NCBI GenBank assembly: GCA_903832325.1
Contig: CAILBC010000032.1
Location: forward strand, 1 to 64,000
Length of the DNA stretch: 64,000 bases
Source: an uncultured Sphingomonadales bacterium
GTDB lineage: Bacteria; Pseudomonadota; Alphaproteobacteria; Sphingomonadales; Sphingomonadaceae
Direction of reading: 5' to 3'
Every line of letters starts with the position of its first letter. Position 1 is the first letter of the stretch. Positions 1 through 64,000 of the stretch are shown piece by piece. Made by a program: the position numbers and the translations under genes. The notes below the pieces were generated by a model. It worked only from the letters and a program-made list of their open reading frames with translations. It searched no databases and was not told where the DNA came from.

Positions 1-225
1 AGGAGGAGCTCCGTCTGGCGACCCGCTTCGCGCCCGCACAAGCCCCCACGACGTGCTGTAGGGCACACCCAGAGCCCAACATGTCAGAGGGGGCAACGAG
101 GGCGGGGCCGCCTGTTCCAGCCAGTTGCGCGGATCATCGGCAAAATCGCCATCGACCCCGGCATCGCGCCACCAGGCCAGCGCCGCCGCGATTGCATCAC
201 CCAGCGGCAGAGAACCGGATGCCAT
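1..225 (-). CDS. N-terminal part of uracil-DNA glycosylase-like protein (runs off left edge)
   Basis: An open frame of 75 codons starts at an ATG (complement of 223-225) and runs off the window without a stop. The first 45 or so residues, with an AALAWWRDAGVD stretch followed by DFADDPRNWLE, resemble the N-terminal segment of sphingomonad uracil-DNA glycosylases, which excise uracil from DNA. These proteins usually continue into a Pro/Ala linker. Here the frame continues with a Trp/Ser/Arg-rich stretch after residue 47 that I do not recognise, so the gene may be interrupted or simply divergent. It is divergent to the ETF dehydrogenase gene. The catalytic domain lies outside the window, so the family call is tentative. 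Confidence 0.5.
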   Translation of the reverse strand, partial: MASGSLPLGDAIAAALAWWRDAGVDGDFADDPRNWLEQAAPPSLPPLTCWALGVPYSTSWGLVRARSGSPDGAPP

Positions 226-405
226 AGAGCCCGGCGCAGGCGGAACTGCGTCAGGGTTGCTCCCTTGGGTGATTTGCGAATGGGGCGGAACCATGTAACG
301 CTATTGACCTTGGTCGAGACAGCTTTCAAGGCGAACCGGCACATCAATCACGCGATTAACCGCAAGACGGGCGGCAGATCGCACTGCGCGAGGACGGAAC
401 GGGGA

Positions 406-2052
406 ATGAGCGAGCGGGAATCGATGCCCTATGACGTGGTCATTGTCGGCGGCGGCCCGGCCGGGCTGGGGGCAGCGATCCGGCTGAAACAGGTCAACCC
501 CGATATCAGCGTGTGCATTCTGGAAAAAGGGTCGGAAATCGGCGCGCATATCCTGTCGGGCGCGGTCGTCGATCCGCGCGCGCTCGATGAATTGCTGCCC
601 GAATGGCGCACGACGGGCTGTTCGCTCGCGGAAACCCCGGTAACCGACAACTGGCACTGGGTGCTGACCCGCACCGGCAAAGTCGCGCTGCCGCACTGGC
701 CGATGCCTCCGTTCATGTCGAACCACGGCAACTACACCGGATCGCTGGGCAATCTGTGCCGCTGGCTGGGCGAACAGGCGACCGAACTCGGCGTCGAAAT
801 CTTTCCGGGCTTCCCCGCGGCCGAAGTGCTGTATGACGACAGCGGCGCGGTGATCGGCGTGGCCACCGGCGACATGGGCATTGCCAAAGACGGCTCGAAA
901 AAGCCCGATTACCAGCCGGGCATGGAACTGCACGCCAAATACACGCTGTTTGCCGAAGGCGCGCGCGGCCACCTGACCAAGCAGGTCAAGGCGCGATACG
1001 ATCTGGAGCGCGATTGCCAGCCGCAATGCTATGGCATCGGCATCAAGGAACTGTGGGATATCGATCCCGAAAAGCATGTGCCCGGCCGGGTGCTGCACAC
1101 GCAGGGCTGGCCGCTGTCGGAATCCGATTCTTGGGGTGGCGGGTTTCTGTATCACCAGGCCAACAACCAGGTCGCGCTGGGGTTTGTTACCGCGCTCGAT
1201 TACGCGAACCCTTATGTCTATCCCTATGAGGAATTCCAGCGCTGGAAGCAGCATCCGGCGATCCGCGAAATCCTCGAAGGCGGGCGCCGCGTGTCCTATG
1301 GCGCACGCGCGATCAACGAAGGCGGCTGGCAATCGGTGCCGCACCTGGCGTTTCCGGGCGGGGCGCTGATCGGGTGTTCGGCGGGCTTCGTCAACGTGCC
1401 GCGGATCAAGGGCAGCCACACCGCGATGAAATCGGGCATGCTCGCGGCAGAGGCGATTGCCGCCGCCATCGGCGCGGGGCGCGAACACGATGCGCTGAAC
1501 GACTATGACGCTGCGGTGCGCGAAAGCTGGATCGCCAAAGAGCTGAAAATGGTGCAGAATGCGCAGCCGCTGGTGGCCAAATTCGGCGGATCGCTGGGCA
1601 CCGTACTGGCCGGTGCCGACATGTGGGCACGCGTGCTGCGGGTTAATCCGTTTGGCGCGATGCGCCACCACACCGATGCCGAAGCGACCAATCGCGCCGA
1701 TCTCTATCGCCCGATCGTCTATCCCAAGGCCGACGGGGTGATCACCTTCGACCGCCTGACCAATGTCGCCTATTCCTACACCAACCACGAAGAAGACCAG
1801 CCGTGCCATCTGCAACTGGCCGATCCGTCGGTGCCGGTGGATGTGAACCTGAAACTCTATGCCGGGCCAGAGGCGCGCTATTGCCCCGCCGGGGTCTATG
1901 AATTCGTCGGCGTGGCCGAAGGCAACCCGCGATTGCAGATCAACGCGCAAAACTGCGTCCACTGCAAGACTTGCGATATCAAGGACAAGACCCAGAACAT
2001 CACCTGGGTCACCCCCGAAGGCGGCGGCGGCCCCAACTACCCGAACATGTGA
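406..2052 (+). CDS. electron transfer flavoprotein-ubiquinone oxidoreductase
   Basis: This inner-membrane-associated iron-sulfur flavoprotein passes electrons from reduced ETF (acyl-CoA and amino-acid dehydrogenases) to ubiquinone. The 548-residue product has the usual family length. The FAD dinucleotide-binding motif VVIVGGGPAG is at residues 11-20. The C-terminal 4Fe-4S domain is intact with cysteines 493, 517, 520 and 523 in the pattern C...CVHCKTC. The frame opens at 265, but I chose the ATG at 406 because the FAD motif then lies about 10 residues in and a purine-rich stretch (ACGGAACGGGGA) precedes it. The frame ends just before a palindromic repeat pair that leads into ispE. Confidence 0.95.
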   Translation: MSERESMPYDVVIVGGGPAGLGAAIRLKQVNPDISVCILEKGSEIGAHILSGAVVDPRALDELLPEWRTTGCSLAETPVTDNWHWVLTRTGKVALPHWPMPPFMSNHGNYTGSLGNLCRWLGEQATELGVEIFPGFPAAEVLYDDSGAVIGVATGDMGIAKDGSKKPDYQPGMELHAKYTLFAEGARGHLTKQVKARYDLERDCQPQCYGIGIKELWDIDPEKHVPGRVLHTQGWPLSESDSWGGGFLYHQANNQVALGFVTALDYANPYVYPYEEFQRWKQHPAIREILEGGRRVSYGARAINEGGWQSVPHLAFPGGALIGCSAGFVNVPRIKGSHTAMKSGMLAAEAIAAAIGAGREHDALNDYDAAVRESWIAKELKMVQNAQPLVAKFGGSLGTVLAGADMWARVLRVNPFGAMRHHTDAEATNRADLYRPIVYPKADGVITFDRLTNVAYSYTNHEEDQPCHLQLADPSVPVDVNLKLYAGPEARYCPAGVYEFVGVAEGNPRLQINAQNCVHCKTCDIKDKTQNITWVTPEGGGGPNYPNM

Positions 2053-2060
2053 CCATCCAG

Positions 2061-2119
2061 ATCCTCCCCGATACGGGGAGGGGGACCGCCCGCAGGGTGG
2101 TGGAGGGGTATGGCCCCGC
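2061..2119 (+). repeat. two-hairpin palindromic repeat, copy R1
   Basis: This is copy R1 of a roughly 57-bp repeat. It contains hairpin 1 (CTCCCCG/CGGGGAG), then GGGGACC, hairpin 2 (CCGCCC-GCA-GGGTGG), then TGGAGGGGT and GCCCC. The same architecture recurs at 2151, 59161, 59219 and 59621. Its GGAGGGG lies 2 nt before an ATG at 2110, so the repeat carries its own Shine-Dalgarno and start codon. Confidence 0.85.
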
Positions 2120-2145
2120 ATGACCAGGTTCGAAAGGTCACATGA
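2110..2145 (+). CDS. possible 11-codon leader peptide coupled to ispE
   Basis: An ATG at 2110 sits 2 nt after GGAGGGG within repeat R1 and opens an 11-codon frame (MAPHDQVRKVT). Its TGA at 2143-2145 overlaps both possible ispE start codons (ATGATG at 2142-2147). The stop/start overlap is what translational coupling would look like. The spacing from Shine-Dalgarno to ATG is short, so translation is uncertain. Confidence 0.3.
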   Translation: MAPHDQVRKVT

Positions 2146-3017
2146 TGAGGCGAACCCCCTCCGCCAGCTTTGCTGGTCCCCCTCCCGGAAACGGGGAGGA
2201 TGTCGAGATTGCCTATGCCAAGATCAATCTGGCGCTGCATGTGCGCGGGCGGCGGGCCGATGGCTATCATGATCTGGAAACGCTGTTTGCCTTTGTCGAT
2301 GCGGGCGACACGATCACCGCGCGCGAGGCTGATGCGTTTTCGCTGACCATAACCGGGCCCTTTGCCGCCGATCTGGCTGACGAGCCCGACAATCTGGTGC
2401 TGCGCGCCGCGCGCCTGATGGCCCGGCACAACGGCATCACCACCGGATTGGCCTTTACGCTCGACAAACACCTGCCGATCGCATCGGGCATCGGTGGCGG
2501 CTCTGCCGATGCCGCGGCGGCGCTGCGCCTGGCAGACCGGATCTGGGGGCCGCAGCGGGTCACGGTGCGCGCGTCCGAATATTGTGCTGACCTGGGGGCC
2601 GATGTCCCGGCGTGCTGCGTATCGCGCACACGCTTTGGCAGCGGCGTGGGTGACCGGCTGGTGGATTGCGACATTGCTGGCCTGGCCGGGGCACCGGTCC
2701 TGCTGGTCAATCCGCTGGTTGCCTGCCCGACGGGCCCGGTATTCCGGCAATGGGACGGCATCGACAGGGGGCCTCTCGATCCGGTGGAGTGGCGCGATGC
2801 CCGCAACGATCTTGAGGCACCGGCCATTGCCCTGGTCCCCGTGATCGGCGATGTGCTGGCGGCCCTGCGCCATACCGGCGCGCGACTGGTGCGCATGTCG
2901 GGCTCTGGCGCGACGTGTTTTGCGCTATACGATTATGCCCCGGCGCGCGACCGGGCGGCGCAGGTGATTGCGGCCGACCATCCCGCCTGGTGGAGCCTTT
3001 GCGGAGCATTGCGATGA
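2142..3017 (+). CDS. ispE: 4-(cytidine-5'-diphospho)-2-C-methyl-D-erythritol kinase
   Basis: IspE is the GHMP-family kinase of the non-mevalonate isoprenoid pathway and phosphorylates CDP-methylerythritol. It would feed the carotenoid genes elsewhere in this window. Conserved features are AYAKINLALHV (residues 24-34), the glycine-rich ATP motif LPIASGIGGGSADAAAA near 110-125 and the C-terminal MSGSGATCF near 250. The enzyme proper begins at about residue 22. Residues 3-20 are encoded by the inverted palindromic repeat R2, and I see no ATG, GTG or TTG between the repeat and the kinase domain, so the start must be the ATG at 2142 or 2145. AAAGG at 2133-2137 is a plausible Shine-Dalgarno. The stop overlaps the next start (ATGA). 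Confidence 0.93.
   Translation: MMRRTPSASFAGPPPGNGEDVEIAYAKINLALHVRGRRADGYHDLETLFAFVDAGDTITAREADAFSLTITGPFAADLADEPDNLVLRAARLMARHNGITTGLAFTLDKHLPIASGIGGGSADAAAALRLADRIWGPQRVTVRASEYCADLGADVPACCVSRTRFGSGVGDRLVDCDIAGLAGAPVLLVNPLVACPTGPVFRQWDGIDRGPLDPVEWRDARNDLEAPAIALVPVIGDVLAALRHTGARLVRMSGSGATCFALYDYAPARDRAAQVIAADHPAWWSLCGALR
2151..2203 (-). repeat. two-hairpin palindromic repeat, copy R2 (inverted)
   Basis: R2 lies in the opposite orientation to R1. Read on the minus strand it has hairpin 1 CTCCCCG..CGGGAG, GGGGACC, hairpin 2 CCAGC-AAA-GCTGG and GGAGGGGGTTCGCC. The second stem differs from R1 at both arms yet still pairs, so the structure is conserved by compensating changes. On the plus strand it is translated as the N-terminal extension of IspE. 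Confidence 0.8.
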
Positions 3018-3784
3018 GCGAGCCCTTTTGCCTGATTGGTGACACCACGCCGGGCGGCATCCTGATCGAGGCCGATCACGCCTCTGCCCGGGTGCCCGAC
3101 GATATTGATCTGGGGATCGATCCGGCGCTGCTGCGCGACCATGTCGCGATCGACATCGGCGTGGCGGCGATTGCCGAATTGCTGGTGCAGCGCCGCGGCT
3201 TTGCCGCGTTTATGGGCAATGTCAGCCGGCTGGTCTGCGATTTCAACCGCGACGAACATGGCCCCGCCGTGGCGCCGATTGCCAGCGATGGCCATGCCAT
3301 TCCCGGCAATGCGCTCGATCATGCCGGGCACGAGGCGCGGCTGGCGCGGTTCTATCGCCCTTATCATGCAGCGCTTGCCGATCTGATCGACCGCATGCAG
3401 CCCTCGCTGATCCTGTCGCTGCACAGTTTCACGCCGCAACTGGCCAGCCGCCCCGACGAAGCGCGACCCTGGCACATCGGCATCCTTTATAATCGCGATC
3501 GCCGGGGTGCGGCGCTGGCGCTCGATCATTTGCGGCAGGACCCGGCGCTGGTGGTGGGTGATCAGCAGCCCTATTCGGGCGAATTGCTCAACGCGACGAT
3601 GGACCGCCATGCCGAAGCGCGCGGGCTGCCCTATGTCGGGGTGGAAATCCGCCAGGATCTGATCGGCCATGCCGGGGGCCAGGCCGAATGGGCCGAGCGG
3701 ATGGAGCGTCTGACGCGCGCCGTTCAAAAAGCGCTGACCCGTGACGCGCAAATTGGGCTTTCGACGCGGGCCGCACCCGGCTAG
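3014..3784 (+). CDS. N-formylglutamate amidohydrolase family protein
   Basis: The 256-residue product resembles the HutG-like N-formylglutamate amidohydrolase family (PF05013), zinc-dependent hydrolases that release formate from N-formyl amino acids. Supporting features are the N-terminal EADHASARVP segment with a probable metal-binding histidine, the RLVCDFNR stretch, and LSLHSFTP in the middle. The start ATG at 3014 overlaps the ispE stop as ATGA, implying translational coupling; the open frame upstream of it belongs to ispE. There are no histidine-degradation genes nearby, so the real substrate is open. Confidence 0.75.
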   Translation: MSEPFCLIGDTTPGGILIEADHASARVPDDIDLGIDPALLRDHVAIDIGVAAIAELLVQRRGFAAFMGNVSRLVCDFNRDEHGPAVAPIASDGHAIPGNALDHAGHEARLARFYRPYHAALADLIDRMQPSLILSLHSFTPQLASRPDEARPWHIGILYNRDRRGAALALDHLRQDPALVVGDQQPYSGELLNATMDRHAEARGLPYVGVEIRQDLIGHAGGQAEWAERMERLTRAVQKALTRDAQIGLSTRAAPG

Positions 3785-3835
3785 TGGACGCGATCATCCC
3801 GCCAATGGGCCCACGCGGCCCCGGAGTCGCCCGCA

Positions 3836-5689
3836 ATGCCACCCTATCGTTCCCGCACCACCACCCATGGCCGCAACATGGCCGGCGCGCGCGGCCTGTG
3901 GCGTGCCACGGGGATGAAAGACAGCGATTTCGGCAAGCCGATCATCGCGGTGGTCAATTCGTTCACGCAGTTCGTGCCCGGCCATGTCCATCTGAAGGAT
4001 CTGGGCCAGCTTGTCGCGCGCGAGATCGAGGCGGCCGGCGGCGTGGCCAAGGAATTCAATACGATCGCGGTGGATGATGGCATCGCCATGGGGCATGACG
4101 GCATGCTCTATTCGCTGCCCAGCCGCGATCTGATCGCCGACAGTGTGGAATACATGGTCAATGCCCATTGCGCCGATGCGATGGTGTGCATTTCCAATTG
4201 CGACAAGATCACCCCGGGCATGCTGATGGCGGCGCTGCGCATCAACATTCCGGTGGTGTTCGTGTCGGGCGGGCCGATGGAGGCCGGCAAAGTCGTGCTG
4301 CGCGGCAAGGAAACCGCGCTCGATCTGGTGGATGCCATGGTTGCGGCCGCCGACGAATCCTACACCGACGAAGAAGTGCAATCGATCGAGCGGTCGGCCT
4401 GCCCCACGTGCGGATCGTGCAGCGGGATGTTCACCGCCAATTCGATGAACTGCCTGACCGAGGCGCTGGGCCTGTCGTTGCCGGGCAATGGCTCGGTGCT
4501 GGCGACTCATGCCGACCGCGAACGCCTGTTCCGAGAGGCCGGGCGCCTGGTGGTCGATCTGGCGCGCCGCTGGTATGAACAGGACGATGCGACCGCGCTG
4601 CCGCGCACGATTGCCGGCTTTGCCGCGTTCGAAAACGCGATGAGCCTGGATATCGCGATGGGTGGATCGACAAACACCGTGCTCCACCTGCTCGCTGCCG
4701 CGCACGAGGGCGAAGTGCCGTTCACCATGGCCGATATCGACCGCCTGTCGCGCCGGGTGCCGTGCCTGTCGAAAGTGGCCCCGGCCAAATCCGACGTGCA
4801 TATGGAAGATGTGCACCGCGCCGGCGGGATCATGGCGCTGCTGGGTGAACTGGAGCGCGGCGGGTTGATCAACACCGGCCTGCCGACCGTGCACAGCCGC
4901 ACGATGGCCGATGCGCTGGCGCAATGGGATATCGGGCGCTCCACGTCCGAAGCGACCGCCGAATTTTTCCGCGCGGCGCCGGGCGGGGTGCCAACGCAAG
5001 TGGCGTTCAGCCAGAACCGCCGCTGGGCCGCGCTCGATCTTGATCGCGAAACCGGCGTGATCCGCAATGTCGAACACGCCTTTTCCAGGGATGGCGGGCT
5101 TGCCGTGCTGTCCGGCAACATTGCCATCGATGGGTGCATCGTGAAAACCGCCGGGGTCGATGAAAGCATCCTGACATTCAGCGGCCCCGCAGTCGTGTTT
5201 GAAAGCCAGGACGCGGCGGTGACCGGCATCCTGACCGGGCAAGTGAAAGCCGGCGATGTCGTGGTGATCCGCTATGAAGGGCCGCGTGGCGGGCCGGGCA
5301 TGCAGGAAATGCTTTATCCCACCAGCTACATCAAATCGAAGGGGCTGGGCAAGGCCTGCGCGCTGGTCACCGATGGCCGCTTTTCGGGCGGCACCTCGGG
5401 CCTGTCGATCGGGCATGTTTCGCCCGAAGCGGCCGAAGGCGGCACAATCGGCCTGGTCGAAAACGGCGACCTGATCCAGATCGACATCCACGCGCGCACG
5501 ATCCGGCTCGATGTGGCCGATGCTGTGCTGGCCGAACGGCGCGCCGCGCAAGAGGCGCGCGGGGCCGAAGCCTGGACCCCGGTCAAGCCGCGCCCGCGCA
5601 AGGTTTCGGTGGCGCTGCGTGCCTATGCCGCGATGACCACCAGCGCGGCACGTGGCGCGGTGCGTGATCTGTCCCGCCTGAAGACGTAA
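3836..5689 (+). CDS. ilvD: dihydroxy-acid dehydratase
   Basis: IlvD converts dihydroxyisovalerate and dihydroxymethylvalerate to the 2-keto acids in valine, leucine and isoleucine synthesis. The 617-residue product is near-identical in length to the E. coli enzyme. Iron-sulfur and metal residues are in place: [13 protein letters not shown] around 79-91, CISNCDK at 118-124 (C122, D123 and the lysine K124 that is carbamylated in relatives) and CPTCGSCSG with C195. The C-terminal [20 protein letters not shown] is also present. The similar phosphogluconate dehydratase Edd is excluded by the [12 protein letters not shown] and [13 protein letters not shown] sequences typical of IlvD. The start follows the previous gene by 51 bp. 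Confidence 0.97.
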
Positions 5690-5750
5690 CGCCGGACCGG
5701 GCCGTGGCAGGGGGGTTGACCGCAGCGGCAATCCGCCGGATGGATCGATC

Positions 5751-6092
5751 ATGCGCAAGGTCTTGATCCTGTTTCCGTTGCTGATGCTGGCCGCCTGCGG
5801 CCGGCCCGCTGGCGATCCCGAGCCGGACATGCGCACGATCGATTGCGCGCTGGCCGGGGCGGGCGCGTTTGTGCCGCAGTGCCAGGTGGAACAGGCGGCA
5901 GGGCTGCTGATTGTCCACCACCCCGGCGGCGGCTTTCGCCGCTTGCGCAAAGTGGATGACGGGCGCGGCGTGGTGGCGGCCGACGGGATCGAGCAGGCGC
6001 AAGTGGCGTGGATTGCCGATGGCCGGCTGGAAGTGACCGTGGGGCAGGATCGCTATCGCTTTCCCGCCAAAGTCAGGCCGGATCCGAAATAG
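5751..6092 (+). CDS. small lipoprotein of unknown function
   Basis: This 113-residue product has a lipoprotein signal: a short basic N-terminus, a hydrophobic run and the lipobox LAAC with the acyl-acceptor Cys at residue 16. The mature part has two further cysteines and a C-terminal half rich in Val/Gly/Arg. I do not recognise a domain. It sits 61 bp after ilvD and 5 bp before nnrDE in the same direction, so it may be cotranscribed, but nothing links it to either function. Confidence 0.75.
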   Translation: MRKVLILFPLLMLAACGRPAGDPEPDMRTIDCALAGAGAFVPQCQVEQAAGLLIVHHPGGGFRRLRKVDDGRGVVAADGIEQAQVAWIADGRLEVTVGQDRYRFPAKVRPDPK

Positions 6093-6097
6093 CCGCC

Positions 6098-7522
6098 ATG
6101 CACCCGCAGGCCGCCCCCGCACCGCAACAGGTCCTGACCGTTGCGCAGATGCGCGCGGCCGAACACGCGCTGATCGATGCCGGAGACAGCGTCGGCAGCC
6201 TGATGGAGCGCGCCGGAAACGGTGCGGGCGATTGGGTTCACCGCCTTGCCGCCGGCCGGCCGGTCACGGTGCTGTGCGGGCCGGGAAACAATGGCGGCGA
6301 TGGCTATGTGATCGCGCGCCACCTTGCTGCACGCGGCGGGCCGGTGCAGGTGGTCGCGCCGCTGCCGCCGCGCACGCCGGCGGCGATGGCCGCGCGGGGG
6401 GCCTTTGCCGGGGTTGTCGGTGATGGCTCTGGTGCGCTGCCGCAGGGGGGCGTGTTTGTCGATTGCCTGTTTGGCAGTGGCCTGACCCGCGCGGTGGATG
6501 CCCGGCTGGCGGCGCTGCTCACCGCGCTTTGGGCGTGCCACGGCTTGCGCATCGCCATTGATCTGCCCAGCGGCATCGACGCGGACAGTGGCGCGGTGCT
6601 GAATCCCGAATTTGGCGAATATGGCCTGACTTTGGCGCTCGGCGCCTGGAAACACGCGCATTTTGCGATGCCCGCAGCGGCACGGATGGGCGCGCTGCGG
6701 CTGGTGGATATCGGCGTAACGGCCACGCCCGGTGCAGCCGAAGTCTTGCCTCGGCCGGCGCTGCATGCGCCGCCGGCCACGGCGCACAAATACACGCGCG
6801 GGCTGCTGGCGATTGTCGGCGGGGCCATGCCGGGGGCGGCGGTGCTGGCGGCGATGGCCGCGCGCCATGCCGGGGCCGGCTATCTGCGGCTGATTGCCGG
6901 CGCAGAGCCCGGCGCAATCCCGCCCGATCTTGTCGTGGTGCGTGGCGCGCCGCAGGCCGCACTGGCCGATCCGCGCATCGCTGCGGTGCTGGTCGGTCCC
7001 GGGCTTGGGCGCGACGGCGCGGCGCGCGAACGGCTGGCGGTGGCGCTGGCGGCGGGGCGGCCCACGGTGGTCGATGCCGATGCGCTGATGCTGCTGCGCC
7101 CCGGGCATGGAGCGACCTGGCCGCTGGTGCTGACCCCGCATGAGGGCGAACTGGCCGCGCTGGAACGCGCCTTTGGCCTTGGCGGCGGCACCTGTGCAAT
7201 CAAGCGGGACCGCGCGCTCGCGATGGCCCGGGCAAGCGGTGCGGTTGTCGTGGCCAAGGGCGCCGATACGGTGATCGCCGCGCCTGATGGGCGCGTGCTG
7301 GTTGTGCCGCGTGCGCCATCCTGGCTGTCGGTTGCGGGCACCGGTGATGTGCTGGCCGGGCTGATCGCCAGCCGGTTGGCGGTGCATCGCGATGCCTGGC
7401 GCGCGGCGGGTGAGGGGGTCTGGCTTCATGGTGAGGCGGTGCGGCGGGCCGGGCCGGCTTTTGCGGCGGCCGACCTTGCCGGATGGGTGCAAGACGCGGT
7501 AGGGGCCGCGCTTTGGACCTGA
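6098..7522 (+). CDS. nnrD: bifunctional NAD(P)H-hydrate epimerase / ADP-dependent dehydratase
   Basis: This is the fused NnrE-NnrD repair enzyme that epimerises and dehydrates damaged NAD(P)H hydrates. In the N-terminal epimerase (about residues 1-215), NNGGDGYVIARHL and the IDLPSGIDADSG segment are seen. In the C-terminal ribokinase-like dehydratase (about 230-474) there are VGPGLGRDG, VVDADALMLL, LTPHEGELAALE and the anion-hole/catalytic VAGTGDVLAGLIA. Length is 474 residues. I chose the ATG at 6098, 5 bp after the lipoprotein stop; the frame opens earlier but overlaps that gene. It is followed after 4 bp by the RNA methyltransferase. Confidence 0.93.
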   Translation: MHPQAAPAPQQVLTVAQMRAAEHALIDAGDSVGSLMERAGNGAGDWVHRLAAGRPVTVLCGPGNNGGDGYVIARHLAARGGPVQVVAPLPPRTPAAMAARGAFAGVVGDGSGALPQGGVFVDCLFGSGLTRAVDARLAALLTALWACHGLRIAIDLPSGIDADSGAVLNPEFGEYGLTLALGAWKHAHFAMPAAARMGALRLVDIGVTATPGAAEVLPRPALHAPPATAHKYTRGLLAIVGGAMPGAAVLAAMAARHAGAGYLRLIAGAEPGAIPPDLVVVRGAPQAALADPRIAAVLVGPGLGRDGAARERLAVALAAGRPTVVDADALMLLRPGHGATWPLVLTPHEGELAALERAFGLGGGTCAIKRDRALAMARASGAVVVAKGADTVIAAPDGRVLVVPRAPSWLSVAGTGDVLAGLIASRLAVHRDAWRAAGEGVWLHGEAVRRAGPAFAAADLAGWVQDAVGAALWT

Positions 7523-7526
7523 CACC

Positions 7527-8804
7527 ATGACCGACAATCCTGATCTGAACTCCAGCCCTGATCTGAACTCCAGCCCAGATCTGAACTCCAACCCTGATCT
7601 GATTATCCGTGTCGCCGCCAAGGGCGATGGCGCCACCGCCGATGGCCGGCACGTGCCGATGGCAGCGCCGGGTGACGTGATCGCGCCGGATGGCAGCCTG
7701 ATCCACGGCCCGGATCATGCAGAGCCGGTCTGTCGCCATTTTCCGGCGTGCGGATCGTGCCAGTTGCAGCATCTGACTGATCGCGCATTGGCCGCCTATG
7801 TGGGTGATCGCGTGGCCGGTGCGGCGCGCGGGCAGGGGATTGATCCCGGCACGATGCCGCCCGCGCATGTTTCGCCGCCGCAGACCCGCCGCCGCGCCAC
7901 CCTGCACGCGCAGGCAATCGGCAAACGCGTGGTCGTGGGCTTTCGCGAAGGCGGATCGCACCGCGTGGTCGATCTGAAGGCCTGCGCGGTCATGCTGCCC
8001 GAACTGTTTGCGCTGGTGGCGCCCTTGCGCGATCTGCTGACCCGGCGCGCCGACCGCAAGCTGGTGGTGGATATCGCGATGACGCGCGCCGATCAGGGGG
8101 TAACGCTCGATCTGTCGGGCCTCGTGACCGAAGGGCTGGCCGCCACCGAGGCCATGCTCGATTTCGCACGCGATCATGCGCTGGCGCGGCTGACCATCGA
8201 TAGCGGCTATGGCCCCGAAACCGTGTGGGAGCCGGAGCCGGTGACGATCACGCTTGGTGGCCAACAAGGGGGCGGCACCCCGGTTTCGCTGCCGCCGGGC
8301 GCGTTTTTGCAGGCCACGGCCGATGGCGAAGCGGCGCTGGGCAGCGCCGCATGCGAATGGCTGGCGGGCGCGGCCACCGTGGCCGATCTGTTTTCGGGGC
8401 TGGGCACGTTTGCCTTTGCGCTGGCGCGCGGCGGGGCCAAAGTGCTGGCGGTGGAGGCGGCGCGCGATGCGCATCTTTCCTGCCAGGCGGCGGCGCGCAC
8501 CTGGGGCCGCCCGGTCCACGCGATGCACCGCGATCTGTTCCGCAATCCGTTGCAGACCGAAGAACTGGACCGCTTTGCCGCGGTGCTGCTCGATCCGCCG
8601 CGCGCCGGCGCGCGCGAACAAGTGGCGCAGATTGCCGCTTCGCGCGTGGCGCGGGTGGTTTATATCAGTTGCAACCCGGCAAGCTGGGCGCGCGATGCCG
8701 CCACGCTGATCGCGGGCGGCTATCGCCTGGCGGATTTGCGCGCCGTGGGCCAGTTCCGCTGGTCAACCCATGTGGAACTGGCCAGCCTGTTTCTGCGCGA
8801 TTAA
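7527..8804 (+). CDS. RlmD/TrmA-family (uracil-5-)-methyltransferase
   Basis: A SAM-dependent enzyme making 5-methyluridine in RNA, probably 23S rRNA. In the 425-residue protein a short TRAM-like segment lies at about 30-55. It is followed by iron-sulfur cysteines in CRHFPACGSC and a fourth in LKACAVM, the SAM motif ADLFSGLGTFAFALARG, LDPPRAGA and the catalytic cysteine in VYISCNPASW. That order fits RlmD/RumA rather than TrmA. The N-terminus is odd: residues 5-26 are a repeated PDLNSS sequence encoded by 18-bp tandem repeats. The start ATG lies 4 bp after nnrDE. A strong hairpin begins at the stop codon. Confidence 0.9.
   Translation: MTDNPDLNSSPDLNSSPDLNSNPDLIIRVAAKGDGATADGRHVPMAAPGDVIAPDGSLIHGPDHAEPVCRHFPACGSCQLQHLTDRALAAYVGDRVAGAARGQGIDPGTMPPAHVSPPQTRRRATLHAQAIGKRVVVGFREGGSHRVVDLKACAVMLPELFALVAPLRDLLTRRADRKLVVDIAMTRADQGVTLDLSGLVTEGLAATEAMLDFARDHALARLTIDSGYGPETVWEPEPVTITLGGQQGGGTPVSLPPGAFLQATADGEAALGSAACEWLAGAATVADLFSGLGTFAFALARGGAKVLAVEAARDAHLSCQAAARTWGRPVHAMHRDLFRNPLQTEELDRFAAVLLDPPRAGAREQVAQIAASRVARVVYISCNPASWARDAATLIAGGYRLADLRAVGQFRWSTHVELASLFLRD
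7539..7605 (+). repeat. 18-bp in-frame tandem repeat in the RlmD-like N-terminus
   Basis: Units of CCTGATCTGAACTCCAGC start at 7539 and 7557 (identical) and 7575 (CCAGATCTGAACTCCAAC), followed by a partial unit from 7593. Unit length is a multiple of three, so each copy adds six residues (PDLNSS or PDLNSN) to the protein without shifting frame. Confidence 0.95.
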
Positions 8805-8841
8805 ACTGTGATGATGTTTCGTCGCAACATCATCACAGTTT
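8803..8841. terminator. hairpin terminator between convergent genes
   Basis: A perfect 16-bp inverted repeat (AAACTGTGATGATGTT at 8803-8818, complement at 8826-8841) with a 7-nt loop starts on the stop codon of the methyltransferase and is followed by AGGTTTTTG. The other gene facing it is the MAPEG gene. The stem is AT-rich for this genome, so an operator role is possible but less likely. Confidence 0.75.
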
Positions 8842-8908
8842 AGGTTTTTGTTGTCGCGTGATTTTTGGCAAAAACCGGTTCCCCCTTTTTGCCGTCACGC
8901 GCTGAATA

Positions 8909-9349
8909 TTATCCGGCAAAGCACCCGATTGCAGCGCGGATTGCCAGCACGGTCAGGCACAGGCTGGACGGAAAGAACAGCAGGAACCGGACCGGCACGA
9001 GATTGACTGTCGCCTGCCACAGCGAATGGGCCACGCGAAACCCGACATAGCCCCAGGCGAGGCCAACATCGATCGGCCCCGCGCCGGTCAGCGCCAAAAT
9101 CATGATCGTGGCATAAAACACTGTCGGCTGTTCATGCAGATGGATGTAATTGTGCGCCTTCCAGTTGACCTTTGGCGGCAGCACTTTCTCCAGATCCTGC
9201 CCGCGACCACCCGGCGGGGCCTGATCAAGCCCGGGCACTTTGGCCATTGCCGGAATGCGCGTGAACAGCATCCAGAACATCATCACCAGTGTCCACAGCA
9301 CCAGCACCGCGGCCGGTGCCAGAATTGCGGCATGTCCCGCTCCATGCAT
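8909..9349 (-). CDS. MAPEG family membrane protein
   Basis: A 146-residue, four-helix membrane protein of the MAPEG family (membrane-associated proteins in eicosanoid and glutathione metabolism). Hydrophobic segments lie at about 8-30, 70-90, 95-115 and 120-142. The loop NYIHLHEQPTVFYA carries the family's usual H-E-QP pattern, and GYVGFRVAHSLWQ matches the third-helix signature. Its bacterial substrate is unknown; family members include glutathione transferases. It is convergent to the methyltransferase and 105 bp from btaB. Confidence 0.85.
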   Translation of the reverse strand: MHGAGHAAILAPAAVLVLWTLVMMFWMLFTRIPAMAKVPGLDQAPPGGRGQDLEKVLPPKVNWKAHNYIHLHEQPTVFYATIMILALTGAGPIDVGLAWGYVGFRVAHSLWQATVNLVPVRFLLFFPSSLCLTVLAIRAAIGCFAG

Positions 9350-9413
9350 CCTCGATCCCCTTTATCCTGACTTTGGCCAAGTATGCGCAGGGGCGATGGC
9401 ACCTGTCAAACCG

Positions 9414-9455
9414 CTAAACCGCAAACCGGCATACCGCAAACCGGCCAACCGGCAT
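9414..9455. repeat. short direct repeats between the MAPEG gene and btaB
   Basis: The stretch contains ACCGCAAACCGG twice, 15 bp apart, preceded and followed by partial copies (CCGCTAAACCGC, CCAACCGGCAT). It lies in the 105-bp gap downstream of btaB. No hairpin is obvious. Confidence 0.6.
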
Positions 9456-10102
9456 CAGGCGCGGGTCAGGGTGATGATCCGGTAATAATGCAGGGGGCCA
9501 CGGTCGCAACGCATGGTCAGCCCGCGCTGGCTGGCGATTTGTGCCGTAACGCCGATCAGGTCTTCGCGCGGGCTGACGTGAAACCACCCCAGCCACAGCC
9601 GCAGCAAGGCTGCGACCGGGTCCGGCAGACCGGAAAAATCACCGAAATCGACAATGTGCAGCTGCCCGCCCGGTGCCAGCACGCTGGCACCCTGGGCAAT
9701 GGCGCGCTGCCAGGCGGGGATCATCGACAGCGTATAGGACAGCACCACCCGATCGAACCCGTCGGTGCCAAACAGCCGCTGCGGATCGAACGCGGTGGCA
9801 TCGCCCGCGGCCAGAACCGCAGGCCGGCCCGATTTTGGATGACCCAGCTTGCGCGCCGCCAGTACAAGCATTTCGTGCGAAATATCAAGCCCGAACAGCG
9901 CCGTGCCGGGCCAGGCGCGCGCAATGCATGCCAGATTGCGCCCGGTGCCACAGCCCAGTTCAAGCACGCGCGCGCCGGGTCGCACATTCAGCCCGGCGAT
10001 CAACCGGTCGCGGCCGAACAGGTAATATTTGCGCGTCAGGTCATAGATGTGTTTCTGCCGGCGATAGACCTGGTCCATCAATTGGCCGTGGCTGCCGGTC
10101 AT
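9455..10102 (-). CDS. btaB: S-adenosylmethionine-dependent N-methyltransferase of betaine lipid synthesis
   Basis: The 215-residue class I methyltransferase has motif I VLELGCGTGRNLACIA at about 50-65, followed by FGLDISHEMLVLA. BtaB adds three methyl groups to the homoserine head group of the lipid made by BtaA. The assignment rests on size (about 210 residues in characterised BtaB) and above all on context: its ATG at 10102 overlaps the stop of btaA as ATGA. The N-terminal YRRQKHIYDLTRKYYLFGRDRL also fits BtaB proteins. The open frame extends further upstream, but only within btaA. Confidence 0.85.
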   Translation of the reverse strand: MTGSHGQLMDQVYRRQKHIYDLTRKYYLFGRDRLIAGLNVRPGARVLELGCGTGRNLACIARAWPGTALFGLDISHEMLVLAARKLGHPKSGRPAVLAAGDATAFDPQRLFGTDGFDRVVLSYTLSMIPAWQRAIAQGASVLAPGGQLHIVDFGDFSGLPDPVAALLRLWLGWFHVSPREDLIGVTAQIASQRGLTMRCDRGPLHYYRIITLTRA

Positions 10103-11358
10103 CCCGCAAACTCGTAGAGGTGGACTCCGCCATAAATCGCGGACCGGTCGCGGCGGGTGTAATCGGCCGAGGCATCGGCGTGATATGTCCAGCGCGCCAG
10201 CACGGCATCGGCGACGCGCCCGGGCAAAAGGCTGGGTTCGGCCGCAGTGCGAAACAAGACGCGCGCACCCGGTCTGGCGGTGCGGGTGATCTGCGCCCAC
10301 AGCGCGTTCAACTGTCCATCGTTCATCCAGTCCTGCGCATCGAGCAGGACATAGCGATCGATCGATCTGTCATCCTGCCCGGCCAGGTGATCGGTCAGAT
10401 TGGCATGGCGCACCGTAACCCGGCCGACGCGGTTGCGCACCGCTGGCCAGTTCGATTCCTGCAGGTAGGGCGGCAGCGAGGCCCCGGCGCCCCGGCCATA
10501 ACCGCGCGAAAACGCCTGCCACGCGAAATAGTTGTCCTCCACGGCAAAGTCGCAGGCCAGCTTTTCCAGCCGGCGGCGCAGCACTTCGGCCATCTTTTCA
10601 TCACCGGCCAGCGCATCGAACTGCGCCGGGGGAATGCCCAGACCAAACAGCGCAGCGGGCTGATCGGTCAGCCAGCGGACGAATTTGCGATCGAACAGCG
10701 GGGCCAACTGGGTTTCAAACACGCGCCGCTGTCCGGCCTGGTCGGGCGCATCGAGAATCGCCTTAAGATCGATGCGATAGATCCGCGCCAGCAGGTGCGC
10801 CATGCCGATGAAACCGCCCAGCAGCCCGCGCTTGTAGATACCCTTGCGAAACCCGCCGATGCGGCGGCGCAGCGTCAGATCGCGGCCTTCCCAATACCGG
10901 CGGGTCGGCTCATCGAGATAGGGCGCGACATAGGCGCGATAGGCAACAAGGTTGGTCGGGCGGTCTGCATCGGCAAAAAACCGCCGGAAATGGCCATAAT
11001 CGGGCAAGTGCTGCGCCGATGCGAGCTTCAGCTTGCCCAGCGCGACATGCGCGGTGTTCAGATCGACCGCGGTGATCTGCGCGGGGTCGGCCACCAGATA
11101 CGACAGCACGTTGCAGCCCCCGCTGGCGATGGCGACGATGCGGCTGTCGGGCCGGATATCCAGCGCCTCCATGTCGATTTCGGGGTCTTCCCAGATCTGG
11201 GCATAGACCAGCCCGCGAAACGCGAAAGCAAAAGCGTGATCGAGCATCCGGCCGCCCAGGCCGGCCGTCCGGCGCACCACCGCACCGGCAATCGGCGGGC
11301 GCCCGGACACGGGGTGATCGGCGGGCCGGGCGCGTTTGGCGGAGCGTTTCATGACCAT
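10099..11358 (-). CDS. btaA: S-adenosylmethionine:diacylglycerol 3-amino-3-carboxypropyltransferase
   Basis: BtaA moves the aminocarboxypropyl group of SAM to diacylglycerol, the first step to the phosphate-free betaine lipid DGTS. The 419-residue DUF3419-family product has the expected length (about 414 in Rhodobacter). Recognisable stretches are GLVYAQIWEDPEIDMEAL near 48-65 and the SAM-binding IVAIASGGCNVLSYL followed by AVDLNTAHVALGKLKL. Two starts, 11358 and 11352, are possible. It is the first gene of a two-gene minus-strand operon with btaB. The 70 bp upstream contain an imperfect Pho-box-like sequence. Confidence 0.9.
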   Translation of the reverse strand: MVMKRSAKRARPADHPVSGRPPIAGAVVRRTAGLGGRMLDHAFAFAFRGLVYAQIWEDPEIDMEALDIRPDSRIVAIASGGCNVLSYLVADPAQITAVDLNTAHVALGKLKLASAQHLPDYGHFRRFFADADRPTNLVAYRAYVAPYLDEPTRRYWEGRDLTLRRRIGGFRKGIYKRGLLGGFIGMAHLLARIYRIDLKAILDAPDQAGQRRVFETQLAPLFDRKFVRWLTDQPAALFGLGIPPAQFDALAGDEKMAEVLRRRLEKLACDFAVEDNYFAWQAFSRGYGRGAGASLPPYLQESNWPAVRNRVGRVTVRHANLTDHLAGQDDRSIDRYVLLDAQDWMNDGQLNALWAQITRTARPGARVLFRTAAEPSLLPGRVADAVLARWTYHADASADYTRRDRSAIYGGVHLYEFAG

Positions 11359-11384
11359 CTCAAATAACCCTATATCAAAAAGTC

Positions 11385-11402
11385 ATGGGCGGTGTAAGAC
11401 AG
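11385..11402 (-). promoter_or_regulatory. weak Pho-box-like direct repeat upstream of btaA
   Basis: Read on the minus strand, CTGTCTT-ACAC-CGCCCAT ends 26 bp before the btaA start. Compared with the PhoB consensus (two CTGTCAT-like heptamers 4 bp apart), the first half matches 6 of 7 and the second 4 of 7. Phosphate control of betaine lipids is known in other alphaproteobacteria. The match alone is weak. Confidence 0.25.
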
Positions 11403-11428
11403 TGATGTTGCGCATTTATGGCAATTTT

Positions 11429-12478
11429 TCAGTCGTCGCCGGCGATCACCCGGGCAAAGGCGGCGCGATCGACATTGCCGCCCGACAGGATCACTGCGGT
11501 GCGCCCATCGGCCGGCACTTTGCCCGTCATCACCGCCGCCAGCGCCACCGCGCCGCCCGGTTCGATCACCAGGTGCAGCCGGTCAAACGCGAGGCGCTGC
11601 GCGGCGCGGGTTTCGGCCTCGGTCACCACCACGCCGGCCATGCCATGCGCGCGCAGCACGGCGAAATTGATGGGGAACGTCGCCGGGGTCTGCAGCGCGT
11701 CGCAGGCAGTGGCGGGCGCATCGCGCGCCACGCCCTCGATCGTGCCGCTGGCCAGGCTGCGCGTCACATCGTCCCAATGTTCGGGCTCCACCGGCACGAC
11801 CTGGGCGCCGGGCACGGCAATCGCCAGCCCGGCGGCAAGGCCACCACCCCCGCAAGGGCACACGATTCGCGACGGCGCACCGCCGGCGCGCCCGGCCATT
11901 TGTGCAGCCAGTTCCATTTGTGCGGCCAGTTCGATGCCGGCGCTGCCCTGGCCTTCGATCACCCACGGGTCGCCATAGGCATGGACCAGGATTGCGCCCG
12001 ATTGCGCGATCAGGCCGGCGGCAATGGCATCGCGCGATTCGCGGGCGCGATCATACAGCACGATTTCGGCACCCATCGCGCGCGTTGCATCCAGCTTCAC
12101 CCGCGGCGCGTTGGACGGCATCACGATCGTGGCCGCAATTCCCAGCCGCGCCGCCGACCAGGCCACGCCTTGTGCATGGTTGCCGCTGGAAACCGCCACC
12201 ACGCCGCGCGCGCGTTCTTCGGCGGTCATGTCCGACAGGCGGTGCCAGGCGCCCCTGATCTTGAACGCGCCCACCGGTTGCAGGCTTTCCGCCTTGCACC
12301 AGATCATCTCTCCCGATGGCAGTTCCAGCGGCAGCAGCGGTGTCGGGGGCAGCAGCGCGGCCATCTTGCCCGCCGCGCGCAGCACGCCGGCATGGCTTGG
12401 CGCTCGCGTGCCGGATCCTGCCGACTGTGATGGGCCTGCCAATTGTGATGAGGACGAAAGGGGACTTGGGTTTGTCAT
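11429..12478 (-). CDS. threonine/serine dehydratase-like PLP enzyme
   Basis: A fold-type II pyridoxal-phosphate enzyme of the threonine/serine dehydratase and serine racemase group, 349 residues. The PLP lysine is in LQPVGAFKIRGAWHRL (about K73), the substrate loop is SSGNHAQG, and the phosphate-binding glycine loop is CPCGGGGLAAG. There is no C-terminal ACT regulatory domain, so it resembles catabolic or racemase-type enzymes more than biosynthetic IlvA. An 18-bp tandem duplication (11897-11932) repeats QMELAA in the middle. The N-terminus is Ser/Pro-rich. It ends 70 bp before btaA and is divergent from the spermidine genes. Confidence 0.85.
   Translation of the reverse strand: MTNPSPLSSSSQLAGPSQSAGSGTRAPSHAGVLRAAGKMAALLPPTPLLPLELPSGEMIWCKAESLQPVGAFKIRGAWHRLSDMTAEERARGVVAVSSGNHAQGVAWSAARLGIAATIVMPSNAPRVKLDATRAMGAEIVLYDRARESRDAIAAGLIAQSGAILVHAYGDPWVIEGQGSAGIELAAQMELAAQMAGRAGGAPSRIVCPCGGGGLAAGLAIAVPGAQVVPVEPEHWDDVTRSLASGTIEGVARDAPATACDALQTPATFPINFAVLRAHGMAGVVVTEAETRAAQRLAFDRLHLVIEPGGAVALAAVMTGKVPADGRTAVILSGGNVDRAAFARVIAGDD
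11897..11932 (-). repeat. 18-bp in-frame tandem duplication in the dehydratase gene
   Basis: CATTTGTGCAGCCAGTTC at 11897-11914 is followed directly by CATTTGTGCGGCCAGTTC at 11915-11932, with one difference. It duplicates six residues (ELAAQM) in the encoded protein without shifting frame. Confidence 0.9.
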
Positions 12479-12557
12479 CGTGATATCCTAAACGCCCGCT
12501 CCATTGCCGCTCGTGCGTTTAGCGCGAAGCCCTGTCTGCGTAAGCTGGAGAATTTCC

Positions 12558-13763
12558 ATGGCCAAGGTCCTTGTCATCGGCGCCGGTGGTGTCGGCTCGG
12601 TTGCTGTTCACAAGATGGCGATGAATCCGGGCATTTTCACCGAAATCGCGCTGGCCAGCCGCACCCTGTCGAAATGCGAGGCGATTGCCGCATCGGTGAA
12701 GGACCGCACCGGGGTGACCGTCGCGACCTATCAGATCGATGCCGACGATGTGGCCGCGACAACCGCGCTGCTGAACGCGGTGCGCCCGGTGCTGGTGGTC
12801 AATCTGGCGCTGCCCTATCAGGATCTGGCGATCATGGACGCCTGCCTTGCCGCCGGCGTCAATTATATGGACACCGCCAATTACGAACCGCGCGACCAGG
12901 CAAAGTTCGAATACAGTTGGCAATGGGCCTATCAGGAACGCTTTGAACAGGCGGGCCTGACCGCGCTGCTGGGGTCTGGTTTCGATCCGGGCGTGACAAG
13001 CGTGTTTGCAATGTGGCTGAAAAAGCACAAGCTCGATACGATCCGCACGCTCGACATTCTCGATTGCAACGGCGGCGACCACGGCCAGGCCTTTGCCACC
13101 AATTTCAATCCGGAAATCAACATCCGCGAAGTGACCGCCCCGGCGCGCCACTGGGCCAATGGCGAATGGGTGGAAACCCCGGCGCTGACCATCAGGACCG
13201 CGTTCGATTTTGAAGCGGTCGGCCCCAAAAACATGTACCTGATGTACCACGAAGAGTTGGAAAGCCTGGCGCGGTTCATCCCCGAAATGGAGCGGGCGCG
13301 GTTCTGGATGACGTTTGGCGATGCCTATATCACCCACCTGACCGTGTTGCAGAATGTCGGCATGACGCGGATCGATCCGGTGATGTACAACGGCCAGGAA
13401 GTGGTGCCGCTGCAATTCCTGAAGGCCGTGCTGCCAGAACCGGCCTCGCTGGGCGCAACCACCAAGGGCAAGACCAATATCGGCGATATTGCCACCGGCA
13501 CCAGGGATGGCGTGGAAAAGACGTTCTACATCTACAACATCTGCGATCACGAAGACGCCTATGCCGAAACCGGCAACCAGGCGATCAGCTATACCACCGG
13601 AGTGCCGGCGATGATCGGCGCGGCGCTGCTGGTGCAGGGCCTGTGGGGCGGGGCAGGAGTGTTCAACATCGAACAGATGGACCCCGATCCGTTCATGGAC
13701 ATGCTCAATGCCCATGGCCTGCCGTGGCAGGTCAAGGAACTTGATGGCCCCGTTGCCTTCTGA
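12558..13763 (+). CDS. carboxyspermidine/carboxynorspermidine dehydrogenase (saccharopine dehydrogenase family)
   Basis: This enzyme condenses aspartate semialdehyde with a diamine and reduces the imine to carboxyspermidine (or carboxynorspermidine). The 401-residue product starts with the NAD(P)-binding VLVIGAGGVGSVAVHKMA and has NYMDTANYEP and LLGSGFDPGVTSVFA, typical of the family. The decarboxylase for its product follows with a one-base overlap, and an ornithine decarboxylase lies 2.7 kb downstream. This supports putrescine as substrate and spermidine as end product. The ATG at 12558 was chosen because the Rossmann motif starts three residues later. Confidence 0.9.
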   Translation: MAKVLVIGAGGVGSVAVHKMAMNPGIFTEIALASRTLSKCEAIAASVKDRTGVTVATYQIDADDVAATTALLNAVRPVLVVNLALPYQDLAIMDACLAAGVNYMDTANYEPRDQAKFEYSWQWAYQERFEQAGLTALLGSGFDPGVTSVFAMWLKKHKLDTIRTLDILDCNGGDHGQAFATNFNPEINIREVTAPARHWANGEWVETPALTIRTAFDFEAVGPKNMYLMYHEELESLARFIPEMERARFWMTFGDAYITHLTVLQNVGMTRIDPVMYNGQEVVPLQFLKAVLPEPASLGATTKGKTNIGDIATGTRDGVEKTFYIYNICDHEDAYAETGNQAISYTTGVPAMIGAALLVQGLWGGAGVFNIEQMDPDPFMDMLNAHGLPWQVKELDGPVAF

Positions 13764-14944
13764 TGGAAACGCGCGCCGGCGATCCCGGGGCCTTTGCCCG
13801 GTTTGACCTGTCGCGGGTCGACAGCCCCGCATTCGTGGTGGATGCGGCCGCGCTGCGGCGCAATTTGCGCGTGCTGGCCGATGTGCGCGATCGCGCGGGC
13901 ATCCGCATGCTTGCCGCGATGAAGGCGTTCAGCATGTGGCGGGTTGCGCCGCTGGTCGGGCGCTATCTTGATGGGGTGTGCACCTCGGGCCTGTGGGAAG
14001 CGCGGCTGGCCGATGAACACTATGCCGGCGAAATCGCGACCTATTGCGCCGGGTACAAGGCCGAAGACCTGCCCGAAATCTGCCGCCTGTCGGACCATGT
14101 GATTTTCAATTCGCCGGGCCAGATCGCGCGGTTTGCCGATGTGCTGGCGGCGGCGCGGGTGCGCGGCGATGTGTTTGATGTGGGCCTGCGCATCAATCCG
14201 CAGCATGCCACCGGCGAAGTGCCGCGCTATGACCCTTGCGCGCCGCATTCGCGGCTGGGTCATCCGATCGAGCAATTGACCGCGGCCGATCTGTCCGGGG
14301 TTTCAGGCATCCATTTCCATTCGCTCTGCGAACAGGATTTCGTGCCGCTTCAGGAAACCTGGGCCGCGCTGCGCCCGCATCTGGCGCCGTATTTTGGCCA
14401 GTTGCAATGGCTCAATTTCGGCGGCGGGCACCATATCACCCGCGCCGATTACCAGCGCGACGATCTGGTTGCTTTCCTGAAAGCGGTAAAGGCCGAAACG
14501 GGGTGCGAAATCTATCTGGAACCAGGCGAAGCGGTGGCGCTCGATGCCGGAATCCTGGTCGGCACGGTGCTCGATGCCACCACCAACGGCATGCCGGTGG
14601 CGGTGGTCGACATTTCCGCCACATGCCACATGCCCGATGTGATCGAGGCGCCCTATCGCCCGGCCATGCTGGGGGAACGCGGCGAAGACAGCACGGATGC
14701 CGCGGTGCGCCTGGGCGGGCCATCGTGCCTGGCGGGCGACGTGATCGGCGATTATCGCCTGCCGGTGGCGTGCGAACCCGGCGCGCGCTTTGCCTTTCTG
14801 GATCAGGCGCACTATTCGATGGTGAAGACAACCACGTTCAACGGTGTGCCGCTGCCCTCGATCTGGCTGTGGGACAGCGAAACCGATGCGCTGGAACGCG
14901 TCCGCAGCTTTGCCTACGAGGATTTCCGCGACCGCCTCTCCTGA
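13763..14944 (+). CDS. nspC: carboxynorspermidine/carboxyspermidine decarboxylase
   Basis: NspC is a PLP-dependent fold-III decarboxylase that removes the carboxyl group from carboxyspermidine. The 393-residue product has the PLP lysine in MLAAMKAFSMW (about K53), the FHSLCEQ and NFGGGHHITRADY segments, the EPGEAVALDAG motif and an ATCHMPDVIEAPYRP stretch near the active-site cysteine. Its ATG shares a base with the dehydrogenase stop (TGATG). Its own stop lies in the first unit of a 21-bp tandem repeat. Confidence 0.92.
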   Translation: METRAGDPGAFARFDLSRVDSPAFVVDAAALRRNLRVLADVRDRAGIRMLAAMKAFSMWRVAPLVGRYLDGVCTSGLWEARLADEHYAGEIATYCAGYKAEDLPEICRLSDHVIFNSPGQIARFADVLAAARVRGDVFDVGLRINPQHATGEVPRYDPCAPHSRLGHPIEQLTAADLSGVSGIHFHSLCEQDFVPLQETWAALRPHLAPYFGQLQWLNFGGGHHITRADYQRDDLVAFLKAVKAETGCEIYLEPGEAVALDAGILVGTVLDATTNGMPVAVVDISATCHMPDVIEAPYRPAMLGERGEDSTDAAVRLGGPSCLAGDVIGDYRLPVACEPGARFAFLDQAHYSMVKTTTFNGVPLPSIWLWDSETDALERVRSFAYEDFRDRLS

Positions 14945-15000
14945 TCCGCATCACCCCTGTCCTGATCCGCATCCCCCCTGTCCTGATCCGCATCGCCTGA
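14940..15000. repeat. 21-bp tandem repeat at the nspC stop codon
   Basis: Three units beginning CCTGATCCGCATC start at 14940, 14961 and 14982; the first two are 21 bp and differ at one base, the third is shortened. The nspC TGA lies inside unit one, so earlier duplications probably arose beyond the stop codon. Confidence 0.9.
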
Positions 15001-15072
15001 GGGGACTTGCCTTGTCCGCACTGCACGCCACAGTGCGGCAACGGACAAGACCAGACCACAGGAGAGACTCGG

Positions 15073-16305
15073 ATGCCCCCACCACAGCTTGATGCCATTG
15101 CCAGCGATCCGGTGACGATGGGTTGGATGCAGGGGCATCCGGTGCCGCCCGAAAAGCAGGTGCTGTGGCGCAATACCGATCATTGGCGCTTTCCCAAGAC
15201 GCGCTGGGCGTTTTCGCACTATCGCGAACTTATCCCCACCGTGCGCGTGGGCGGCGGGCAGGCCGCGCCGCTGCCGCGCGCCATCGATGATGCGCTGGGC
15301 GGCCTGACATTCACCCCGCTGGGCAGCGATGCGCCGATCACCGTCGAACAGGGCCTGCTCGGCACTTATGCCGACGGCATTCTGGTCGTGCACAAAGGGC
15401 AGGTGATTTTCGAACGCTGGTTTGGCGTCACCGGGCCTGAAACCCGCCATATCGCGTTTTCGGTGACGAAAAGCTTTGTCGGCACGCTGGCCGCCTCGCT
15501 GATTGCCGAAGGACGGCTTGATCCGGCGGCACCGGTTTCGGCCTATCTGCCCGAACTGGCGCACAGCGGGTTTGGTTCGGCGACCGTGCGCCAGGTCATG
15601 GACATGACCACGGCGATCGATTTCAGCGAGGAATATACCGATCCGCGCTCCGGCATCGGGGCCTATAGCGCGGCCGTGGGCTTTGTGCCGCCGTCGCCCG
15701 ATTATGACGGTCCGCGCGACATGTGGTCGTTTCTGGGCGGGCTGGGCACGAATGGCGACCATGGTCAGGCCTTTACCTATCGCACCTGCAACACCGACGT
15801 GCTCAACTGGATTGTCACGCGCATTACCGGCAAGCCGTTTCAGACCAATCTGGCCGAACGGTTCTGGGGGCCGCTCGGGCTGCATGATGCCGATGTGATG
15901 GTCGATTCGATCGGCACGCCCTTTGCCGGTGGCGGGCTGTGCCTGCGGCTGGAGGATCTGGCAAAGTTTGGCGAAATGATCCGGCTGGGCGGGCAGGGGC
16001 CCGATGGCGCGCAGCTTGTCCCGGCGGCGGCCATCGCCTCGATTCGCCAGGGTGGCCGGCCCGACCAGTTCGACACCCCGCATTATCCCTCACTGCCCGG
16101 ATGGAGCTATGGCAGCCAGTGGTGGCACAGCCACGGTGAAGATGGGGGCTTCACCGCGCGCGGCATCCATGGCCAGTTGCTGTGGATCGCGCCCGCAGCC
16201 GATCTGGTCATCGCACGGTTTGGGTCGCACCCGGTGGCGGGCAACGCCGGCAACGATCCAATTTCGATCCCGATGTGGCAGGCGATCGGGCGCGCGCTGC
16301 GCTGA
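15073..16305 (+). CDS. serine hydrolase (class C beta-lactamase-like / 6-aminohexanoate-dimer hydrolase type)
   Basis: A 410-residue penicillin-binding-protein-like serine hydrolase without an evident signal peptide. The catalytic SxxK is in HIAFSVTKSFVGTL (about residue 135), the tyrosine motif corresponds to TYRTCNTDVLNW, and a C-terminal GIHGQLLWIAP replaces the KTG region. Such proteins are amide or ester hydrolases (the NylB group, esterases) rather than true beta-lactamases. AGGAGAGA lies just before the ATG at 15073. It sits between the spermidine genes and ornithine decarboxylase. The position suggests, but does not show, a role with polyamine amides. Confidence 0.85.
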   Translation: MPPPQLDAIASDPVTMGWMQGHPVPPEKQVLWRNTDHWRFPKTRWAFSHYRELIPTVRVGGGQAAPLPRAIDDALGGLTFTPLGSDAPITVEQGLLGTYADGILVVHKGQVIFERWFGVTGPETRHIAFSVTKSFVGTLAASLIAEGRLDPAAPVSAYLPELAHSGFGSATVRQVMDMTTAIDFSEEYTDPRSGIGAYSAAVGFVPPSPDYDGPRDMWSFLGGLGTNGDHGQAFTYRTCNTDVLNWIVTRITGKPFQTNLAERFWGPLGLHDADVMVDSIGTPFAGGGLCLRLEDLAKFGEMIRLGGQGPDGAQLVPAAAIASIRQGGRPDQFDTPHYPSLPGWSYGSQWWHSHGEDGGFTARGIHGQLLWIAPAADLVIARFGSHPVAGNAGNDPISIPMWQAIGRALR

Positions 16306-16355
16306 ATGGCCAGAATCGGCGGTTGATCGCTGGCATGTCGAAATATTTCATTTTT

Positions 16356-16382
16356 TTGACAATCGTGCGATTGCCCTAAAAA
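16356..16382 (+). promoter_or_regulatory. promoter with embedded palindrome, ornithine decarboxylase
   Basis: A consensus -35 TTGACA (16356-16361) is followed 15 bp later by TAAAAA (16377-16382). The spacer contains the palindrome CAATCG-TG-CGATTG at 16360-16373, placed so that a bound protein would block RNA polymerase. The same AATC-N4-GATT core occurs before the nitroreductase and P450 genes. Confidence 0.55.
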
Positions 16383-16394
16383 TCCCCTTGATGT

Positions 16395-16492
16395 TCGGGG
16401 CGGGGGGGCTATTTAGCCTCCTCGCTGCCCCATGGGGACTTCCAAACCGCAAGGCAGCCTTGTTCAACATTTTGTTTTGGGGGTCCCTTGAG
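16395..16492 (+). ncRNA. probable speF-type leader RNA of ornithine decarboxylase
   Basis: About 100 nt lie between the predicted transcription start and the TTG start of ornithine decarboxylase. A closing helix pairs GGGAC (16435-16439) with GTCCC (16483-16487), and an inner hairpin is AAGG-CAG-CCTT (16451-16461). The Rfam speF element is a conserved structured leader found upstream of ornithine decarboxylase genes in Alphaproteobacteria. Position, size and the GGGAC...GTCCC closure fit. I could not align it to the covariance model. Confidence 0.55.
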
Positions 16493-17704
16493 TTGCACCA
16501 TTATCTCGATGCTTTGGCCGTAGTCCGCGCCACCGCGCCGGACCAACCCGCCATTCTCAATCGCCCGCATGCTGCTGCGCGCGCTGCCCGCTTCTTTGTT
16601 GAGAAGTTTCCGGGCAAGACGCTCTATGCGGTAAAGGCCAACCCGTCGCCCGACCTGATAAAGGTGCTGTGGGCCTCGGGTGTCACCCACTATGACGTTG
16701 CCTCGATCGGCGAAGTCCGCCTCGTGCGCGGGCTGCTGCCCGATGCGGTGCTGTGCTTCATGCATCCGGTCAAGGCGATCCGGGCCATTGTCGAGGCCTA
16801 TCGGGACCACGGCGTGCGCACGTTCAGCCTCGATTCGGTCGAGGAACTGGACAAGATCCGCGCCGCCACGACAGAGGCCAACGGCGGTGTCGAACCGACC
16901 GACCTGACGCTGTGCGTGCGGCTGCGCGTGTCTTCGGAATATTCCGAGCTCAGCCTTGCGTCCAAATTCGGCTGCGAACTGGCCGATGCGCGCGATCTGT
17001 TGCAGGCCACGCGCCAACTGGCCGATTGCCTGGGCATCTGTTTCCACGTGGGCAGCCAGGCGATGACCCCGTTTGCCTATGTCACGGCGCTGGAAAAGGT
17101 GCGCGCGGCAATTGTCGATGCCTCGGTCACGGTCGATATCATCGATGTCGGCGGCGGGTTCCCCTCGATCTATCCGGGCATGGAACCGCCCCCGCTCGAA
17201 GATTTCTTCGCGCTGATCGATCGCACCTATGAATCGCTGCCGGTGTCCTATTCGGCCGAACTGTGGTGCGAACCGGGCCGCGCGCTGTCGGCGGAATACA
17301 ATTCGATCGTGGTGCGGGTGGAACGCCGCCGCGATGATGAACTGTATATCAACGATGGTGCCTATGGTGCGCTGTTCGATGCGGCGCATGTCGGCTGGCG
17401 CTTTCCGGTGCGGCTGCTGCGCGATGGCGCGGCCGCCGGCGACATGACCGCATTCAGCTTCTATGGCCCGACTTGCGACGACATGGACCACATGGCGGGG
17501 CCGTTCGAGCTGCCATCGGACATCGGCGCGGGCGATTACATCGAGATCGGCATGCTCGGCGCCTATGGCGCGGCCATGAAGACCGCGTTCAACGGCTTTG
17601 AAGCCAATGTGATCTACGATGTGTCGGACGAACCGATGGCCAGCCAATACCTGGGCACGCGCCGCGATCCGCGCATCAGCGACAACGTGGTTTCGCTGCG
17701 TTGA
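16493..17704 (+). CDS. ornithine decarboxylase (type III fold, Orn/Lys/Arg class)
   Basis: This PLP enzyme makes putrescine from ornithine, supplying the carboxyspermidine pathway encoded upstream. The PLP lysine is in TLYAVKANPSPD (about K48). FHVGSQ, the glycine loop DVGGGFPSIYPG, CEPGRALSAEYN and the active-site cysteine in FYGPTCDDMDHM (about C328) are all present. I chose the TTG at 16493, giving 403 residues beginning HHYLDAL. The in-frame ATG at 16391 would lie at or before the predicted transcription start and would translate through the leader RNA. TTG codons at 16460 and 16472 are less likely alternatives. Confidence 0.9.
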   Translation: MHHYLDALAVVRATAPDQPAILNRPHAAARAARFFVEKFPGKTLYAVKANPSPDLIKVLWASGVTHYDVASIGEVRLVRGLLPDAVLCFMHPVKAIRAIVEAYRDHGVRTFSLDSVEELDKIRAATTEANGGVEPTDLTLCVRLRVSSEYSELSLASKFGCELADARDLLQATRQLADCLGICFHVGSQAMTPFAYVTALEKVRAAIVDASVTVDIIDVGGGFPSIYPGMEPPPLEDFFALIDRTYESLPVSYSAELWCEPGRALSAEYNSIVVRVERRRDDELYINDGAYGALFDAAHVGWRFPVRLLRDGAAAGDMTAFSFYGPTCDDMDHMAGPFELPSDIGAGDYIEIGMLGAYGAAMKTAFNGFEANVIYDVSDEPMASQYLGTRRDPRISDNVVSLR

Positions 17705-17709
17705 TACCG

Positions 17710-17742
17710 CATTGCCCCGGCATCAACGATGCCGGGGCAATG
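17710..17742 (+). terminator. rho-independent terminator of ornithine decarboxylase
   Basis: A perfect 15-bp stem (CATTGCCCCGGCATC at 17710-17724, complement at 17728-17742) with a 3-nt loop is followed by GGTTTT. It starts 6 bp after the stop codon. Confidence 0.88.
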
Positions 17743-17751
17743 GGTTTTCCG

Positions 17752-17842
17752 GCAAGCGCGGCCCAGCAAGGCCAAGCCCGGCCAAGCCCGGCCAAACCCA
17801 ACCCAATCCAACCGGATCTAACCGGACCTAACCCAAACCAGA
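17752..17842. repeat. degenerate GGCCAAGCCC / AACC-rich tandem repeats
   Basis: GGCCAAGCCC occurs twice in tandem from about 17771 and grades into GGCCAAACCC and then AACC/ATCC-rich units up to 17840. There is no coding frame and no good hairpin. It fills most of the gap between two convergent genes. Confidence 0.6.
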
Positions 17843-17849
17843 TCCGTTC

Positions 17850-17937
17850 GTGCTGAGCCTGTCGAAGCACACGCACAACATCGGCCCCAAGGTTTTTGGG
17901 TCAAGGCGTGGCGCGCATGCTCCGACAGGCTCAGCAC
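17850..17937. repeat. inverted pair of GTGCTGAGCCTGTCG repeats
   Basis: GTGCTGAGCCTGTCG at 17850-17864 and its exact complement at 17923-17937 form 15-bp arms 58 bp apart. The same element, with small changes, forms another inverted pair at 54961-55050. Such sequences are dispersed in intergenic DNA of many proteobacteria. Confidence 0.85.
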
Positions 17938-17981
17938 GCATGCAAGGCAGTTGAGGGGTCAATCCGGGTGAGGGGCGCCAG

Positions 17982-18686
17982 TCAGTCCGCAAACCCCACA
18001 AAGCGCGCCGCCTCGGCCACCGACTTGCGGTTTGACACCACGCTGTTGGCCGGAAAGGTCTCGTCCGGCCAGCCCATCGCCACGCAGATCATGATCACCT
18101 GGTCGTCTGGGATTTGCGCGTGTTCGCGCACCACCGGGCTTTGCATGATGCCCTGGCTGTTGATCACGCAGCCCAGCCCGCGTGACCAGGCCGCGTTGAC
18201 CAGCGCGGTGGTCACCGCGCCGCAGTCGAATGGGGCGATATCGCCGCCAAACAGCGCGCGGTCATACGTCACCACGATCGAAACCGGCGCATCGAACTGG
18301 CGGAACCCGCGCAGCACCCAATCCAGCCGCGCATCCTTGTCTTCGCGCGCAATGCCCATCACGGCAAACAATTGCTTGGCAATTTCCACCTGCCGTTCGC
18401 GGTGCGCCCCGGCATAGACTTCGAATTTGCGGAATTCGCGCGATTCCGGCACCCCGGCGAGGTTGCGGCGCGTGTTTTCGGCACGGATCGCATCGAGCGG
18501 AGCCCCGGTCACCACGCTGAAATTCCACGGCTGCGTATTCAGCGACGATGGCGCGCGCATGGCGAGCGCCAGCACGTCTTCGATCAGCGCGCGCGGCACC
18601 GCCTTGTCAAGAAAGCCCCGGATGCTGCGCCGGCCGAGCACGACGTCATCATAGGCGGGCGCGATGGTGGCTTGGTCATTCGGCAT
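17982..18686 (-). CDS. nitroreductase family protein
   Basis: A 234-residue flavin-dependent oxidoreductase of the nitroreductase fold, which reduces nitroaromatics, quinones or related compounds with NAD(P)H. The FMN-binding VVLGRRSIRGFLDKAVP (about residues 14-30) and RAPSSLNTQPWNFSVVTG (about 43-60) are typical, as is the late GLGCVINSQGIMQSP. The ATG at 18686 is preferred over a GTG one codon upstream. It stands alone; a palindromic operator lies 14 bp upstream of the start, suggesting it is controlled by a dedicated repressor or inducer-responsive regulator not encoded nearby. Confidence 0.9.
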   Translation of the reverse strand: MPNDQATIAPAYDDVVLGRRSIRGFLDKAVPRALIEDVLALAMRAPSSLNTQPWNFSVVTGAPLDAIRAENTRRNLAGVPESREFRKFEVYAGAHRERQVEIAKQLFAVMGIAREDKDARLDWVLRGFRQFDAPVSIVVTYDRALFGGDIAPFDCGAVTTALVNAAWSRGLGCVINSQGIMQSPVVREHAQIPDDQVIMICVAMGWPDETFPANSVVSNRKSVAEAARFVGFAD

Positions 18687-18700
18687 CACGATCTCCCTGA

Positions 18701-18718
18701 TTTAATCAGGTGATTAAA
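18701..18718. promoter_or_regulatory. palindromic operator before the nitroreductase
   Basis: TTTAATCA-GG-TGATTAAA is a perfect 8-bp inverted repeat 14 bp upstream of the nitroreductase ATG. The size and symmetry are those of TetR- or MarR-type operators. Its inner AATC-N4-GATT matches the palindromes at 16361-16372 and 47557-47568. Confidence 0.6.
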
Positions 18719-18802
18719 GGGATTGTGGTCGAGTTCAAGGGTGGGAAAGCGCAAAAAAGGTGGCCCCGGCGCGCGCAAGCCGCGCGGCCGGGGCCCGCCG
18801 CA

Positions 18803-21772
18803 TCAATATTTGACTTTGACGCCAATGAAGAACGAGGTGCCGACAGCCTCGGTCGGATAGGCGTTGTAACCCAGATCCGGCTTCTGGTTGAAGATATTGG
18901 TCACGCCGCCGTAGAATTCGAAGTTTTTGACCACATCCACGCTGGCATAGATGTTGTGCACCGAATGCGCTTTGACGTTCACATATTGCGGCGCGACATA
19001 GTTCGGATTGCCGGCAAGCTTGTCGGGAACATAGCGCAGCGTCTTGTCATACCAGGACCAGCTGTAATCCAGTGTAAGTTTGCCGGTGGTCAGGCTGAGG
19101 TTCGAATAGAACTGGAATTTGGGCGAAGTGTATTTGTATTGGCCCAGCTGGTCGGTCGGCGCTGCGCCCGGGGTGCCAACCTCGGTCAGCTTGTTCAGAT
19201 AGTTTCCGATGATCTTGGCCGAGATGATGCCAAGCTTTTTCACCGCGACATGGTATTCGATGTTGGCGTCAAGCCCGGCGGTCTGGAAGCCGGCAACATT
19301 CTGCGGCTTCAGCGAATAGCCGCTGATGAAGCCGGTGCCTTGCGCGCGGACGATATTGGCGCAGAAGGCATTGTTGATCGTCGGCTGATCGACGCAAAGA
19401 TCAGCCAGCTGCTGCGGGTCAACCGTGTTGATCGCCTGCTTGATCTTGATGTTGTACCAATCGAACGCGGCCGAAAATCCGGGCAGGAACTGCGGCTGGA
19501 TCACCACGCCCGCAGTCCAGGTGTTGGCCACTTCGGGTGACAGCGCGGTGTTGCCGCTTTGCACGCCGGCAATGTTGACCGTGCGCGGATCGGTGAAATT
19601 GTCGATGCCGTTGGATGCAATCGACCCGTCCGGGTTGGTCACGCCATGCGCCGGAACGCCGGCCGCGGTCAGCAGCGCAGCGCAGTTTGCCGCGCGCGGC
19701 GGTTTGCCGAGGTTAAGGTTGACCGCCTGGCACGGGTCGTCGAAGAAATAATAAGTCTGCGACGATGCGCCATAAAGTTCACCGATGTTGGGCGCGCGAA
19801 CCGAACGTGACAGCGTGCCGCGGAACTTGATGTCGCGCACCGGGCCCCAGGTGCCGTCGACTTTCCAGGTCGTGTTGGTGCCGCTGCTGGTGTAATTCGC
19901 CACACGCACTGCGCCCGATACATCCAGAATTTCCATCAACGGCTTGTTACGGACCAGCGGCACGTCCAGTTCGCCAAACGCTTCCTTGACGGCATAGGAA
20001 CCATGGCTGGGCGCCAGCTTGTTGCTGAAAGTCAGGCCCTGCTGTTCCAGCACATCGGGGATGTAGGTCGAAGATTCCCAGCGGAATTCGCTGCCCACGG
20101 CAAAGCTGACCGGGCCGCCGGGCAGGGTGAAAAACCCGTGGGTATCGCCGGTGATCGAACCGCTGGCCACATGCTGCACCAGGCGACTGTGTTCGGTGGT
20201 GCTGGCGCGGATGAAATCGACCGAGGCCTTGCTGGCAACGCCTTCGCCAAACAGGTTGAACGGCACGCACTCGCCCGGCTTGAACGTAACCGCCGCGGCG
20301 GCATCGGCGGGATCGATATTTACGCGGCAGGTTGGCTTCCCGGTGGCGGGGTCGGTCACCGCATCGATCGCGGCGGTCCAGCGGTCGCTGTAGCGGTCAT
20401 TGATGAAGTGATTGACCACGTTGGTCTGGCCAAAGACATAGCTGACATCATAATGCAGACCGCCGCCGATGTCGCCCTTGGCACCGATCACCGTGCGGAA
20501 TGTTTCGCGCTTGATGCTTTCGCCGCGCTGGCCCAGATCGAAGTTGTCGCGCGTGACCTGCGCATAGCCCACCGTGGGATCGATCGCATTGCGGATCGAG
20601 GCCGGCATAAACGGATTGTCCGGGGTTACGGGCAGGTAATAGTCGAAAGTCGGCTGCGCCAGCGAGAAAGACTTGATGTTGGCATATTTGGCTTCAACGT
20701 AAAGGTTGAACGCCGGCGACACGTCGTAGTGGCCGATCAGGTTGAACACATGGCGATCAACCTTTGGCCGCAGATCGTTGGCATAGTCCGAAACCAGCGT
20801 GTCTTCGCTGTTTCGCGAATAGCCGCCGGGGAGAATCGTGCCCAGGTTATAGGGCTGGCCCAGGCCGTTGAACGACGGGAGGTCATAGGGCTGGATGTTC
20901 ACCGCGCCCTTGCGTGAGGTCTGGCCATAGGCGACGTTGTCGAGCGGGATATACAGGTACGATCCGGCCGTTCCGGCCTTGTAGGCCGGGTTGCGGAAGA
21001 AACCGACCTGGTTGCTGCCGGTGAATTCCGGGCGCTGGTGGCTGGTCAGTTCGTCTTCGCTGCCATATTCATAAGCGAGCGCGATATTGCCGCGCCCGCC
21101 GGCAAAGTTCTTGCCCCAGGTCAACGCGATCAGGCGGCTGCCGCTGTCACCATATTTGCTGATCCCGGACTGCGCGCGCGCGGTAAAGCCGTCGAAATTC
21201 TTCTTCATCACGAAGTTCACGACGCCGGTCACGCCATCGGCGCCATAGATGGCCGAGGCGCCACCGGTCAGGATGTCGGTACGTTCCACCAGGTCTTCGG
21301 GGATCGTGTTGATATCGACCGACTGCGATCCTTCCAGCCCGGAAACATGGCGGCGGCCGTCAACCAGCACCAGCGTGCGATCGGTGCCGAGATTGCGCAA
21401 GTTCAGCAGGTTGAGCCCGGTCGTGCCGATGTTCGCGCGGTCGCCCGAATTTTGATAGGCGGTTTGCGAATTGAGCAGCGCCGGCATCGAGGTCAGGAAA
21501 TCGGTGAAGTTCACCGTGCCTGATTGCTGCAGCAGCGCACTGCTGAACGACACGATCGGGCTCGACGTGCTGTAATCCTGCCGGCGGATGCGCGTGCCGG
21601 TCACGACGATGTCGCTGGGCGTCGGCTTGCTGCTGGCACCATCGGGGGCAGGCGCCGGTGCGGGGCTGTCGGCACGGGCGAGGCCGGGGGCCAGCGCGAA
21701 CATCGCAAGGCCCGATGCGGCAAGCTTCAACCCGAAACGACGCGCGGCGCGGCGGTCTTCAAAAGATGGCAT
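18803..21772 (-). CDS. TonB-dependent receptor
   Basis: A 989-residue outer-membrane beta-barrel receptor that imports a ligand using TonB energy. The N-terminus has a signal peptide (basic start, hydrophobic run to about residue 34, ending ALAPGLARA). The plug domain begins around DIVVTGTRIRRQDYS (about 54-68) and contains the TLVLVDGRRHVSG and GGASAIYGADGVTGVVNFVMKK signatures. The C-terminus GVKVKY ends on an aromatic residue, as outer-membrane proteins do. This is the large sphingomonad class, often for plant sugars, peptides or aromatics; the ligand cannot be told. It is monocistronic. Confidence 0.93.
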   Translation of the reverse strand: MPSFEDRRAARRFGLKLAASGLAMFALAPGLARADSPAPAPAPDGASSKPTPSDIVVTGTRIRRQDYSTSSPIVSFSSALLQQSGTVNFTDFLTSMPALLNSQTAYQNSGDRANIGTTGLNLLNLRNLGTDRTLVLVDGRRHVSGLEGSQSVDINTIPEDLVERTDILTGGASAIYGADGVTGVVNFVMKKNFDGFTARAQSGISKYGDSGSRLIALTWGKNFAGGRGNIALAYEYGSEDELTSHQRPEFTGSNQVGFFRNPAYKAGTAGSYLYIPLDNVAYGQTSRKGAVNIQPYDLPSFNGLGQPYNLGTILPGGYSRNSEDTLVSDYANDLRPKVDRHVFNLIGHYDVSPAFNLYVEAKYANIKSFSLAQPTFDYYLPVTPDNPFMPASIRNAIDPTVGYAQVTRDNFDLGQRGESIKRETFRTVIGAKGDIGGGLHYDVSYVFGQTNVVNHFINDRYSDRWTAAIDAVTDPATGKPTCRVNIDPADAAAAVTFKPGECVPFNLFGEGVASKASVDFIRASTTEHSRLVQHVASGSITGDTHGFFTLPGGPVSFAVGSEFRWESSTYIPDVLEQQGLTFSNKLAPSHGSYAVKEAFGELDVPLVRNKPLMEILDVSGAVRVANYTSSGTNTTWKVDGTWGPVRDIKFRGTLSRSVRAPNIGELYGASSQTYYFFDDPCQAVNLNLGKPPRAANCAALLTAAGVPAHGVTNPDGSIASNGIDNFTDPRTVNIAGVQSGNTALSPEVANTWTAGVVIQPQFLPGFSAAFDWYNIKIKQAINTVDPQQLADLCVDQPTINNAFCANIVRAQGTGFISGYSLKPQNVAGFQTAGLDANIEYHVAVKKLGIISAKIIGNYLNKLTEVGTPGAAPTDQLGQYKYTSPKFQFYSNLSLTTGKLTLDYSWSWYDKTLRYVPDKLAGNPNYVAPQYVNVKAHSVHNIYASVDVVKNFEFYGGVTNIFNQKPDLGYNAYPTEAVGTSFFIGVKVKY

Positions 21773-21833
21773 GGTGGTCCCCCTTGAACTTTGTTGCGAA
21801 GCAGAAGACAGCCACTTGCATCGATGCGCAACA

Positions 21834-21895
21834 GATTTGTCGCAAATCGGTTATGCCCTTTGGTTCAAGGGCACGCCTTTGCACCGGCAAAGGCG
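21834..21895. promoter_or_regulatory. two palindromes in the TonB receptor upstream region
   Basis: The 206-bp gap upstream of the TonB receptor (and downstream of hemA) contains GATTTG-TCG-CAAATC at 21834-21848 and CGCCTTTGC-ACCG-GCAAAGGCG at 21874-21895. The second, a 9-bp perfect stem, could be a terminator for hemA, although no T run follows on the minus strand. The first could be an operator for the receptor. Confidence 0.4.
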
Positions 21896-21978
21896 GAGAA
21901 ACCGGCGCAAAGCCGCGAATCCTGCAATTTCAGAGTGTTGCAGGCTTGTCATACCTGCGCAGAAAAACGCACCCGGTG

Positions 21979-23199
21979 TCAGGCCGCCTTGCGTTTTTCC
22001 AGTTCCAGCCGGTGCCAGATTTCAACCAGCGCCGCAGTCAGGTTTTCCATCATCGCGCGGGTGTGCGTGGGCCCGGGGGTAAAGCGCAGCCGCTCGGTGC
22101 CGCGCGGCACAGTGGGGAAATTGATCGGCTGCACATAGACGCCATATTCGGCCAGCAGGATGTCGCTGACTTTCTTGGCGCGCACCGGGTCGCCCACCAT
22201 CAGCGGCACGATATGCGTGGTCGACGGCATCACCGGCAGGCCGGCTTCGGCAAACAGCGTTTTCAGCGTGGCGGCGGCTTCGGCCTGGGCCTCGCGCTCT
22301 TCGCTCGATGCCTTCAGGTGGCGCACGGCCGCCAGCACGCCCGCCACCAGCACCGGCGACAGCGAAGTGGTGAAAATGAACCCCGGGGCATAAGACCGGA
22401 TCACATCGATGATCCGCTGGTCGGCCGCAATATAGCCGCCCATCACGCCAAATGCCTTGCCCAGCGTGCCTTCGATGATGTCGATGCGCGATGCGGCATC
22501 ATCGCGTTCGGATATGCCGCCGCCGCGCGCACCATACATGCCCACCGCATGCACTTCGTCGATATAGGTCAGCGCGTTGTATTTGTCTGCCAGGTCGCAG
22601 ATCGCGTGGATCGGCGCGATGTCGGCATCCATCGAATAGACGCTTTCAAACGCGATCAGCTTTGGCACAGCAGGGTCTGCTTCGGCCAGCAACTCTTCCA
22701 GATGGGCAACATCGTTGTGCCGGAACACGCGCTTTTCCGCGCCCGAATTGCGAATGCCGGCAATCATGCTGGCGTGGTTCAATTCGTCGGAAAAGATCAC
22801 GCAGCCAGGCAGGATGCGCGCCAAAGTCGACAGCGTGGCATCGTTGGACACATAGCCCGAGGTGAACAGCAGCGCGGCCTCTTTGCCGTGCAGATCGGCC
22901 AGTTCGCGCTCAAGATCGATGTGATAATGCGTGTTGCCGCCAATGTTGCGCGTGCCGCCCGATCCGGCGCCGACATCGTGCAGCGCCTCTTCCATCGCGG
23001 CGATCACTTTGGGATGCTGGCCCATGCCCAGATAATCGTTGGAACACCACACCGTGATCGGCTTGGGCCCGTTGTGCCCGGCAAAGCAGCGCGCATTGGG
23101 ATAGGCGCCCTTGTTGCGCAGGATATCGATGAACACCCGATACCGCCCTTCGGAATGCAACCGGTCAATCGCGGAATCGAAAACCTGCTCGTAGTTCAC
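21979..23199 (-). CDS. hemA: 5-aminolevulinate synthase
   Basis: This enzyme condenses glycine and succinyl-CoA to 5-aminolevulinate, the C4 entry to heme typical of alphaproteobacteria. The 406-residue PLP enzyme has [13 protein letters not shown], the substrate-binding [21 protein letters not shown], and the Schiff-base lysine in [16 protein letters not shown] (about K248). The start is the GTG at 23199, giving the usual N-terminus [13 protein letters not shown]. An AAAGGAG lies just upstream. The longer frame up to 23250 is not conserved-looking. The gene is single, between the TonB receptor and murI. Confidence 0.96.
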
Positions 23200-23304
23200 C
23201 CGAGGCTCCTTTACCCCTCGTTGACCCTGGCCGCAGCGCAAGGACCACATCGCGGGGCCTTAGCTTGCTTCCTTGCGCATTGCCAAACGGTTTTGCCAAT
23301 CGGC

Positions 23305-23339
23305 TTTTGGGGCAGGCCGCCCCCACCATGTCCCCAAAA
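23305..23339 (-). terminator. possible terminator after murI
   Basis: TTTTGGGG (23305-23312) and CCCCAAAA (23332-23339) form an 8-bp stem with a 19-nt loop just beyond the murI stop. The loop is long, so this is a weak call. Confidence 0.35.
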
Positions 23340-23345
23340 AAGACA

Positions 23346-24158
23346 TCAAAACACGCCGGTACGGTCCAGCCCCAGCGCCGACAGCGCCGGTTTCAGCGCA
23401 TCCAGCCCCGGATCATCGCGGGTGAACAGCGCCAGATCGGGCGCCGTGCGCACAAAGTCCTGCCCCTGGGTAAGGAACGCGATGCGCCGCGCAATCCCGT
23501 CTGCCCCGTCGATGAAACGCACCCCGGGGCCGAATGCGGCGGCCAGATCATCGATGATCAGCGGGAAATGGGTGCAGGCCAGCACCACCGTATCGATCGC
23601 ATCGCCGCCGGGCATCGCGCGCAAGGCCGCCGCAGCCGCCAGCGCGGCATCGGAAGCTGCCGGGTGTGCCACCGGAACTCCGCGCAGCCGCGCCTCGGCC
23701 ATGGTCACAAGATCGGGCGCGCCATGGCGCAGCAGCGTCTTGTCGGCGGCAAATTCGGCCTCCAGCCGGTCGACATAGCCCTGGCGGATCGTTGCCGCCG
23801 TGCCCAGCAGGCCGATCACGCCGGTTTGCGTCATGGCAGCGGCAGGCTTGATTGCCGGCACGGTGCCGACAATCGGCACCTCCAGCACATCGCGCACCGC
23901 GGCCAGCGCAATCGTCGATGCTGTGTTGCAGGCAATGCATACCAGCCGCGGGCGCAGCCGTTCGGTCATCCGCCCGAGCAGGCCCGACACGCGCGCGGCA
24001 ATTTCCGCCTCGGTCTTTCCGCCATAGGGCAGCCCGGCATTGTCGGCCACATAGATCACCGGCGCCTGTGGCAGCAACCGGCGCAGCGCGGCCAGCACCG
24101 ACAGGCCGCCCACTCCGGAATCGAACATCAGCACAGGTTGGGTGGCGCGATCGGGCAT
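23346..24158 (-). CDS. murI: glutamate racemase
   Basis: MurI makes D-glutamate for peptidoglycan by a two-base mechanism with paired cysteines. Both catalytic segments are present in the 270-residue product: VCIACNTASTIAL near residue 75 and VVLACTHFPLIIDD near 185. The N-terminal MFDSGVGGLSVL and the YVADNAGLPYGGKT segments are diagnostic. The ATG at 24158 places the FDSG motif at residue 12; the open frame further upstream overlaps the divergent plsY control region. The 107-bp gap to plsY must hold both promoters. Confidence 0.95.
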   Translation of the reverse strand: MPDRATQPVLMFDSGVGGLSVLAALRRLLPQAPVIYVADNAGLPYGGKTEAEIAARVSGLLGRMTERLRPRLVCIACNTASTIALAAVRDVLEVPIVGTVPAIKPAAAMTQTGVIGLLGTAATIRQGYVDRLEAEFAADKTLLRHGAPDLVTMAEARLRGVPVAHPAASDAALAAAAALRAMPGGDAIDTVVLACTHFPLIIDDLAAAFGPGVRFIDGADGIARRIAFLTQGQDFVRTAPDLALFTRDDPGLDALKPALSALGLDRTGVF

Positions 24159-24265
24159 GATTGACCGCCGATATGGTGGGTCTTGCCAAAAACGTCGAGA
24201 TGCCCCCTCCCTTTTACCCACCGCGGCGGTTAGAACCCCGCCCGCAAGCAGCAGGAGAAACATGC

Positions 24266-24865
24266 GTGATTGGTGAACCGTTCCGGATTGTCGCGGCGGT
24301 CGTGGCCCTGGGGTATCTGCTGGGATCGATCCCGTTTGGCCTGATCCTGGCCCGTCTGGGCGGGGCGGGGGATCTGCGCGCGATCGGATCGGGCAATATC
24401 GGGGCAACCAACGTGCTGCGCACCGGGCGCAAAGGGCTCGCGGCGGCCACACTGCTGCTTGATCTGGGCAAAGGGGCGGCGGCGGTGTGCCTGGCGCGGA
24501 TGATCGCGCCCGGGTTCGAACACGTGGCGGCGGGCGCGGTGGTGGTCGGCCATTGCTATCCGGTGTGGCTGCGGTTTCGTGGCGGCAAAGGGGTGGCAAC
24601 GCTGATGGGGGTGTCGCTGGCGCTCGCCTGGCCGATCGGGCTGGTCTATGCGCTGGTCTGGCTGGGCCTGCTCTATGCCACGCGCCTGTCCTCGCTCAGC
24701 GGGATGAGCGCGGCAGTTTCGGCGCCGATGGCTGCGCTGGCGCTGGGGCACCTGGCCGATGCGCGCACGCTGGCGCCGCTTGCCGTTCTGGTGCTGTGGC
24801 TGCACCGTTCCAATATCGCGCGGCTGCGCGCCGGCACCGAGCCGCGCATAGGCGGCACCAAGTGA
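24266..24865 (+). CDS. plsY: acyl-phosphate:glycerol-3-phosphate acyltransferase
   Basis: PlsY acylates glycerol-3-phosphate with acyl-phosphate, starting phospholipid synthesis in the inner membrane. The 199-residue polytopic product has the three conserved loops: GSIPFGLILAR, GSGNIGATNVLRTGRKG, and HCYPVWLRFRGGKGVAT. The start is the GTG at 24266 with AGGAGA 7 nt before it. The ATG at 24262 is out of frame and stops after four codons. The stop overlaps the start of dprA (GTGA). Confidence 0.95.
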   Translation: MIGEPFRIVAAVVALGYLLGSIPFGLILARLGGAGDLRAIGSGNIGATNVLRTGRKGLAAATLLLDLGKGAAAVCLARMIAPGFEHVAAGAVVVGHCYPVWLRFRGGKGVATLMGVSLALAWPIGLVYALVWLGLLYATRLSSLSGMSAAVSAPMAALALGHLADARTLAPLAVLVLWLHRSNIARLRAGTEPRIGGTK

Positions 24866-25986
24866 CCGGCGCCCCGGGCGAAGCCGAACAGTTTGCCCGG
24901 TTGCGGCTGCTGCGGTCGCCCAATGTCGGCCCGGTGACATTCCATCACCTGCTGGCGCGGTTTGGTTCTGCCGAGGCGGCGCTGCCCGCGCTGCCCGATC
25001 TGGCGGCGCGCGGCGGGGCGGGCTATCGGTTGGCACCGGCCGATCGCATCGCGGCGGAAATCGATGCCGTGGCAAAAGCCGGCGCGCGGCTGCTGTTTCA
25101 CGATGATGATGCCTATCCGCTGGCCCTGCTGGCGATTGACCAGCCACCGCCAATTCTTTGCGTGCGCGGGCGCGGCGCGCTGTTTGATCAGCCGGGCGTG
25201 GCCATTGTCGGTGCGCGCAATGCCTCGGCCGCGGCCGTGCGGCTGGCGCGCGATTTCGCGGTTGATCTGGCCGGGCGCGGCTTTGCCGTCATTTCCGGGC
25301 TGGCGCGCGGGATCGATGCCGCCGCGCATCTGGGCGCGCTCGCGGTGGAACACGGCGATGGCGGCACAATCGCGGTGATCGCAGGCGGCATCGATGTGGT
25401 CTATCCGCCCGAACACGCCGCGCTGCAGGATCGCATTGCCGAACAGGGCCTGGTGGTGGCGCAGATGCCGCCGGGCACCGAGCCGCAGGCGCGCCATTTC
25501 CCTTCGCGCAACCGCATCATTGCCGGGCTGGCTGCGGGCACGGTGGTGGTGGAGGCCGCGCCCAAATCGGGATCGCTGATTACCGCGCGGCTTGCCGGCG
25601 AATATGGCCGCGAAGTCATGGCCGTGCCCGGATCGCCGCTCGATGCCCGCGCCCACGGCTGCAACCGCCTGATTCGCGAAGGCGCGATCCTGGTGCAAAG
25701 CGCCGACGACATTGCCGAACTGGTCGATACGTTTGCCGGAACCGCGCGCTCCACGTTCCGCGACAGCGCGCTTTCAGACTATGCCGGGCCCGAAGACGAT
25801 GATGCGGCGCAGGCCGGCCTGGTGCCGCAGATCGCCGCCCTGCTGGGCAGCGCGCCGGTCACCGTGGACGAACTGATCCGCCAGAGCGGCGCCCCGGCGG
25901 GCGCGGTTCAGGATGCGCTGATCGATCTGGAACTGGCCGGGCGGTTGCAGCGCCATGCCGGCGGGCGGGTCAGCCTGATCGCCTGA
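24862..25986 (+). CDS. dprA: DNA-processing protein DprA
   Basis: DprA (Smf) binds incoming single-stranded DNA during natural transformation and loads RecA. The 374-residue product has the Rossmann-like core with VGARNASAAAVRLARDFA, VISGLARGIDAAAHLGAL, FPSRNRIIAGL, and EAAPKSGSLITARLAGEYGR. A C-terminal winged-helix DML1-like domain is at about 320-374 (PVTVDELIRQSGAP...). An N-terminal SAM/HhH-like segment (LLRSPNVGPVTFHHLLARFG) precedes the core. The start GTG at 24862 overlaps the plsY stop (GTGA), indicating coupled translation. Confidence 0.95.
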   Translation: MTGAPGEAEQFARLRLLRSPNVGPVTFHHLLARFGSAEAALPALPDLAARGGAGYRLAPADRIAAEIDAVAKAGARLLFHDDDAYPLALLAIDQPPPILCVRGRGALFDQPGVAIVGARNASAAAVRLARDFAVDLAGRGFAVISGLARGIDAAAHLGALAVEHGDGGTIAVIAGGIDVVYPPEHAALQDRIAEQGLVVAQMPPGTEPQARHFPSRNRIIAGLAAGTVVVEAAPKSGSLITARLAGEYGREVMAVPGSPLDARAHGCNRLIREGAILVQSADDIAELVDTFAGTARSTFRDSALSDYAGPEDDDAAQAGLVPQIAALLGSAPVTVDELIRQSGAPAGAVQDALIDLELAGRLQRHAGGRVSLIA

Positions 25987-26105
25987 TCGCGATCCGCCTT
26001 GTTTTTCCCGGTGTTGCCTTTGCGGCCCATACCTGCTTGACGGTGCCCCCAAGCATTCCCCACCCTCGCGCGTACACACACGTACAAGGACAGTTGGCGC
26101 CCGCC

Positions 26106-28793
26106 ATGCAGTTGGTCATCGTAGAATCCCCCGCCAAAGCCAAGACCATCGAGAAATACCTTGGTCCCGGTTTCAAGGTGCTGGCCTCATATGGCCACGT
26201 GCGCGATCTGCCGGTGAAGGACGGGTCGGTGCGCCCCGACGAAGACTTCGCCATGGATTGGGAACTTTATGGGGACAAGGCGGCGCGGGTTAAGGCCATC
26301 ACCGATGCCGCCAAAGGCGCAGACCGCCTGATTCTCGCGACCGACCCCGATCGCGAAGGCGAAGCCATTTCCTGGCACGTGCGCGAATTGCTGGCCAAGC
26401 GGCGCGCCCTGCCCAAGGATGTGCAGCGCGTCACGTTCAACGCCATCACCAAGGCGACCGTGCTGGCGGCGATGGCCGCACCGCGCGCGCTCGATCAGGA
26501 TCTGATCGATGCCTATCTGGCGCGCCGCGCGCTTGATTACCTGTTCGGCTTTACGCTGTCGCCGGTGCTGTGGCGCAAGCTGCCGGGCGCCAAATCGGCG
26601 GGCCGCGTGCAATCGGTATCACTGCGCCTGATTGTGGAACGCGACCGCGAAATCGAAGCCTTTCGCGCGCAGGAATACTGGTCTGTGCTGGCGCGGATGG
26701 AGCATGCCGGATCGGCCTTTGTCGCGCGACTGGTGCGGTTTGACGGGGAAAAGCTGGAACGGCTGTCGATCGGCGATGCCGGCACCGCCGAACGCGCCCG
26801 CGCCGTGGTGGAAAGCGCCACGTTCCGCGTGGAAGATGTGGATACCCGGCCCACCCGCCGCCACCCGCAACCGCCGTTCACCACGTCCACCCTGCAACAG
26901 GAAGCCGCGCGAAAGCTTGGCTTTTCGGCCAGCCACACGATGCGCGTGGCGCAGACACTGTATGAAGCGGGCGCCATCACTTATATGCGGACCGATGGCG
27001 TGCAGATGGATTCCTCGGCAATTTCCGAGGCGCGCCGCGTGATTTCCGACCGTTATGACGGGCATTACCTGCCCGAAAAGCCGCGTCATTACGAAACCAA
27101 GGCCAAAAACGCGCAAGAAGCGCACGAGGCGATCCGCCCCACCGAATTCGTGCGCACGCATCACGGTTCGGGCGACGAGGCGCGGCTGTATGATCTGATC
27201 TGGAAACGCGCGCTGGCCAGCCAGATGGCCTCGGCCAATCTTGAGCGCACCACGGTCACCTTGCGCGAAGGCACCGGCCGCCACGAATTGCGCGCCACCG
27301 GCCAGGTCGTGCGTTTCCCCGGCTTTCTCGCGGTCTATGAAGAAGGCCGCGACCAGAAACCCGATGGCGAAGACGAAGACAGCGCGCTGCTGCCGGCGAT
27401 GCGCAGCGGCGATCAGCCGGTGAAGCACGCGGTTGAGGCCAGCCAGCATTTCACCCAGCCGCCGCCGCGCTATTCCGAAGCGTCGTTGGTCAAGCGGCTG
27501 GAAGAACTGGGCATTGGCCGTCCATCGACTTATGCCTCCACGTTGCAGGTGCTGAAAGACCGCAATTATGTGCGGGTAGAAAAAAACCGTTTCTTTGCAG
27601 AGGAATCGGGCCGGCTCCTGACAGCGTTTCTGGAACGCTTTTTCGATCGCTATGTCGCCTATCAGTTCACCGCCGGCATGGAGGAGGAACTGGACGACGT
27701 GTCGGGCGGGCGCGCCATGTGGAAAGACGTGCTTGCCGCGTTCTGGCGCGATTTCAAGCCGAAGTCCGACGAAGTGATGGAGCGCAAGCCCAGCGAAGTG
27801 ACCGCAGAGCTTGACATATTTCTTTCGGATTACCTGTTTCCGCCGCGCGAAGATGGCAGCGATGCGCGGCTGTGCCCCAAATGCGGCGAAGGGCGGCTGT
27901 CGCTGCGCGGCGGGCGCTATGGCGCGTTTGTCGCCTGTTCGAACTATCCCGAATGCAAATATACCCGCAAATTCGCGCAAGGGGCCGAAAACGGTGAGGC
28001 CGGCGCCAGCGACGATGCGGTGCTGGGGCAGGACCCGGTCACCGGGCAGGACGTGGTGCGGCGCACCGGGCGGTTCGGACCCTATGTGCAACTGGGCGAT
28101 GGCAAGGATGCCAAACGCGCCTCGATTCCCAAGGACATTGCCGAGCTCGATCTCGATTGGGCGCTGAAGCTGCTGTCACTCCCGCGCGAGATCGGGGCTC
28201 ATCCGGAAACGGGCAAGCCGATCACCGCGTCGATTGGCCGCTATGGCCCCTATCTGGCGCACGACGGCAAATATGGCCGGCTGCGCAGCACCGCCGAAGT
28301 GTTTGAAACCGGCATGAACGCGGCCGTGGTGCGCCTGGCCGAAGCGGCCGCCGGTGCAGGCGCGCGCGGTGGGCGCCAGGCGACCGAGCCGCTGAAAGTG
28401 CTGGGGCCGCATCCGGTGTCAGGCGCGGATATCCGCCTGATGGCCGGGCGCTATGGCGCCTATGTGACCGACGGCACGACCAACGCCACTTTGCCCAAGG
28501 ACAAGGCGGGCGATGCCCTGACGCTGGAAGAGGCGACCGCGCTGATCGACACCCGCGCCGCCGCCGCACCGGCCAAGGGGCGCAAGAAGGCGCCATCCAG
28601 AGCCGCCGGTGCGAAAAAGGCCCCGGCAAAGAAGGATGCCGCTGCAAAAGCCCCGGCCAAAGAGGCCCCGGCGAAAAAGGCCCCGGCGAAAAAAGCTGCT
28701 GCCAAAAAGCCCGCCGCCAAAAAAACTGCCGTCAAAAAAACTGCTGGCAAAAAGCCGGCAGCCGAGGGGCCGGCAAAGGCCAAGGCGACCTGA
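26106..28793 (+). CDS. topA: DNA topoisomerase I
   Basis: TopA relaxes negative supercoils by single-strand passage. The 895-residue product starts with the Toprim domain (LVIVESPAKAKTIEKYLG), followed by DPDREGEAISWH, the active-site tyrosine in GAITYMRTDGVQMDSSA (about Y297) and a single C4 zinc ribbon CPKCGEG...CSNYPECKY near 595-620. Further Gly/Tyr-rich ribbon-like repeats (GRFGPYVQLGD, GRYGPYLAHDG, GRYGAYVTDGT) follow. The last 60 residues are a Lys/Ala/Pro-rich tail (KKAPAKK units) of the kind seen in alphaproteobacterial TopA, likely for DNA binding. The ATG at 26106 begins MQLVIVESP. Confidence 0.97.
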   Translation: MQLVIVESPAKAKTIEKYLGPGFKVLASYGHVRDLPVKDGSVRPDEDFAMDWELYGDKAARVKAITDAAKGADRLILATDPDREGEAISWHVRELLAKRRALPKDVQRVTFNAITKATVLAAMAAPRALDQDLIDAYLARRALDYLFGFTLSPVLWRKLPGAKSAGRVQSVSLRLIVERDREIEAFRAQEYWSVLARMEHAGSAFVARLVRFDGEKLERLSIGDAGTAERARAVVESATFRVEDVDTRPTRRHPQPPFTTSTLQQEAARKLGFSASHTMRVAQTLYEAGAITYMRTDGVQMDSSAISEARRVISDRYDGHYLPEKPRHYETKAKNAQEAHEAIRPTEFVRTHHGSGDEARLYDLIWKRALASQMASANLERTTVTLREGTGRHELRATGQVVRFPGFLAVYEEGRDQKPDGEDEDSALLPAMRSGDQPVKHAVEASQHFTQPPPRYSEASLVKRLEELGIGRPSTYASTLQVLKDRNYVRVEKNRFFAEESGRLLTAFLERFFDRYVAYQFTAGMEEELDDVSGGRAMWKDVLAAFWRDFKPKSDEVMERKPSEVTAELDIFLSDYLFPPREDGSDARLCPKCGEGRLSLRGGRYGAFVACSNYPECKYTRKFAQGAENGEAGASDDAVLGQDPVTGQDVVRRTGRFGPYVQLGDGKDAKRASIPKDIAELDLDWALKLLSLPREIGAHPETGKPITASIGRYGPYLAHDGKYGRLRSTAEVFETGMNAAVVRLAEAAAGAGARGGRQATEPLKVLGPHPVSGADIRLMAGRYGAYVTDGTTNATLPKDKAGDALTLEEATALIDTRAAAAPAKGRKKAPSRAAGAKKAPAKKDAAAKAPAKEAPAKKAPAKKAAAKKPAAKKTAVKKTAGKKPAAEGPAKAKAT

Positions 28794-28802
28794 TCCGGCC
28801 GG

Positions 28803-28827
28803 AACGGCGCGCAGGTTCAGCGCCGTT
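28803..28827. terminator. hairpin between topA and the glycosyltransferase gene
   Basis: AACGGCGC (28803-28810) and GCGCCGTT (28820-28827) form an 8-bp stem with a 9-nt loop in the 23-bp gap between convergent genes, covering the stop codon of the minus-strand gene. There is no T run, so its efficiency is doubtful. Confidence 0.4.
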
Positions 28828-30346
28828 TCAGCCGGTAGAGCCCGAAATGGTGCGTGCCGAGCACAAACCCGGCATAGCGTTCATAATCGCGCGCCAGGAA
28901 ATCGGCGGCGACCGCGCGGCTGATATGGTTGGGCAGATAGATCGCCTTCCATTCGCCGATCAGCACGACATCGGGGTGGCTCAGCATGATCCGCGCGACT
29001 TCGCGCGACGGATCGACGCCGATCGCGGGTGCCTCGGTCCAGGTGTTGAGGTGGCTGGAAAAGGCATAGCGGGTGGGGATGCATGCGCCCACGCTGCGAT
29101 AAAGCCCGGGTTCGCCATCGAACTGATAGAAACAGCCGCCGTGCATCTCCTGCCGGATCAGCCGGGTCAGTTCGGCAAATTGCGATGCGGTACCGTGATT
29201 GCGGAACTGGATGCCCATGACCGACAGGCCGCCGATGGCGCTTGCCAGCACCACGAACCGGCCAAACCAGCGTTCGGCGGGAACCACGCGCGCCAGCGCC
29301 GGCGCTGACAGCACCGACAGCGGCGCCAGCATCGGCCCGACATAGTGATCATACCAGGTGCCAAACACCAGATAGCCGACCACCGCCGCCAGCGCCCAGG
29401 TGCGCAGCACTGCCTGCGCCGCCGGGTGGCGTGGCCGCGGCATCGTCATGAAACGCGGCGCCGCCACGATCGCCAGCCAGAACGGGGTCAGCGCGACGAT
29501 ATGCGTGCCCAGCCGAAACCATGAGGCATTGCCATCGGGCAGGCGCAGCATGATTGACAGGAAATTGGCCTGCACAAATGCCGCGCCGTGCCCGGTGGCG
29601 GCATAGGCGGCCCAGGCGACCAGCGTAGGGGCCAGCGCGGCACCCGCCCACAACACCCCGGACAGCGCCAGCCGCGGCCAATGCCAGCCATCGGCCCGGC
29701 CGCGCACCAGCAGCATCAGGCCGATGGCCACGCCTTCAAACAGGACCGAATATTTGATTTGCAGCGCCAGCCCGACCAGCGTCAGGATCGCCACGCCGCG
29801 CGCCACCGGGTGCGGCGCCAATGGGTTATTCCAGCGATTGACCAGCATCAGCACCGCGGTCGCCATCAACAGGTTGTAAAACACCGGCGCCTGCCCGAAC
29901 GCGCAGGAAAAGGCAGGCATTGCAAAGATGTAGATAATCCCGGCCTGCCAGGCCGCGGCCGGCGGGGCAATCTCGCGCGCCAGCCGCTGGATCACGATTG
30001 CGGTGGCGGCGGCCGCGGCCACGCCAAACAGCTGATAGGCCACCACCGGATCGCCGGGCACCAGCGTGAACAGGCGATAAAGCAGAAACAGGCCGACCGG
30101 CTTGCGATCCCACACATCGACATAGGGCAGCGCGCCGGCATTCCAGCGGTCGGCCACCAGCAGATAGAACTGTTCGTCCACATGGACCAATGGGTTGCCG
30201 AACAGGATCAGCCGAAAGGCGAGCGCAATTGCCGCATATTGCAAAAAGGCCAGCCACACCCCCGAAGGCGCCAGCGATCCGATGCGCAGCCGCGCCGGAG
30301 CCCCATCTGCGGCGGGTATGAAAATCACGCCTGCGGCATCGTTCAT
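28817..30346 (-). CDS. polytopic membrane glycosyltransferase (GT39/ArnT-like)
   Basis: A 509-residue inner-membrane protein with about 11 predicted transmembrane segments. It resembles the PMT/ArnT-like GT-C superfamily, which transfers sugars from polyprenyl-phosphate carriers. The first periplasmic loop holds an acidic pair in PLVHVDEQFYLLVADRW, the position of the catalytic Asp/Glu in GT-C enzymes. VWDRKPVGLFLLYRLF follows, also typical. The C-terminal third (from about 380) is soluble and periplasmic. No sugar-pathway genes flank it, so the acceptor is unknown. Confidence 0.75.
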   Translation of the reverse strand: MNDAAGVIFIPAADGAPARLRIGSLAPSGVWLAFLQYAAIALAFRLILFGNPLVHVDEQFYLLVADRWNAGALPYVDVWDRKPVGLFLLYRLFTLVPGDPVVAYQLFGVAAAAATAIVIQRLAREIAPPAAAWQAGIIYIFAMPAFSCAFGQAPVFYNLLMATAVLMLVNRWNNPLAPHPVARGVAILTLVGLALQIKYSVLFEGVAIGLMLLVRGRADGWHWPRLALSGVLWAGAALAPTLVAWAAYAATGHGAAFVQANFLSIMLRLPDGNASWFRLGTHIVALTPFWLAIVAAPRFMTMPRPRHPAAQAVLRTWALAAVVGYLVFGTWYDHYVGPMLAPLSVLSAPALARVVPAERWFGRFVVLASAIGGLSVMGIQFRNHGTASQFAELTRLIRQEMHGGCFYQFDGEPGLYRSVGACIPTRYAFSSHLNTWTEAPAIGVDPSREVARIMLSHPDVVLIGEWKAIYLPNHISRAVAADFLARDYERYAGFVLGTHHFGLYRLKRR

Positions 30347-30551
30347 TCAGCGGCTCCGCAATTGCTTCATTTGACCCATAACGCCAGGGTCGCACGCGAT
30401 CCTTTGACGCAACCTTCCGGCGCGCGCGGGTTACTCTGGAAATCGCAGATGAACCTGTGATTGATGCGACCAAAGGGTTTTGGTGTCGGGCTTGGGCGTT
30501 ATGCTCTCTTGCCCCACAAGGCCGGTTGCGGCCGCGACGGTCAAGCGCCTT
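30347..30551. other. 205-bp gap between the glycosyltransferase gene and era
   Basis: This stretch is upstream of the glycosyltransferase and downstream of era. CATAACGCC at 30377-30385 and its complement at 30495-30503 are 109 bp apart. I see no coding frame, RNA gene or convincing terminator in it. Confidence 0.5.
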
Positions 30552-31472
30552 TTATGGAACCCAGTCGAGCCCGATCTCTTCATAAAGATCGCGGCTGTCC
30601 GCCCATTTTTCCTCGACTTTGACGTGCAGGAACAAGTGCACTTTGGTGCCCAGAATCTCGGCCAGTTCCTTGCGCGCCGCTTCGCCGATGGCTTTGAGCT
30701 TTGTGCCGCCTTTGCCCAGCACGATCGGGCGCTGGCTGTCGCGCGCGATCACGATCTGCTGGTGGATCTCGATCGATCCATCGGACCGCGTGGCATAGCT
30801 TTCGGGGCGGACCGCGCTGTCATAGGGCAATTCGTCGTGCAATTGCCGATAAAGCTGTTCGCGCGTGATTTCGGTGGCGAGCAGGCGTTCCGATGCGTCG
30901 GAAACCTGGTCTTCGGGATAGTGCCAGGGGCTTTCGGGCATCAGCGCGCTCAACCGCGCCTTGAATTCGGGCACGCCGTCGCCGGTTAATGCGGAAATGA
31001 AAAACACTTCATCAAACCCGCCGGCGGCGACCAGTTCCTCGGCCGCGACCAGCAGCGGCTCCTTGGGCGTGGCATCGACTTTGTTGAGCACCAGAATGCG
31101 CCGTTCGCTGCGACTTTTCAGCGTGGTGAGGATCGGTTCGAGATAATCACGCCGTTTCTTGCGCGCATCAACCACCAGCACGATGGCATCGGCGGCTTCG
31201 GCCCCGCCCCAGGCGGCATGGACCATCGCACGATCAAGCCGGCGGCGCGGTTCGAACAGGCCCGGCGTATCGACCAGAATGATCTGCGCCGGCGGATCGA
31301 TGGCAATGCCCATCAGCCGCGCGCGCGTGGTCTGCGCCTTGTTCGACACGATTGCCACTTTCTGCCCGACCAGCGCATTGACCAGCGTCGATTTGCCCGC
31401 ATTGGGCGCGCCGATCACCGCGACAAGGCCGCAGCGCGGCGGCAGATCGGAAGGGGCAGGGGTATCAGACAT
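30552..31472 (-). CDS. era: GTPase Era
   Basis: Era is a ribosome-assembly GTPase that binds the 3' end of 16S rRNA. The 306-residue product has G1 GAPNAGKST, G3 DTPGLFEPRRRLDRAM, G4 NKVD and the C-terminal KH domain containing VLGKGGTKLKAIGEAARKEL. It ends with the GLDWVP found in many Era proteins. The ATG at 31472 places the G1 motif near residue 20; the longer open frame is a read-through of the rnc region. It is the last gene of the lepB-rnc-era order. Confidence 0.96.
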   Translation of the reverse strand: MSDTPAPSDLPPRCGLVAVIGAPNAGKSTLVNALVGQKVAIVSNKAQTTRARLMGIAIDPPAQIILVDTPGLFEPRRRLDRAMVHAAWGGAEAADAIVLVVDARKKRRDYLEPILTTLKSRSERRILVLNKVDATPKEPLLVAAEELVAAGGFDEVFFISALTGDGVPEFKARLSALMPESPWHYPEDQVSDASERLLATEITREQLYRQLHDELPYDSAVRPESYATRSDGSIEIHQQIVIARDSQRPIVLGKGGTKLKAIGEAARKELAEILGTKVHLFLHVKVEEKWADSRDLYEEIGLDWVP

Positions 31473-31540
31473 CGCAAAACCAATCTTGTGCAAACGGGAA
31501 TGGGGCCAGTGTGCCACAGCGGGCACGGCATGAGAACGGG

Positions 31541-32242
31541 TCAGCCGAAACGGTGCATGAATTCGCGCGCGGCGGCGGTTTCGGCATCCTGCTTGCTCGA
31601 TCCGCGGGCGCTGGCTTCGCCCACGCCGCCCACCGCCACCGAAACGGTGAAGGTGGCGGCATGGTCGGGCCCTTCGCGCGTGACCAGCGTATAGACCGGC
31701 GGTTTGCGCCGGTTGCCCGCGGCCCATTCCTGCAAGGCCGCCTTGGGATGCTTGCGCTGGCCCGCGCCGGCGGCCATCGGCGCGGCCCACAGCCGGCGCA
31801 CGAAATCGCGTGCCGTTTCAAACCCGCGTTCGACAAACAGCGCGCCGATCAGCGATTCCACCACATCGCCCAGAATGTTGTCGCTGTTGGCCCCGCCATC
31901 GTCGCGCGCCTGCTTGCCCAGCCGGATATGCGGCGCCAGCGCGATGGCGCGGGCGATTTCGGCGCAGGTTTCGCGGCTGACGAGCACGTTCAGCCGCTGC
32001 GACAGCTTGCCTTCGCTGCTGCCGCCTTCGGCATGAAGCCATTCGGCAATCGCCAGCCCCAGCACGCGGTCACCCAGGAATTCCAGCCGCTGGTAATCCG
32101 GCGCTTCGCCCAGCGATCCATGCGTCAGCGCCTCGCGCCAAAGCGCCTCGCGCTGCGGGGCGCTGCCGATCAGCGCGGTGAGAAAGCCTTTGGCGGCAGG
32201 ATCGAGCAGCCCGGTCAGAACGTGCCCCCGATGCGGTTCCAC
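31541..32242 (-). CDS. rnc: ribonuclease III
   Basis: RNase III cleaves double-stranded RNA in rRNA maturation and regulation. The 233-residue product has the signature RLEFLGDRVLGLAIAEWL, the second metal-binding segment DNILGDVVESLIGALFVERG, and a C-terminal dsRNA-binding domain (HPKAALQEWAA ... GSSKQDAETAAAREFM). There is no ATG at the expected place: I chose the GTG at 32242, which overlaps the lepB coding end by 28 bp. The CTG at 32218 right at the lepB stop, or an upstream start, are alternatives. Confidence 0.92.
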   Translation of the reverse strand: MEPHRGHVLTGLLDPAAKGFLTALIGSAPQREALWREALTHGSLGEAPDYQRLEFLGDRVLGLAIAEWLHAEGGSSEGKLSQRLNVLVSRETCAEIARAIALAPHIRLGKQARDDGGANSDNILGDVVESLIGALFVERGFETARDFVRRLWAAPMAAGAGQRKHPKAALQEWAAGNRRKPPVYTLVTREGPDHAATFTVSVAVGGVGEASARGSSKQDAETAAAREFMHRFG

Positions 32243-33144
32243 CGCGCCGCGGTGAACCAGGTCCACGGCAGGAACCAGTTGGCGCCGCCATCGGTGGACC
32301 ACATCACGATCGTGGCGCGGCCGACCAGGTTTTCCTGCGGCACCAGGCCAATGCCGCCGCCTTCCATCGCGGGGAAACGGCTGTCCATCGAATTGTCGCG
32401 GTTGTCCCCCATCAGGAACAGCCGATCGGCAGGCACCACCACCGGCGGGGTATCATCCTGCGGGCGATAGCCGAGATCGAGCACGTTATAGCTTTTGCCT
32501 TCGGGCAGCGTTTCCTTGAACTGCGGATAATGGCAGGTGGGTGTGCCATCCTTTTCCAGCACTTCGAATTCGGGCGAAACGCATGACGTGTTGGCCGAAA
32601 TGCGAATCACGAAATCGTCCTGCCGCACTTTGGGAACGGCGGTGCCATTGATGAACAGCACGCCGCCTTTCAATTGGACCGTGTCTCCGGGCAGGCCGAT
32701 CACGCGCTTGATATAATCCACATCGTTGCCCGGCGGCGCCTTGAAGATCACCACATCGCCGCGCGCCGGCTGATGCGGCAGGATGCGCCCGGGGATCAGC
32801 GGCAGGCTGAACGGCATCGAATATTTGGAAAAGCCATAGGGCCACTTGGCGGCGAGCAGATAATCGCCGTTTTCCAGCCGTGGCAGCATCGATTCGGACG
32901 GAATGTTGAACGGCGAAAAGATGAAGCTGCGGAAAATGCCGACAATCAGCACCAGCTTGATCAGGAAGATGAAAAAGTTTTCCTCTTCCTTGGGCTTTTT
33001 CGGCGCCGGGCTGTGCGGATCGTCGCCCCGCGCGATCTTCGCGGCAATGGCGGCAACCGGATCGGCGCTGCCAGGGGCGCTTCCTGTCGGGCTTTCGGGC
33101 AGGTTCGGCGCCGGTTCGGGTGTGTCGTTCATCGTCGCGGTCAT
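32215..33144 (-). CDS. lepB: signal peptidase I
   Basis: LepB cleaves signal peptides at the periplasmic face of the inner membrane. The 309-residue product has one transmembrane segment (about 55-75), then the catalytic serine box FNIPSESMLPRLENGDYLL and the lysine box GDVVIFKAPPGNDVDYIKRVIGLPGDTV, and the late MGDNRDNSMDSR. The N-terminal 50 residues are Pro/Ser-rich and followed by a charged KKPKEEE segment. A TTG at 33168 and ATGs at 33144 and 33132 are possible starts; 33144 is a compromise. It overlaps rnc, forming the classic lepB-rnc-era cluster. Confidence 0.94.
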   Translation of the reverse strand: MTATMNDTPEPAPNLPESPTGSAPGSADPVAAIAAKIARGDDPHSPAPKKPKEEENFFIFLIKLVLIVGIFRSFIFSPFNIPSESMLPRLENGDYLLAAKWPYGFSKYSMPFSLPLIPGRILPHQPARGDVVIFKAPPGNDVDYIKRVIGLPGDTVQLKGGVLFINGTAVPKVRQDDFVIRISANTSCVSPEFEVLEKDGTPTCHYPQFKETLPEGKSYNVLDLGYRPQDDTPPVVVPADRLFLMGDNRDNSMDSRFPAMEGGGIGLVPQENLVGRATIVMWSTDGGANWFLPWTWFTAARWNRIGGTF

Positions 33145-33482
33145 GTTGGGCCGGTCGCTTTCCGTCAAGCAGGATCATCAGCGCCGCGGCGGGGTTTTGC
33201 GCAAAACCGTCCCCGCACGGGGCTGTTTCCGGCTCTAGCTGCCTGTGTCACCCATGCATAGCAATGCGCATGTCGTTGGTCGAATGCCGGGAACGCTTGG
33301 CGGAACAGGCGCCAGCGGGCAAAAGGCGGGGAAGGGCGGCTGGGAACGGCGGCTGGGAACGGGGGCTGGCGCCTGCTGTCCTGAAACTGCAAACGAATCT
33401 TGATCATCGTACCGTGACGAGACTGTGCTAAGCGACCCCGCGCGGAGCCGGACCCCGCCCGAAGCAACCGATTATGGAGTGA
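33145..33482. other. 338-bp divergent intergenic region, lepB / pgi
   Basis: The region holds the divergent promoters of lepB and pgi. Within it GGGCGGCTGGGAAC, GGCGGCTGGGAAC and GGGGGCTGG form three short direct repeats at about 33333-33370. A possible pgi promoter is TTGATC near 33401 followed by CTGTGCTAAG 17 bp later. I see no coding frame worth calling and no RNA gene. Confidence 0.5.
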
Positions 33483-35006
33483 ATGATGACCGAACCTCTG
33501 GCGGCGCTCTGGGCCGAACTCGAAGCGGTTGACTATCCGGCGCTGGCCGACCTGTTTGCCGATCCCGACCGGCTGACGCGCTATGCCACCACGCTGGGCC
33601 TGCCCGGCGGGGCGATCCGGTTCGATTGGTCAAAGACCCATCTGCACCCCGCTGCCGAAGCGATCCTGGTGCGGATTGCCGAGGCGCAGGGCTTTGCCGA
33701 AAAGCGCCGCCAGCTGATCGAGGGCGAACCGATCAACAACACCGAAGGGCGCGCCGCCGAACACACCGCACAGCGCGGCGTGGGTTCGGCCGCCAGCGTG
33801 GTCGAGGCCGAAGCGCTGCACGCGCGGATGGAGGCGCTGGTCGAAGCGATTCATGAAGGGCTTTTTGGCGAAGTGCGATCGCTGATCCACATCGGCATCG
33901 GCGGATCGGCGCTGGGCCCGGCGCTGGCGATCGACGCGCTCACCCGCGATGGCGCGCGCGTGGCAGTGCATGTGGTATCAAACATCGATGGCTGCGCGCT
34001 GGAGGCGGCGTGCCGCGCCTGCGATCCGGCCACCACGATGATCGCGATTGCGTCGAAAACCTTCACCACCACCGAAACCATGGTCAATGCCGCCTCTGCG
34101 CTCGACTGGCTGCGTGCGGGCGGGGTGGAAGATCCCTATGGCCGGGTGATCGCGCTGACCGCCGCACCCGAAAAGGCGGTGGAATGGGGCGTGGATGATA
34201 CGCGCGTGCTGCCTTTTGGCGAAAGCGTGGGCGGGCGCTATTCGCTGTGGTCGTCCATCGGCTTTCCCATTGCGATGGCGCTGGGCTTTGGCGGGTTTGC
34301 CGAATTCCTGGCGGGCGCGGCCGCGATCGACCATCATTTTGTCGAAACCCCGATCGAATCCAACCTGGTGGTGCGCGCCGCCTTTGCCGATCTGATCTAT
34401 ACGCAGGCGCTGGGCTGCCAATCGCGCGCGGTGTTTGCCTATGACGAACGGCTGGCGCTGTTTCCCGATTATCTGCAACAGCTGGAAATGGAATCGAACG
34501 GCAAAAGTGTGACCGCCGACGGCAAACCGCTCGGCCGGCCCAGCGCGCCGGTCACCTGGGGTGGGGTGGGCACCGATGCGCAGCATGCAGTGTTCCAGTT
34601 GCTGCACCAGGGCACGCATCTGATCCCGGTCGATTTCCTTGCCGTGAAAATTCCCGGGCACGATCTTGATCCGGCGCATCACCAGATCCTGCTGTCGAAC
34701 TGCTTTGCCCAGGGTGCCGCGCTGATGGCGGGCAAGGCCTCGGATGATGGCGCGCGGGCCTATCCCGGCAACCGGCCATCGGCAACGATGCTGGCCGACG
34801 ATCTCAACCCTGCAACGCTGGGCGCGCTGATCGCGTTTCACGAACATCGCACGTTCGTTTCGGCAATGATGCTGGGGATCAATCCGTTTGACCAGTTTGG
34901 CGTCGAACTGGGCAAGGCGATTGCCAAACAGATCGATGCCGGCGGCGGAGAAGGGTTCGATCCGTCAACCGAGGCGCTCCTGGCGGCCGCGGGCATCGGC
35001 GGCTGA
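33483..35006 (+). CDS. pgi: glucose-6-phosphate isomerase
   Basis: Pgi interconverts glucose-6-phosphate and fructose-6-phosphate. The 507-residue product carries the GIGGSALGPALAIDAL substrate loop near 139-154, SKTFTTTETM near 190, and GRYSLWSSIGFP near 250, with the catalytic-histidine region NGKSVT...QLLHQGTHLIPVDF and the late EHRTFVSAMMLGINPFDQFGVELGK (about 455-480). Two consecutive-frame ATGs occur at 33483 and 33486. It is followed by glutathione reductase after 89 bp; coordinated NADPH supply is plausible but not shown. Confidence 0.96.
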   Translation: MMTEPLAALWAELEAVDYPALADLFADPDRLTRYATTLGLPGGAIRFDWSKTHLHPAAEAILVRIAEAQGFAEKRRQLIEGEPINNTEGRAAEHTAQRGVGSAASVVEAEALHARMEALVEAIHEGLFGEVRSLIHIGIGGSALGPALAIDALTRDGARVAVHVVSNIDGCALEAACRACDPATTMIAIASKTFTTTETMVNAASALDWLRAGGVEDPYGRVIALTAAPEKAVEWGVDDTRVLPFGESVGGRYSLWSSIGFPIAMALGFGGFAEFLAGAAAIDHHFVETPIESNLVVRAAFADLIYTQALGCQSRAVFAYDERLALFPDYLQQLEMESNGKSVTADGKPLGRPSAPVTWGGVGTDAQHAVFQLLHQGTHLIPVDFLAVKIPGHDLDPAHHQILLSNCFAQGAALMAGKASDDGARAYPGNRPSATMLADDLNPATLGALIAFHEHRTFVSAMMLGINPFDQFGVELGKAIAKQIDAGGGEGFDPSTEALLAAAGIGG

Positions 35007-35095
35007 GCCCTGACGCGCGGCGCCAGGGCTGGTACAGGCGGCCCCGGATTGCCATATGCATCGTGCCCTGCTGCTGCCGGATTTAAGGATCACCC

Positions 35096-36454
35096 ATGCC
35101 CCAATCGCAATTTGATTATGATCTGTTCGTGATCGGTGCAGGGTCGGGCGGGGTGCGCGCGGCGCGGATCGCCGCCGGGCATGGCGCGCGCGTGGCCGTG
35201 GCGGAGGAGTTCCGTATTGGCGGCACTTGTGTCATCCGCGGCTGCGTGCCCAAAAAGCTGATGGTCTATGCCGCGCAATTTGCCGACGATTTGTCGCACG
35301 CCGGCGATTACGGCTGGACGATTGAGGGCGCGTCGTTTGATTGGCCCACTTTGCGCGATGCCGTGGCGCGCGATGTCGACCGGCTCAACGCCGCCTATAC
35401 CCGCACGCTTGACAGCAATGACGTCGCGCATTTTCTCGATCGCGCCGAAGTGACCGGGCCCCATGCCGTGCGGTTGAAGCACAGCGGCCGCACGATTACG
35501 GCCAAAACCATCCTGATTGCCACCGGCGCCTGGCCGATCATGCCCGAATTCGATGGCAACCATCATTGCATCACCTCGAACGAGGTGTTTGACCTGCCGC
35601 ATCTGCCAAAGCGCGTAGTGGTCGCCGGCGCCGGCTATATCGCATTGGAATTTGCCGGAATTTTCAACGCGCTGGGCAGCGAAGTTACGGTAATCAACCG
35701 CAGCGATGCGATCCTGCGCAGCTATGACATCGATCTGCGCGACCGCCTGCTGGCGATGACCTGCGCACGCGGCATTGCCTATCGTTTCAACGCGCCGTTC
35801 CGCCAGGTGGAAAAGCTGGCCGATGGCAGCCTGCTGGTCCACACGCGCGATGGCGCTGATCCGGTGCCCGCCGATGTCGTGCTGGTGGCCACCGGGCGGC
35901 GTGCCAATACCGTGGGGCTGGGGCTGGAAACCGCGGGCATCACACTGGGTGAACGCGGCGAAATTCCGGTGGATGGCGATGGCCGTACAGCCTGCCCCAG
36001 CGTGTTTGCGGCGGGTGATGTAACCGACCGGGTACAACTGACTCCGGTCGCCATCCGCGAAGGCCATGCCTTTGCCGATGCGCAATTTGCCGGAACACAT
36101 CGCACCGTTTCCTATGATGCGATTCCCAGCGCGGTGTTTTCGCAGCCGCCGCTTGCCGCCGTTGGCCTGACCGAGGCCGAAGCCCGCGAACGCCACGGCG
36201 ATATCAAGGTCTTCACCTCTGATTTCCGCCCGATGAAAAACATTTTCAGCCAGCGGATTGAACGCGGTTTCTACAAGCTGATAACAGAAGCGCAGAGCGG
36301 CCGGATCCTGGGCATCCACATGATCGGGCCCGAAGCCCCTGAAATCCTTCAGGTCGCAGCTATCGCGGTAAAAGCCGGGCTGACCAAGGCCGATTTCGAT
36401 GACACGGTCGCGCTGCATCCGTCGATGGCTGAAGAACTCGTTCTGATGCGTTGA
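35096..36454 (+). CDS. gor: glutathione-disulfide reductase
   Basis: This FAD enzyme reduces oxidised glutathione with NADPH. The 452-residue product begins DLFVIGAGSGGVRAARIA, has the redox disulfide in GGTCVIRGCVPKKLMVYA (cysteines about 42 and 47), and the NADPH-binding VVVAGAGYIALEFAGIF near 178. The FAD-binding VFAAGDVTDRVQLTPVAIREG is near 300-320, and the C-terminal catalytic histidine is in ALHPSMAEE. The GGTCVIRGCVP sequence distinguishes glutathione reductase from lipoamide dehydrogenase and mercuric reductase. Confidence 0.95.
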   Translation: MPQSQFDYDLFVIGAGSGGVRAARIAAGHGARVAVAEEFRIGGTCVIRGCVPKKLMVYAAQFADDLSHAGDYGWTIEGASFDWPTLRDAVARDVDRLNAAYTRTLDSNDVAHFLDRAEVTGPHAVRLKHSGRTITAKTILIATGAWPIMPEFDGNHHCITSNEVFDLPHLPKRVVVAGAGYIALEFAGIFNALGSEVTVINRSDAILRSYDIDLRDRLLAMTCARGIAYRFNAPFRQVEKLADGSLLVHTRDGADPVPADVVLVATGRRANTVGLGLETAGITLGERGEIPVDGDGRTACPSVFAAGDVTDRVQLTPVAIREGHAFADAQFAGTHRTVSYDAIPSAVFSQPPLAAVGLTEAEARERHGDIKVFTSDFRPMKNIFSQRIERGFYKLITEAQSGRILGIHMIGPEAPEILQVAAIAVKAGLTKADFDDTVALHPSMAEELVLMR

Positions 36455-36521
36455 ACAGGTTGCCAAGTTGCCGGCAAGCGTTATCACTTGTTACGGCACC
36501 AGGAAAAAAGAGAAACCTGAC

Positions 36522-37244
36522 ATGCAGATCGCGGGCAAACTGGTGCTGGTCACCGGGGGTACGGACGGTATTGGCCGACAGATTGCGCTGCAATTGCGTG
36601 ATCTTGGTGCAGAAGTGATCGTGACCGGGCGCAATGCCGAACGAATGGCCCGCGCACGCAGTGACGGGTTTGAGGCGATTGCCGCAGATCTGACCGGCCC
36701 GGACGGGATCGAGGCGGTGCTGCGCGGGCTGGCGGTGCGATCGATCGATATCCTGGTCAACAATGCCGGCATGGGCGCCGAGCACGATTTTCGCGTGGCC
36801 ATGCCCGATCCGGCGCAGGACGAACGCACGATCTGGCTCAACCTCCATGCGCCGATCCGGCTGATTACCGCGCTGATGGCCACATTGCAGACCCGGCCAG
36901 AGGCGATGATCGTGAACGTGACATCGGGGCTGGCGATTGCGCCCAGCGCCGGCGCGCCGGTCTATTGCGCGACCAAGGCGGCCTTGCGCAGCTATACCCA
37001 ATCGTTGCGCGCGCAGCTCAAAGGCACATCGATCCATGTGCTGGAGGCGCTGCCGCCGCTGGTCGACACCGCGATGACCACCAGCCGGGGCGGGCGCAAG
37101 CTGTCGGCCCAGGCGTGCGCGGCGCAAATTGTCGAGGCGATGCGATCGAACGCCGATGAAGCCAATGTCGGCATGGTGCGCATGCTGAAAGCGGTGAACC
37201 AGATTGCGCCGTGGCTGGTGCGGCGTATCATGATCGGATTCTGA
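36522..37244 (+). CDS. short-chain dehydrogenase/reductase (DltE-like)
   Basis: A classical SDR of 240 residues with cofactor motif LVTGGTDGIGRQIA (about 9-22), NNAGMGAEHDF near 82, and the catalytic Tyr-Lys in APVYCATKAALRSYTQ (Y148-K152 approximately) preceded by a serine in NVTSG. Overall it looks like the DltE/YjgI-type oxidoreductases, whose substrates are mostly unknown. The ATG at 36522 follows the purine-rich AAAAAAGAGAAA. It lies 67 bp after gor and 43 bp before another NAD-dependent gene. Confidence 0.88.
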   Translation: MQIAGKLVLVTGGTDGIGRQIALQLRDLGAEVIVTGRNAERMARARSDGFEAIAADLTGPDGIEAVLRGLAVRSIDILVNNAGMGAEHDFRVAMPDPAQDERTIWLNLHAPIRLITALMATLQTRPEAMIVNVTSGLAIAPSAGAPVYCATKAALRSYTQSLRAQLKGTSIHVLEALPPLVDTAMTTSRGGRKLSAQACAAQIVEAMRSNADEANVGMVRMLKAVNQIAPWLVRRIMIGF

Positions 37245-37287
37245 CCCACGCGCACCCGCGCGCCGGGTCCGGGCACGGGGGCGCACG

Positions 37288-38304
37288 ATGACGGGCACGG
37301 TTCTGGTAACGGGCGGCAGCGGCTATATCGCCGGATTTGCGATCCGGCAGCTGCTCGATGCGGGCTGGCAAGTGCGCACCACGCTGCGCCACCCCGCGCG
37401 CGAGGCGGTGCTGCGCCCGCTGCTGGGCGGCGATGGCGAAAGCTTGCGTTTTTTCACCGCCGATCTGACCGCCGATGCCGGCTGGGCCGAGGCAATGGCG
37501 GGGTGCACCCATGTGGCGCACGTTGCCTCACCCTTCAGCACCAGCGCGCCCCGGCACGAAGATGATCTGATCGTGCCCGCACGCGAAGGTGTGCTGCGCG
37601 CGCTGCGCTTCGCGCGGCAGGCCGGGGTGACGCGGTTTGTGCAGACATCGTCGGTGGCGGCGATTGCCTATGGCCACGGCAAGGGCGTGCACCGCTTTAC
37701 CGAGGCGGACTGGACCGATCTCGCAGGCGCGGATGTCTATGCCTATGTGAAGTCCAAGACCCTGGCCGAACGCGCTGCGCGCGACTGGGTCGCGGCCGAA
37801 GGGGGCTGTCTGGAATTCGTCTCGATCAACCCCGCGGCGGTCCTTGGCCCGGTGTGGAACGACGATTTTTCCCCCTCGATCGAGGTTGTGCGCCAATTGC
37901 TGGCGGGGCTGCTGCCCGGCTGCCCCGATCTGGGCTTTGGCATTGTCGATGTGCGCGATGTGGCCGATCTGCATGTGCGCGCGCTGACCGCGCCGGGCAT
38001 TGCCGGCGAACGCTTCATCGCGTCGGGCCCGTTTTGCAAGCTGATCGACGTGGCCCGCGTGCTGAAGGCACGCATGCCCGATGCTGCGCGCAAAGTGCCG
38101 ACCCGGCGCCTGCCCGATTGGCTGGTGCGCGTGGCGGCGCGGTTCAACCCGATGATCCGCCAGATCGTCGGCGAACTCGGCAATGTGCGCGATGCCGATG
38201 CCGGCCATGCGCTGGCGGTGCTGGGCTGGCAGACCCGCCCGGTGGAGGATTCCATCGTCGATTGCGCCCGCAGCCTGATCGAGCGCGGTATCGTCAAAGT
38301 CTGA
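37288..38304 (+). CDS. NAD-dependent epimerase/dehydratase family protein (dihydroflavonol reductase-like)
   Basis: An extended SDR of 338 residues with the N-terminal VLVTGGSGYIAGFAIRQLL, AHVASPFST near 80, the serine in VQTSSVAAIAYG and the catalytic YAYVKSKTLAERAA (Y151-K155 approximately). The pattern is that of dihydroflavonol-4-reductase/aldehyde reductase-type enzymes, which reduce carbonyl groups of varied metabolites. It follows the SDR gene by 43 bp in the same direction and may be cotranscribed. The substrate cannot be read from sequence. Confidence 0.87.
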   Translation: MTGTVLVTGGSGYIAGFAIRQLLDAGWQVRTTLRHPAREAVLRPLLGGDGESLRFFTADLTADAGWAEAMAGCTHVAHVASPFSTSAPRHEDDLIVPAREGVLRALRFARQAGVTRFVQTSSVAAIAYGHGKGVHRFTEADWTDLAGADVYAYVKSKTLAERAARDWVAAEGGCLEFVSINPAAVLGPVWNDDFSPSIEVVRQLLAGLLPGCPDLGFGIVDVRDVADLHVRALTAPGIAGERFIASGPFCKLIDVARVLKARMPDAARKVPTRRLPDWLVRVAARFNPMIRQIVGELGNVRDADAGHALAVLGWQTRPVEDSIVDCARSLIERGIVKV

Positions 38305-38402
38305 CACCGGAAACCGGCGCCAGGCCGGGCCTTATCCGCCATGACGCGGGGTTTTGCGGCCTGGGGTCGTTGCTGTCCGGGGTATTTGAAGCGGGGAGGC
38401 GC

Positions 38403-39158
38403 CTAAATCCCCGCGTACCACTGGTAATTGTGGTTATCTTCCCAGAATCCGCCTTTGCCGCCGTGGATCGGGTTCAGGCTTTCCACCGCTTCGATGCGCA
38501 TGACATATTTGGCCTGTTTGTAGCCAAGCTGGCGTTCGACCCGCAGGCGCAGCGGGGCGCCATGGCCGATCGACAGTGGCGCGCCGTTCATCGTGTGCGC
38601 CAGGATCGTCTGCGGGTGGAACCCATCAACCAGATCGATGCTTTCGTAATAGGGTTTGCCCAGAAGCGTGTCCGCGCAATGGAACACCAGATAGCGCGCG
38701 CGCGCCTGCAACCCGGCGCGGCGCAGCAACAGGCCCAGCGGCACCCCGGTCCATTCGCCGATCGCGCTCCACCCTTCCACACAGTCGTGCCGGGTAATCT
38801 GCGTGCGCGACGGCGCGGCGCGCAGCTGCGGCAGGGTGAGCGCGAGGGGCTGGTTGACCAGCCCGTCGATCGCCAGCCGCCAGTTGGCAAACCCTTCGGT
38901 GGCATGGCGCACATAGTCGGCCGAGCGCGGATTGGTCGATCCGTTGACGCGGAACACCGGCGACATTTCGGCGCGGGTGAATTCCGGCGCCAGCGCCTGG
39001 CGATCGGCCACAAGCAGCCGCTGCGCACTGCGCGAAGCCTTTTCGCCCAGCGACAGCACATCGAGCGTCTGCGGTGCGGTGGTCCATTTGTCGCAGCCGG
39101 CCAGCAGCAGGCTGCCCGATCCGGCCAGCAGGCCGCGGCGGGAAATAAAGCCGGTCAT
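38403..39158 (-). CDS. molybdopterin-dependent oxidoreductase (MsrP/sulfite-oxidase-like lipoprotein)
   Basis: A 251-residue periplasmic protein with the sulfite-oxidase-like molybdopterin fold. The N-terminus combines a twin-arginine-like SRRGLLAG with a lipobox LLLAGC, so it is probably exported folded by Tat and lipid-anchored. The molybdenum-ligating cysteine lies in ITRHDCVEGWSAIGEWTGVPL (about C122), and GHGAPLRLRVERQLGYKQAKYV is typical of the family. Its start overlaps the stop of the b-type cytochrome gene (ATGA), which should be its electron partner. The substrate, perhaps an oxidised sulfur or nitrogen compound, is unknown. Confidence 0.88.
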   Translation of the reverse strand: MTGFISRRGLLAGSGSLLLAGCDKWTTAPQTLDVLSLGEKASRSAQRLLVADRQALAPEFTRAEMSPVFRVNGSTNPRSADYVRHATEGFANWRLAIDGLVNQPLALTLPQLRAAPSRTQITRHDCVEGWSAIGEWTGVPLGLLLRRAGLQARARYLVFHCADTLLGKPYYESIDLVDGFHPQTILAHTMNGAPLSIGHGAPLRLRVERQLGYKQAKYVMRIEAVESLNPIHGGKGGFWEDNHNYQWYAGI

Positions 39159-40009
39159 GCGCCTTCCTCCGTGGTCACAGGTTGCGTTGCGGCATCATCG
39201 GGGGGCAGGCGGTACCATCCGGTGATCATCGAGCGCAGTTCGTTGATCGGCCCGGCGAGGAGGACCATGGCCAGATGCACCACGATGAACAGCGCCAGCC
39301 CCGCGGCCACGATGAAGTGGATCGATCGGGCCGATTGGCGCCCGTGGAACAGCACCAGCAGCCAGGGCCAGGCCGCATCCATGGCGGGTGACATCGTCAG
39401 CCCGGTCAGCACCATCAGCGGCACGCCCGCCAGCAGCACGCCCAGATAGGCCAGTTTCTGCAAGGGATTGTAATGCCGCGCCGCCTCGCCCCTGGGCAAA
39501 TGCAGCCGGGCGTGGGCCTTGATATCGCGCCACAGCGATGCCGGCCGCGCTTCTTCCCATTTCAACAGAAGATCGTTCTTCAAATGACGGGAAAACAGCG
39601 AATAAAGTGCAAAAGCCAGCCACCCGATAACCAGCACCCAGGCAAAGAAGAAATGCCAGATGCGCGCCACCGGCACATTGTATTGCCCGGGCAAGGTGAC
39701 CAGCGGGGGAAACGCCTGTTCGGTGTGCATGGCATAGCCGAGCACGCCGGTGGTGGGCACTTCGAACCCGAACAGGGTCAGATAGCCATGCGGGCCGCGA
39801 TTGCCGATTTCCAGCCAGGCGTGATCGAGATTGGCGCCAAACGCGCCCCAGTACAGCCGGGGATGCGCATTGAAGATCATCATCCCGGTCATCAGCATGA
39901 TGAAAATGGTCAGGGCATTGGTCCAGTGCCACAGCCGCACGGGCAGGCGGGTGCGATAGACAAGATCGGTTTGTGGACTGGATTTTGGCATCGTGGCGCT
40001 TTCACCCAT
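39155..40009 (-). CDS. cytochrome b561-like membrane protein
   Basis: A 284-residue membrane protein with about five transmembrane segments. Candidate heme-ligating histidines are in RLPVRLWHWTNALTIF (about 25-40), ARIWHFFFAWVLV and ARSIHFIVAAGLALFIVVHLAM. It resembles di-heme cytochrome b561 / Ni-Fe hydrogenase b-type subunits that link quinone to periplasmic enzymes. Overlap with the molybdopterin lipoprotein gene points to a two-subunit electron-transfer unit like, but not the same as, MsrPQ. The ATG at 40009 was preferred; 39991 is an alternative. It starts 48 bp after crtB. Confidence 0.82.
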   Translation of the reverse strand: MGESATMPKSSPQTDLVYRTRLPVRLWHWTNALTIFIMLMTGMMIFNAHPRLYWGAFGANLDHAWLEIGNRGPHGYLTLFGFEVPTTGVLGYAMHTEQAFPPLVTLPGQYNVPVARIWHFFFAWVLVIGWLAFALYSLFSRHLKNDLLLKWEEARPASLWRDIKAHARLHLPRGEAARHYNPLQKLAYLGVLLAGVPLMVLTGLTMSPAMDAAWPWLLVLFHGRQSARSIHFIVAAGLALFIVVHLAMVLLAGPINELRSMITGWYRLPPDDAATQPVTTEEGA

Positions 40010-40057
40010 CGTGGCGGTGGATCGGTATCCACCACTTCGCACGAAAGAGCCAGAAGG

Positions 40058-41026
40058 TTACACCACGCGCAAGGCAAGATCATTACGGGTGTGGTGCCGT
40101 GCCGTGGCCTGATCCTGCATCTGTGCCGTAACGGGCAGCGCGGTCTGGATCAGCGCGCGGCCGATCCACGCCATCTTGCGTCCGTTACGCACGACAGCGC
40201 GGGTATCCCACGCCGCCGTACCGCGCCGCGCGACGATGCGGGCAATATCGCCATAAATGCCCGCAGCCGCCAGGATCGCCCAGCGCTGGCGCCAGTGCAG
40301 CCGCCTGGCGCCGATCCGTGCCGAGGCCTCGTGCGCCAGCGCCAGGTCGCACAGCCGGCGGGCAACGCCCGCGAGCGCGTTACGGTAACGCGGATCAAGC
40401 GCCTGCCCATCGGGAATACCCGCTTCGGCCAGCCATTGCGCGGGCAGGTAACAGCGCCCGGCGGCGTGGTCTTCGGCCAGATCGCGCGCGATATTGGCCA
40501 GCTGAAATGCCAGCCCCAGATCGCAGGCGCGTTCCAGCGTGGCGTCATCGGCCGGATCGACCCCCATGACCACCGCCATCATCACCCCGACCGCGCCGGC
40601 AACGTGCCAGCAATACTGCATCAGATCGGCCTCGGTCTGCGGCCGCCAGCCGCGCGCATCCAGCGCAAATCCGGCAATCACCGCATCGGCCATCGCCGCA
40701 GTCAGCCCGGTTTCGGCCGCAACCAGCCCCAGGCAATCAAATGCCGGATCGCCGCTGGGCTGGCCTGCCAGCGCCAGCGCGGTCATCGCACGCACTTGCG
40801 CCAGCCGTGCCGTAACAGCGCTCTGATCGCCCAGTTCGCCGCCAAGGTCCTGCCCGTCGATCAGATCATCGCAGCGCCGGCACCAGGCATAAAGCAGCCA
40901 GACGCGTTCGCGCGTGGTGCGATCAAACAGGCGACTGGCCGCGGCAAAGCTTTTCGATCCTTTGCCGATCATGGCCGCTGCCAGCGTTACGAGACGGGCG
41001 CGGGGCTGAAGGATTGCAGAATTCAT
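40058..41026 (-). CDS. crtB: phytoene synthase
   Basis: CrtB condenses two geranylgeranyl diphosphates to phytoene, the first committed carotenoid step. The 322-residue product has the squalene/phytoene synthase features SKSFAAASRLF, the first aspartate-rich motif YAWCRRCDDLIDG, and the second in QLANIARDLAEDHAAGRCYLP. It lies 7 bp after the LOG-family gene and belongs to the crtY-crtI-LOG-crtB operon. The C-terminal 25 residues are not conserved-looking. No geranylgeranyl-diphosphate synthase is encoded in this window. Confidence 0.95.
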   Translation of the reverse strand: MNSAILQPRARLVTLAAAMIGKGSKSFAAASRLFDRTTRERVWLLYAWCRRCDDLIDGQDLGGELGDQSAVTARLAQVRAMTALALAGQPSGDPAFDCLGLVAAETGLTAAMADAVIAGFALDARGWRPQTEADLMQYCWHVAGAVGVMMAVVMGVDPADDATLERACDLGLAFQLANIARDLAEDHAAGRCYLPAQWLAEAGIPDGQALDPRYRNALAGVARRLCDLALAHEASARIGARRLHWRQRWAILAAAGIYGDIARIVARRGTAAWDTRAVVRNGRKMAWIGRALIQTALPVTAQMQDQATARHHTRNDLALRVV

Positions 41027-41033
41027 CGTCGCG

Positions 41034-41615
41034 TTACAGATCCGCCGGCTTCATCGCAAAGATCGGCACGTGCGGTTCGTGCGCGGCCATGCGCGCCAGC
41101 AGAAGATCAAGGTCGGGCTCGGCCAGGATGATGCCGGCATGCGCGGGGCGGATAAAGCCGGTTTCCGTCATGTGCCGGTTGAACGCCAGCAAGTGGTCGA
41201 AAAAGCCGAACGCGTTCAACAGCCCGACCGGTTTGGCGTGATAGCCCAGTTGCGCCCAGCTGACCGCTTCCCACAATTCGTCCATCGTGCCGACCCCGCC
41301 GGGCAGGGTCAGAAATCCGTCGGACAGATCGGTAAACGCCTGCTTGCGCGCATGCATGCCGCTGACCACGTGCAGGCTGGTGCAGTGCGGATTGGCGATT
41401 TCGGCGCTGGCCAGCGCCTCGGGGATCACACCGATCACTTCGCCGCCGGCCGCAATCGCGCCATCGGCCACTGCGCCCATCAGCCCGCGCCGCCCGCCGC
41501 CATACACCACGCCGATGCCCCGCTGCGCCAGCGTTGCGCCGACGTCCTGCGCCAGCGCAACGTAACGGGCATCAGCGGGGCTGGCCGATCCGCAGTAGAC
41601 GGCAAGCCGTTTCAA
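41034..41615 (-). CDS. LOG-family protein (TIGR00730; nucleotide 5'-monophosphate phosphoribohydrolase)
   Basis: A 193-residue Rossmann-fold protein with the two family signatures GGGRRGLMGAVADGA (about 40-54) and LPGGVGTMDELWEAVSW (about 104-120). LOG proteins cleave the N-glycosidic bond of cytokinin or other nucleoside monophosphates. In bacteria outside plant pathogens the substrate is often AMP-like or unknown. Unusually, it sits inside the carotenoid operon, overlapping crtI (ATGA) and 7 bp before crtB, so it must be made together with the pigment enzymes. Confidence 0.9.
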   Translation of the reverse strand: MKRLAVYCGSASPADARYVALAQDVGATLAQRGIGVVYGGGRRGLMGAVADGAIAAGGEVIGVIPEALASAEIANPHCTSLHVVSGMHARKQAFTDLSDGFLTLPGGVGTMDELWEAVSWAQLGYHAKPVGLLNAFGFFDHLLAFNRHMTETGFIRPAHAGIILAEPDLDLLLARMAAHEPHVPIFAMKPADL

Positions 41616-43090
41616 GCAAGATCCTCCACCATCAGTTTGGCCGTGGCCTTGGCGCTGCCCACCACACCCGGAATGCCCGCGCCCGGATGCGTGCCGGCGC
41701 CCACCAGATAGAGGTTGGAAATGGCATCATCCCGGTTGTGCGCACGGAAATAGGCACTTTGCGTCAAGAGCGGCTCCAGGCTGAAGGCACTGCCGAGATG
41801 CGCCGACAGGTCATGGCTGAAATCGGCCGGAGTATAGTGGAACTTCGTGACGATACGGCTGTGGATATCGGGAATCAGGCGCCGGCCCACTTCATCGAGC
41901 ACGCGCTTTTCCAGAATGGGCCCGATTTCTGCCCAGTCGACCGGCAGCTTGCCCATGTTGGCGACCGGCACCAGGGCATAGAACGTGCTCATCCCTTCGG
42001 GCGCCATGCTCGGGTCGGTCACGGTCGGGTGGTGCAGGTAGATCGAGAAATCTTCCGGCAGCACGCCATATTTGTAGATATCATCGAGCAGCCCTTTGTA
42101 GCGCGGCCCGAACAGGATCATGTGGTGCGCAATCCCCGGCCATGTGCCGTTGATGCCGAAATGGACGACAAACAGGCTGGGCGAGTATTTCTTGCGCTGC
42201 AACGATTTGGCCTGGCGCCGGGCATAGTGGTTATCACCCAGCAGATCGCGGTAGGAATGGACAATGTCGCCATTCGAAGCGACCGCGTCAAAATTGGCGG
42301 TCCAGCCGCTGGCCGCGGTCACCCCGGTTACCCGGTTGCCCAGCGTTTCGATGCGCGTAACGGCATCGCCCACGCGCATCGTGCCGCCGATGCGTTCGAA
42401 ATGGCGCACCATGCCGGCGATCAGGCGGTTGGTGCCGCCTTTGGCCCACCACACCCCGCCATCCTTTTCCAGCTTGTGGATCAGGGCATAGACCGCGCTG
42501 GTGGTCATCGGATTGCCGCCGACCAGCAGCGAGTGAAAGCTGAACGCTTCGCGCAGCTTGTCGCTTTCGACGTATTTCGACACGATCGAATAGACCGAGC
42601 GCCACGCCTGATAGCGCATCAGCGCCGGCGCGGCCTTGATCATCGATGCGAAATCCAGAAACGGCACCGCGCCAAGCTTGACATAGCCTTCGTGGAACAC
42701 CCCGGCGGAATATTCCAGGAATTCGTCATAGCCGGCCACATCGCGCGGATTGATCTTGGCGATTTCCGCGCGCAGCGTGGTTTCGTCGTTGGAATAGTCG
42801 AAATTGGTGCCGTCGGGCCAGTTCAGGCGATAGAACGGCATGACCGGCATCAGTTCGACATCTTCGGACAGTTTGTGCCCGGTCAGCGCCCACAATTCCT
42901 CAAGGCAGGGCGGGTCGGTGATCACCGTCGGGCCGGCGTCGAACGTAAATCCGTCCTTTTCCCAGTAATAGGCGCGACCGCCCGGGCGGTCGCGCGCTTC
43001 TACCACGGTTGTGGCGATCCCGGCCGATTGCAGGCGGATGGCCAGCGCCATGCCGCCAAACCCGGACCCGATCACACATGCTCGTTTCAT
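41612..43090 (-). CDS. crtI: phytoene desaturase
   Basis: CrtI introduces the double bonds that turn phytoene into lycopene using FAD. The 492-residue product starts ACVIGSGFGGMALAIRLQ, followed by VVEARDRPGGRAYYWEKDGFTFDAGPTVI, and ends with the bacterial carotenoid-desaturase signature NLYLVGAGTHPGAGIPGVVGSAKA. The ATG at 43090 begins the FAD motif directly; the open frame upstream covers only the 76-bp gap to crtY. It is the second gene of the operon. Confidence 0.96.
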   Translation of the reverse strand: MKRACVIGSGFGGMALAIRLQSAGIATTVVEARDRPGGRAYYWEKDGFTFDAGPTVITDPPCLEELWALTGHKLSEDVELMPVMPFYRLNWPDGTNFDYSNDETTLRAEIAKINPRDVAGYDEFLEYSAGVFHEGYVKLGAVPFLDFASMIKAAPALMRYQAWRSVYSIVSKYVESDKLREAFSFHSLLVGGNPMTTSAVYALIHKLEKDGGVWWAKGGTNRLIAGMVRHFERIGGTMRVGDAVTRIETLGNRVTGVTAASGWTANFDAVASNGDIVHSYRDLLGDNHYARRQAKSLQRKKYSPSLFVVHFGINGTWPGIAHHMILFGPRYKGLLDDIYKYGVLPEDFSIYLHHPTVTDPSMAPEGMSTFYALVPVANMGKLPVDWAEIGPILEKRVLDEVGRRLIPDIHSRIVTKFHYTPADFSHDLSAHLGSAFSLEPLLTQSAYFRAHNRDDAISNLYLVGAGTHPGAGIPGVVGSAKATAKLMVEDLA

Positions 43091-43166
43091 TGCTGGGGTA
43101 TCCCTGTCAAACTTGGGGTCAAAATTGTGGTGTGTTGTGCCGGAAACAAATCGGGCCAGGCGCGCT

Positions 43167-44366
43167 TCATCCTTGCGGCTGCCGGTCAGAAACAAGCGGC
43201 CGGGGCCGGGCGCCCAGACCGGTCAGCACGCGCAGCGCGCTTGATATCGGCAGCGGCGGGCGCCCCGCCAGAATGCGCGCGCGATCCTTCCAGGTCGATT
43301 TGCCGGCATAGAACCGTTCGATCAGTCGCTGGTTCAGCCCGTAAAACCGCCGCAGCACCCGATACCGCCGGTCAGGCCGCGCCGCATCGAACAAAAGCGC
43401 GGTCATCACGCGATAATACCACGAATTTTTCCAGTGATTTCGCGCATGGCGTGCAGCGAAAGCCGGAAATTCAAACGGGCGCAGATCGGGCTGCCGCGCC
43501 AGCGCCAGCGCAAAGCGCAGGGCATCGGGCAGCGAATAGCTGGTCATCGGATGAAACAACCCGGCGCGCGTTCCGGCCAGAGCGCCGTGGTGCCCGGGCC
43601 GCGCCAGCAGGTCCTCGATCCGCCCGCCCGAAACCACCGGCAGCACGCCGTGTTCTTCGGCCAGCACACCCAGCACCTGCCAGCCCCTGGCATTGGCATA
43701 GGCGGCAATGTTGTGGGTCAGCCGGTCGCGGTCCAGCGCTGGATCATCGGTGTAATAGGTATCTTCGACAAAGACCTCGTCGGGAGCAAAGGGCAGCGCA
43801 TAGACAAAGCGATAGCCATCGTCCTGCGGCACATCGGCATCCATGACAATCGGGCGTGACAGGCCATGGGGCTGCGCCAGCTTCAGATGCTGTCCGAAGA
43901 ACTTTTGCCAACCGCCTGTCATATGGGAAAAATCTGTTTCACCACGCGCATCGATGATTGCTTTTGCGGTGATGTCTCGCCCATCGCTGAGCGTGACCCC
44001 GATGGCGGTGCAACCGGTCACCGACACCCCGGTCAGAATCGCATCGGCGGGTAGCGCGGCGCGCACCGCGGCATCGAGCCGGGCCGAGGTGGTCGCGCAA
44101 TAAGGCGTGGTCAACGTGCGCGAAAAACCGGGAAAGCGCACGTCATAGCCATGCCACCTGGCCTCGATCAGCGGTTCGATGAGTTCGCCGCCTCCCGCTG
44201 GCAGGTCGGTCGCGAAAAATGACCAGACATGGTTGCCGCCAAGCGCGGCATCGCGTTCGATCAGCACGACCGAAAGATCGGGCCGGAACCGCGCCAGCGC
44301 CAGCGCAGCGAGGCCGCCTGCCAGCCCGCCACCGAGGATTGCGATGTCTGACTGCGCTGCGCCCAT
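43167..44366 (-). CDS. crtY: lycopene beta-cyclase
   Basis: CrtY closes the beta-ionone rings of lycopene to make beta-carotene. The 399-residue product has the N-terminal FAD motif IAILGGGLAGGLAALALA, the cyclase IERDAALGGNHVWSFF segment, the internal LPFAPDEVFVEDTYY and the FHPMTSYSLPDALRFAL region diagnostic for CrtY. It is the first gene of the minus-strand carotenoid operon, so zeaxanthin- or nostoxanthin-type pigments are likely if hydroxylases exist elsewhere. crtZ, crtG and crtW are not in the window. Confidence 0.95.
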   Translation of the reverse strand: MGAAQSDIAILGGGLAGGLAALALARFRPDLSVVLIERDAALGGNHVWSFFATDLPAGGGELIEPLIEARWHGYDVRFPGFSRTLTTPYCATTSARLDAAVRAALPADAILTGVSVTGCTAIGVTLSDGRDITAKAIIDARGETDFSHMTGGWQKFFGQHLKLAQPHGLSRPIVMDADVPQDDGYRFVYALPFAPDEVFVEDTYYTDDPALDRDRLTHNIAAYANARGWQVLGVLAEEHGVLPVVSGGRIEDLLARPGHHGALAGTRAGLFHPMTSYSLPDALRFALALARQPDLRPFEFPAFAARHARNHWKNSWYYRVMTALLFDAARPDRRYRVLRRFYGLNQRLIERFYAGKSTWKDRARILAGRPPLPISSALRVLTGLGARPRPLVSDRQPQG

Positions 44367-44378
44367 GCGGCAAGGTGG

Positions 44379-44567
44379 TTAGGGACAAGGCCGTGCCTGC
44401 GCAACAACCCCTTTCGGGAAAACGCGGATCGCAGGCGCTTTGTTGCCGGGCGCACGGGGCCAGACGATATCGGCGCCGAATTTGGCCCGAAAATGGGTTG
44501 CCAATTGCGCCGCATCAAGGTTTCCTGTGTGCAATGCCGCACACCAGGCCAACAATGGCAGTGCCAT
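44379..44567 (-). CDS. possible small protein upstream of crtY
   Basis: A 62-codon frame (88 codons if begun at 44645) ends 12 bp before crtY. Its translation, MALPLLAWCAALHTGNLDAA then LATHFRAKFGADIVWPRAPG, looks protein-like, but I recognise no family. The longer version would overlap the monooxygenase start by 7 bp. The gap must also hold two divergent promoters, so it may be a chance frame. Confidence 0.3.
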   Translation of the reverse strand: MALPLLAWCAALHTGNLDAAQLATHFRAKFGADIVWPRAPGNKAPAIRVFPKGVVAQARPCP

Positions 44568-44638
44568 CTGCGCAGGCGAATCGTTACGTTTGCGCGCATA
44601 ACGGCACGACGGGGCGGGATGAGAGGACAAAACGCGCG

Positions 44639-46159
44639 ATGACACATGACCATTTCGACGTCCTGCATTTTGACGTCCTGATTATCGGGGCCGGCATTTC
44701 CGGGATCGGATCGGCCTATCACCTGCAGGACCAGTGCCCTGACAAGACTTATGCCGTGCTTGAAGCCAAAGAGACTTTTGGCGGCACCTGGGTCACCCAC
44801 AAATACCCCGGGGTGCGATCGGATTCGGACCTTTACACCTTTGGCTACCGGTTCAAGCCGTGGATCGGCGCACCGATTGCCAGCGGCGCCGAAATCCTGA
44901 AATACATGGGCGAGGTGATCAGCGAAAACGGCATCGATCGCCACATCCGTTACGGCACGCGCATCACGTCATGCGCCTGGTCGAGCGCGGAAAACCTGTG
45001 GACCGTTACCACACGCCGCGAAAACGATGGCGCGGAACAGACGTATACCAGCCGGTTCCTGTGGATGTGCCAGGGCTATTACGATCACGAACGCCCCTAT
45101 GTGCCCGATTGGCAGGGCCTGTCGGATTACAAGGGCCAGTTCGTTCATGCGCAGTTGTGGGACCCGGCTACCGAGGTCAAGGGCAAGCGCGTGCTGGTGA
45201 TCGGATCGGGCGCAACCGCGGCCACGGTGGTGCCGGCGCTGTGTGACGCCGGCGCGGTGGTGACGATGCTGCAGCGATCGCCGACGTATTTCTATTGCCA
45301 CCCCAACCAGAACGAGCTGGCCGACCGCCTGCGCCAGATCGGCATCGACGAGGAAACCGTGCACCGCGTGGTGCGGGCGCAGATCATGTACGATCAGGAT
45401 GTGATCAACCGCCGTTGCGTCGAAGAGCCCGACGCGGTGTTTGAAGAGCTGAAAATGGCGGTGCGCGCCTATGCCGGCGATGATTTCCAGTTTGAACCGC
45501 ATTTCACCCCGAAATACCGCCCGTGGCAGCAGCGCCTGGCGTTCTGCCCCGATGGCGATCTGTTCCGCCACGCCGCGGCCGGTAACGTTACGGTGGTAAC
45601 CGACACGATCGACCGGTTTGCCGAAACCGGGGTGATCACATCATCGGGCACCCTGATCGATGCCGACATCGTGCTGGCCTGCACGGGTTTCCGCCTGTCG
45701 GTGATGGGCGACATCCCGTTCACCGTCGATGGCACCCGGGTCGCGTGGAACGATACGCTGAATTATCGCGGGATGATGTTCACCGGTGTGCCCAATCTGG
45801 TGTGGGTGATGGGCTATTTCCGCGCCAGCTGGACTTTGCGTGTCGACATGCTGGGCGATTTCGTGTGCAAGTTGCTGCACCACATGGATGCTCTTGCAGT
45901 GTCGAAAGTGGAAGTGACCACCCGGCCCGAAGACCGCGACATGGCAGTGCTGCCGTGGATAGAGGCGGACAATTTCAACCCCGGCTATCTGATGCGCGGC
46001 ATCGACCAGATGCCCCGGCGCGGCGACAAACCCGAATGGCGGCACAACCAGGATTACTGGCTGGAACGCGAGGAGATCCCGGCGATCGATCTTGATGGCG
46101 CCGAATTTCTCTATGACGGGCAGCGCGCCAGCGCGCGCAGTCTGCAGGCCGCCGAATAG
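44639..46159 (+). CDS. flavin-containing monooxygenase, Baeyer-Villiger-like
   Basis: A 506-residue two-dinucleotide-domain monooxygenase with FAD motif LIIGAGISGIGSAYHLQ (about 14-30), LEAKETFGGTWVTHKYPGVRSD, and NADPH motif VLVIGSGATAATVVPAL near 188-204. The Baeyer-Villiger fingerprint position reads CQGYYDHERPYVPDW. It keeps the central G and H but has Cys and Tyr where Phe and Trp are usual, so the reaction (ketone to ester, or N/S oxidation) is uncertain. A 15-bp duplication repeats HFDVL at residues 5-14. It faces the P450 gene across a repeat. Confidence 0.88.
   Translation: MTHDHFDVLHFDVLIIGAGISGIGSAYHLQDQCPDKTYAVLEAKETFGGTWVTHKYPGVRSDSDLYTFGYRFKPWIGAPIASGAEILKYMGEVISENGIDRHIRYGTRITSCAWSSAENLWTVTTRRENDGAEQTYTSRFLWMCQGYYDHERPYVPDWQGLSDYKGQFVHAQLWDPATEVKGKRVLVIGSGATAATVVPALCDAGAVVTMLQRSPTYFYCHPNQNELADRLRQIGIDEETVHRVVRAQIMYDQDVINRRCVEEPDAVFEELKMAVRAYAGDDFQFEPHFTPKYRPWQQRLAFCPDGDLFRHAAAGNVTVVTDTIDRFAETGVITSSGTLIDADIVLACTGFRLSVMGDIPFTVDGTRVAWNDTLNYRGMMFTGVPNLVWVMGYFRASWTLRVDMLGDFVCKLLHHMDALAVSKVEVTTRPEDRDMAVLPWIEADNFNPGYLMRGIDQMPRRGDKPEWRHNQDYWLEREEIPAIDLDGAEFLYDGQRASARSLQAAE
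44651..44680 (+). repeat. 15-bp in-frame duplication at the monooxygenase N-terminus
   Basis: CATTTCGACGTCCTG is followed at once by CATTTTGACGTCCTG with one difference. The five residues HFDVL are repeated directly before the FAD-binding strand. Confidence 0.9.
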
Positions 46160-46165
46160 GGAAAC

Positions 46166-46228
46166 GCGGCGGGGGCGTCGGGAGCGGCGGGGGCGTCGGG
46201 AGCGGCGGGGGCGTCGGGAGCGGCGGGA
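46166..46228. repeat. 18-bp tandem repeat between monooxygenase and P450 genes
   Basis: GCGGCGGGGGCGTCGGGA occurs three times exactly (46166, 46184, 46202) plus half a unit, starting 6 bp after the monooxygenase stop codon. A GC-only hairpin, GGGGGCG..CGCCCCC, follows at about 46234-46254 and may end transcription of both convergent genes. Confidence 0.93.
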
Positions 46229-46265
46229 TCAGCGGGGGCGGGGGCGCCCCCGCCCGACATCGGGT

Positions 46266-47498
46266 TTATTGTCGCACCACGCGCACCGGCATGGCGGTAA
46301 AGCCGTGAAGGAACGAACTGCCCAGCCGCGTAGGCGCGCCCTGCGGCACCACCCGGATCTTGCGGTCGGCGATTTCCGCAATCAGCGCGGCAAGCTGGAC
46401 CTCCGCCAGCCGCGCGCCGACACAGCGGTGAATGCCGTGGCCAAAGCCGAGGTGGCGCCGGGCATTGTCGCGCGTGACGTCAAACCGTTCGGCATCGGCA
46501 AACACGGCTTCATCGCGATTGGCCGAAATATACCACATCACCACCTTTTCGCCTTTGCGGATGGTTTGCCCGGCCACGGTGCAATCGGCCGTGGCGGTGC
46601 GCCGCATATGGGTGACCGGGGTTTGCCAGCGCACGATTTCCTGCGCCGCATTGGGGATCAGCGACGGATCGGCGCGCAGCACGTCCAATTGATCGGGATA
46701 GCGGTGCAGCGCCTCGATCAGCCCGCTCATCGAATTGCGCGTGGTGTCGTTGCCCGCCACCACCAGCAGCGCCAGATTGCTGATCCGTTCGAACGGGTTG
46801 AGCTGGCCCATCGCCGCGCTGTGCACCATGCGCGACAGCAGATCGTCGCTGGGGGGCAATTGGCGCCGTTCTTCCATCAGGGCATCAAACCGCGCCAGCA
46901 TGCGCTGCATTTCGGCAAGGAACCGCGCATTGTATTCGGCATCGCGGCCAGGCTGCACATTGCTCGCCCAATCAGACCACAGTTTCAGATCGGCGCGTTC
47001 CTCGAACGGGAAATCGAACATCACGCACAACATGCCGATGGTCAGCGGGATCGCCACCTGCTCCACCCAGCAGAACGGTTCGTCAATCGGCAACCGGTCA
47101 ATCAGATCACGCGTGCGCTGGCGCACCAGCGCCTCCTGCTGCTGCATCTGGCCGGGGCCAAAGGCGGGGGCCACCACTTTGCGCTGTTCGGTGTGGCGCG
47201 GGGCGTCCATCGCGATGAAATTGGCCAGGCTGGTTTCGGGCGGCGAATCGGCGATGGTGATGTTGCCCAGTTCGTGCGAGCTGGAAAATAACTGCGGGTT
47301 CAGCTCGATTTCGCTGATTGCCGCGTGTGAGACAGCCGACCAATAGGCGCCGAACGGGCTTTCCTGCCGCCAGCTGAGCGGCATTTCGGCACGCAACCGG
47401 GCAAAAGGTTCGCGCCAGGTGTCTTCGGTATAGAGCGCGTTGGCGCTGACATCGAACGGGGTGATCGCGCGTGCGGCATCAGCCGGTGCAGTGGCCAT
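46266..47498 (-). CDS. cytochrome P450
   Basis: A 410-residue soluble bacterial P450. The I-helix oxygen-binding motif is LLVVAGNDTTRNSMSG, the ExxR is in AAQEIVRWQTPV, and the heme-cysteine loop is LGFGHGIHRCVGARLAE (Cys about 358). The N-terminal half has YWSAVSHAAISEIELNPQLFSS and FIAMDAPRHTEQRKVVAPAF, typical of class I P450s that act on terpenes, steroids or fatty acids. No ferredoxin or reductase gene is adjacent. The ATG at 47498 has GGAAGGG just before it. A palindromic operator lies 57 bp upstream. Confidence 0.93.
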   Translation of the reverse strand: MATAPADAARAITPFDVSANALYTEDTWREPFARLRAEMPLSWRQESPFGAYWSAVSHAAISEIELNPQLFSSSHELGNITIADSPPETSLANFIAMDAPRHTEQRKVVAPAFGPGQMQQQEALVRQRTRDLIDRLPIDEPFCWVEQVAIPLTIGMLCVMFDFPFEERADLKLWSDWASNVQPGRDAEYNARFLAEMQRMLARFDALMEERRQLPPSDDLLSRMVHSAAMGQLNPFERISNLALLVVAGNDTTRNSMSGLIEALHRYPDQLDVLRADPSLIPNAAQEIVRWQTPVTHMRRTATADCTVAGQTIRKGEKVVMWYISANRDEAVFADAERFDVTRDNARRHLGFGHGIHRCVGARLAEVQLAALIAEIADRKIRVVPQGAPTRLGSSFLHGFTAMPVRVVRQ

Positions 47499-47554
47499 GG
47501 CATTCCCTTCCAGCGGCTCCATCGTCTGACGCGGGGCCTTTGGCGGCTTTATCC

Positions 47555-47570
47555 TTAATCGTGCGATTAA
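47555..47570. promoter_or_regulatory. palindromic operator before the P450 gene
   Basis: TTAATCG-TG-CGATTAA is a perfect 7-bp inverted repeat 57 bp upstream of the P450 ATG. Its core AATCGTGCGATT is identical to that in the ornithine decarboxylase promoter and similar to the nitroreductase operator. Confidence 0.55.
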
Positions 47571-47661
47571 TGTCCAGTCCTTCGCACGGGCGCCCCTGGG
47601 GCATTGGGAACGGGAGGGGAAACGGTGGGGGGCGGAGGGGCAGGGCGGCTGGACAGCGCCC

Positions 47662-47685
47662 GCGCAGACGCCTAACAGTCTGCGC
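47662..47685 (+). other. stem-loop directly upstream of the TPP riboswitch
   Basis: GCGCAGAC (47662-47669) pairs perfectly with GTCTGCGC (47678-47685) around an 8-nt loop, ending about 3 nt before the TPP aptamer. It could cap the 5' end of the thiC transcript or end an upstream transcript, although no T run follows. Confidence 0.5.
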
Positions 47686-47687
47686 AC

Positions 47688-49700
<2,013 letters not shown>

Positions 49701-49760
49701 CTTGCGCCCCCGTTCCGGTCGGCGCAAATTCGGCACCGATCGGAAGGGAAGGGGAATGCC

Positions 49761-50168
49761 ATGGCCGAAACACGAACCGGCGGCTGCCTGTGCGGCGCCG
49801 TGCGTTACGAATTTCAGGGTGATCCGGCGATGAGCGGGATCTGCCATTGCCGCAATTGCCAGAAACAGGCGGGCAGCGCGTGGTCGATGCTGATCGGCGT
49901 GCCGGCCGACGCGCTGACCCATGCGGGCGAGCCAAAGACTTACGTCGATCACGGCGACAGCGGCGGCACGGTGCGGCGCCAGTTTTGCGGCACGTGCGGA
50001 TCGCCGCTGTTTTCGCTGCCCGAGGCAATGCCGGGCATGGTGTTCATCAAGGCCGGCACGCTCGACGATACGTCTGATTTTGTGCCGGGGGCGCAATATT
50101 ACCTGAAAAGCAAGCAGCCCTGGGTCGAACTGCCGGGAATTCCGGGGTTTGAGACCCTGCCAGGCTGA
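49761..50168 (+). CDS. GFA-family (glutathione-dependent formaldehyde-activating-like) zinc protein
   Basis: A 135-residue zinc-binding protein of the CENP-V/GFA family. The ligands follow the family pattern: GCLCGAVRY (CxC), GICHCRNCQK (CxxC with an added Cys) and FCGTCGSPLF (CxxC). Members are named after a glutathione-formaldehyde activity that has been disputed, and most have no known role. It lies 60 bp after thiC and could be transcribed from the same promoter. A strong bidirectional terminator follows. Confidence 0.9.
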   Translation: MAETRTGGCLCGAVRYEFQGDPAMSGICHCRNCQKQAGSAWSMLIGVPADALTHAGEPKTYVDHGDSGGTVRRQFCGTCGSPLFSLPEAMPGMVFIKAGTLDDTSDFVPGAQYYLKSKQPWVELPGIPGFETLPG

Positions 50169-50202
50169 ATGCGGCCAACCTGGGGCCTTTCGGGTGGGCA
50201 AC

Positions 50203-50239
50203 AAAAAAGGCCCCGGCGACCAGCGCCGGGGCCTTTTTT
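50203..50239. terminator. bidirectional rho-independent terminator
   Basis: A perfect 16-bp inverted repeat (AAAAAAGGCCCCGGCG at 50203-50218, complement at 50224-50239) has a 5-nt loop, with A and T runs at either end. It lies between the convergent GFA gene and the small exported-protein gene and should stop both transcripts. Confidence 0.93.
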
Positions 50240-50256
50240 CATCACTGCGCCAACGA

Positions 50257-50544
50257 TCAGTTGGTGGTGTCGATGCCCATGGCCTTCACTTCGGCCAGGT
50301 CGAATTCAACCGGATGGTTGTTGAACGTGCCGGTCACGGTCTTTTTGTGGATGTGCAGTTCAAAGGGCACGGTGCCGGCATAGGCGGTGCCGCGCACAAC
50401 CTTTTCGCCAGCCTGGTCAACGGTCGTGTACTTGTAGTCCACGCCCTTGTGCGAAAACTTCGCCGGCGCGTCGGTGGCGGCAAGCGCCAGGGCAGGAGCA
50501 ACGGCGGCGATCAGCGTGGCGGCAATCAGCGAAGTCTTGAACAT
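50257..50544 (-). CDS. small exported protein of unknown function
   Basis: A 95-residue product with a clear Sec signal peptide (MFKTSLIAATLIAAVAPALA, cleavage after ALA near residue 22). The mature protein of about 72 residues is rich in Lys, Thr and Val with alternating polar and hydrophobic residues, suggesting a small beta-sheet periplasmic protein. There are no cysteines. I do not recognise the family. It has its own terminator and a 269-bp upstream gap, so it is transcribed alone. Confidence 0.8.
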   Translation of the reverse strand: MFKTSLIAATLIAAVAPALALAATDAPAKFSHKGVDYKYTTVDQAGEKVVRGTAYAGTVPFELHIHKKTVTGTFNNHPVEFDLAEVKAMGIDTTN

Positions 50545-50813
50545 GGCAATCTCCTGAACCGGAAAGGATCAGCCCTCGAAGTCGGGAAAGTGCCCCCCGG
50601 CTGCGTGCTGGCTCGAAAATCAATTTATGCTGCGCCTGCGAAGTCGCAAATGCTTTGCACGCAAGCCCGGTTGCAGGAAATGCACGTGTTATAGATTTCA
50701 TGGGTTTAATAGGATGCAAAATGCAACCTATTGCCCTTTGGTGATGAAAATGGGGGCCATTTTGCCCGCTTTTGCCGCGTTGCGTCAGGATGCAACGCGC
50801 AATCCGCCCGGGA
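50545..50813. other. 269-bp upstream region of the small exported-protein gene
   Basis: This gap is notably AT-richer than its surroundings near 50690-50760 and should hold the promoter of the minus-strand exported-protein gene. GCGTTGC (50777-50783) and GCAACGC (50792-50798) form a short stem beside the cupin gene end, and ATGCAA repeats occur at about 50713-50725. There is no convincing coding frame. Confidence 0.5.
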
Positions 50814-51257
50814 TCAGCCCCCTGGCGCCCAGCCTTCGGGGGCCAGTTCGAACCCGTCAAAGGTAAAGCCGGGCATCACCGCGCACGAGACCAGGGCATA
50901 GCCGTGTTCGCCGCCGCACGGGGTTGCCGCCTGCCAGTGTCCTGTCGGCACCACCCCTTGCAGCAGATCGCCGGACAGCGGATCGGGCCCCAGCCGCAGC
51001 GTGCTGACCGGGCCCGTATCATCGACGCTGATCGCCAGTTCGATCGCGTCACCGCCCTGCCACAGCCACAGTTCTTCGGCATCGACGCGGTGCCAGTGCG
51101 ACCGTTGCCCGGTTTCGAGCAGGAAATGGATCAGCGTGCCGGCCGGGCGCTGGCCTTCGGGCGCGGGCGCGCACCAGGTCTGGCGAAACCAGCCGCCTTC
51201 GGGGTGGGGGGCCAGCCCAAGCCGGTTGATCAGATCGCGCGCGCTCGTTGCCGGCAT
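50814..51257 (-). CDS. DUF985 / cupin-5 family protein
   Basis: A 147-residue cupin of the DUF985 (cupin_5) family. The diagnostic N-terminal LGLAPHPEGGWFRQTW is at about 14-29, followed by IHFLLETGQRSHWHRVDAEELWLWQGG with the likely metal histidines, and the late ALVSCAVMPGFTFDGFEL. The function is unknown; some relatives have been proposed as epimerase-like. The ATG at 51257 lies 8 bp after the dapD stop, so it is probably cotranscribed with dapD. Confidence 0.88.
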   Translation of the reverse strand: MPATSARDLINRLGLAPHPEGGWFRQTWCAPAPEGQRPAGTLIHFLLETGQRSHWHRVDAEELWLWQGGDAIELAISVDDTGPVSTLRLGPDPLSGDLLQGVVPTGHWQAATPCGGEHGYALVSCAVMPGFTFDGFELAPEGWAPGG

Positions 51258-51265
51258 GGCCCCGC

Positions 51266-52102
51266 TCAATCGCGCAGCAGGTCGTTGATCCCGGTCTTGC
51301 TGCGGGTCTGTGCGTCGACCGTCTTGACGATCACCGCGCAATAGAGCGAGGGGCCGGGGGTGCCATCGGGCAGCGGCCTGCCGGGCAGCGATCCGGGCAC
51401 GACCACGGCATAAGGCGGCACGCGGCCGATATGCACTCCGCCCGTGGCGCGATCGATGATCTTGGTCGATGCGCCGAGGAATACGCCCATCGACAGCACC
51501 GCGCCGGTGCCGACGATCACGCCCTCGGCCACTTCCGACCGCGCGCCGATGAACGCGCCGTCTTCGATGATCACCGGGCCGGCCTGAAGCGGTTCGAGCA
51601 CGCCGCCAATGCCGACGCCGCCCGAAATGTGCACGTTCTTGCCGATCTGCGCGCAGGACCCGACCGTGGCCCAGGTATCGACCATCGTGCCTTCATCGAC
51701 AAAGGCGCCGATGTTGACGAAGCTGGGCATCAGCACGACGTTGCGCGCGATGTGCGCACCGCGCCGCGCCACGGCGCCCGGCACGACGCGAAAGCCGGCC
51801 TCGCGAAAGCGGTTTTCGCCCCAGCCGGCAAATTTCGACGGCACTTTGTCAAACGCCGGGGCACCGCCCGCGGCGCCTTCGACGATGGCATTGTCATTCA
51901 GTCGGAACGACAGCAGCACCGCCTTTTTCAGCCACTGGTTGACCTGCCAGGCGCCATCGACCGGTTCGGCCACGCGCGCCTTGCCGGAATCGAGCAGGTC
52001 CAGCGCGGCCTCGACCACATCGCGCACGTCGCTGCTGGCCGGGGTGACAGTGGCGCGGTTTTCCCAGGCACTTTCGATGGCGGCGGCAAGCTGGTCGGTC
52101 AT
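51266..52102 (-). CDS. dapD: 2,3,4,5-tetrahydropyridine-2,6-dicarboxylate N-succinyltransferase
   Basis: DapD succinylates tetrahydrodipicolinate in the diaminopimelate/lysine pathway. The 278-residue product has the left-handed beta-helix hexapeptide repeats ([58 protein letters not shown]) and the acidic KIIDRATG segment. The chosen ATG at 52102 gives the usual N-terminus [16 protein letters not shown]; the frame extends slightly upstream. It follows the HAD nucleotidase by 39 bp in the same direction. Confidence 0.95.
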
Positions 52103-52141
52103 GGCAGGGTCTTTCGGCAGCAATTCGGACTGCAAAGGCGA

Positions 52142-52831
52142 CTAGCCGAGCGGCGCGCCGGGGGCAAGGTCGGCCAGAACAGCATCCAGCCAGCCGGCCA
52201 TGTCGTCGATCATCACGTCGATCGCGGTGTCGTCCTTGGCGCGGTCACCCCATTCGGTGGCCATGTCGATCCACACTGTCTGCATGCCCAAATTTTTGGC
52301 CGGGGGCAGATTGCGTGCCGTATCCTCGATGAACACCGCGCGCGCGGGATCGATCGAAAACGCCTCGATCAGCCCGTGATAGGCGCTCATTTCCGGTTTC
52401 GGGCGATACGTCATCGCGTGGATGTCCCAGATCCCTTCGAAGCAATCGGCTATGCCCAGCGCCGCAAGGGCGCGCGCGGCATAATCGGCATCGGCATTGG
52501 TAAAGATCAGCCGGCGCCCCGGCAGCGCGCGCAACCGGTCGCCCAGGCGCGGCGCACGATCGAGCACGGTCATGTCGACAGCATGGACATAATCGAGAAA
52601 TTCGCGCGGATTGACCGCGTGGTAATGCATCAGCCCGGCCAGCGTGGTGCCGTGATCGTGAAAATACATTTTCTGCACGCGCCGCGCTTCGGCCAGATCG
52701 CATCCCAGCAATTCGCTGATGAACCGGCCCATCAGCACATCGATCTGGCTGAACAGATTGACGCTGGAGGGGTAGAGCGTGTTGTCCAGATCGAAAATCC
52801 AGCAATCGACGCGGGCGGGATCAAACGGCAT
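52142..52831 (-). CDS. HAD-family pyrimidine 5'-nucleotidase
   Basis: A 229-residue haloacid-dehalogenase phosphatase of the SDT1-like pyrimidine 5'-nucleotidase group. Motif I is [17 protein letters not shown] (about 11-27), motif [17 protein letters not shown], and motif [23 protein letters not shown]. It would dephosphorylate pyrimidine nucleoside monophosphates. The ATG at 52831 leaves 56 bp to the divergent rnhB start. It is probably the first gene of an operon with dapD and the cupin gene. Confidence 0.9.
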
Positions 52832-52887
52832 GGTGCGGGGGATCTTTGCTTGCTGGAGGGCGTGCCTGCGCGATAGGGGCTTGTGGC

Positions 52888-53529
52888 ATGTCCTGTCCAT
52901 CGCTCTTGCCCGAAAGTGGCCTGTTGATCGGCGTTGATGAAGCCGGGCGCGGGCCGCTGGCCGGGCCGGTGGTGGCCGCCGCGGTTGTTCTGGGCCCCGA
53001 TGCGCCCCATGGCCTGGCCGATTCCAAGGTGTTGTCGGCCAAACGCCGCGCCGTGCTCGATCCGCTGATCCGCGCCACCTGCCGCTGGGGCATCGGCGTG
53101 GTGGAGGCCGACGAGATCGACCGCATCAACATCTTTGCCGCCACGATGAAGGCGATGACGCTCGCCGTCGCGGCGTTGGTTGACACGGAAGAGGCTGCTC
53201 GGGAAGGGGCCGGTCCGGACGCTATCATCGCGCTGGTGCTGATCGATGGCAACAAGACCCCTGCCGGCCGCGTGCCCGAATGGTGCTGGCCGGCGCGCGC
53301 GATTGTTGGCGGCGACGCCACCGAGCCGGCAATTTCCGCCGCCTCGATCCTGGCCAAACAGCATCGCGATGCGATCATGCAGGCGGCGGCGCGTGAATGG
53401 CCGCACTATGGCTGGGACCGCAACGCCGGCTATGGCACGCCGGACCATCTCGATGCCCTGCGTCGCCACGGCCCGTGCCCGCTGCACCGCCGCAGTTTTC
53501 GCCCGGTGGCGGCGGCGGCGAGAGACTGA
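52888..53529 (+). CDS. rnhB: ribonuclease HII
   Basis: RNase HII removes ribonucleotides from DNA and RNA in RNA-DNA hybrids. The 213-residue product carries the catalytic [21 protein letters not shown] (acidic D and E at about 15-16), [17 protein letters not shown] with the third acidic residue, and the late [14 protein letters not shown]. It lies directly before ccrM; this rnhB-ccrM order is common in alphaproteobacteria, with ccrM having its own control region. Confidence 0.95.
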
Positions 53530-53596
53530 TCACCAGACGAGCGAATATTTTTTGTTCCGCCCTTACCACAAGATGTGGCGTTGCGCGCCGGGGCGG

Positions 53597-54934
<1,338 letters not shown>

Positions 54935-54960
54935 CATGCCGAATTCCACCAACACCGCTC

Positions 54961-55050
54961 GTCCTGGGCCTGTCGAAGGACGCGCGCAGCGGTTTTTCCG
55001 GGCACAATTCCGGGCGGGCCTTGGTGCGCGTAAATCGACAGGCGCAGGAC
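54961..55050. repeat. inverted pair of GTCCTGGGCCTGTCGA repeats
   Basis: GTCCTGGGCCTGTCGA at 54961-54976 and TCGACAGGCGCAGGAC at 55035-55050 are inverted copies with one mismatch, 58 bp apart. They are variants of the element at 17850-17937, with the same spacing between arms. Confidence 0.85.
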
Positions 55051-55096
55051 GAACAGGCCTGGTTTGTAAATCGGGTTTTGCAAGCGGGATCATGGC

Positions 55097-56209
55097 ATGA
55101 CCGAACGCGTTTACATCCGGCCGATCGCGCTGGCCGAAAGCCCGCAAAGCGAAGGCGGCGCGGTGGTGCGGCTGGGCGGGGGCCTGGTTTGGGCCAGCCG
55201 CTTTGCGCTGATCCGCCGCAACCAGGGCAGGATCGTGTCGCGCCGGCAATGCGGCGTGGCCGACATGGCCGAAGCGATTGCCGCGCTGCCCGATGCCCTG
55301 GCCGCCGAGGCGCAGGCGCAATGGCGCGATCTGGCGCGCAGCCATCCGCCGATCGCTTGCGGCGCGCGCATGTTGCGGCTGGATCAGCCGCTGGTGATGG
55401 GCATCCTGAATGTCACGCCCGACAGCTTTTCCGATGGCGGCAAGTTTCTCGACAAACCTGATGCGGCGCTGGAACACGCGCATGCCATGCTGGAGGCGGG
55501 CGCCGCGATCATCGATGTGGGCGGCGAATCCACCCGCCCGGGCGCAGCCGCGGTGTGGGAAGGCGATGAAGCGCGCCGCGTGGTGCCGGTGATTGAAAAC
55601 CTGGCGCGCGCCGGGGCAGCCATATCGATCGACAGCCGGCGGGCCAGCGTGATCGGTGCGGCGCTTTCGGCCGGCGCGCATATCGTCAACGATGTGTCGG
55701 CAATGCGCCATGATCCGCGCACGGCGGCGCTGGTGGCCGAAAGCGGCGCGCCGGTGGTGCTGATGCATGCGCCGGGCGATGCCAGCGATCTGCACGCCGA
55801 CGGGAATTATCGCGATGTCGTGCTCGATGTGTTCGATGCCTTGCGCGAACGGCGCGATGCGGCGCTGGCGGCGGGGATCGCGCGCGATCGTATCCTGATT
55901 GATCCGGGCATCGGCTTTGGCAAGACGCTGGCGGAAAACCTGGCGTTGATCAACGCTTTGCCGATGCTGCACGGGCTGGGCCAGCCGATCCTGTTTGGTG
56001 CCAGCCGCAAACGCATGATCGGCGCGCTGGCGGGTGAGGCCCCGGCGCACCAACGCATGCCGGGCTCGCTCGCGGTGGCGCTGCGGGCAGCCGATTCAGG
56101 CGCGCAAGTGCTGCGCGTGCACGATGTGGCCGAAACGGTGCAGGCGCTGCATATCTGGCGCGGCCTGCGCGATGCGGCAGTGACCGATTTCAGCCAGATG
56201 GGTGATTAG
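55097..56209 (+). CDS. folP: dihydropteroate synthase
   Basis: FolP joins p-aminobenzoate to the pterin diphosphate in folate synthesis. In the 370-residue product the enzyme core starts at about residue 95 with VMGILNVTPDSFSDGGKF, then DVGGESTRPGAAAV, ISIDSRRASVIGAAL, IVNDVSAM and LFGASRKRMIGAL. The first 90 residues (with RRNQGRIVSRRQCGVADMAEAI) are an extension beyond the E. coli enzyme (282 residues), seen in sphingomonad homologues; its role is unknown. The gene follows 208 bp of repeats after ccrM. Confidence 0.94.
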   Translation: MTERVYIRPIALAESPQSEGGAVVRLGGGLVWASRFALIRRNQGRIVSRRQCGVADMAEAIAALPDALAAEAQAQWRDLARSHPPIACGARMLRLDQPLVMGILNVTPDSFSDGGKFLDKPDAALEHAHAMLEAGAAIIDVGGESTRPGAAAVWEGDEARRVVPVIENLARAGAAISIDSRRASVIGAALSAGAHIVNDVSAMRHDPRTAALVAESGAPVVLMHAPGDASDLHADGNYRDVVLDVFDALRERRDAALAAGIARDRILIDPGIGFGKTLAENLALINALPMLHGLGQPILFGASRKRMIGALAGEAPAHQRMPGSLAVALRAADSGAQVLRVHDVAETVQALHIWRGLRDAAVTDFSQMGD

Positions 56210-56243
56210 CCCCCAGATCACGCAGCCGGATCAAGCAGCCGAA

Positions 56244-57662
56244 TTATGCAGCGTTGTCTATGCCCAGTTCCGACAGTTTGCGGTAAAGCGTCGAACGGCC
56301 AATGCCCAGCCGGCGCGCGACTTCGGTCATGCGGCCGCGATAGTGGCCGATGGCCAGGCGGATCACATCGGCCTCGATTTCTTCGAGCGGGCGCAGATTG
56401 CCATCGGGGCCAAACAGGGTCACCCCGGCGCCATCGCTGATCGGCTGATGCACGCGCGCGGTTTCGCCAAGCAGATTGGCAAGGCGCGGAAAATCCTGCG
56501 CGGTCAGCGCTTCGCCATCGCAGAACACGGCCGCGCGGAACAGCGTTGCCTGCAACTGGCGCACATTGCCCGGCCAGTCATAGGCGGCGAGCAGCGACAG
56601 CGCGCCATCGGTAATGCCCAGCGGACGCAGCCCCGGCTGTTCGCCGATCCGCGCCAGGAAATGGCGGGCCAGCGCCGGAATGTCGCCCGACCGTTCGCGA
56701 AGGGTGGGCAGGCGCACTTGCGTGGTCGACAGGCGGGTCAGCAGATCGGCGTCGAACAGGCCGGCCTCGACCAGATCGCGCAACGGCGCATTGCTGCACA
56801 CGAACAGGCGCACATCCAGCCGGAACGAATGGTGCGCGCCGATCGGCTGCACATCGCCGCGCGCGATGAATTGCCCCAGCCGCTGCTGCACCGCCATTGG
56901 CAGGCGGTCGATCTCGTCAATCACCAGCGTGCCGCCATCGGCGTGCTGCAACGCGCCGACCAGCCGTTCAAAGGCGCCGGCAAAGGCACCCTTTTCGTGG
57001 CCGAACATCACCGATTCGATCTGGTTGGGCGGAATCCCGCCGGCGTTGATAATGCGCAGCGGCAGCTTTGACCGCGGCGAAGCGGCGTGAATTGCGCGCA
57101 CCAGCATTTCCTTGCCCGTGCCGCTTTCGCCTTCGATCAGCACATGCGCATGGGTGCGCGCGGCCTTTGCCGCCACGGCCAGCGCCGTGCGAAACGAAGA
57201 TGCCGCGCCGATCATCGAATCGAAATCGAGCGCCGCGCCCAGCTTTTCGGTCAGCGGATGCAGTTCGGAACTTTGCACTTCGGGCGCGGTGGCCGCGCGC
57301 AGCGCCTGGACCAGGCGATCGGGCGAAACCGGCTTGATCAGATAATCGGTGGCCCCGGCGCGCATCGCCTCCACCGCCAGCAGCGGCGAAGAACTGGTGG
57401 TGATCATCAGGATCGGCAGGGCAGGGCGCCGCGCCTTCAGCTCGGCAATCAGATCGCAGGCGCTTTCGCCCGGAACCCATTGATCCAGAATGATTGCGCC
57501 CAGCCGCATGCCCTGGCGCGTGCCCAGCGTGGCAATCGCGGTTTCCGAATCGCGCGCCACGATCGTGCGCCAGCCTTCGCGCGCGGCCAGCGCGGAAACG
57601 AGCCGGATCTGGGCCGGTTCGTCATCGATCAGCATCAGCAGACGATCTTCGATGTCAGACAT
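56244..57662 (-). CDS. NtrC-family response regulator with altered GAFTGA motif
   Basis: A 472-residue three-domain regulator. The receiver (about 1-125) has the acidic pair D13-D14, phospho-acceptor D60 in IILDQWVPG, and K110. The AAA+ domain has Walker A GESGTGKE at 178-185 and Walker B TLVIDE at 245-250. A Fis-type helix-turn-helix (TEVARRLGIGRSTLYRKLSELG) closes the protein. The sigma-54-contacting loop reads GAFAGA (225-230) instead of GAFTGA; that threonine is usually needed to activate sigma-54. It may therefore work with sigma-70 or as a repressor. No histidine kinase is adjacent. Confidence 0.9.
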   Translation of the reverse strand: MSDIEDRLLMLIDDEPAQIRLVSALAAREGWRTIVARDSETAIATLGTRQGMRLGAIILDQWVPGESACDLIAELKARRPALPILMITTSSSPLLAVEAMRAGATDYLIKPVSPDRLVQALRAATAPEVQSSELHPLTEKLGAALDFDSMIGAASSFRTALAVAAKAARTHAHVLIEGESGTGKEMLVRAIHAASPRSKLPLRIINAGGIPPNQIESVMFGHEKGAFAGAFERLVGALQHADGGTLVIDEIDRLPMAVQQRLGQFIARGDVQPIGAHHSFRLDVRLFVCSNAPLRDLVEAGLFDADLLTRLSTTQVRLPTLRERSGDIPALARHFLARIGEQPGLRPLGITDGALSLLAAYDWPGNVRQLQATLFRAAVFCDGEALTAQDFPRLANLLGETARVHQPISDGAGVTLFGPDGNLRPLEEIEADVIRLAIGHYRGRMTEVARRLGIGRSTLYRKLSELGIDNAA

Positions 57663-57892
57663 TCGTCATCCGGTCCGATTTCCCGTGTCCCCTGGCCACA
57701 CTGCGAAAACGACAATTCGCGCGCAGGCAGGGGGCTTGCCGGATGCTTCTACGCCAAAGGGGGTAAAAACCGGATTAAGGCTGGAATTGACTGTTGTCGC
57801 TTGAGCCTGCGGGGTTGGAACGATAGAGGATGCGGCAGGCGCAGGCCGAAATGGGGTCTGTGCAGGGTTCAACGCATTTCGAAGGTGACGAC
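57663..57892. other. 230-bp divergent gap, response regulator / oxidase subunit IV
   Basis: The region holds the divergent promoters of the response regulator and of the small oxidase subunit/pnt genes. The segment around 57700-57810 is AT-richer than the genes. I see no repeat, operator or RNA that I can name. Confidence 0.4.
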
Positions 57893-58015
57893 ATGGCTCC
57901 GGCAAACGACATCAAGGCCGCACGCGCGACGTACGAAGGGTTTGTCAATCTGATCAAGATTTCCGTCCCGGTGATCGTGGTGATCGTCGCCTTTGTCGTC
58001 TACCTCATCCACTGA
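57893..58015 (+). CDS. aa3-type cytochrome c oxidase subunit IV-like peptide
   Basis: A 40-residue single-span membrane peptide: a polar N-terminus (APANDIKAARATYEGFVNLI) followed by one hydrophobic helix IKISVPVIVVIVAFVVYLI. It matches the bacterial aa3 oxidase subunit IV family (PF07835), whose hallmark is the TYEGFV-type segment before the helix. In sphingomonads a copy of this gene is found just before the transhydrogenase genes, as here (9 bp before pntAA). The main oxidase subunits are not in the window. The longer frame from 57830 is less likely. Confidence 0.8.
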   Translation: MAPANDIKAARATYEGFVNLIKISVPVIVVIVAFVVYLIH

Positions 58016-58024
58016 TCGCTGACT

Positions 58025-59155
58025 GTGGCAAAGCCCCTCGACATCGTGGTGCTGCGCGAGCGCGCACCGGGCGAAACGCGCGTTGCGGCAACCCCGGAAA
58101 CGGTCAGGAAGCTGATCGCGCTGGGTGCCGCAGTTACGGTCGAGGCGGGGGCGGGCGCTGCCGCATCGCTGTCTGACGATGATTATGCCGCCGCCGGCGC
58201 AAAGATTGCCCAGGCCGATGCGGCGCAAGGTGCCGATATCGTGCTGGCGGTTCAGGGGCCCGAGGCGGACATGCTGGCCGGGGCCAATTCCGGCGCGTGG
58301 ATCGTGGCGGGTCTTGATCCGTTTGGCCGGCGCGACCGGGTCGATGCCTATGCCGGCGCCGGGTTTGAGGCGCTGGCGATGGAATTCATGCCGCGCATCA
58401 CGCGCGCGCAATCGATGGATATTCTGTCGAGCCAGGCCAATCTGTCGGGATACAAGGCGGTGCTGATCGCGGCGAACCTTTATGGCCGCGCCTTTCCGAT
58501 GATGATGACCGCGGCCGGCACGGTCAGCGCGGCCAAGGCCTTTGTGATGGGCGTGGGCGTGGCCGGGCTTCAGGCGATTGCCACGGCACGCCGCCTGGGC
58601 GCGCAAGTATCGGCGACCGATGTGCGATCAGCCACCAGGGAACAGATCCAGTCGCTGGGCGCAAAGCCGATTTTCGTCGAAAACGTGAAGGGCATCGAAG
58701 GCGAAGGCGCGGGCGGCTATGCCACCGAAATGAGCGCCGAATACCAGGCGGCGCAGGCCGAACTGGTATCCAGCCATATCGCCAAGCAGGATATCGTGAT
58801 CACCACCGCGCTGATCCCCGGCCGCGCTGCGCCGCGCCTGATCAGCGATGCGCAGATCGCGACGATGAAGCCGGGCAGCGTGATTTATGACCTGGCCGTG
58901 GCCCAGGGCGGCAATGTCGAAGGATCGGTGCCCGATCAGGTGGTCGAAATCCACGGGGTGAAAGTGGTCGGCTATGCCAACACCCCCGCGCAGCTTCCGG
59001 CTGATGCTTCGGCGCTGTTTGCGCGCAACCTCTACAATTTCCTCAATGCCTTCTGGGACAAGGAAGCGGGCCGCCCGGTGCTGGATGAGGAAATCGGCAA
59101 TGCCATCCGCCTGACCCAGGGCGGCAAAGTGGTGCACGAAAGGCTTTTGGGGTGA
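58025..59155 (+). CDS. pntAA: NAD(P) transhydrogenase subunit alpha, part 1
   Basis: This is the soluble NAD(H)-binding domain of proton-translocating transhydrogenase, which makes NADPH from NADH using proton-motive force. The 376-residue product has the N-terminal LRERAPGETRVAATPETVRKL, QANLSGYKAVLIAA, the Rossmann VMGVGVAGLQAIATARRLGA and the GYANTPAQLPADAS segment. The start is the GTG at 58025. In other alphaproteobacteria part 2 of the alpha subunit follows at once; here 530 bp with repeats and a DUF559 nuclease gene intervene. Confidence 0.95.
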   Translation: MAKPLDIVVLRERAPGETRVAATPETVRKLIALGAAVTVEAGAGAAASLSDDDYAAAGAKIAQADAAQGADIVLAVQGPEADMLAGANSGAWIVAGLDPFGRRDRVDAYAGAGFEALAMEFMPRITRAQSMDILSSQANLSGYKAVLIAANLYGRAFPMMMTAAGTVSAAKAFVMGVGVAGLQAIATARRLGAQVSATDVRSATREQIQSLGAKPIFVENVKGIEGEGAGGYATEMSAEYQAAQAELVSSHIAKQDIVITTALIPGRAAPRLISDAQIATMKPGSVIYDLAVAQGGNVEGSVPDQVVEIHGVKVVGYANTPAQLPADASALFARNLYNFLNAFWDKEAGRPVLDEEIGNAIRLTQGGKVVHERLLG

Positions 59156-59160
59156 GGGGG

Positions 59161-59215
59161 CAAACCCCTCCACCACCCTTTGGGCGGTCCCCCTCCCCGG
59201 TCCGGGAAGGACTGG
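59161..59215 (-). repeat. two-hairpin palindromic repeat, copy R3
   Basis: Read on the minus strand: CTTCCCGGACCGGGGAG, GGGGACC, hairpin 2 CCGCCC-AAA-GGGTGG and GGAGGGGTTTGCCCC. It begins 5 bp after the pntAA stop and faces R4 head to head, 3 bp apart. Confidence 0.85.
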
Positions 59216-59218
59216 AAC

Positions 59219-59276
59219 ATCCTCCCCGGACCGGGGAGGGGGACCATGCGCAGCATGGTGGAGGGGTAATGCCCCA
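59219..59276 (+). repeat. two-hairpin palindromic repeat, copy R4
   Basis: On the plus strand: CTCCCCGGACCGGGGAG, GGGGACC, hairpin 2 CCATGC-GCA-GCATGG and GGAGGGGTAATGCCCC. The second stem differs from R1, R3 and R5 at two paired positions, keeping the pairing. Its GGAGGGG (59260-59266) and ATG (59269) are the ribosome binding site and start of the DUF559 gene. Confidence 0.87.
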
Positions 59277-59682
59277 AGCGCCAGGCCATGAAATTTCAGG
59301 TCCGGTCGTGAAGCGCGCGCGCGAATTGCGCAAGGCGATGTCTTTGCCCGAAGTGCAGTTGTGGCGCCAATTGCGTTTGCGGCCTAATGGGCTGAAATTT
59401 CGTCGTCAGCATCCCATCGCCCCTTATGTCGTGGATTTCTGCTGCATGTCCGCGCGGCTCGTTGTCGAAATTGACGGGTTCGCGCATAACACTGGCAACC
59501 GTCCCGCACGCGATACTGCGAGAACACGGTTTCTGGAAAACAACGGGTACACAGTTATACGGATTTCTGCTGCGCAAGTGCTGGCGGATACCGTGGGTAC
59601 GGCTGAGGCGATCGCGGGGTGTGGGGCGAAACCCCTCCACCGCCCTGCGGGCGGTCCCCCTCCCCGTGCCGGGGAGGATTGA
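59269..59682 (+). CDS. DUF559 (Vsr-like) endonuclease, flanked by palindromic repeats
   Basis: A 137-residue protein of the DUF559 family, small nucleases with the Vsr/very-short-patch-repair endonuclease fold. The core is intact: KAMSLPEVQLWRQLR (E in helix 1), LRPNGLKFRRQHPIAPYVVDF (catalytic Asp), and ARLVVEIDGFAH (Glu, Asp, His). The C-terminal 17 or so residues are encoded by repeat R5 and its first codons by R4, so gene and repeats are physically one unit. It interrupts the pnt operon, between pntAA and pntAB. Biological role unknown; a nuclease acting on its own flanking hairpins is one possibility. Confidence 0.88.
   Translation: MPQAPGHEISGPVVKRARELRKAMSLPEVQLWRQLRLRPNGLKFRRQHPIAPYVVDFCCMSARLVVEIDGFAHNTGNRPARDTARTRFLENNGYTVIRISAAQVLADTVGTAEAIAGCGAKPLHRPAGGPPPRAGED
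59621..59680 (-). repeat. two-hairpin palindromic repeat, copy R5
   Basis: Read on the minus strand: CTCCCCGGCACGGGGAG, GGGGACC, hairpin 2 CCGCCC-GCA-GGGCGG and GGAGGGGTTTCGCCCC. It encodes the end of the DUF559 protein on the plus strand. Its GGGGAGG (59671-59677) lies 8 nt before the pntAB ATG and acts as that gene's ribosome binding site. Confidence 0.87.
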
Positions 59683-59685
59683 GCC

Positions 59686-59970
59686 ATGGATTTTGTGAGT
59701 ATCCTGTCGATTTTCGTGATGGCCTGTTTTGTGGGCTATTACGTGGTGTGGTCGGTGACCCCGGCTTTGCACACGCCGCTGATGGCGGTGACCAATGCGA
59801 TTTCCTCGGTGATCGTGGTGGGCGCGCTGATTGCGGGCGCGGCGCAGGGGTCGGCCGTTTCGAAATGGCTGGGGCTTGCGGCGGTGGTGCTGGCGAGTGT
59901 GAACATTTTCGGCGGGTTTGCCGTGACCGAGCGGATGCTGGCGATGTACAAGAAGAAGGACAAGAAGTGA
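59686..59970 (+). CDS. pntAB: NAD(P) transhydrogenase subunit alpha, part 2
   Basis: The membrane segment of the split alpha subunit of transhydrogenase. The 94-residue product has three predicted helices (about 3-25, 34-55 and 60-80) and the family's [24 protein letters not shown] followed by a basic tail, YKKKDKK. The ATG is preceded by GGGGAGG from repeat R5. Its TGA overlaps the pntB ATG (TGATG). Confidence 0.94.
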
Positions 59971-61382
59971 TGGAATTGTCCGCTTCATCCCCCTGGGTTG
60001 CGCTGGCCTATCTGGTTGCCGGTGTCCTGTTCATCATGGCCTTGCGCGGGCTTTCCAGCCCGGCCACGTCGCGCAGCGGCAACCGCTATGGCATGATCGG
60101 TATGACCATTGCGATGGTCACCACGCTGATCACGCACGGCATTGCCAGCTTGCCCGAAATTCTGGGGGCTGTCGGCATTGGCGGCGTCGTCGGCTTTGTT
60201 ACCGCGCGGCGGATCAAGATGACCGACATGCCGCAGCTTGTCGCCGCGTTCCATTCGCTGGTCGGCCTTGCCGCGGTGCTGGTGGGCTGGGCGGCCTATC
60301 TCAACCCGCAGGCGTTCGGCATTCTGGAAGGCGCGCATATCGCCTCGCACAGCCGGGTTGAAATGGGCCTGGGCATTGCGATCGGCGCGATCACCTTTTC
60401 GGGATCGATCATCGCGTTTCTGAAACTTGCCGGAAAGATGAGCGGTTCACCGATTCTGCTGCCCGGCCGCCATGTGCTCAATCTGGGCACGCTGCTGCTG
60501 ATCATCGGTCTGGTCGGGTGCTTTACCCAGGTCGATGACTTGTGGGTTATCGCGGTGATCACCGCGCTGTCGTTCATCATCGGCTTTCTGCTGATCATCC
60601 CGATCGGCGGGGCGGACATGCCGGTGGTGGTGTCGATGCTCAACAGCTATTCGGGCTGGGCGGCGGCGGCGATGGGCTTTACGCTCAACAACACCGCAAT
60701 GATCATCACCGGCGCGCTGGTCGGATCATCGGGCGCCATCTTGTCGTATATCATGTGCAAGGCGATGAACCGGTCGTTCCTTTCGGTGATCGCGGGTGGC
60801 TTTGGCGCCGATGCCGGTGGCGGCGCGGGCGGCCCGGCCAAGGAGCAGCGGCCGTGGAAACGCGGCAGCGCCGAAGACGCGGCCTATATCATGAAAGAGG
60901 CCGAAACCGTCATCATCATCCCGGGCTACGGCATGGCGGTCAGCCAGGCGCAGCATGCCTTGCGCGAAATGGGTGACCAGTTGAAGGCGCACGGGGTGAG
61001 TGTGAAATATGCGATCCACCCGGTGGCGGGCCGCATGCCCGGGCATATGAACGTGCTGCTGGCCGAAGCCAACGTGCCCTATGACGAAGTGTTCGAACTG
61101 GAAGACATCAACGGCGAATTTGCGCAGGCCGATGTGGCCTTCATCATCGGCGCCAACGATGTGGTCAATCCGGCGGCCAAGACCGACAAATCCTCGCCGA
61201 TCTATGGCATGCCGGTGTTCGATGTGGACAAGGCCAAGACGATCTTTTTCATCAAGCGCAGCATGGGCGGCGTCGGCTATGCCGGGGTCGACAACGATGT
61301 GTTCTATATGGACCAGACCATGATGCTGCTCGCCGATGCGAAGAAGATGGTGGAAGACATCGTCAAGGCGCTGGCGCACTGA
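59970..61382 (+). CDS. pntB: NAD(P) transhydrogenase subunit beta
   Basis: PntB combines eight or nine membrane helices forming the proton path with the NADP(H)-binding domain. The 470-residue product contains GGADMPVVVSMLNSYSGWAAAAMGFTL in the membrane part. The C-terminal domain III has IIIPGYGMAVSQAQHALREM, HPVAGRMPGHMNVLLAEA, FIIGANDVVNPAAKTD and IFFIKRSMGGVGYAGVDN, the usual NADP-binding set. The start overlaps the pntAB stop. Confidence 0.96.
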   Translation: MELSASSPWVALAYLVAGVLFIMALRGLSSPATSRSGNRYGMIGMTIAMVTTLITHGIASLPEILGAVGIGGVVGFVTARRIKMTDMPQLVAAFHSLVGLAAVLVGWAAYLNPQAFGILEGAHIASHSRVEMGLGIAIGAITFSGSIIAFLKLAGKMSGSPILLPGRHVLNLGTLLLIIGLVGCFTQVDDLWVIAVITALSFIIGFLLIIPIGGADMPVVVSMLNSYSGWAAAAMGFTLNNTAMIITGALVGSSGAILSYIMCKAMNRSFLSVIAGGFGADAGGGAGGPAKEQRPWKRGSAEDAAYIMKEAETVIIIPGYGMAVSQAQHALREMGDQLKAHGVSVKYAIHPVAGRMPGHMNVLLAEANVPYDEVFELEDINGEFAQADVAFIIGANDVVNPAAKTDKSSPIYGMPVFDVDKAKTIFFIKRSMGGVGYAGVDNDVFYMDQTMMLLADAKKMVEDIVKALAH

Positions 61383-61405
61383 TGTTTGCGCACTGAACGG
61401 CCGGC

Positions 61406-62575
61406 GTGTTTGTCAGGGCTAACTATGCCAGCGATCCGCAACGGTCGCGCGGGCGGGAATTCGGTCTTGAGTCCGCCAGCGCGCGGGGGCCGCGCAGCGC
61501 GTTTCAGCGCGACCGCGATCGCATTGTCCATTCGATCGCGTTCCGCCGGCTGCGCCACAAGACGCAAGTGTTTGTCGCGCCCGATGGCGATCATTATCGC
61601 GTCCGCCTGACTCACAGCCTGGAAGTCGCGCAGATCGGCCGGGTGATTGCGCGCGCGCTGGGGCTGGATGAAGATCTGACCGAGGCGCTGTGCCTGGCGC
61701 ACGATATCGGCCACCCGCCGTTTGGCCATGCGGGCGAGGATGCGCTGCAGGAGGCGCTGGCCGATCACGGCGGGTTTGATCACAACGCCAACACCTTGCG
61801 CGTGCTGATGCGGCTGGAAAGCCCCTATGTCGAACATGACGGGCTGAACCTGACGTGGGACATGCTGGAGGGCCTGGCCAAGCACAACGGCCCGGTCCGG
61901 CGGCCGACCTGGGCGCTGCGCGAGCTTGATGCCGCCTTTCCGCTCGATCTGGCCAGCCATGCCTCGCTCGAGGCGCAAGTTGCGGCGATTTCCGACGACA
62001 TCGCCTATGACAACCACGATATCGATGATGGCCTTCGCGCCGGGTTCCTGACACTTGATCACTTGCTCGAACTGCCCTCGCTGGCGGACCAGTGGCACGC
62101 GATCGAGGCGCGATTTCCTGACGCTCCGCGCGACCGGCTGCTGCGCGAACTGGTGCGCGGGCAGATCGGGCGCATGGTCAACGATGTGCTGGATGAAACG
62201 CGCGCGCGCATCGCGCAAAGCGGGGTGGACAGCGCCGACGCGGTGCGCGCCGCCGGCCGCACGCTCTGCGGATTTTCCGAAGGCATGCAGCGCGAAGAGC
62301 GCGTGCTGAAACAGTTCATGTATGCCAGGCTCTATCTCCATCCCGAACAAGTCGCCGCCGCCGAAGTGGGGCGTGCGATCATTGCCCGGCTGTTTGCCGC
62401 CTATGCCGCCGATCCCGCGCTGATGCCGGAGGGGTGGCGTGACCGGTTGCCCGCGGAAAACCCGGCACGTGCGCGCACGATTGCCGATTATATCGCCGGG
62501 ATGACCGATCGCTTTGCCATCGAGCACTATACCCGGCTGACCGGCACACCGCCGCAGGGGTTGCGCAATGTCTGA
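61406..62575 (+). CDS. deoxyguanosinetriphosphate triphosphohydrolase-like protein
   Basis: An HD-domain dNTP triphosphohydrolase (dGTPase type 2) that hydrolyses dNTPs to nucleoside and triphosphate. The 389-residue product has RDRIVHSIAFRRLRHKTQVF (about 36-55), RLTHSLEVAQIGR and the HD motif in CLAHDIGHPPFGHAGEDAL, with the further GGFDHNANTLRVL. I chose the GTG at 61406; no ATG is in frame before the conserved part. It starts 23 bp after pntB, and the next gene overlaps its end by 8 bp. Confidence 0.93.
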   Translation: MFVRANYASDPQRSRGREFGLESASARGPRSAFQRDRDRIVHSIAFRRLRHKTQVFVAPDGDHYRVRLTHSLEVAQIGRVIARALGLDEDLTEALCLAHDIGHPPFGHAGEDALQEALADHGGFDHNANTLRVLMRLESPYVEHDGLNLTWDMLEGLAKHNGPVRRPTWALRELDAAFPLDLASHASLEAQVAAISDDIAYDNHDIDDGLRAGFLTLDHLLELPSLADQWHAIEARFPDAPRDRLLRELVRGQIGRMVNDVLDETRARIAQSGVDSADAVRAAGRTLCGFSEGMQREERVLKQFMYARLYLHPEQVAAAEVGRAIIARLFAAYAADPALMPEGWRDRLPAENPARARTIADYIAGMTDRFAIEHYTRLTGTPPQGLRNV

Positions 62576-63254
62576 CGGCCGCCTGCCACTGCTGCTGGTC
62601 GGGGCGACGGGGCTTGTCGGCACGGCGTTGCTTGCGGCCACGGCCCGGCCCGGCGCGCCCACGCTGGCCGCGCTGGCGCGGCGGGCGGTGGTCTTGCCGG
62701 CGGGGGCCCGGCTGGAAATGATGGTGGCCGATCCCGCGCAATGGCCCGCGGCGATCGCGCGCGCACGGCCCGATGTGCTGGTGGTGGCGCTGGGCACGAC
62801 CATGGCGGCGGTGGGCGGTGACCGGCAGGCGTTTCGCGGCGTCGATCACGATCTTGTCATCGCCGTGGCGCAGGCGGCGCGCGCGGCGGGCACGCGCCAG
62901 GTGATCGTGGTGTCTTCGGTGGGGGCGGATGCGGCCTCACGCAATTTCTACCTGGCGGTGAAGGGTGAGGCCGAAGCGGCACTGGCGCGATTGAATTTCC
63001 CCAGGCTGGATATTCTGCGCCCTGGCCTGCTGCGCGGTGCACGCGGCGGCGCCCCGCGTCCGGCGGAACGGTTCGGGCAGATCGTGGCGCCGGTGATCGA
63101 CCGCCTGCTGTGGGGCAGGCTGGCTGCGTTCGGATCGGTCCACGCGCGCGACATGGCCTTGGCGATCCTGTCGCTGGCCGGGCTGCCGGGGCTGGGCCGC
63201 CATGTGCATGGCACGCCCGATATCCGCCGTCTGGCAAAGGCGGGCAGGCTATAG
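62568..63254 (+). CDS. NAD(P)-binding (atypical SDR / HTATIP2-like) protein
   Basis: A 228-residue atypical short-chain dehydrogenase with the N-terminal LLLVGATGLVGTALLAA (about 8-24) and the VIVVSSVGADAASRNFYLAVKGEAEAAL segment, with the YxxxK-like YLAVK. The LDILRPGLLRGARG stretch is typical of the HTATIP2/YwnB-type oxidoreductases. Function unknown. It overlaps the dGTPase gene by 8 bp, so the two are translated together. Confidence 0.85.
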   Translation: MSDGRLPLLLVGATGLVGTALLAATARPGAPTLAALARRAVVLPAGARLEMMVADPAQWPAAIARARPDVLVVALGTTMAAVGGDRQAFRGVDHDLVIAVAQAARAAGTRQVIVVSSVGADAASRNFYLAVKGEAEAALARLNFPRLDILRPGLLRGARGGAPRPAERFGQIVAPVIDRLLWGRLAAFGSVHARDMALAILSLAGLPGLGRHVHGTPDIRRLAKAGRL

Positions 63255-63359
63255 CGCACAAACCGGCTTGCGCTTTTGCCGATTTGCCTTGAACCTGCAT
63301 GCCATGCCGGATGCGCCACGGGCAACAATGCCCGGCCGCGCCGGATTACGGGAGAGACC

Positions 63360-64000
63360 ATGCGCGAAACCGCCGAATTCCTGACATTCGATGCCTTTTT
63401 CCGGCACTGGGCGGCTGTGCGCGGTGATGCCATCGCGCATCAGGATGGCGACCGGCTGACCACATTTGCCGAAATGGATGTGCGGTCGCGCCGGATTGCC
63501 GCGCTGCTCGCCGAACTGGGCGTGGTGAAAGGGGATCGGGTGGCGTGGATCGGCAAGAATGCCGATCTCTATTTCCAGATTTTCTATGCCGCGGCGCGGA
63601 TCGGGGTGGTGATGGCGCCGATCGGGTGGCGGCTCGCCCCGCCGGAAATGGGCTATATCCTGCGCGATACCGGCGCAAAGGCAGTGTTTGCCGGGGCCGG
63701 TTTCGGCGATATTGCGCGCGATTTGGCACAGACCATCCCGTCAATCACCCACGTGCTCGATGAGGCCGAGTTGTGGACACGGATCGAGGCCATGCCCGTG
63801 ATCGACATTGTGCCCGCCGGCCCCGAAGACGCCGCGTTGCAGCTTTATACGTCGGGCACCACCGGCAATCCCAAGGGCGCGGTGCTGTGCCAGCGCAATT
63901 TTTTCGGCTTGCGCAAACCGGGGCTTGAGGCCGGGCTGCCCTGGGCCGAATGGGACGCGGATGAGGCGATTCTGGTGTGCATGCCCTGCGCGCATATCGG
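63360..64000 (+). CDS. acyl-CoA synthetase / AMP-binding protein (N-terminal part, runs off right edge)
   Basis: The first 213 residues of an ANL-superfamily adenylate-forming enzyme, which activates a carboxylic acid with ATP and CoA. The N-terminal region has GDRLTTFAEMDVRSRRIAALL, GDRVAWIGKNADLYFQIFYAAARIG and the ATP-binding P-loop LQLYTSGTTGNPKGAVL near residue 160-176. The ATG at 63360 follows GGGAGAGACC. The rest of the gene is beyond the window, so chain-length preference is unknown. Confidence 0.9.
   Translation, partial: MRETAEFLTFDAFFRHWAAVRGDAIAHQDGDRLTTFAEMDVRSRRIAALLAELGVVKGDRVAWIGKNADLYFQIFYAAARIGVVMAPIGWRLAPPEMGYILRDTGAKAVFAGAGFGDIARDLAQTIPSITHVLDEAELWTRIEAMPVIDIVPAGPEDAALQLYTSGTTGNPKGAVLCQRNFFGLRKPGLEAGLPWAEWDADEAILVCMPCAHI

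Follow-up and report, generated by a model that had tools for sequence, protein, structure and literature searches.

DUF559 nucleases and the palindromic repeats that bracket their genes probably form an enzyme-repeat partnership, one that works like the RAYT/REPIN partnership with an unrelated enzyme. Four observations carry this reading: DUF559 genes are bracketed by inverted repeats, the type of repeat follows the nuclease clade, the dispersed copies that were sampled agree in fine detail with the nuclease of their own genome, and the number of repeat copies goes with the presence of the cognate gene. The element described here lies in a window of 64,000 nucleotides (the whole stretch of DNA that was analysed, from contig CAILBC010000032.1 of an uncultured Sphingomonadales bacterium). 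A first-pass annotation of this window had read the locus as a nuclease-repeat element that recalls REP/RAYT systems but has a Vsr-like nuclease as its enzyme, and the bracketing, the dispersed copies and the fold all support that proposal.

The nuclease gene and its terminal repeats

The nuclease gene (59269..59682, forward strand, encoding 137 amino acids, with the domain match at 59311-59613) lies between a left terminal repeat, R4 (59219..59276, forward strand), and its inverse on the right, R5 (59622..59679, reverse strand). The two repeats are 58 nt each and 81% complementary, with 345 nt between them, and when folded as single-stranded DNA each formed two hairpins and a small third one (z -3.65 for R4 and -3.12 for R5). 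A short, gene-free facing pair of the same repeat, comparable to a REPIN, was found elsewhere in the window (2061..2201, no strand assigned). The gene had been annotated as starting within R4, which would supply both ribosome-binding site and ATG, and as ending within R5. The ATG at 59269 indeed lies in the inner hairpin of R4, 2 nt downstream of GGAGGGG, a spacing closer than usual for a ribosome-binding site; since the GGAGGGG is so close and an in-frame GTG at 59308 is a possible alternative, the ATG is a putative start. At the other end R5 does encode the last codons, but the stop codon TGA (59680-59682) adjoins the outer end of R5 and lies outside it. Of the 67 bracketed genes that we found in the genus Novosphingobium (see below), 56 have a reading frame that continues without a stop into the 5' arm, and likewise 56 have one that ends within or past the 3' arm. 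A further repeat that was said to face R4 upstream, R3 (59157..59211, reverse strand), is present and meets R4 outer end to outer end, but it folds weakly (z -0.72) and has to be placed outside the core of the element, because a related copy in genome G045 lacks it; it is probably the remnant of a neighbouring pair.

The block is flanked by an upstream (58025..59155) and a downstream host gene (59686..59970), both on the forward strand, which we take to be pntAA and pntAB, respectively. Their adjacency in relatives, as claimed before, was seen in part of the loci. Among 31 junction loci (30 from a pntAB search that matched 49 of 59 genomes, plus the DUF559 locus of G023), nine carried a DUF559 block (including one partial domain match and one with another repeat type), 14 had a gap of at most 52 bp and one a gap of 121 bp, six had other inserts and one had no pntAA match. 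The 14 short gaps speak against the block being ancestral at this site in all genomes.

The encoded protein matched DUF559 in Pfam (E 1.6e-30), with two further Pfam rows under their cut-offs and no Y1_Tnp, and it matched PDB entry 3hrl at 9.7e-17. The fold nearest to its predicted structure (pLDDT 82.7) was again 3hrl (4.6e-6), followed by the homing endonuclease I-Bth0305I (3r3p, 1.1e-4), while mitoribosomal proteins (1.9e-4 to 3.1e-3) ranked ahead of Vsr (1vsr, 6e-3). The residues D56, E67, D69, H73 and D82 were invariant across 34 aligned DUF559 proteins, so the catalytic residues appear intact, as had been noted. By its modelled fold and these conserved acidic and histidine residues, DUF559 is a nuclease of the Vsr/EDxHD fold (PD-(D/E)XK). 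Of 249 genomes sampled from the phylum, 99 had a match to DUF559, and genomes of the genus had 0 to 9 such matches; in these PF04480 searches a control E. coli genome gave no match, though YcjD of strain MG1655 does score 1.4e-49.

Bracketing of DUF559 genes by inverted repeats

For each locus the 300 bp upstream of the DUF559 domain were compared with the reverse complement of the 300 bp downstream (Smith-Waterman, +1/-2/-4), and identical comparisons displaced up and down within the locus served as controls. In Novosphingobium 67 of 110 DUF559 genes were bracketed at a score of at least 18, against 0 of 105 and 0 of 107 displaced controls (137 matches were found, the 25 weakest were left out, and two of the remaining 112 were too close to contig ends). 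Repeats at the ends of the gene, seen by the first-pass annotation at a single locus, thus recur in relatives. In a sample of the phylum, consisting of the 70 best-scoring places among the matches listed (two omitted; one locus, L232, with an internal stop), 42 of the 70 genes reached the same score, with controls at 0 of 69 and 0 of 69. The same was found for 45 of 77 loci in a named set, with 0 of 74 and 0 of 70 displaced controls; this set holds the testable loci among the best 80 of at least 574 confirmed stretches, retrieved with a single DUF559 type as the query. Three of these loci (L245, L269 and L278) come from genomes that are already in the genus set, and many others come from metagenome bins, the labels of which were taken as given. 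At a score of at least 14 the counts were 46 of 70 in the phylum sample and 60 of 77 in the named set, with one control per set reaching 14. Scores of at least 18 in the named set extended to one record each of Omnitrophota, Dehalococcoidia and Aminicenantes (all metagenome bins), and a Doudnabacteria bin scored 16. As an ordinary gene pntAB was bracketed in 0 of 29 cases. Genes matching PF01797 were bracketed in only 2 of 16 cases, which makes them a poor positive control in this genus.

The unbracketed genes of the genus are concentrated in a single 28-row clade, which occupies one site and in which no repeats were found (top score 12 among the 27 testable rows). Outside this clade 67 of 83 genes were bracketed at a score of at least 18 and 74 of 83 at a score of at least 14. 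The existence of a clade of this size without repeats is an observation that counts against a partnership, as do two other ORFs that lie between facing arms in genome G000.

Repeat type, nuclease clade and host site

Bracket arms were clustered and then lumped and labelled by hand. On a tree of 112 nuclease rows (108 columns, many unresolved forks) the repeat labels required 23 changes, against a mean of 68.5 after shuffling, and none of 200 shuffles was as low. Clade A (35 rows) had 31 A-type brackets, three rows without bracket and one with another type, and A-type brackets occurred in 0 of the other 77 rows; nucleases with A- and with B-type brackets were found together in 15 genomes. Most nuclease subclades keep one conserved host site, and part of the match between type and clade is therefore plain inheritance. 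Rows labelled A1 were found at six sites and rows labelled A2 at seven, with at least one site common to both (by a looser site criterion).

IS-like hopping of the nuclease gene was not supported, as sites are conserved within most subclades. As the gene mostly keeps one site within a subclade, it behaves like a site-stable RAYT and not like a hopping element. The earlier description as a mobile or domesticated element has to be amended accordingly: it is the short repeat pair that has multiplied, and the gene stays mostly at one site per subclade.

Dispersed copies of the repeat

In the 4.57-Mb genome to which the window belongs the core of the repeat was found 28 times in forward and 22 times in reverse orientation, against 1 and 0 times for the reversed pattern (at most three mismatches), and the dispersed copies were mostly short facing pairs round a variable spacer (among the matches listed). 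The relative G037 had 116 occurrences of the repeat pattern (at most two mismatches). The cores of its facing pairs were exactly 121 bp apart in 13 of 19 cases (among the matches listed) and those 121-bp-spaced pairs that were examined had related spacer sequences, which suggests that one element has multiplied recently. Simple internal deletion as the source of the short copies was rejected, as the dispersed copies in G037 have the terminal repeats and some eight inner bases in common with the nuclease element and diverge after that (by eye). A reading of the repeats as carriers of cargo was also set aside, the two other ORFs between facing A1 arms in G000 being without a Pfam match. No clear target-site duplication was seen by eye at the G037 elements and at the pnt site, and a search of the repeat against Rfam gave matches only under the gathering scores, mostly to eukaryotic microRNA models.

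We also found that sampled dispersed copies match the nuclease that is resident in the same genome in detail. The A1 repeat variants differ in the bases directly outside and directly inside the hairpins (the last two outer bases of an arm being, for instance, GT or AT), and these were compared for 30 of the 50 copies in G000 and for copies in G037, G006, G031 and G029 that were chosen among the matches listed (in G037 mostly for the 121-bp spacing). In G031 all nine dispersed arms had outer GT and inner ANTC, as have the arms of its own A1 nuclease. In G029 all eight had the inner CAC of its own A1 nuclease, and just three of the eight had the outer AT of that nuclease. G006 carries both kinds of nuclease, and its dispersed arms were of the forms GT..ANTC (5), AT..CAC (4), AT..ANTC (2) and others (3). 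In G037 inner ANTC was found in 22 of 22 dispersed arms, like in the pnt nuclease and unlike in a second nuclease at site C2 (the arms of a third nuclease were missed by the search expression), and in G000 outer AT was found in 27 of 30 dispersed arms.

This fine match bears on what is the strongest alternative, although we consider it unlikely: that the nuclease serves the host in DNA maintenance, as a structure-specific enzyme trimming hairpins or triplexes, the flanking repeats being its own control or terminator elements and the dispersed copies having spread by other means and persisting where the enzyme tames them. The repeats do overlap the start and stop regions of the gene, the unbracketed clade at its one conserved site appears domesticated, and a DUF559 protein of Caulobacter functions in DNA damage according to the available part of PMC12907096. 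Such an enzyme would, however, predict neither a lineage-specific match of both arms to the dispersed copies nor copies of constant size.

Copy number and the cognate gene

Among 59 genomes of the genus the repeat count separated genomes by the presence of the cognate bracketed gene with an AUC of 0.86 for A1, 0.91 for B1 and 0.96 for B2, the next-best values against the other classes (A1, B1-B4 and none) being 0.83 for A1 and B1 repeats and 0.70 for B2; the gene's own repeat pair is counted in this matrix, and A2 genes are outside it. With the own pair removed, the median number of copies with and without the gene was 17 versus 1 for A1 (p 8.9e-5), 4 versus 0 for B1 (p 0.0011) and 21 versus 0 for B2 (p 5.1e-5). 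When phylogenetically independent pairs were compared for A1, 4.7 pairs were with the association, 0.5 against and 1.8 without difference (median p 0.125, not significant), or 3.7, 0.6 and 2.7 at a stricter threshold (median p 0.375, not significant); the genus holds too few independent pairs for this ancestry-controlled test. Four genomes had at least 10 A1 copies and no A-bracketed gene that we could find (G040 with 39, G026 with 24, G018 with 14 and G050 with 11). Such persistence of repeats without a found gene, seen also in E. coli strains that lack ycjD (up to 20 matches, see below), is an observation against a partnership.

The relation between copy number and cognate gene also makes it quite improbable that the DUF559 genes are mere passengers, carried along by or by chance near repeats that insert round many genes. 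The two unrelated ORFs between facing A1 arms in G000 would fit such a reading, but displaced positions never reached a score of 18 in any of the three sets, pntAB was never bracketed in its 29 loci, and the repeats that bracket DUF559 differ from lineage to lineage. Still less probable is a plain homing endonuclease gene that is specific for a host site and has incidental repeats at its flanks. After 3hrl the predicted fold is indeed nearest to I-Bth0305I, most subclades occupy one site, and occupied as well as empty alleles exist at the pnt site; yet the subclades reside at different sites and still have facing repeats at 67 of 83 genes outside one clade, and the dispersed copies that were sampled agree with the repeats that flank the nuclease. 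That a RAYT (an HUH tyrosine transposase) moves the repeats with DUF559 as a bystander is scarcely credible, for although PF01797 genes occur in 18 of the 59 genus genomes and are weakly linked to A1 copies (AUC 0.66, p 0.042), they are missing from half (10) of the 20 genomes that have 10 or more A1 copies, including the richest (G037, 116), and both PF01797 loci of the window's own genome carry another repeat and no A1-type copies, which led us to reject RAYT as the mobiliser.

BoxC/TM repeats and ycjD of E. coli

Repeats of the BoxC/TM type were already known from E. coli in the 1990s. According to the available part of PMC4666352, a motif consisting of a hairpin plus a third strand (BoxC, PIT or TM) is found in more than 260 genomes, E. 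coli MG1655 has 23 TM copies, five times as inverted pairs, and mobility activities around the E. coli TM sites were never found by its authors; words beginning with nuclease, DUF or Vsr are absent from its main text. The motif has a hairpin and an inner purine third strand (GGGAGAGGG-TTA-GGGTGAGGG), whereas the A1 repeat of the window has two hairpins. We searched for the TM motif allowing at most 4 mismatches in 21 and found it on both sides of DUF559 in 1 of 110 genus loci, 14 of 70 loci of the phylum sample (among the matches listed) and 16 of 77 named loci, against 0 of 210, 0 of 138 and 0 of 141 displaced controls, respectively. Outside the genus about one fifth of the DUF559 genes are thus flanked on both sides. 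On at least one side it was found in 10 of 110, 27 of 70 (among the matches listed) and 34 of 77 loci, against 0 of 210, 15 of 138 and 8 of 141 controls; the occurrence of a single TM-like flank in displaced controls counts against the partnership, as does the rarity of two-sided TM in the genus. The brackets without TM consist of different palindromes, many of which, by eye, follow the same plan, with a C-rich stem outside and a G-rich tail inside.

In E. coli MG1655 TM copy no. 9 (PMC4666352, Table 1) lies at 1351204-1351239, 167 bp from ycjD (1351407-1351760), which encodes a DUF559 protein by Pfam (1.4e-49) and the 3' end of which encodes a degenerate TM copy. No TM repeat was seen 5' of ycjD in this strain; TM motifs were found on the 3' side only, which is another observation against the partnership. 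The ycjD block (80% coverage) was present in 3364 of 5426 E. coli genomes, and in three strains without ycjD that were examined efflux genes beside sapF were found in its place. Copies were counted in 60 records taken from all along the ranking of 5399 matching ones (one small record omitted), as blastn matches to the ycjD block, which were taken as TM copies and not individually read. The 37 records with ycjD had 12 to 28 other matching places (median 20) and the 22 chromosomes without it 1 to 20 (median 4), corresponding to an AUC of 0.95, in both groups with ancestry not controlled.

Comparison with known systems

In the available parts of PMC8049555 and PMC8266576 the RAYT/REPIN system is described as an enzyme gene flanked by dispersed palindromes, with inverted pairs, a site-stable gene and more copies where the gene is present. 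The DUF559 system resembles such a REPtron in that the gene is flanked by dispersed palindromes, is low-copy and site-stable, and goes with repeat abundance. In contrast, the enzyme is a PD-(D/E)XK nuclease by its predicted fold and not an HUH Y1 transposase (PF01797), and GTAG/CTAC, of which GTAG is the foot of the RAYT palindrome, was found in the outer 8 or inner 14 bases of 0 of 32 arms in G000 and 0 of 22 arms in G037. Because the HUH enzyme and the GTAG foot are absent, the system is not a RAYT by membership. It resembles MITEs with an autonomous partner in having short copies with the terminal repeats of the gene-bearing copy, but differs in being without a transposase, in showing no clear target-site duplication (by eye) and in having a gene that is mostly fixed at its site. 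With the Vsr-like EDxHD homing endonucleases (I-Bth0305I) it shares the fold of the predicted DUF559 model. To our knowledge, the known enzymes of that group are associated with introns, inteins or host sites and not with dispersed palindromes. The BoxC/PIT/TM repeats are alike in that a TM-like motif stands on both sides of some DUF559 genes and that E. coli copy no. 9 adjoins ycjD, and unlike in the architecture of the repeat. VsrA of Caulobacter is also a DUF559 nuclease of an alphaproteobacterium; it has been proposed to act in mismatch repair linked to cytosine methylation, and words beginning with palindrom are absent from the main text of that paper (PMC12907096).

A description of the pairing of DUF559 and repeats was not found in literature on DUF559, COG2852 or the letters of the repeat (with preprints and most subscription journals outside the scope of this search), nor in the available parts of PMC4666352, PMC12907096, PMC8049555, PMC8266576, PMC3733652 and PMC2229807.

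A possible mechanism

The partnership of nuclease and repeats might work as follows. A gene-bearing unit, with the nuclease gene between two inverted terminal repeats, would be accompanied by non-autonomous units, in which the same repeats are paired round a short, gene-free spacer and are spread through the genome. The nuclease may recognise the repeat in its folded state, probably when the DNA is single-stranded or cruciform; in Novosphingobium its target would be the hairpins, in TM-like forms the hairpin with its third strand. A nick or cut near the outer tip could follow. Host repair would then copy the element into other sites, or convert an element already there. Repair that is templated by other copies would also keep the gene-flanking and the dispersed repeats alike. 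The nuclease gene is for the most part inherited in place, the short repeat pair being what multiplied. A lone nuclease can nick or cut but cannot join strands, and insertion must therefore need host factors; likewise, the chemistry must differ from that of RAYT, as the enzyme is a different one.

A broader reading goes beyond this: DUF559 proteins may be the trans-acting enzymes of palindromic and triplex repeats (BoxC/TM and kin) throughout the bacteria, by which the folded repeat is recognised and then spread or homogenised by cut-and-repair without any transposase. This would be a second answer, different in its chemistry, to the way of life of RAYT/REPIN. On the sequence comparisons presented here we give this generalisation slightly less than an even chance.

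Significance

That the pairing recurs in many bacteria and has a counterpart in E. coli suggests that DUF559 is the missing partner of widespread, unexplained bacterial repeats. If true, this would give the BoxC/TM repeats an origin, their spread would be testable in E. coli K-12 with a single gene deletion, and a role would be suggested for a widespread protein family of unknown function. It would also mean that a way of life based on an enzyme and dispersed palindromes arose with two unrelated enzymes. A nuclease-driven repeat cycle would, if shown biochemically, merit a category of its own.

Repeat-bracketed and repeat-free DUF559 genes

The junction between pntAA and pntAB is occupied in genome G023 (locus L119, contig C145) by a DUF559 gene of another subclade with repeats of the A2 type, which suggests that this site was occupied a second time, independently. 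In the window's own genome, G000, facing arms of its A1 repeat also enclose two ORFs that are unrelated and encode about 121 and 130 aa (L043, C26:77108-77846, and L040, C21:27602-28249), neither with a Pfam match, and copies of the RAYT-type Y1 transposase (L063, C8:101528, and L064, C46:1737) are flanked by their own, different repeat with GGGGACAGTATACT. Inverted brackets of unusual length (scores 98 and 81) surround two DUF559 genes 5.7 kb apart in genome G215 (C31, L182 and L207).

Genome G031, which has 17 copies of the B2 repeat, probably holds a broken DUF559 copy at C15:37441-37754, since two weak, overlapping matches, one with a stop, adjoin B2 repeats there.

A DUF559 clade of 28 rows (L138, L147-L150, L152, L153, L155-L174 and one gene of L120) lacks repeats and lies at one conserved genus site, presumably the suf genes, where relatives have B3-bracketed genes; L120, from G031, is a tandem of one gene of each kind. 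This repeat-free clade looks domesticated.
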